This document shows positions 1 to 13,647 of a stretch of DNA of 13,647 bases, piece after piece. Source of the stretch: Deltaproteobacteria bacterium. Lineage in GTDB: Bacteria; Desulfobacterota; DSM-4660; Desulfatiglandales; Desulfatiglandaceae. The notes under the pieces were generated by a model, which saw nothing but the letters and a program-made list of their open reading frames with translations, searched no databases and had not been told where the DNA came from. Location: assembly GCA_019314425.1 (NCBI GenBank), contig JAFCZI010000104.1:1-13647 (forward strand), in the 5' to 3' direction. The position numbers were made by a program, and so were the translations under genes. Each line of letters begins with the position of its first letter. Position 1 is the stretch's first letter.

Positions 1-277
1 GCATGATATCAATCACGGGGATAGACCTGGGGCACTTGACCGCGCAGGCATAACAAGAGGTACATAGCATGATGGCCTCGCTGCCGAGCACCAGTTCTCT
101 TTTTCCAGCCCGAATCAGAGAGAAGATCTGCCTCGGCGGATAGTCCATATGTTCCCGCAACGGGCAGGATGCCGCGCAGACGCCGCAATTCATGCACATT
201 TTGATTTCATCCCCAGAATGCACATTCTGGAAAACCTCCTCGGCAAAGGAGGGATCGTAGTCCACCACATTTTCCAT
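1..277 (-). CDS. qmoC: QmoC, quinone-interacting membrane-bound oxidoreductase subunit C (N-terminal 92 codons, truncated by window edge)
   Basis: This is the 5' end of the third Qmo subunit; the gene continues past the left edge. The 92 visible residues begin MENVVDYDPSFAEEVF and contain two four-cysteine motifs, CMNCGVCAASCP and CTSCYACAVKCP. These would bind two [4Fe-4S] clusters, as in HdrC-like domains. Full-length QmoC in this family continues into a membrane-bound cytochrome b-like domain, which is outside the window. The ATG at 277 is preceded by AAAGGGG at a suitable distance, which supports this start. The gap to qmoB is 73 bp and contains a short repeat, so the genes are co-oriented but not tightly coupled. 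By family knowledge, QmoC passes electrons between menaquinol and the QmoA/QmoB flavoproteins on the way to APS reductase. The call rests on the cysteine motifs plus position directly after qmoB. Confidence 0.92.
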   Translation of the reverse strand, partial: MENVVDYDPSFAEEVFQNVHSGDEIKMCMNCGVCAASCPLREHMDYPPRQIFSLIRAGKRELVLGSEAIMLCTSCYACAVKCPRSIPVIDIM

Positions 278-290
278 AAACAAACCCCTT

Positions 291-329
291 TGATACAGGT
301 ATCAGGTATCAGTTGTCAGTCGTCAGGCT
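291..329. repeat. Short TATCAG/TGTCAG repeat cluster between qmoB and qmoC
   Basis: The gap between qmoB and qmoC contains near-repeats of a 7-10 base word: GATACAGGTATCAGGTATCAG followed by TTGTCAG and TCGTCAGG. It looks like a short dispersed intergenic repeat inserted in an otherwise tight operon. No hairpin with a T-run is evident, so it is unlikely to be a terminator. Whether it recurs elsewhere in the genome cannot be seen here. Confidence 0.45.
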
Positions 330-350
330 AACACCTAATCACCGAGTTCT

Positions 351-2582
351 TTACCAGCCTTTATACGGGTTGGGACCCACTTCCTCGATGGTTTTCATGA
401 AGTCACCGATAATCTGGGGAATCTTATCGTAATCGGTAATGCCCACTTCTACGAACTTCACCCGATCCGATTCCAGGGCCAGCCGGTCCAATGTCTCCGA
501 CACCTTGCTGAGCCGCGTGTTGGCCAGTTCACTCCCTTTTACAAAGTGGCACTGGTAATCATCTCCGTGGCGGCATCCCATCAGCAAAATGCCGTCAATC
601 CCTCGCGACAGGGAGTCCGCGATCCAGACCAGATTCATGGAACCCAGACACCGCATGGGAACAAACCGCACATAGGGACTCCACTTCATGCGCTTGATGC
701 CCGCCATATCGAGGGCCGGCAAAGCGTCGTTCTCGCAGATGAGGCAGATAACTCTCGGTTTTTCCTCATCCTCTTCGGGAACGTTGACGGATTTGATCAT
801 GTTGCCGATCATGCCCACGGAGTAATTCTTGAAAGAGATAATCCGTTCCGGACACGCCCCCATACAAATACCGCAACGACGGCACCTTGTGGGGTTGGGC
901 AGGGGGTTGGCTTTTTCATCTTCGTTGATGGCCCCGAAGGGACATTCTTCCGTACACCGCTTACACTGGGTGCATCGATTCATGTTAAATTCCGGGTAGG
1001 TCATATCCCCGGCTCTGGGGTGAACCGCCTTGCCTTCGGCGGTTAGTTCTGAACACTGAATGGCCTTCATGGCGGCGCCGACCGCATCATCTAAGACCTT
1101 GGCCGTTTCCATGGGCCTTTTCACGCATCCCGCGCTGTAAATACCCGTTCGTCTTGTTTCATAGGGAAAGCAGATGAAGTGTGAATCGGGGAAACCGTAC
1201 TTCAGGGTGGGCAACTCCGGTCCCTGTCGGTATTCCAGATTCAGGGCGGTGCTGCCAAAGAAACCGGAATCAGGCGCTACTTCGATCATGCCTTCTTCAT
1301 CGGCGCCTTCCGCATCGGCGGGGGCCTTGATTTTAGGCGCCACATCCGGTTTTGAAGCGGGCACCATGCCTACCGCCAGGACCACCAGGTCCAATTCTTC
1401 AATCTTTATTTTCTCTCCCAGAAGTTCGTCATCCGCTTCCACGAAGAGTTTTCCACCGGCCTCACCCACTTCCGTGGCAGCGCCCCGAATGAATATATTA
1501 CCATCTTCCTGGGCTTTTCGGTAAAAATCTTCCGCCTGACCCACCGTGCGGATGTCTTTATACAGGACATAATTCACCGCTTCCGGGTCCTGCTCTTTCA
1601 CGTAGGTGGCCTGTTTCATGGAAACCAGGCAGCACGCGGACGAACAATAGGGCAGATACTCCGGGTCCCTGGAACCGGCACACTGAATAAACAGCACATT
1701 TTTCACCGGACTACCGTCGGAAGGCCGGGTAATTTTACCGGCCGCAGCCATCTCTTCCATTTCAACATTGGTGATGACGTCCTTGAACTGGCCATAGCCC
1801 AGATGCCCCAGCTTATTGGCATCGTAGGGGACCCATCCTGTGGCTTGAACCACCGCGCCCGCCCGCTCATTGACCACATTACCGTTATTCTTAATGTCCA
1901 CGGAAAACAGACCGGGACCACCGCTGATCTTCTCAACCGTCGAAGCGGTGTAGACCTTGATCTTGTCATCCGCTTCCACTGCCTGGATTAGCTCTTCCGC
2001 ACCGGAATCCGCCAGCTCTTTGTAGGGAAGGGTGATGGTCTTTTTCATTTTGCCTAAAAAACCACCCAGTTTATCTTCCTTTTCCACCAGGATTGCCCGG
2101 TATCCGGCTTTGGCGGTTTCAAGGGCCGCCGTCATACCAGCCAGGCCGCCACCCACCACCAGCACATCCTTGGAATATTCCTCTTCCGCCTTAAAGGGCT
2201 CCGCTGGTTGCGTATCCTTGGCCTTGGAACATCCCATCCGCAGGTTGTCTTCCGCCAGTTCCTGGGTATTTTCCTCTTTGGGGGGCATGACCCAGGCCAC
2301 GTGCTCTCTTAAGTTGACCCGTTCAACCACGATACTCTGACCAAAGTTAAACACATCGTAATTGACCCGGTAGGAACAGGCGCCGATGATGACCGTATTG
2401 ATCCCCTCATCGGCAATATCTTTCTTGATCAGCGCAACGCCTTCGGCATCGCACAGGCAGGAATGATCTTTTGAGACGTCAATGGTGAAGTCTTCGGTCC
2501 CTTCCTCCTTGAGCTGTTCAATGTCCAGGGCATCTCCAATGCCGCACCCGGTGCATATATAAACTGCTGTCTTCTTGTCCAT
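351..2582 (-). CDS. qmoB: QmoB, HdrA/MvhD-like flavo-iron-sulfur subunit of the Qmo complex
   Basis: This 743-residue protein is the large HdrA-like subunit of Qmo, the complex linking the quinone pool to APS reductase. An N-terminal domain (about 1-120) carries a CTGC motif at 10-13 and further cysteines at 42, 44 and 69. An FAD-binding GGGLAG lies at 144-149. The HdrA-type CAGSRD...YCSSACC cysteine set is at about 301-318. Two ferredoxin motifs follow, with cysteines 537/540/543/547 and 567/570/573/577. The C-terminal 130 residues form an MvhD-like domain with cysteines 613, 616, 645, 670 and 678. This order matches known QmoB. The ATG is four bases after the qmoA stop, so the two are translationally coupled. 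No truncation or missing cofactor ligand was noticed. Confidence 0.95.
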   Translation of the reverse strand: MDKKTAVYICTGCGIGDALDIEQLKEEGTEDFTIDVSKDHSCLCDAEGVALIKKDIADEGINTVIIGACSYRVNYDVFNFGQSIVVERVNLREHVAWVMPPKEENTQELAEDNLRMGCSKAKDTQPAEPFKAEEEYSKDVLVVGGGLAGMTAALETAKAGYRAILVEKEDKLGGFLGKMKKTITLPYKELADSGAEELIQAVEADDKIKVYTASTVEKISGGPGLFSVDIKNNGNVVNERAGAVVQATGWVPYDANKLGHLGYGQFKDVITNVEMEEMAAAGKITRPSDGSPVKNVLFIQCAGSRDPEYLPYCSSACCLVSMKQATYVKEQDPEAVNYVLYKDIRTVGQAEDFYRKAQEDGNIFIRGAATEVGEAGGKLFVEADDELLGEKIKIEELDLVVLAVGMVPASKPDVAPKIKAPADAEGADEEGMIEVAPDSGFFGSTALNLEYRQGPELPTLKYGFPDSHFICFPYETRRTGIYSAGCVKRPMETAKVLDDAVGAAMKAIQCSELTAEGKAVHPRAGDMTYPEFNMNRCTQCKRCTEECPFGAINEDEKANPLPNPTRCRRCGICMGACPERIISFKNYSVGMIGNMIKSVNVPEEDEEKPRVICLICENDALPALDMAGIKRMKWSPYVRFVPMRCLGSMNLVWIADSLSRGIDGILLMGCRHGDDYQCHFVKGSELANTRLSKVSETLDRLALESDRVKFVEVGITDYDKIPQIIGDFMKTIEEVGPNPYKGW

Positions 2583-2586
2583 CGAG

Positions 2587-3855
2587 TTACCTCCTCGCGA
2601 TTGATTGGATAGCCTTCAAAGCGGATGACGTGGCGTCCTGCACGGATGAAGCGACATCCGTGGGTCTCCTGACACAACCGGCGCCGTATATGCCGGGTTT
2701 TTCCGGATCATTGACCACGAAGCCATATTCGTCCGCCGCCACTTCGGGTGCGCCGTCTATGTCGATTTTGTTGGGAACCATGCCGGTTGCCAGAACCGCC
2801 ATGTCAAAGGTCATGCGAAGCTGCTCGCCGGTCCGCGTGTTTTCACCTTCCAACAGCAGGTTGCCCGTCGCCTCATCCTCTGAGATGTTTGCAATTTTGC
2901 TTTTGATAAATTCTATTTTTTCATCTTCCTGAACCATGGTGTAAAAGTCTTCCAGCCGATCCAGTGCCCGGATATCAATAAAAAAGATGCTGATGTCAGC
3001 GTCCGGGTGTCGCTCCCGCACATAGGTGGCCTGCTTCATGGATGCCAGACAGCAGATGCCGGAACAATAGGGCAGGTGATTTTCGTCTCTGGACCCCGCA
3101 CACTGAACAAAGGCGATATTCTTGACTTCCTTGCCGTCCGAGGGCCTCAAAATTTTTCCGCCGGTGGGTCCATTCGGTGACGCCATGCGCTCCATCATCA
3201 CGTTGGTAATGACGTTCTTGTATTCGCCGTAGCCGTAGTAGTCAACTTTCGCAGCATCATAGGGCGTCCAGCCCGCAGCCCATACCACAGCACCCACGTT
3301 CAGATCAAAGGTGGTCTCAGCCATGTCCAGTTCAACCGCGCCATACTCACAGGCTTCCTGGCACTTCTTGCCGTCTTCGGTTTCCACAATGGAAGGATCA
3401 ATCACATACCGCATGGGGAATGCAAATTCATGGGGAAGATACGCGCCCTTGATCTTGTCCATGCCGAAATTGAAGGGATTGTCGATTTCAGTTTCACAGA
3501 CGTCACTGCATTTACCGCAGCAGGTGCATTTATCGTTCACATACCGGGGTGACAATTTGATGGTCACGTCGTAATTGCCTTCAGACCCCGATATATTCGC
3601 CACTTCGGCCATGGTGAAAAAACGAACCTTTGGATTCTGTCTCATGCGCCGAAAATTAATTTCAAGACCACAATTGGGCGGGCACAGCTTGGGGAAATAC
3701 TGATACAACTGGGTCACTCGCCCCCCCAGGTAGGGATTCTTTTCAACCAGCACCACATCATAACCGGCCTCGGCCGCTTCCAGGGCGGACGTAATCCCGC
3801 TCATGCCTCCGCCAACCACCAGTATACTCTGGTTCGTCGTTTGTACCTCTGCCAT
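2587..3855 (-). CDS. qmoA: QmoA, HdrA-like FAD subunit of the Qmo complex
   Basis: This 422-residue flavoprotein resembles HdrA and is the smaller flavin subunit of Qmo. Residues 15-20 (GGGMSG) form the dinucleotide-binding loop, followed by VLVEKNPYLGGR, typical of HdrA. One [4Fe-4S] motif is formed by cysteines 110/113/116/120, with extra cysteines at 112, 165 and 169. The HdrA cysteine set CAGSRD...YCSGICC lies at about 252-269. The C-terminus has the usual FAD-family GIYGAGCVRRP stretch. The ATG at 3855 follows a strong GGAGGAG. The gene starts a tight qmoA-qmoB pair but is separated from aprA by 242 bp containing two hairpins and short repeats. In sulfate reducers Qmo is the accepted electron donor to AprBA; the adjacency here fits. 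Confidence 0.95.
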   Translation of the reverse strand: MAEVQTTNQSILVVGGGMSGITSALEAAEAGYDVVLVEKNPYLGGRVTQLYQYFPKLCPPNCGLEINFRRMRQNPKVRFFTMAEVANISGSEGNYDVTIKLSPRYVNDKCTCCGKCSDVCETEIDNPFNFGMDKIKGAYLPHEFAFPMRYVIDPSIVETEDGKKCQEACEYGAVELDMAETTFDLNVGAVVWAAGWTPYDAAKVDYYGYGEYKNVITNVMMERMASPNGPTGGKILRPSDGKEVKNIAFVQCAGSRDENHLPYCSGICCLASMKQATYVRERHPDADISIFFIDIRALDRLEDFYTMVQEDEKIEFIKSKIANISEDEATGNLLLEGENTRTGEQLRMTFDMAVLATGMVPNKIDIDGAPEVAADEYGFVVNDPEKPGIYGAGCVRRPTDVASSVQDATSSALKAIQSIARR

Positions 3856-3902
3856 GTCTCCTCCAGCGTTGTTTTTTTAAGCCGTTAGCTATTAGCCGTT
3901 CC

Positions 3903-3932
3903 ACCTTTGCGCCTTTGCGGCTTTGCGTGAGA
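3903..3932. repeat. Short dispersed repeat (CGCAAAG, about 8-base period) upstream of qmoA
   Basis: On the minus strand the motif CGCAAAG occurs three times in a row at about eight-base spacing, between the apr hairpins and qmoA. A clearly related sequence, with variants GCAGAGAC, GCAAAGGA and GCAAGA, lies at 13515-13543 inside the 5' end of thiC. A second small word, GGCTAATAGCTAACGGC, follows at 3882-3898. These look like intergenic dispersed repeats rather than binding sites, because one copy is translated. Confidence 0.5.
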
Positions 3933-3975
3933 CCTTTTTTGATTTTGGCAACACCGCCTAGGCTGCATTCAAACA

Positions 3976-4027
3976 CGTATCTTGTCACCACCCATTTTGA
4001 TTCAAAAATGAGCATTGACAAGATACG
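3976..4027. other. Long inverted repeat between aprA and qmoA
   Basis: Two perfect 12-base arms, CGTATCTTGTCA (3976-3987) and TGACAAGATACG (4016-4027), are separated by 28 bases. The interior itself contains a nearly self-complementary CATTTTGA / TCAAAAATG pair, so the whole 52 bases could fold into one long interrupted stem. On the minus strand it lies just downstream of the apr terminator-like hairpin and about 120 bases upstream of qmoA. It could be an mRNA structure in a qmo leader, a second terminator stage without a T-run, or an operator. The structure is directly visible; the role is unknown. Confidence 0.6.
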
Positions 4028-4045
4028 AAGTCGCAATTAACAAAA

Positions 4046-4076
4046 TGCTCCAGGCATCGCAAAGATGCCTGGAGCA
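4046..4076 (-). terminator. Intrinsic terminator-like hairpin downstream of aprA
   Basis: A perfect 13-base stem, TGCTCCAGGCATC with its complement, encloses a five-base loop. On the minus strand it is followed by TTTTG. It starts about 21 bases after the aprA stop. The long perfect stem is strong but the T-run is short (four), so partial read-through into qmo is plausible. Confidence 0.8.
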
Positions 4077-4097
4077 ATGGTCAACAACAGTTAATGA

Positions 4098-5981
4098 TTA
4101 TACACCGGGGATATGCCACACATCTTTCTTGGTCATTTCCCATTCGCCGGTTGCAGCATCACGCCTGCAGTTGGCGAAGCAGTGCCAGTTTTCATCGTCC
4201 ATTTTAGGTGTATCCGACCTGAAGTAGTATCCAGGCCAACGGGTCTCATCACGGAACAGCATGGTGCGCACATGGGCTTCCGCCTGCGCCATGCGGTGCA
4301 TGTTCTCCCAGCACCTTTCCAGTTCGTAGATACCCTCGGCAGCCAGTTTCTCGGCATCTTCCTGCAGATACACGAACAGCTCCATGGCTCTCTCAAGATT
4401 CGGCTTGCTGGTCTTGAAAGCTGCGGTCACGCCGCCTGCGTACTCATCCATGATCTTTTGCATACGATCCATGAAGGGGCGCCACAGGATGTAGTTGGGG
4501 TTAACGGAGGGTTCAGTGGTGATTTTGCAGAATTCCTGGTAGGTATCCAGGGGCGCCAGGATCTTTGCTTTCAAACCTTCGACCATGGCTGCATCCACAT
4601 TGGGCTCCGCACCCTTTTCCACGATGTACTTGATGGCAGCTTTACCGGTAAAACGACCTTCCGCGTGGGAACCGGAGGAGAACTTGTGGCTGGAAGCGCC
4701 GGAGGCGTCGCCGGCCGCAAACAGAGCGTCCACCGTTGTCATGTTGGCGTAACCCCATTTGTAGGGGGTATCCAGATCTTCAGGACCGCTCACCCATGCA
4801 CCGGAAGCGCCGGAGTGGGAACCGATGAAGTACGGCTCACAAGCGGCGATTTCGGAATGTTTCTCTTCGGGCTTAACGTTCAAGGCCGCCCAGAGATGGG
4901 CCTGGGAAATGGTCATATCCAGGAAATCTTCCCATGCTTCGGACTCCAGTTCCTTCATTTTCTTCTTGTAGCCCTTCGGGTCTTCCTTATAGGCATCGGC
5001 GATCTTGTTGATGGCCTCAGCGGTCTCCATGTACAGAGGACCTAAGCCCGCGTCGATATCCAGCATACCCAGGTAGTTCCTGAGGTTGGCCGGGATGGGT
5101 TTGGCCAGGCCATAGGGCGCCCAGTTCTGAAGCTCCTCTTTCCTCACCGACATGTACTCGCCGCCCACAGCGCTGATGGCGCGGGATTTAAACAGCAGGA
5201 ACCATGCACCCACGGGGCCATACGCATCCTTGAATCGGACAGGAACAAAACGCACTTCCTGGCAGGTCATCTCGGCGCCGGCCTTAATGGTGAAGTACGC
5301 ACTGGAACCGGTGTTAAACGGCGGATACCAGGAGCGTCCAAAACCTTCACCCACGGAACGGGGACGGAACACATGCACCGCACCACCCATGGTGGCAATC
5401 GTACACTTTGCTTTGAACACGTAAAATTTTTCTTCACGGGTGCTGAAACCCACAGCGCCCACACACTTGTTGCCGTCCAACAACGGCTCAACGATGAAAA
5501 TACGCTCAAAAATCTCACCACCCGCATCGGCGATGGCGTTTTTGGCGGCTTCCGCGACGAGAATCTTATAGGACTCACCGTTGATCATGAGCTGCCAGCG
5601 GCCTTCATGAACGTACTTGCCGTCTTCATCCAACCAGATTTTGAGACCCCATTTTTCAAACAGGTGAACCGAGGAGTCCACGTGACGGGCGATGTTGTAA
5701 ACCAGATCTTCTCTGGAAATACCCATCAGGTCCTGACGCACGTAGCGAACATAGTCCTCGAGGGTGTTATCGCCATCTTTCACGCCCACATACTGGTTGA
5801 TAGCGGAAAGTCCCATGGCCACAGCGCCGCTTCGATCCAAAGCCGCTTTGTCCACCAGGGTAATTTTAAGATTGTTCTTCTTTGCCCAGTAAGCGGCCTC
5901 AGTGGCCACACCACAGGCTGAGAAACCCCCACCTAGAATCAGGAGGTCAGTGTTGACTTCTACTGTTTCAAAATTTGCCAT
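4098..5981 (-). CDS. aprA: AprA, adenylylsulfate reductase alpha subunit (FAD)
   Basis: This 627-residue protein is the catalytic flavoprotein of dissimilatory APS reductase, which interconverts APS and sulfite plus AMP in the cytoplasm. It begins with the FAD-binding fold (LILGGGFSACG, about 15-24) and belongs to the fumarate reductase/AprA family. The conserved RFKDAYGPVGAWF block (from about 249) and GSHSGASGAWVSGPED block (from about 387) correspond to the substrate-pocket regions of characterised AprA. R249 and H389 are probably the active-site arginine and histidine, by alignment from memory. The C-terminus has the family's DDENWH and VWHIPGV. Length is normal. The start is fixed by AGGAGGT upstream of ATG 5981. 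It follows aprB by 21 bp, giving the usual aprBA order, and is followed by a hairpin. AprA is widely used as a phylogenetic marker for sulfate reducers. Confidence 0.98.
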   Translation of the reverse strand: MANFETVEVNTDLLILGGGFSACGVATEAAYWAKKNNLKITLVDKAALDRSGAVAMGLSAINQYVGVKDGDNTLEDYVRYVRQDLMGISREDLVYNIARHVDSSVHLFEKWGLKIWLDEDGKYVHEGRWQLMINGESYKILVAEAAKNAIADAGGEIFERIFIVEPLLDGNKCVGAVGFSTREEKFYVFKAKCTIATMGGAVHVFRPRSVGEGFGRSWYPPFNTGSSAYFTIKAGAEMTCQEVRFVPVRFKDAYGPVGAWFLLFKSRAISAVGGEYMSVRKEELQNWAPYGLAKPIPANLRNYLGMLDIDAGLGPLYMETAEAINKIADAYKEDPKGYKKKMKELESEAWEDFLDMTISQAHLWAALNVKPEEKHSEIAACEPYFIGSHSGASGAWVSGPEDLDTPYKWGYANMTTVDALFAAGDASGASSHKFSSGSHAEGRFTGKAAIKYIVEKGAEPNVDAAMVEGLKAKILAPLDTYQEFCKITTEPSVNPNYILWRPFMDRMQKIMDEYAGGVTAAFKTSKPNLERAMELFVYLQEDAEKLAAEGIYELERCWENMHRMAQAEAHVRTMLFRDETRWPGYYFRSDTPKMDDENWHCFANCRRDAATGEWEMTKKDVWHIPGV

Positions 5982-6002
5982 TATATAAGTTACCTCCTCT
6001 CT

Positions 6003-6437
6003 CTAAAATGTGGGAACGGCATCAAGACCTAACGATGCGGGCTCAGTTGCCAGGGCTTGATTGTTCAGATCGTCATTGGTCGCAAAACCGCCCAATGGAT
6101 CTGCGGAACCTTCTTCGGTGGTTCGGATGGGGAATTTAAACCTTTTCAGGCTGCCATCGCGAAACTTGACGGTCCACATGATATCCTCGGAACCGCGAAG
6201 CGGTGTACAGCTTGCGCCCAAAGGAATAAAATCGGCGTAACCCCGAACATCCATGGCCTGCTGCGGGCAAATCTTGACGCAACACTGGCATTCCCAACAC
6301 ATGGAAGGATCACGGTTAAAGGCCTTCATCTTCTCTTGATCCAGCACCATGAGATCGTTGGGGCAAATATACATACAAGCAGTCTTGTCCTGCCCTTTGC
6401 AACCATCGCATTTTTCTGCAATTACGAAACTTGGCAT
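6003..6437 (-). CDS. aprB: AprB, adenylylsulfate reductase beta subunit (two [4Fe-4S])
   Basis: This 144-residue iron-sulfur subunit feeds electrons to the AprA flavin. Cysteines 10/13/21/25 form the first cluster motif, with the AprB-specific insertion KGQDKTA between the second and third cysteine. Cysteines 47/50/53/57 form the second (CWECQCCVKICP). W48, between two cysteines of the second motif, matches the tryptophan proposed to help electron transfer in characterised AprB (inference from the family). The long C-terminal tail without cysteines is the part known to wrap around AprA. The start is supported by AGGAGGT eight bases before the ATG. It is the first gene after the promoter at 6696-6723 and a leader of about 250 bases. 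Confidence 0.97.
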   Translation of the reverse strand: MPSFVIAEKCDGCKGQDKTACMYICPNDLMVLDQEKMKAFNRDPSMCWECQCCVKICPQQAMDVRGYADFIPLGASCTPLRGSEDIMWTVKFRDGSLKRFKFPIRTTEEGSADPLGGFATNDDLNNQALATEPASLGLDAVPTF

Positions 6438-6461
6438 TAGTATACCTCCTGATTTAACAAT

Positions 6462-6680
6462 TTAAAAACGGTAAACAACGATACGATCAAAAAAACGATT
6501 GATCCGAAAAAGTTCTACGCTTGCACCTCCTTTCCCTGTGATCAAGGGCCAAAACAGCTGGCGACCGGAACGAATATGGACCATCTCCAACCGAAAATCT
6601 TCGAGACCCTTGCAAGGCGTCCCCTTTTGCCCGATTACTGCGTCAGACCCAAACTTCGACCTTGAATAGACTTTGTGCAT
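6462..6680 (-). CDS. Possible 72-codon leader ORF in the apr 5' region (doubtful)
   Basis: An open frame of 72 codons begins about eight bases after the predicted apr transcription start and ends 24 bases before aprB. It has no Shine-Dalgarno sequence, so it would be nearly leaderless. The C-terminal half (RSGRQLFWPLITGKGGASV to the end) looks moderately protein-like, but I recognise no family. An orphan AAAGGAGGTG (6524-6533) lies inside it without a good start codon of its own. It may simply be an untranslated leader, a remnant of an older gene, or a leader peptide. Nothing beyond openness and position supports coding. Confidence 0.2.
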   Translation of the reverse strand: MHKVYSRSKFGSDAVIGQKGTPCKGLEDFRLEMVHIRSGRQLFWPLITGKGGASVELFRINRFFDRIVVYRF

Positions 6681-6695
6681 TTTGGAACAAGCTCA

Positions 6696-6723
6696 CTTAT
6701 ATCGAATTTTATTGAGGTGTCAA
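6696..6723 (-). promoter_or_regulatory. Sigma-70 type promoter for aprBA
   Basis: On the minus strand a perfect -35 TTGACA (6723-6718) is followed after 16 bases by TATAAG (6701-6696), five of six matches to the -10 consensus. The predicted start is near 6688, giving a leader of about 250 bases to aprB. It is the best promoter match in the 500 bases upstream of aprB and fits the high expression expected of this pathway. Confidence 0.65.
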
Positions 6724-6837
6724 GAAAAAATGATCAAGAAGGTTCAAGATTCTGAAAAAAATTATCACAACACCTTCAGCGGTCCTGTCATTCGGCAACC
6801 CAAAAGGAACAACTGACTGTTAATACGAGAAAATCTT

Positions 6838-6931
6838 GATGCACTCGTAAAAAGTCACAAATCCATCTGTCGATGGCGTTGTAAAAAGTCCCAGCTACCG
6901 TGTTGCCGTGATTTTTCAGAATCTCAACATA
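6838..6931. repeat. Palindromic repeat family, copy A (half-element) 3' of the phosphofructokinase gene
   Basis: This copy contains the 34-base left-end unit (GATGCACTCGTAAAAAGTC...) followed by a single arm beginning GATGGCGTTGTAAAAAGTCC and ending TTTTTCAGAATCTCAACATA. The arm equals the reverse complement of the right half of copies B and C, so A is one arm of the hairpin without its partner. It ends nine bases from the phosphofructokinase stop codon at 6941. Confidence 0.8.
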
Positions 6932-6940
6932 TTACAACAC

Positions 6941-8170
6941 TCACCCTTTATCGGAAGAGCCCGTCAAATCCCTGGGTTGTCCGGTGGATTCTATGACGCT
7001 GCTCCAGAGACGGCCATCGGGATCGATTCTTTTTCGCTCTGAAACCGCTATGGGGATCGGCACGTGGGTGTATTCCGAGTCCCAGTACCCCACCACCATG
7101 TTGGTTCGGCCAGCCATGCCCGCATGCACCGCATTGTGCCCCAGCAACAAACAGAAAACGGAGTCTTTCGGGTTGGCGGGAACACTGCGAATCACATAGC
7201 TGGGATCGATATACTTCAGTTGCAATTCCACCCCTTCACGTTGGAAATAGGCCTTGATTTCATCGCGAAGAAAAAGACCGATATCTCCGAATCGAAGGTT
7301 CCCGGACGCATCACAGGCACTATCTCTGTTCAACAGATCCTGGCCGGCCCCTTCGGCCACCACGATCACCGAGTGATCGGACCGCTCGAGTTGCTCTTTC
7401 AACGCGGGTAGAAAACGCTCAAGGGTGAAGGGTATCTCCGGCACCAGGCAGAAATTGACGTCACTGGTGGCGAGGGCCGCGTAAGCGGAAATAAAGCCGG
7501 ATTCCCTCCCCATCAATTTGACCAGGCCCACGCCGTTTCGCGCCCCCTTCGCCTCCACGTGGGCCGCGTAGATACAGGGCCGGGCTGCTGAAACAGCGGT
7601 CTCAAATCCGAAAGACTGGTCCAAAAAGGAAATATCGTTGTCAATGGTTTTGGGAATCCCCACCACGCCGATCTTGAGGCTGCGCCGACCGTCGAGGGTG
7701 TCCACCATTTCCGAAACATCCTGAGGCCCCCGGGATGAACCGAGGATGGTGCCCCCTTTTTCGTGAATATCCGCCACAATCTTCGGGTTTAATTCCACGG
7801 GTGTGTGCTGGTGCCGGGGTGAAATACCCTCATACCCGTAACGAAACCCGAAAACCGTGTTGACATGGTAGTGGTAATGGAGGCTCAGGACAATGGCCCG
7901 GATCACGTCGTTCAACCCGGGGCAGATACCGCCGCAGGTGATGATGCCACATTTCAGTTTGGACGGATCAAAATAGATTTTTTCCCTGGGCCCGGCCATC
8001 TCAAAGCTTGGCAGAGACCTGCCAGCGTCAATGCATGTTTCGGCCTCTTTCAGCGTGGCGTAATACAACACGCGGTCTTCATCACTTACGAATTGACCCT
8101 TGGTCATGGGGGATGGCACGTTGCATCGGCCCAGTTTTTCTATTTCCAGATTCAGATCTTCTATTTTCAT
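6941..8170 (-). CDS. Phosphofructokinase-like protein lacking the GGDG catalytic segment (possibly inactive)
   Basis: This 409-residue protein clearly belongs to the phosphofructokinase (PfkA/PPi-PFK) superfamily, which phosphorylates fructose 6-phosphate. Family blocks are GGICPGLN (80-87), GGTILGSSRGP (139-149), PKTIDND (173-179, catalytic aspartate), MGRESG (220-225), PEIPF (244-248) and a C-terminal NAVHAGMAGRTNM. Lysine in PKTIDND is typical of pyrophosphate-dependent and related long forms. The stretch that should join VDTL (156-159) to LKIGVVG (165-171) is nearly absent. In relatives it holds about 30 residues including GGDG, the Mg-phosphate site. The frame is intact. I chose the ATG at 8170 (GAGG eight bases before) over the ATG at 8200, whose AGGAG is too close. 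A consensus-like promoter lies at 8296-8324. Catalysis is doubtful; a regulatory role, recent decay or a sequence error are alternatives. Confidence 0.85.
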   Translation of the reverse strand: MKIEDLNLEIEKLGRCNVPSPMTKGQFVSDEDRVLYYATLKEAETCIDAGRSLPSFEMAGPREKIYFDPSKLKCGIITCGGICPGLNDVIRAIVLSLHYHYHVNTVFGFRYGYEGISPRHQHTPVELNPKIVADIHEKGGTILGSSRGPQDVSEMVDTLDGRRSLKIGVVGIPKTIDNDISFLDQSFGFETAVSAARPCIYAAHVEAKGARNGVGLVKLMGRESGFISAYAALATSDVNFCLVPEIPFTLERFLPALKEQLERSDHSVIVVAEGAGQDLLNRDSACDASGNLRFGDIGLFLRDEIKAYFQREGVELQLKYIDPSYVIRSVPANPKDSVFCLLLGHNAVHAGMAGRTNMVVGYWDSEYTHVPIPIAVSERKRIDPDGRLWSSVIESTGQPRDLTGSSDKG

Positions 8171-8224
8171 GATGAAAACCTCACATTTTCTCGTTCCCAT
8201 GCTCCTGCCTGGAAACCGGGTGGA

Positions 8225-8290
8225 AGGGCGGACACACAGGTCCGCCCCTACGGGATTGGGAGGGTAGGGGCAGACCTGTGTGTCTGCCCT
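8225..8290. repeat. Double-hairpin inverted repeat in the phosphofructokinase leader
   Basis: Two 27-base arms, 8225-8251 and 8264-8290, are inverted copies with two differences. Each arm is itself a hairpin: GGGCGGAC-ACACAG-GTCCGCCC and, in the other arm, GGGCAGAC-ACACAG-GTCTGCCC. The two differences are on opposite sides of the same base pair, so pairing is kept in both arms. It lies immediately downstream of the -10 box at 8296-8301, at the predicted 5' end of the transcript. Confidence 0.8.
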
Positions 8291-8295
8291 ACTGG

Positions 8296-8324
8296 AGAAT
8301 AGAAAAATGGGGCTAGGGTGTCAA
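8296..8324 (-). promoter_or_regulatory. Candidate sigma-70 promoter for the phosphofructokinase-like gene
   Basis: On the minus strand a perfect TTGACA (8324-8319) is followed by a 17-base spacer and TATTCT (8301-8296), four of six matches to the -10 consensus. The predicted start falls near 8289, at the edge of the double hairpin. The leader to the ATG at 8170 would be about 120 bases. Confidence 0.5.
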
Positions 8325-8379
8325 CCCTCTTCGCTTCCAGGGGGCTGAGTGGCAAAAAAACATTGACAATATGAATTTT

Positions 8380-8540
8380 GATGCACTCGTAAAAAGTCAA
8401 AAATCCATCTGTAGATGGCATTGTAAAAGGTTCCATATACAAGGCGTAGTGGTTTTTCAGGATCATAGGCATACATGTGGTATGTTGAGATTCTGAAAAA
8501 TCACTGCAACGCAGTAGATGGGACTTTTTACGACACCATC
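8380..8540. repeat. Palindromic repeat family, copy B (161 bp, complete)
   Basis: This is a MITE-like element. The left end GATGCACTCGTAAAAAGTC and the reverse complement of the right end, GATGGTGTCGTAAAAAGTC, match at 16 of 19 bases. The inner 127 bases (8414-8540) form a long imperfect hairpin centred on CATACATGTGGTATG. The left end carries a tandem 34-base duplication of the terminal unit. It differs from copy C at about ten of 161 positions, mostly near the left end. No transposase is encoded. Possible flanking ATTTT duplications are too ambiguous to call. Confidence 0.9.
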
Positions 8541-8835
8541 AATTTTCAATGGGTATTAAAATTCGGAAGGTAAACTTAATGGCCCCGTTGATTTTTCGTA
8601 AATATTCGGCCAGAACCCCATCTTCGCCTATTTTGGTCTGCTCACATAGCATTGTATGCATATTGTCACCTATGTGCTCTGGTCCCTTTTCGAGCTGATC
8701 ACCTTGGGATTTCCGGGCATTTCCTTCCCGCAGCTGGATTTGCACATCCGATCGGCGGAAGGTTTGAAGGATTTTCATCAAGACGGCCCCCGGGAAAGCG
8801 TCGATAGTACAGCCAAAGGTAATCCCAAGGATCAA
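8539..8835 (-). CDS. 98-codon ORF of unknown function downstream of tupC (weak HPr-like resemblance)
   Basis: This open frame starts at TTG 8835 and lies in the same reading frame as tupC, 36 bases after its stop; the frame is open from that stop onward. Its own stop TGA is the last bases of repeat copy B. I do not recognise it securely. The segment AFPGAVLMKILQTFRRSDVQIQ vaguely resembles the start of HPr phosphocarrier proteins (HARPA...LVK...F.SDV.I), but the active histidine and following arginine would be Asp and Phe, so it could not act as a normal HPr. No Shine-Dalgarno sequence is visible at the TTG. It could be a decayed HPr-like gene, a small tup-operon gene or non-coding DNA. The coincidence of its end with a repeat copy, as seen for thiC and eamA, mildly favours a real 3' end. 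Confidence 0.25.
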   Translation of the reverse strand: MILGITFGCTIDAFPGAVLMKILQTFRRSDVQIQLREGNARKSQGDQLEKGPEHIGDNMHTMLCEQTKIGEDGVLAEYLRKINGAIKFTFRILIPIEN

Positions 8836-8871
8836 TGAGAGAAAAGCGGTCTCTTTGGCCGGGATTGAGAT

Positions 8872-9528
8872 CTACCGCACGCAGGTCAACCGTCCGTAAT
8901 CCAGGGCAAGAATATGATCGGCTATTTGACGAAGCCAGGTCAGTTGATGGCTGATGATAATCAACGTCGTACCCCACTGATTTCGTGCATCCAGGACAGC
9001 ACGCAGAATGAGCTCCGAGCTTTCGCGGTCCACATTGGCCGTCGGTTCATCCAGCAACAGGACCTTTGGCTTAAGGACCAGCCGGGCGGCCAGGGCAACC
9101 CGCTGTGCTTCACCTCCAGACAGCTCCCGCCAGGAGCGTTGGGAAAACCGGGCCGGGTCCAGACCGACTTTTTCAAGAGCCCGGCGCACCGGGTGTTGGG
9201 TGTCGGATATGCCCCGAATCTTGAGCCCATAAGACACGTTGGTCTGCACGGATCTTTTGAGAAGATACGGTTCCTGGCTCAACATGGTCACCTCACGGCG
9301 CAGGTTCAGGGAAACCTGGGACAGGGGTTGCCCCCGGAAAGTCACTCGGCCTGAGGCCGGTTTCTCCAGAAAAGCCAAAATCCTCATCAAAGTGCTTTTG
9401 CCCGAACCGTTGGGTCCAATCAAGCCGGTAATGGTCTTCACTTCGATGTCCAGGCGATCCACATCCAGAACCGTTCGATCCCGGTAAACCTGGGTCAGAT
9501 TTTCCAAATGATAAAGTGATTTGTTCAT
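8872..9528 (-). CDS. tupC: TupC, tungstate ABC transporter ATP-binding protein
   Basis: This 218-residue ABC ATPase powers import of the oxyanion bound by TupA. It has Walker A GPNGSGKST (38-46), a Q-loop glutamine at about 85, the signature LSGGEAQRVALAA (136-148), Walker B VLLLDEPTANVD (156-167) and the H-loop histidine at about 194. It is shorter than ModC-type molybdate ATPases and has no C-terminal TOBE/MOP domain, which is usual for TupC. The ATG overlaps the tupB stop by four bases (ATGA), indicating translational coupling. The substrate assignment comes from the neighbouring TupA-type binding protein, not from the ATPase itself. Confidence 0.9.
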   Translation of the reverse strand: MNKSLYHLENLTQVYRDRTVLDVDRLDIEVKTITGLIGPNGSGKSTLMRILAFLEKPASGRVTFRGQPLSQVSLNLRREVTMLSQEPYLLKRSVQTNVSYGLKIRGISDTQHPVRRALEKVGLDPARFSQRSWRELSGGEAQRVALAARLVLKPKVLLLDEPTANVDRESSELILRAVLDARNQWGTTLIIISHQLTWLRQIADHILALDYGRLTCVR

Positions 9529-10220
9529 TGTCCTGATAACCGTTTCAAACCGGACATGGCCAGATTAACCAGCAATGCCAGGGTAATCAGAATCAAACCC
9601 AACGCAATCCCCATGGCAAACTGCCCCTTGCCCGTCTCCAGAGCAATGGCCGTTGTGATGGTTCGGGTGTGCCATTTGATGTTGCCGCCGACCATCATGG
9701 AAATACCCACTTCGGATACAATCCGACCGTATGCGGCCGCCCCCGCCAAGGCCAGAGCAAACCGGGCTTCCCAAAGTGACGTCAGCAATAGTTGACGCGG
9801 GTCAGTCCCCAGGGTTAGTAAAGTTTGTTTAAGGCGATAATCAAGGTTTTCCACAGCGCTTGCCGTCATAGCCACCACGATAGGAAGGCCCAGGATGGTC
9901 TGACCGATGGCCATGCCCGGGATAGTAAACAATAAGTCTAAATCTCCCAGTGGCCCCCGGTGTGACATGAAGGCGTAACAAAGAAGCCCGATGACCACTG
10001 TGGGCAGAGACAACAACGTATCCACAACAACCCGAATAAGTCGCCGTCCGGGGAAATGGGCGTAACCCAGGCAAAATCCAAGGGGCGCGCCAATGGACAT
10101 GCTGACCACCACGGAAAGGCTGGAAGCAAAAACGGTGGTTTTCACGGCAGAATAGGTTTCAGGGTCCCCATGAAACAGGAGACTAAAAGCCTGGATCAGC
10201 CCACTCAGGATATAGTCCAT
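9525..10220 (-). CDS. tupB: TupB, tungstate ABC transporter permease
   Basis: This 231-residue protein is an inner-membrane permease with about five to six hydrophobic segments, for example 27-52, 61-84, 95-118 and 203-223. It contains the EAA-type loop TLGTDPRQLLLTSLWEARF followed by AGAAAYGRIVSEVGISMMVGGN, the coupling region that contacts the ATPase and is highly typical of TupB/WtpB-like permeases. It lies 35 bases after tupA and overlaps tupC by four bases. No strong Shine-Dalgarno sequence precedes the ATG at 10220, so its translation may depend partly on tupA. Confidence 0.9.
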   Translation of the reverse strand: MDYILSGLIQAFSLLFHGDPETYSAVKTTVFASSLSVVVSMSIGAPLGFCLGYAHFPGRRLIRVVVDTLLSLPTVVIGLLCYAFMSHRGPLGDLDLLFTIPGMAIGQTILGLPIVVAMTASAVENLDYRLKQTLLTLGTDPRQLLLTSLWEARFALALAGAAAYGRIVSEVGISMMVGGNIKWHTRTITTAIALETGKGQFAMGIALGLILITLALLVNLAMSGLKRLSGQ

Positions 10221-10255
10221 GGATCAAAAAAAGCGTACCAAAAAAGTTGAATGTT

Positions 10256-11086
10256 TCACTGCCTGGCGTTGGGAATAAATAGTTTTTTGTTCAACAATGT
10301 GAAGTTTCCGATGAGATTTTGAATTTGCTTCGAGGTCATCCATTCGGTGAACTTCCTGACCAGTTCGTATTTCGCATTCTTACACTTGGCCGGATTGACG
10401 GCAATAATGCTGTACTGATTGAACAGCGCAGGATCACCTTCCACCAGAACCTTCAAGGGGGGATTGCCGCCGTGATTGTCGGCGAATTTGATGAATGTGC
10501 CCCGGTCGGTCATGGTGTAGCCACCCTTCTCAGTGGCCACGTTGATGGTTGCGATCATGCCCTGCCCTGCTTGCACGTACCATTTTTCCTTGTCCGGCAC
10601 CGTCAAGCCGGCGGCCTTCCACAGGGAAATTTCCTTTTTGTTGGTGCCGGAATTGTCCCCACGGCTCACAAAGGCCGCTTTTCCGGCTCCCAGTTTCCGG
10701 ATGGCTTCGAGCACGGACGCGCTTTTGAGTCCAGCCGGGTCATTTTCAGGACCGATGATGACGAAGTCATTATACATCACCCGGGTTCGATCTTTGCCGA
10801 AGCCGTCGGCCACATATTTTTTTTCCGTAGCCGGCGCATGCACCAACAGCACGTCCACATCACAGTTTTTACCCATCTCCAGGGCCTTCCCTGTCCCGAT
10901 AGCGGTCCATTTCAATTCAATCCCCGTGTCTTTCTTGAATTCAGGGGCCAGTATGTCCATGAGACCGGTGTTGTCGGTACTGGTCGTCGTGGCCAGCATC
11001 AGGCTGTCAGCCGCCGAAACGCTCAGGGGGCCGGAAACCCACAATACCAACGCCGTCAAAAATAAAAAAACAGCCATTCTGACCAT
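10256..11086 (-). CDS. tupA: TupA, tungstate-binding periplasmic protein
   Basis: This 276-residue periplasmic binding protein has an N-terminal signal peptide (hydrophobic 5-20, likely cleavage after SVSA at 25). The mature protein contains LATTTSTDNTGLMD (31-44), whose TTTS is a known TupA oxyanion-binding signature. It also has GTGKALEMG, DVDVLLVHAP and YNDFVIIGPENDPA, all typical of TupA and distinct from ModA. By family knowledge these proteins bind tungstate with high selectivity over molybdate. The ATG at 11086 is preceded by AGGAG at about eight bases. Repeat copy C lies only 29 bases upstream, so its promoter is either inside the repeat or further upstream through eamA. Confidence 0.93.
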   Translation of the reverse strand: MVRMAVFLFLTALVLWVSGPLSVSAADSLMLATTTSTDNTGLMDILAPEFKKDTGIELKWTAIGTGKALEMGKNCDVDVLLVHAPATEKKYVADGFGKDRTRVMYNDFVIIGPENDPAGLKSASVLEAIRKLGAGKAAFVSRGDNSGTNKKEISLWKAAGLTVPDKEKWYVQAGQGMIATINVATEKGGYTMTDRGTFIKFADNHGGNPPLKVLVEGDPALFNQYSIIAVNPAKCKNAKYELVRKFTEWMTSKQIQNLIGNFTLLNKKLFIPNARQ

Positions 11087-11115
11087 ATTCTAACTCCTTT
11101 GTTCCCGCTACTTTT

Positions 11116-11276
11116 GATGGCCTCGTCAAAAGCCGCAAATCCATCTGTAGATGGCGTTGTAAAAGGTTCCATATACAAGGCATAGTGGTTTTTCAGGATC
11201 GTAGGCATACATGTGGTATGTTGAGATTCTGAAAAATCACTGCAACGCAGTAGATGGGACTTTTTACGACGCCATC
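11116..11276. repeat. Palindromic repeat family, copy C (161 bp, complete)
   Basis: This is a full-length copy in the same orientation as copy B and nearly identical in the right-hand 120 bases. The right end GACTTTTTACGACGCCATC is four bases from the eamA stop. The left end is 29 bases from the tupA ATG. It has the same tandem left-end unit (11116-11149 and from 11150) and central hairpin. The left terminal unit has several substitutions, which suggests weaker constraint there. Confidence 0.9.
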
Positions 11277-11280
11277 AATA

Positions 11281-12213
11281 TTACCCTGTTTGTCTGATAT
11301 TTGCGGGACACAATTCATCCCGTTCTCTTTTCAGCTGGAGTACGACAATCGCTGCCACAACCATGGTGCCCCCTGCTATCTGCAGGGGCTGGAGGGATTC
11401 ACCGATAAAGAGGTAGGCAAACAGACCTGCGGAGATCGGCTCCAGGGTTGCTGTAATGGATGCTCGGGTAGAGCGGACGTAGTTTACCCCCACGAAAAAG
11501 AGACCAAAAGGGAGAACGGTTCCCACAATGGATACATAGAAAATCCACCCCCACTGGGCAGCCGTAAAACCGGCCCTGAGATAGTGGAATGGTGGATACA
11601 GGGTGTGCCAGGTAATCGTCGCGAAGAGGAAGGCATAAAAAAGTATAGTCCAGGGAGAATAGCGGTGCATGCCCCTCTCACCGACAAGGGTATATACCGC
11701 AAAGCAGAGGGCCGATGAGAGGCCCACCAGGATTCCCAACTGGTTCATTTTCAACAGGTGGAGGCTGTATCCCCCCACAACAAGGTAGCAACCGCCAAGG
11801 GACAGGAACAGCGCAAGAATCTTTGTGGACGTAAGGCGTTCCTTCCAGAAGCATATGGAAAAAAAAGCCACCATGACGGGGGCAAGATACTGTAGAAAAA
11901 TGGCGGCGGCCACCTGGATTTTGCTGATGGCATAAAAATAGGTCACCTGGACCAGGGCCATCACCACGCCCCCCAGAATGAAAAAATACCAGAGATCCCT
12001 GGGCCGAATTTTAAAAAGCGGCCGGAACCCGATTCCCAAAACAATAGCCAGGAGCACGGTTGAAACCGTCACCCGGATCTGCACCAGCTCAAAAGGGGTC
12101 ACGCCGCCGATGAACAGGGCTTTCCCAACAGTCCCGGAAGACGCCCACATAACAGCTGCCGCCGCAACACAAAGATACCCTTTCATGGAATGAGAGATCT
12201 CAGAATTTTTCAT
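11281..12213 (-). CDS. DMT superfamily (EamA family) permease
   Basis: This 310-residue integral membrane protein has about ten hydrophobic segments arranged as two EamA repeats (about 12-145 and 157-300). The opening GYLCVAAAAVMWASSGTVGK and the second-half GTVLPFGLFFVGVNYVRSTRASI are characteristic of drug/metabolite exporters of the EamA type. The substrate cannot be deduced; family members export amino acids, nucleotides or other small metabolites. Two in-frame ATGs are possible, at 12213 and at 12186 (MKGYL), and neither has a strong Shine-Dalgarno sequence; I kept the longer form. It lies 41 bases after thiC with a repeat fragment between, so co-transcription is plausible. Its TAA stop is followed in frame by a TGA inside repeat copy C. 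Confidence 0.85.
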   Translation of the reverse strand: MKNSEISHSMKGYLCVAAAAVMWASSGTVGKALFIGGVTPFELVQIRVTVSTVLLAIVLGIGFRPLFKIRPRDLWYFFILGGVVMALVQVTYFYAISKIQVAAAIFLQYLAPVMVAFFSICFWKERLTSTKILALFLSLGGCYLVVGGYSLHLLKMNQLGILVGLSSALCFAVYTLVGERGMHRYSPWTILFYAFLFATITWHTLYPPFHYLRAGFTAAQWGWIFYVSIVGTVLPFGLFFVGVNYVRSTRASITATLEPISAGLFAYLFIGESLQPLQIAGGTMVVAAIVVLQLKRERDELCPANIRQTG

Positions 12214-12229
12214 GCAGATATCGGTACAC

Positions 12230-12256
12230 GTAGATGGGACTTTTTACGGCGCCATC
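12230..12256. repeat. Palindromic repeat family, copy D (right-end fragment)
   Basis: Only the right 27 bases remain (GTAGATGGGACTTTTTACGG...), with one difference from copy C. It lies between thiC and eamA in the same orientation as the other copies, and the thiC stop codon falls inside its terminal bases. Confidence 0.75.
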
Positions 12257-13559
12257 AATCTTTAAAATAGTCTCTCACCTGCTTGATAGCGCAAAATTTC
12301 CCGCACATGGTGCACACATCCGCCTCCTCAGGTGGATTCTGTTCGCGATATGCCCTGGCTTTCTGCGGGTCGATGGCCAGCTTCATCTGGGTTTCCCAGT
12401 CCAGGTTTCTTCTCGCCACAGCCATTTGCCGGTCCCGTTCGATGGCCTGTTTGTTCCCTTTTGCAATGTCCGCCGCATGGGCGGCAATTTTGGTCACCAC
12501 CACACCTTCACGCACATCCGAAACGCTTGGCAGGCAGAGATGTTCCGCAGGCGTCACATAACAGAGATAATCAGCACCGGCAGCGCCAGCCAAGGCACCG
12601 CCAATGGCGCAGGCCACATGATCGTATCCCGCTGCAATATCCGTCACCAGAGGCCCCAGCACATAAAAAGGCGCATGTTGGCACATCTTCTTTTGAAGGA
12701 TGATATTGGTTTCAATCTGATCCAGCGGCACGTGACCCGGGCCTTCGATCATCACCTGAACATCCTTTTCCCAAGCCCTCCGGGTCAAATCACCCAGGGT
12801 CATCAATTCATGGATCTGCGCTCTGTCCGTTGCGTCAGCCAAGCACCCTGGCCGCAACCCGTCCCCAAGGCTGAGGGTAACATCATACTTTTCCGCTATT
12901 TCCAGAAGTCGGTCATATTCTTCGTAAAGGGGATTTTCCTTCCCATGGTGCAACATCCATGTGGTCAGAAAAGACCCGCCCCTGCTGACGATATTGGTTA
13001 TTCGCCCCTGCTTTTTCAGAAGATCAAGGGCTGCCAGGGTCAATCCGCAATGAACCGTAATGAAATCCACGCCATCTTGGGCCTGTTTTTCAATGACCTC
13101 AAAAATTTTGTCGGCATCGAGCTTAACGAGCGCGCCTTTTTCCTCCACCGTCTCAACGACGGCTTGATATATGGGGACCGTGCCGATGGCTACTGTGGAT
13201 TCCGCCAAAATGCTGTTCCTGGACCCATCAATATCCCGGCCCGTTGAAAGATCCATAACCGTATCAGCACCGGCCTCAATGGACACCCGAAGTTTGTCCA
13301 TTTCCTCTTCAAGAATGGCCCTGTCCGAGGACGTCCCGATATTGGCATTGACCTTCACGAGCAATCCCTCTCCGATCCCGCAGGGAACCAGACGGTGATG
13401 CCGTCTGTTGGCGGGAATGACCACCCTTCCCAGAGCTATCTGCTCCCGAAGCCAATCCACATTCACCTGTTCATATTCAGCCACCTTTTCCATTTCCAGC
13501 GTAATAATGCCGGATCTTGCGTCCTTTGCGTCTCTGCGGTGAATACAGGTTTTTCTCAA
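12255..13559 (-). CDS. thiC: ThiC, phosphomethylpyrimidine synthase (short anaerobe-type form)
   Basis: This 434-residue protein converts aminoimidazole ribotide to hydroxymethylpyrimidine phosphate by radical SAM chemistry, in thiamine synthesis. It contains VNANIGTSSD (70-79), STGRDID, VGTVPIYQA-like IGTVPIYQA, TVHCGLT, IVSRGGS, SLGDGLRPG, MIEGPGHVP and PFYVLGPLVTDIAAGYDH, all ThiC blocks. It lacks the long N-terminal domain of E. coli ThiC. The terminal cluster motif is CTMCGKFC (416-423), spaced CX2CX3C. The only start upstream of the conserved GIITLEM is TTG 13559, without a visible Shine-Dalgarno sequence; the first ~14 codons come from a dispersed repeat. ATG 13493 is an alternative but would cut the conserved block. 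A paralogue making 5-hydroxybenzimidazole (BzaF) is a possible alternative. No TPP riboswitch is visible in the 88 bases upstream. Confidence 0.87.
   Translation of the reverse strand: MRKTCIHRRDAKDARSGIITLEMEKVAEYEQVNVDWLREQIALGRVVIPANRRHHRLVPCGIGEGLLVKVNANIGTSSDRAILEEEMDKLRVSIEAGADTVMDLSTGRDIDGSRNSILAESTVAIGTVPIYQAVVETVEEKGALVKLDADKIFEVIEKQAQDGVDFITVHCGLTLAALDLLKKQGRITNIVSRGGSFLTTWMLHHGKENPLYEEYDRLLEIAEKYDVTLSLGDGLRPGCLADATDRAQIHELMTLGDLTRRAWEKDVQVMIEGPGHVPLDQIETNIILQKKMCQHAPFYVLGPLVTDIAAGYDHVACAIGGALAGAAGADYLCYVTPAEHLCLPSVSDVREGVVVTKIAAHAADIAKGNKQAIERDRQMAVARRNLDWETQMKLAIDPQKARAYREQNPPEEADVCTMCGKFCAIKQVRDYFKD
13515..13543. repeat. Dispersed short repeat forming the thiC 5' coding end
   Basis: On the minus strand it reads TTCACCGCAGAGACGCAAAG followed by GACGCAAGA. 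It is the same kind of sequence as the CGCAAAG repeat at 3903-3932. Translated in the thiC frame it gives HRRDAKDAR, which is not part of the conserved ThiC fold. Confidence 0.55.
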
Positions 13560-13592
13560 TTTACATAGCTTAAATTTAACCGCACAGGTCGA

Positions 13593-13615
13593 ATAAAATC
13601 ACGAAGCGATTTTAT
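13593..13615 (-). terminator. Hairpin after the upstream partial gene
   Basis: A perfect 8-base AT-rich stem, ATAAAATC with GATTTTAT, encloses a seven-base loop. It overlaps the TAA of the preceding short reading frame and lies 34 bases before the thiC TTG. There is no T-run after it, so it is at best a weak terminator or an mRNA structure. Confidence 0.4.
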
Positions 13616-13647
13616 GATTTGAGCACATCCATGACCTCGGGAAAGTC
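13612..13647 (-). CDS. C-terminal end of an unidentified upstream gene (partial)
   Basis: The last window bases read in one frame as DFPEVMDVLKS followed by TAA, directly before a hairpin. Eleven residues are too few to name a family. The call rests only on an amphipathic, protein-like tail, the shared orientation, and the hairpin at the stop. Confidence 0.3.
   Translation of the reverse strand, partial: DFPEVMDVLKS

Follow-up and report, generated by a model that had tools for sequence, protein, structure and literature searches.

A small gene-less mobile element of sulfate-reducing bacteria whose 3' end is biased towards stop codons

Introduction

The stretch of DNA analysed here (13,647 nucleotides in all, hereafter the window) carries what we take, from the translations, to be sulfate-reduction genes, together with four related repeats. 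An earlier note had described the latter as four copies in one orientation, each at the stop of an open reading frame (ORF), and had read them either as a non-autonomous mobile element with gene ends as its target or as a domesticated 3'-end module such as a terminator. What these repeats are, and why they lie where genes end, is the question raised by this locus. Our analysis shows that all four belong to a small gene-less mobile element of sulfate-reducing bacteria, as whole copies or as pieces; both the description and the interpretation in the earlier note hold in part. No paper on this repeat family was recognised among the open-access papers retrieved.

Repeat copies and neighbouring genes in the window

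Two of the four repeats are complete elements on the forward strand. Copy B (positions 8379–8541) runs from GATG at 8380 to CATC at 8540, is 97% identical to the consensus and is flanked by an exact 6-bp target duplication, AATTTT (8374–8379 and 8541–8546, forward strand). Copy C (11115–11277) has no visible target duplication, its flanks ACTTTT and AATATT being mismatched. The two share their orientation, are nearly alike (94% identity over 161–171 bp) and display the terminal inverted repeats and long internal hairpin previously ascribed to full copies; the long hairpin of B, C and the consensus amounts to -53 to -77 kcal/mol on either strand. The other two forward-strand repeats modify the picture of four equivalent copies. 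Copy D (12230–12257) is a 3'-end fragment comprising the last 28 bp, the tip of which forms the thiC stop codon. In copy A (6837–6936) the 5' end (TGATGCACTCGTAAAAAGTC) leads into a 3' arm in inverted orientation, and the 3' terminus is missing: residues 6837–6923 match consensus positions 1–86 at 84%, and residues 6872–6936 show 88–89% identity to the reverse complement of the B and C 3' arms. It is a rearranged fragment and no plain truncated copy. No Rfam family and no promoter-like site was found within the window copies, and no exact empty site could be aligned for any of them, the relatives differing around B and C.

The claim that each copy lies at an ORF stop stands for thiC and eamA. 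The thiC stop codon TGA (12255–12257, reverse strand) is made of the junction base and the GA of copy D, and two relatives of the same genus terminate with TGA at the identical codon. The eamA stop codon TAA (11281–11283, reverse strand) overlaps the AATATT flank of copy C; the encoded protein (310 aa) is within about 3 residues of the length of two relatives, with a few terminal codons differing. The stop of the phosphofructokinase gene (6941), on the other hand, adjoins the broken edge of copy A and not a true element end. As for the 98-codon ORF at 8539–8835, it is doubtful as a gene: its coding score is 7.5, compared with 66 for phosphofructokinase in our codon-score gene caller, it is closed by a TGA that the element (copy B) itself provides, and the segment 8592–8659 inside the ORF has matches elsewhere in the same genus (G000:C247, G085:C401 and G085:C321), so that this ORF overlaps another dispersed repeat. 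The window thus offers two good near-stop cases, thiC (copy D) and eamA (copy C), one on a doubtful ORF (copy B) and one that is broken (copy A).

Anatomy and abundance of the element

Alignment of 30 copies gives an element of about 163 bp with ends TGATGNNCTCGTAAAAAGTC and GACTTTTTACGRCGCCATCA, which form imperfect terminal inverted repeats. A near-perfect inner palindrome with arms of about 60 bp begins some 35 bp in from the 5' end; the extra outer block on the 5' side makes the element polar. The draft genome to which the window belongs comprises 2.81 Mb in 475 contigs and is about 80% complete. We surveyed 865 kb of it, namely the window and 100 contig stretches picked by matches to the 5'-end core or to the 161-bp copy, with later contigs under-sampled; the exception to this selection is a set of 13 contigs (L217–L229), none of which holds a copy. 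The survey yielded 141 copies or fragments (156 pieces before merging), 77 of them two-ended, with lengths of 60–299 bp, mostly 152–167, and no gene of their own. Internally deleted forms of 60–100 bp exist, and at ten junctions two ends, some of them poor, lie face to face with 6 or 7 bp between them.

The genome-wide search with the 161-bp copy proposed in the earlier note returned at least 40 near-full copies: BLAST with copy B gave at least 43 matches, of which 40 were both strong and distinct, the best 40 of 227 first-look candidates having been scored. The terminal core TCGTAAAAAGTCRC, with at most one mismatch, occurs 203 times in this genome compared with 5 times for the reversed pattern. 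Copy B has a match (E <= 0.001) in at least 37 of 85 genomes of the class, where up to 9 candidates were scored per genome, and the 3'-end pattern places the family in at least 27 other named metagenome-assembled genomes (MAGs), mostly labelled Desulfobacterales. These labels, and the sulfate-reduction genes read from the window's translations, are the grounds on which we assign its genome to the Desulfobacterales.

An exact direct duplication of 6 or 7 bp borders 34 of the 78 copies tested with both ends. These duplications have the form A....T, with T last in 34/34 and A first in 33/34; immediately outside, C is found on the left in 21/34 and G on the right in 14/34 (TC in 11, GA in 10), so that the flanking bases resemble the element's own tip. 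Miniature inverted-repeat transposable elements (MITEs) are short and gene-less, have terminal inverted repeats and target duplications, and occur in many copies. The present family is well shown to be of this kind, being shorter than about 600 bp and without a gene, with terminal inverted repeats, short duplications, many copies and a likely autonomous partner elsewhere.

A candidate autonomous partner

A search for PF01609 genes in 15 genomes gave 30 loci, one of which (L250) is bounded by the terminal repeats of the element, at 100 and 2533, with the duplication AATATT and 90-bp arms that are 90% complementary. L250 encodes a helix-turn-helix (HTH) frame and a DDE frame that overlap at a run of nine A residues, a feature repeated in L261, L271 and L272. 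The transposase of L271 is 71–72% identical, and this locus has both terminal repeats and the duplication ATCTTT; L272 has the left terminal repeat, its contig ending before the right one. The candidate partner is therefore a two-frame PF01609 (DDE) insertion sequence of 2.36–2.43 kb present in other genomes, two copies retaining the terminal repeat at either end between exact duplications of 6 bp and a third the left end only. The DDE frame scores 34.3 bits against PF01609 (cut-off 23), and no match to it was found by sequence in the PDB. It resembles IS1634- and IS4-type insertion sequences in having a PF01609 DDE transposase, but differs from them in having the HTH in a frame of its own, which overlaps the DDE frame at the A9 run, and in remaining below the corresponding NCBIfam cut-offs (IS1634, 19.8 bits for a cut-off of 100; IS4, 15.6 bits for a cut-off of 115).

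Matches to the DDE frame are found in 1/25 and 6/85 (both at E 1e-3) and 4/395 (E 1e-40) genomes, these sets overlapping, and a protein search identified 3,945 homologues among 7,999 candidates scored. Not all relatives carry the ends. Among nine further genomes with relatives of the transposase, the terminal repeat was seen in two only (G323 and G199); it is absent from the complete relative L261 and was not found at the partial or interrupted loci L262, L263, L265–L270 and L273, while L264 has just a degenerate short repeat pair beside the gene, which we read as a separate small element. The transposase sharing the terminal repeats that the earlier note called for thus exists in other genomes, but the partner transposase has no match in the window's own, about 80% complete genome, nor does the ISNCY transposase model. 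The PF01609 genes of that genome, L239 (cut by a contig end) and L252, are not flanked by a terminal-repeat pair, three terminal-repeat pairs around ORFs enclose ordinary genes, and among 181 looser pairs none shows an exact duplication, eight being flagged at one mismatch. Taken on its sequence features, the L250-type insertion sequence is likely to be the autonomous partner of the element.

Stop-codon bias of the 3' end

Gene ends were defined with our own codon-score gene caller, trained on 344 long ORFs and using no annotation. In the window's genome a stop codon lies within -16 to +10 bp of the element's 3' end in 35/94 cases and of its 5' end in 12/104 (p=2e-5); gene starts are found near 0/94 and 1/104 of these ends, respectively. 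An expected proximity of 6–7% was obtained from points drawn at random in intergenic DNA, including the outermost 15 bp of gene ends, with weights from the target motif (five flanking bases included, the motif being taken from copies away from stops), so that the 3' end is at stops about five times as often as expected and about three times as often as the 5' end. Stricter gene scores reduce the counts to 28/92 vs 11/101 and then to 21/87 vs 9/94 (p=0.01), and stops situated 0–10 bp outside the element are found at 19/94 3' ends compared with 5/104 5' ends (p=0.001).

Orientation follows the same pattern. Within tandem spacers of the window's genome the ratio is 25:6 near stops, whereas it is 22:15 away from them and 11:12 for two-ended copies away from them; two-ended copies near stops give 15:5 (p=0.04). 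A general orientation bias relative to transcription was accordingly rejected. Among divergent spacers 23 have a copy and 57 have none, the corresponding numbers being 66 and 335 for tandem and 12 and 58 for convergent spacers, so that divergent spacers are not depleted. The earlier note had named random orientation and no enrichment at stops as the outcome that would tell against it; the genome-wide tabulation gave the opposite, because the tie to stops is statistically real and specific to one end, with stops enriched at the 3' end and orientation biased near them.

For other MAGs we used 99 loci from 27 named MAGs among the matches listed, with the gene caller trained on them. Among these, stops are near 38/109 3' ends and 5/52 5' ends (p=6e-4), the latter being under-sampled because the loci were chosen by the 3'-end pattern. 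Of the 26 MAGs in which a 3' end was scored among the matches listed, 18 have at least one stop case. A single MAG, JAADHK, accounts for 32 of the 109 scored 3' ends and has a weak bias (5/32 vs 4/26), compared with 33/77 vs 1/26 for the remaining MAGs in the same matches. Restriction to strong gene calls makes the contrast smaller (16/90 vs 2/43 among the matches listed, p=0.056). The orientation of these listed loci is 15:19 away from stops, and 7:4 for two-ended copies near stops (p=0.55). Altogether, the end-specific stop bias of the element's 3' end is well supported.

How the stop codon is kept

Sixteen empty sites were rebuilt, with no more than a single mismatch tolerated in the duplication. 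In 9/16 the native stop lies unchanged upstream of the junction; in 3/16 it straddles the junction as T|AG (L146) or T|AA (L182 and L157) and becomes T|GA after insertion; in 3/16 it lies 7–11 bp further on, and in 1/16, copy B of the window, 53 bp further on. Stops located inside the element number 13 at -3 and 3 at -14 in the window's genome, and 21 and 5, respectively, among the matches listed from other MAGs. As the tip T|GATG provides an in-frame TGA in the right phase, an insertion at a gene end need hardly alter the protein, as seen with thiC.

A terminator-like hairpin at the 3' end

Read from its 3' end towards the interior, the consensus contains TACTGC-GTT-GCAGTG-ATTTTTC, that is, six pairs, three of them G-C, followed by AUUUUUC. 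The same stem and T-run are present in copy B (8502–8516, reverse strand) and copy C (11238–11252, reverse strand), and fragment D is without it. In the window's genome a terminator-like match was recorded for 73/104 3' ends against 3/113 5' ends, with shuffled arms giving 5%; a scan of the window gave 17 terminator-like sites in 6 kb vs 7.9 expected by shuffling. The hairpin is weak (-4.9 kcal/mol), and in growing transcripts it is predicted to be part of the minimum-energy structure until the long hairpin forms. It is no better preserved at stops (19/30) than elsewhere (48/61; without the length filter, 20/35 vs 53/69), it was scored in 51/121 3' ends of other MAGs at loci among the matches listed, and the second pair of its stem is formed in 35% of 40 distinct relatives. 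That the hairpin would be the cause of the stop bias is therefore weakly supported. The domesticated 3'-end module or terminator envisaged in the earlier note is likewise conjectural, given that the hairpin is kept no better at stops and that its six-pair stem is broken in most distinct relatives.

Discussion

The reading that we prefer, at a probability of roughly 85%, is that of a MITE family moved in trans, whose 3' end is biased to stop codons, copies so placed perhaps being preferentially kept. An L250-type DDE transposase or a relative of it would have mobilised the elements, since terminal repeats of about 20 bp and 6–7-bp A....T duplications are common to both. Of the earlier alternatives it is the non-autonomous mobile element that is well supported, by the terminal repeats, the target duplications, the 141 copies or fragments and the partner in other genomes. 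Copies having their 3' end against the stop of the upstream gene may then have been preferentially retained, which is the less secure step; the reason could be that this end supplies a stop codon and an inward hairpin with a U-run, possibly acting as a weak terminator. Both hairpin and U-run are missing from the 5' end, which would account for the polarity of retention. Terminator-driven retention is one candidate cause.

It is rather doubtful that the bias arises at insertion, with a transposition complex that places the 3' end toward the upstream gene at its stop and no selection afterwards. The bias is already present in the copies closest to the consensus, presumably young (7/21 3' ends vs 1/19 5' ends), and this fits an insertion bias as well as retention; the peak, from -16 to +10 bp, is moreover sharp. 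Yet the target motif has no predictive value for stops and was rejected as the cause of the bias, and orientation is even away from stops. Furthermore, among 117 further ends that bear this terminal repeat 8 are near stops, although many of the 117 are of the 5' type and come from this family or related ones; a rough sorting with loose patterns leaves 45 that have a different interior, 2 of them near stops, and these numbers are small. That the element 'targets' gene ends is, on the motif and on the ends with another interior, so far not supported. We consider it quite unlikely that the association is mostly an artefact whereby insertion into any ORF makes that ORF seem to end there. The stops inside the element described above are what such an effect would produce, and ORF 8539–8835, with its next stop 53 bp on in the rebuilt empty site, is a case of it; however, the 5' tip carries the same TGA and TAA and has stops nearby in just 12/104 cases, 19/94 3' ends have their stop 0–10 bp outside the element compared with 5/104 5' ends, the native stop is unchanged upstream in 9/16 rebuilt sites, and thiC and eamA, the two genes compared, are full length against their relatives.

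Most improbable of all is a REP/REPIN-like or structural 3'-UTR module (an mRNA stabiliser or nuclease site) unrelated to a transposon. The energy of the long hairpin, the mostly extragenic position of the copies and the lack of an Rfam family or promoter-like site in those of the window would suit it. REP and REPIN sequences have no target duplication and are partnered by a Y1 transposase (RAYT); here duplications are present and the partner is of the DDE type. The terminal repeats common to the DDE insertion sequence, the internally deleted 60-bp forms and the tandem insertions with 6–7-bp spacers likewise argue against such a module, which as an origin is already contradicted. Within the preferred reading of a trans-moved MITE, a further step is possible, if tentative: the element may act as a polarised gene-ending cassette, the tip regenerating an in-phase stop and the hairpin ending the transcript, so that insertion would be near-neutral or useful and many gene 3' ends would have been rebuilt throughout a whole order of sulfate reducers.

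Compared with known systems, the family is like bacterial MITEs, which are derived from insertion sequences and mobilised in trans, in being short, gene-less and present in many copies, with terminal inverted repeats, duplications and a partner insertion sequence sharing its ends. It differs in its end-specific tie to stop codons and in a tip that can regenerate the stop; the text of a review on bacterial MITEs mentions terminators as a possibility and does not contain the term 'stop codon' (PMC10969869). Among the BOX, RUP and SPRITE repeats of Streptococcus pneumoniae, SPRITE is also terminator-like and enriched near gene 3' ends, and co-option as a terminator was suggested for it (PMC3049150). 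SPRITE has short AAAA/TTTT ends, and no target duplication could be established for it (PMC3049150), unlike the present element with its duplications, longer terminal repeats, transposase partner and one-ended bias. The findings suggest a low-cost way for a transposon to spread in a compact genome, landing on stop codons and substituting its own. With a candidate transposase at hand, the family is a testable system in which to distinguish 3'-end repeats that are tolerated passengers from co-opted terminators, the end-specific bias being measurable here and, pooled, over 26 other MAGs among the matches listed.

Stop bias, tips and neighboring repeats of the element

Copies of the approximately 163-bp MITE are numerous both in the window's own draft genome and in JAADHK, the other MAG richest in the element (L031 and other loci), whereas the strength of the stop bias is very different: 3' ends fall at stop codons (-16 to +10 bp) in 35 of 94 cases in the former vs. 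5 of 32 in the latter. A different repeated sequence (beginning GAGCCAGTTTCAAAACGCCCCCTTTT) splits the copies at L153 (4882–5180) and L191 (2–258), and a stretch similar to it lies beside the element copy of L025. Several genomes share a 28-bp palindrome that closely resembles GATGAATTCGTAAAAAGTCGAATTCATC (L179, 3484; L087, 787; L088, 4836; L114, 2688); it looks like a pair of element tips joined around the core.

Within the window, positions 8225–8290 form a palindrome with 27-bp arms (AGGGCGGACACACAGGTCCGCCCCTAC and its complement); since similar stretches are matched in a same-genus genome (query approximately 225–291), it is probably a further small dispersed repeat. The doubtful 98-codon ORF contains another dispersed repeat (8592–8659), 95% identical to contig C247 of the same draft genome and about 90% to contigs of the same-genus genome G085; a related stretch lies near position 2690 of L142.

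The transposase family of L250, a two-frame IS carrying the element's terminal repeat, has thousands of homologues. An A9 run is conserved at the HTH/DDE frame overlap in L250 (near 838–860), L271, L272 and the repeat-less relative L261, and likely represents a programmed frameshift site.
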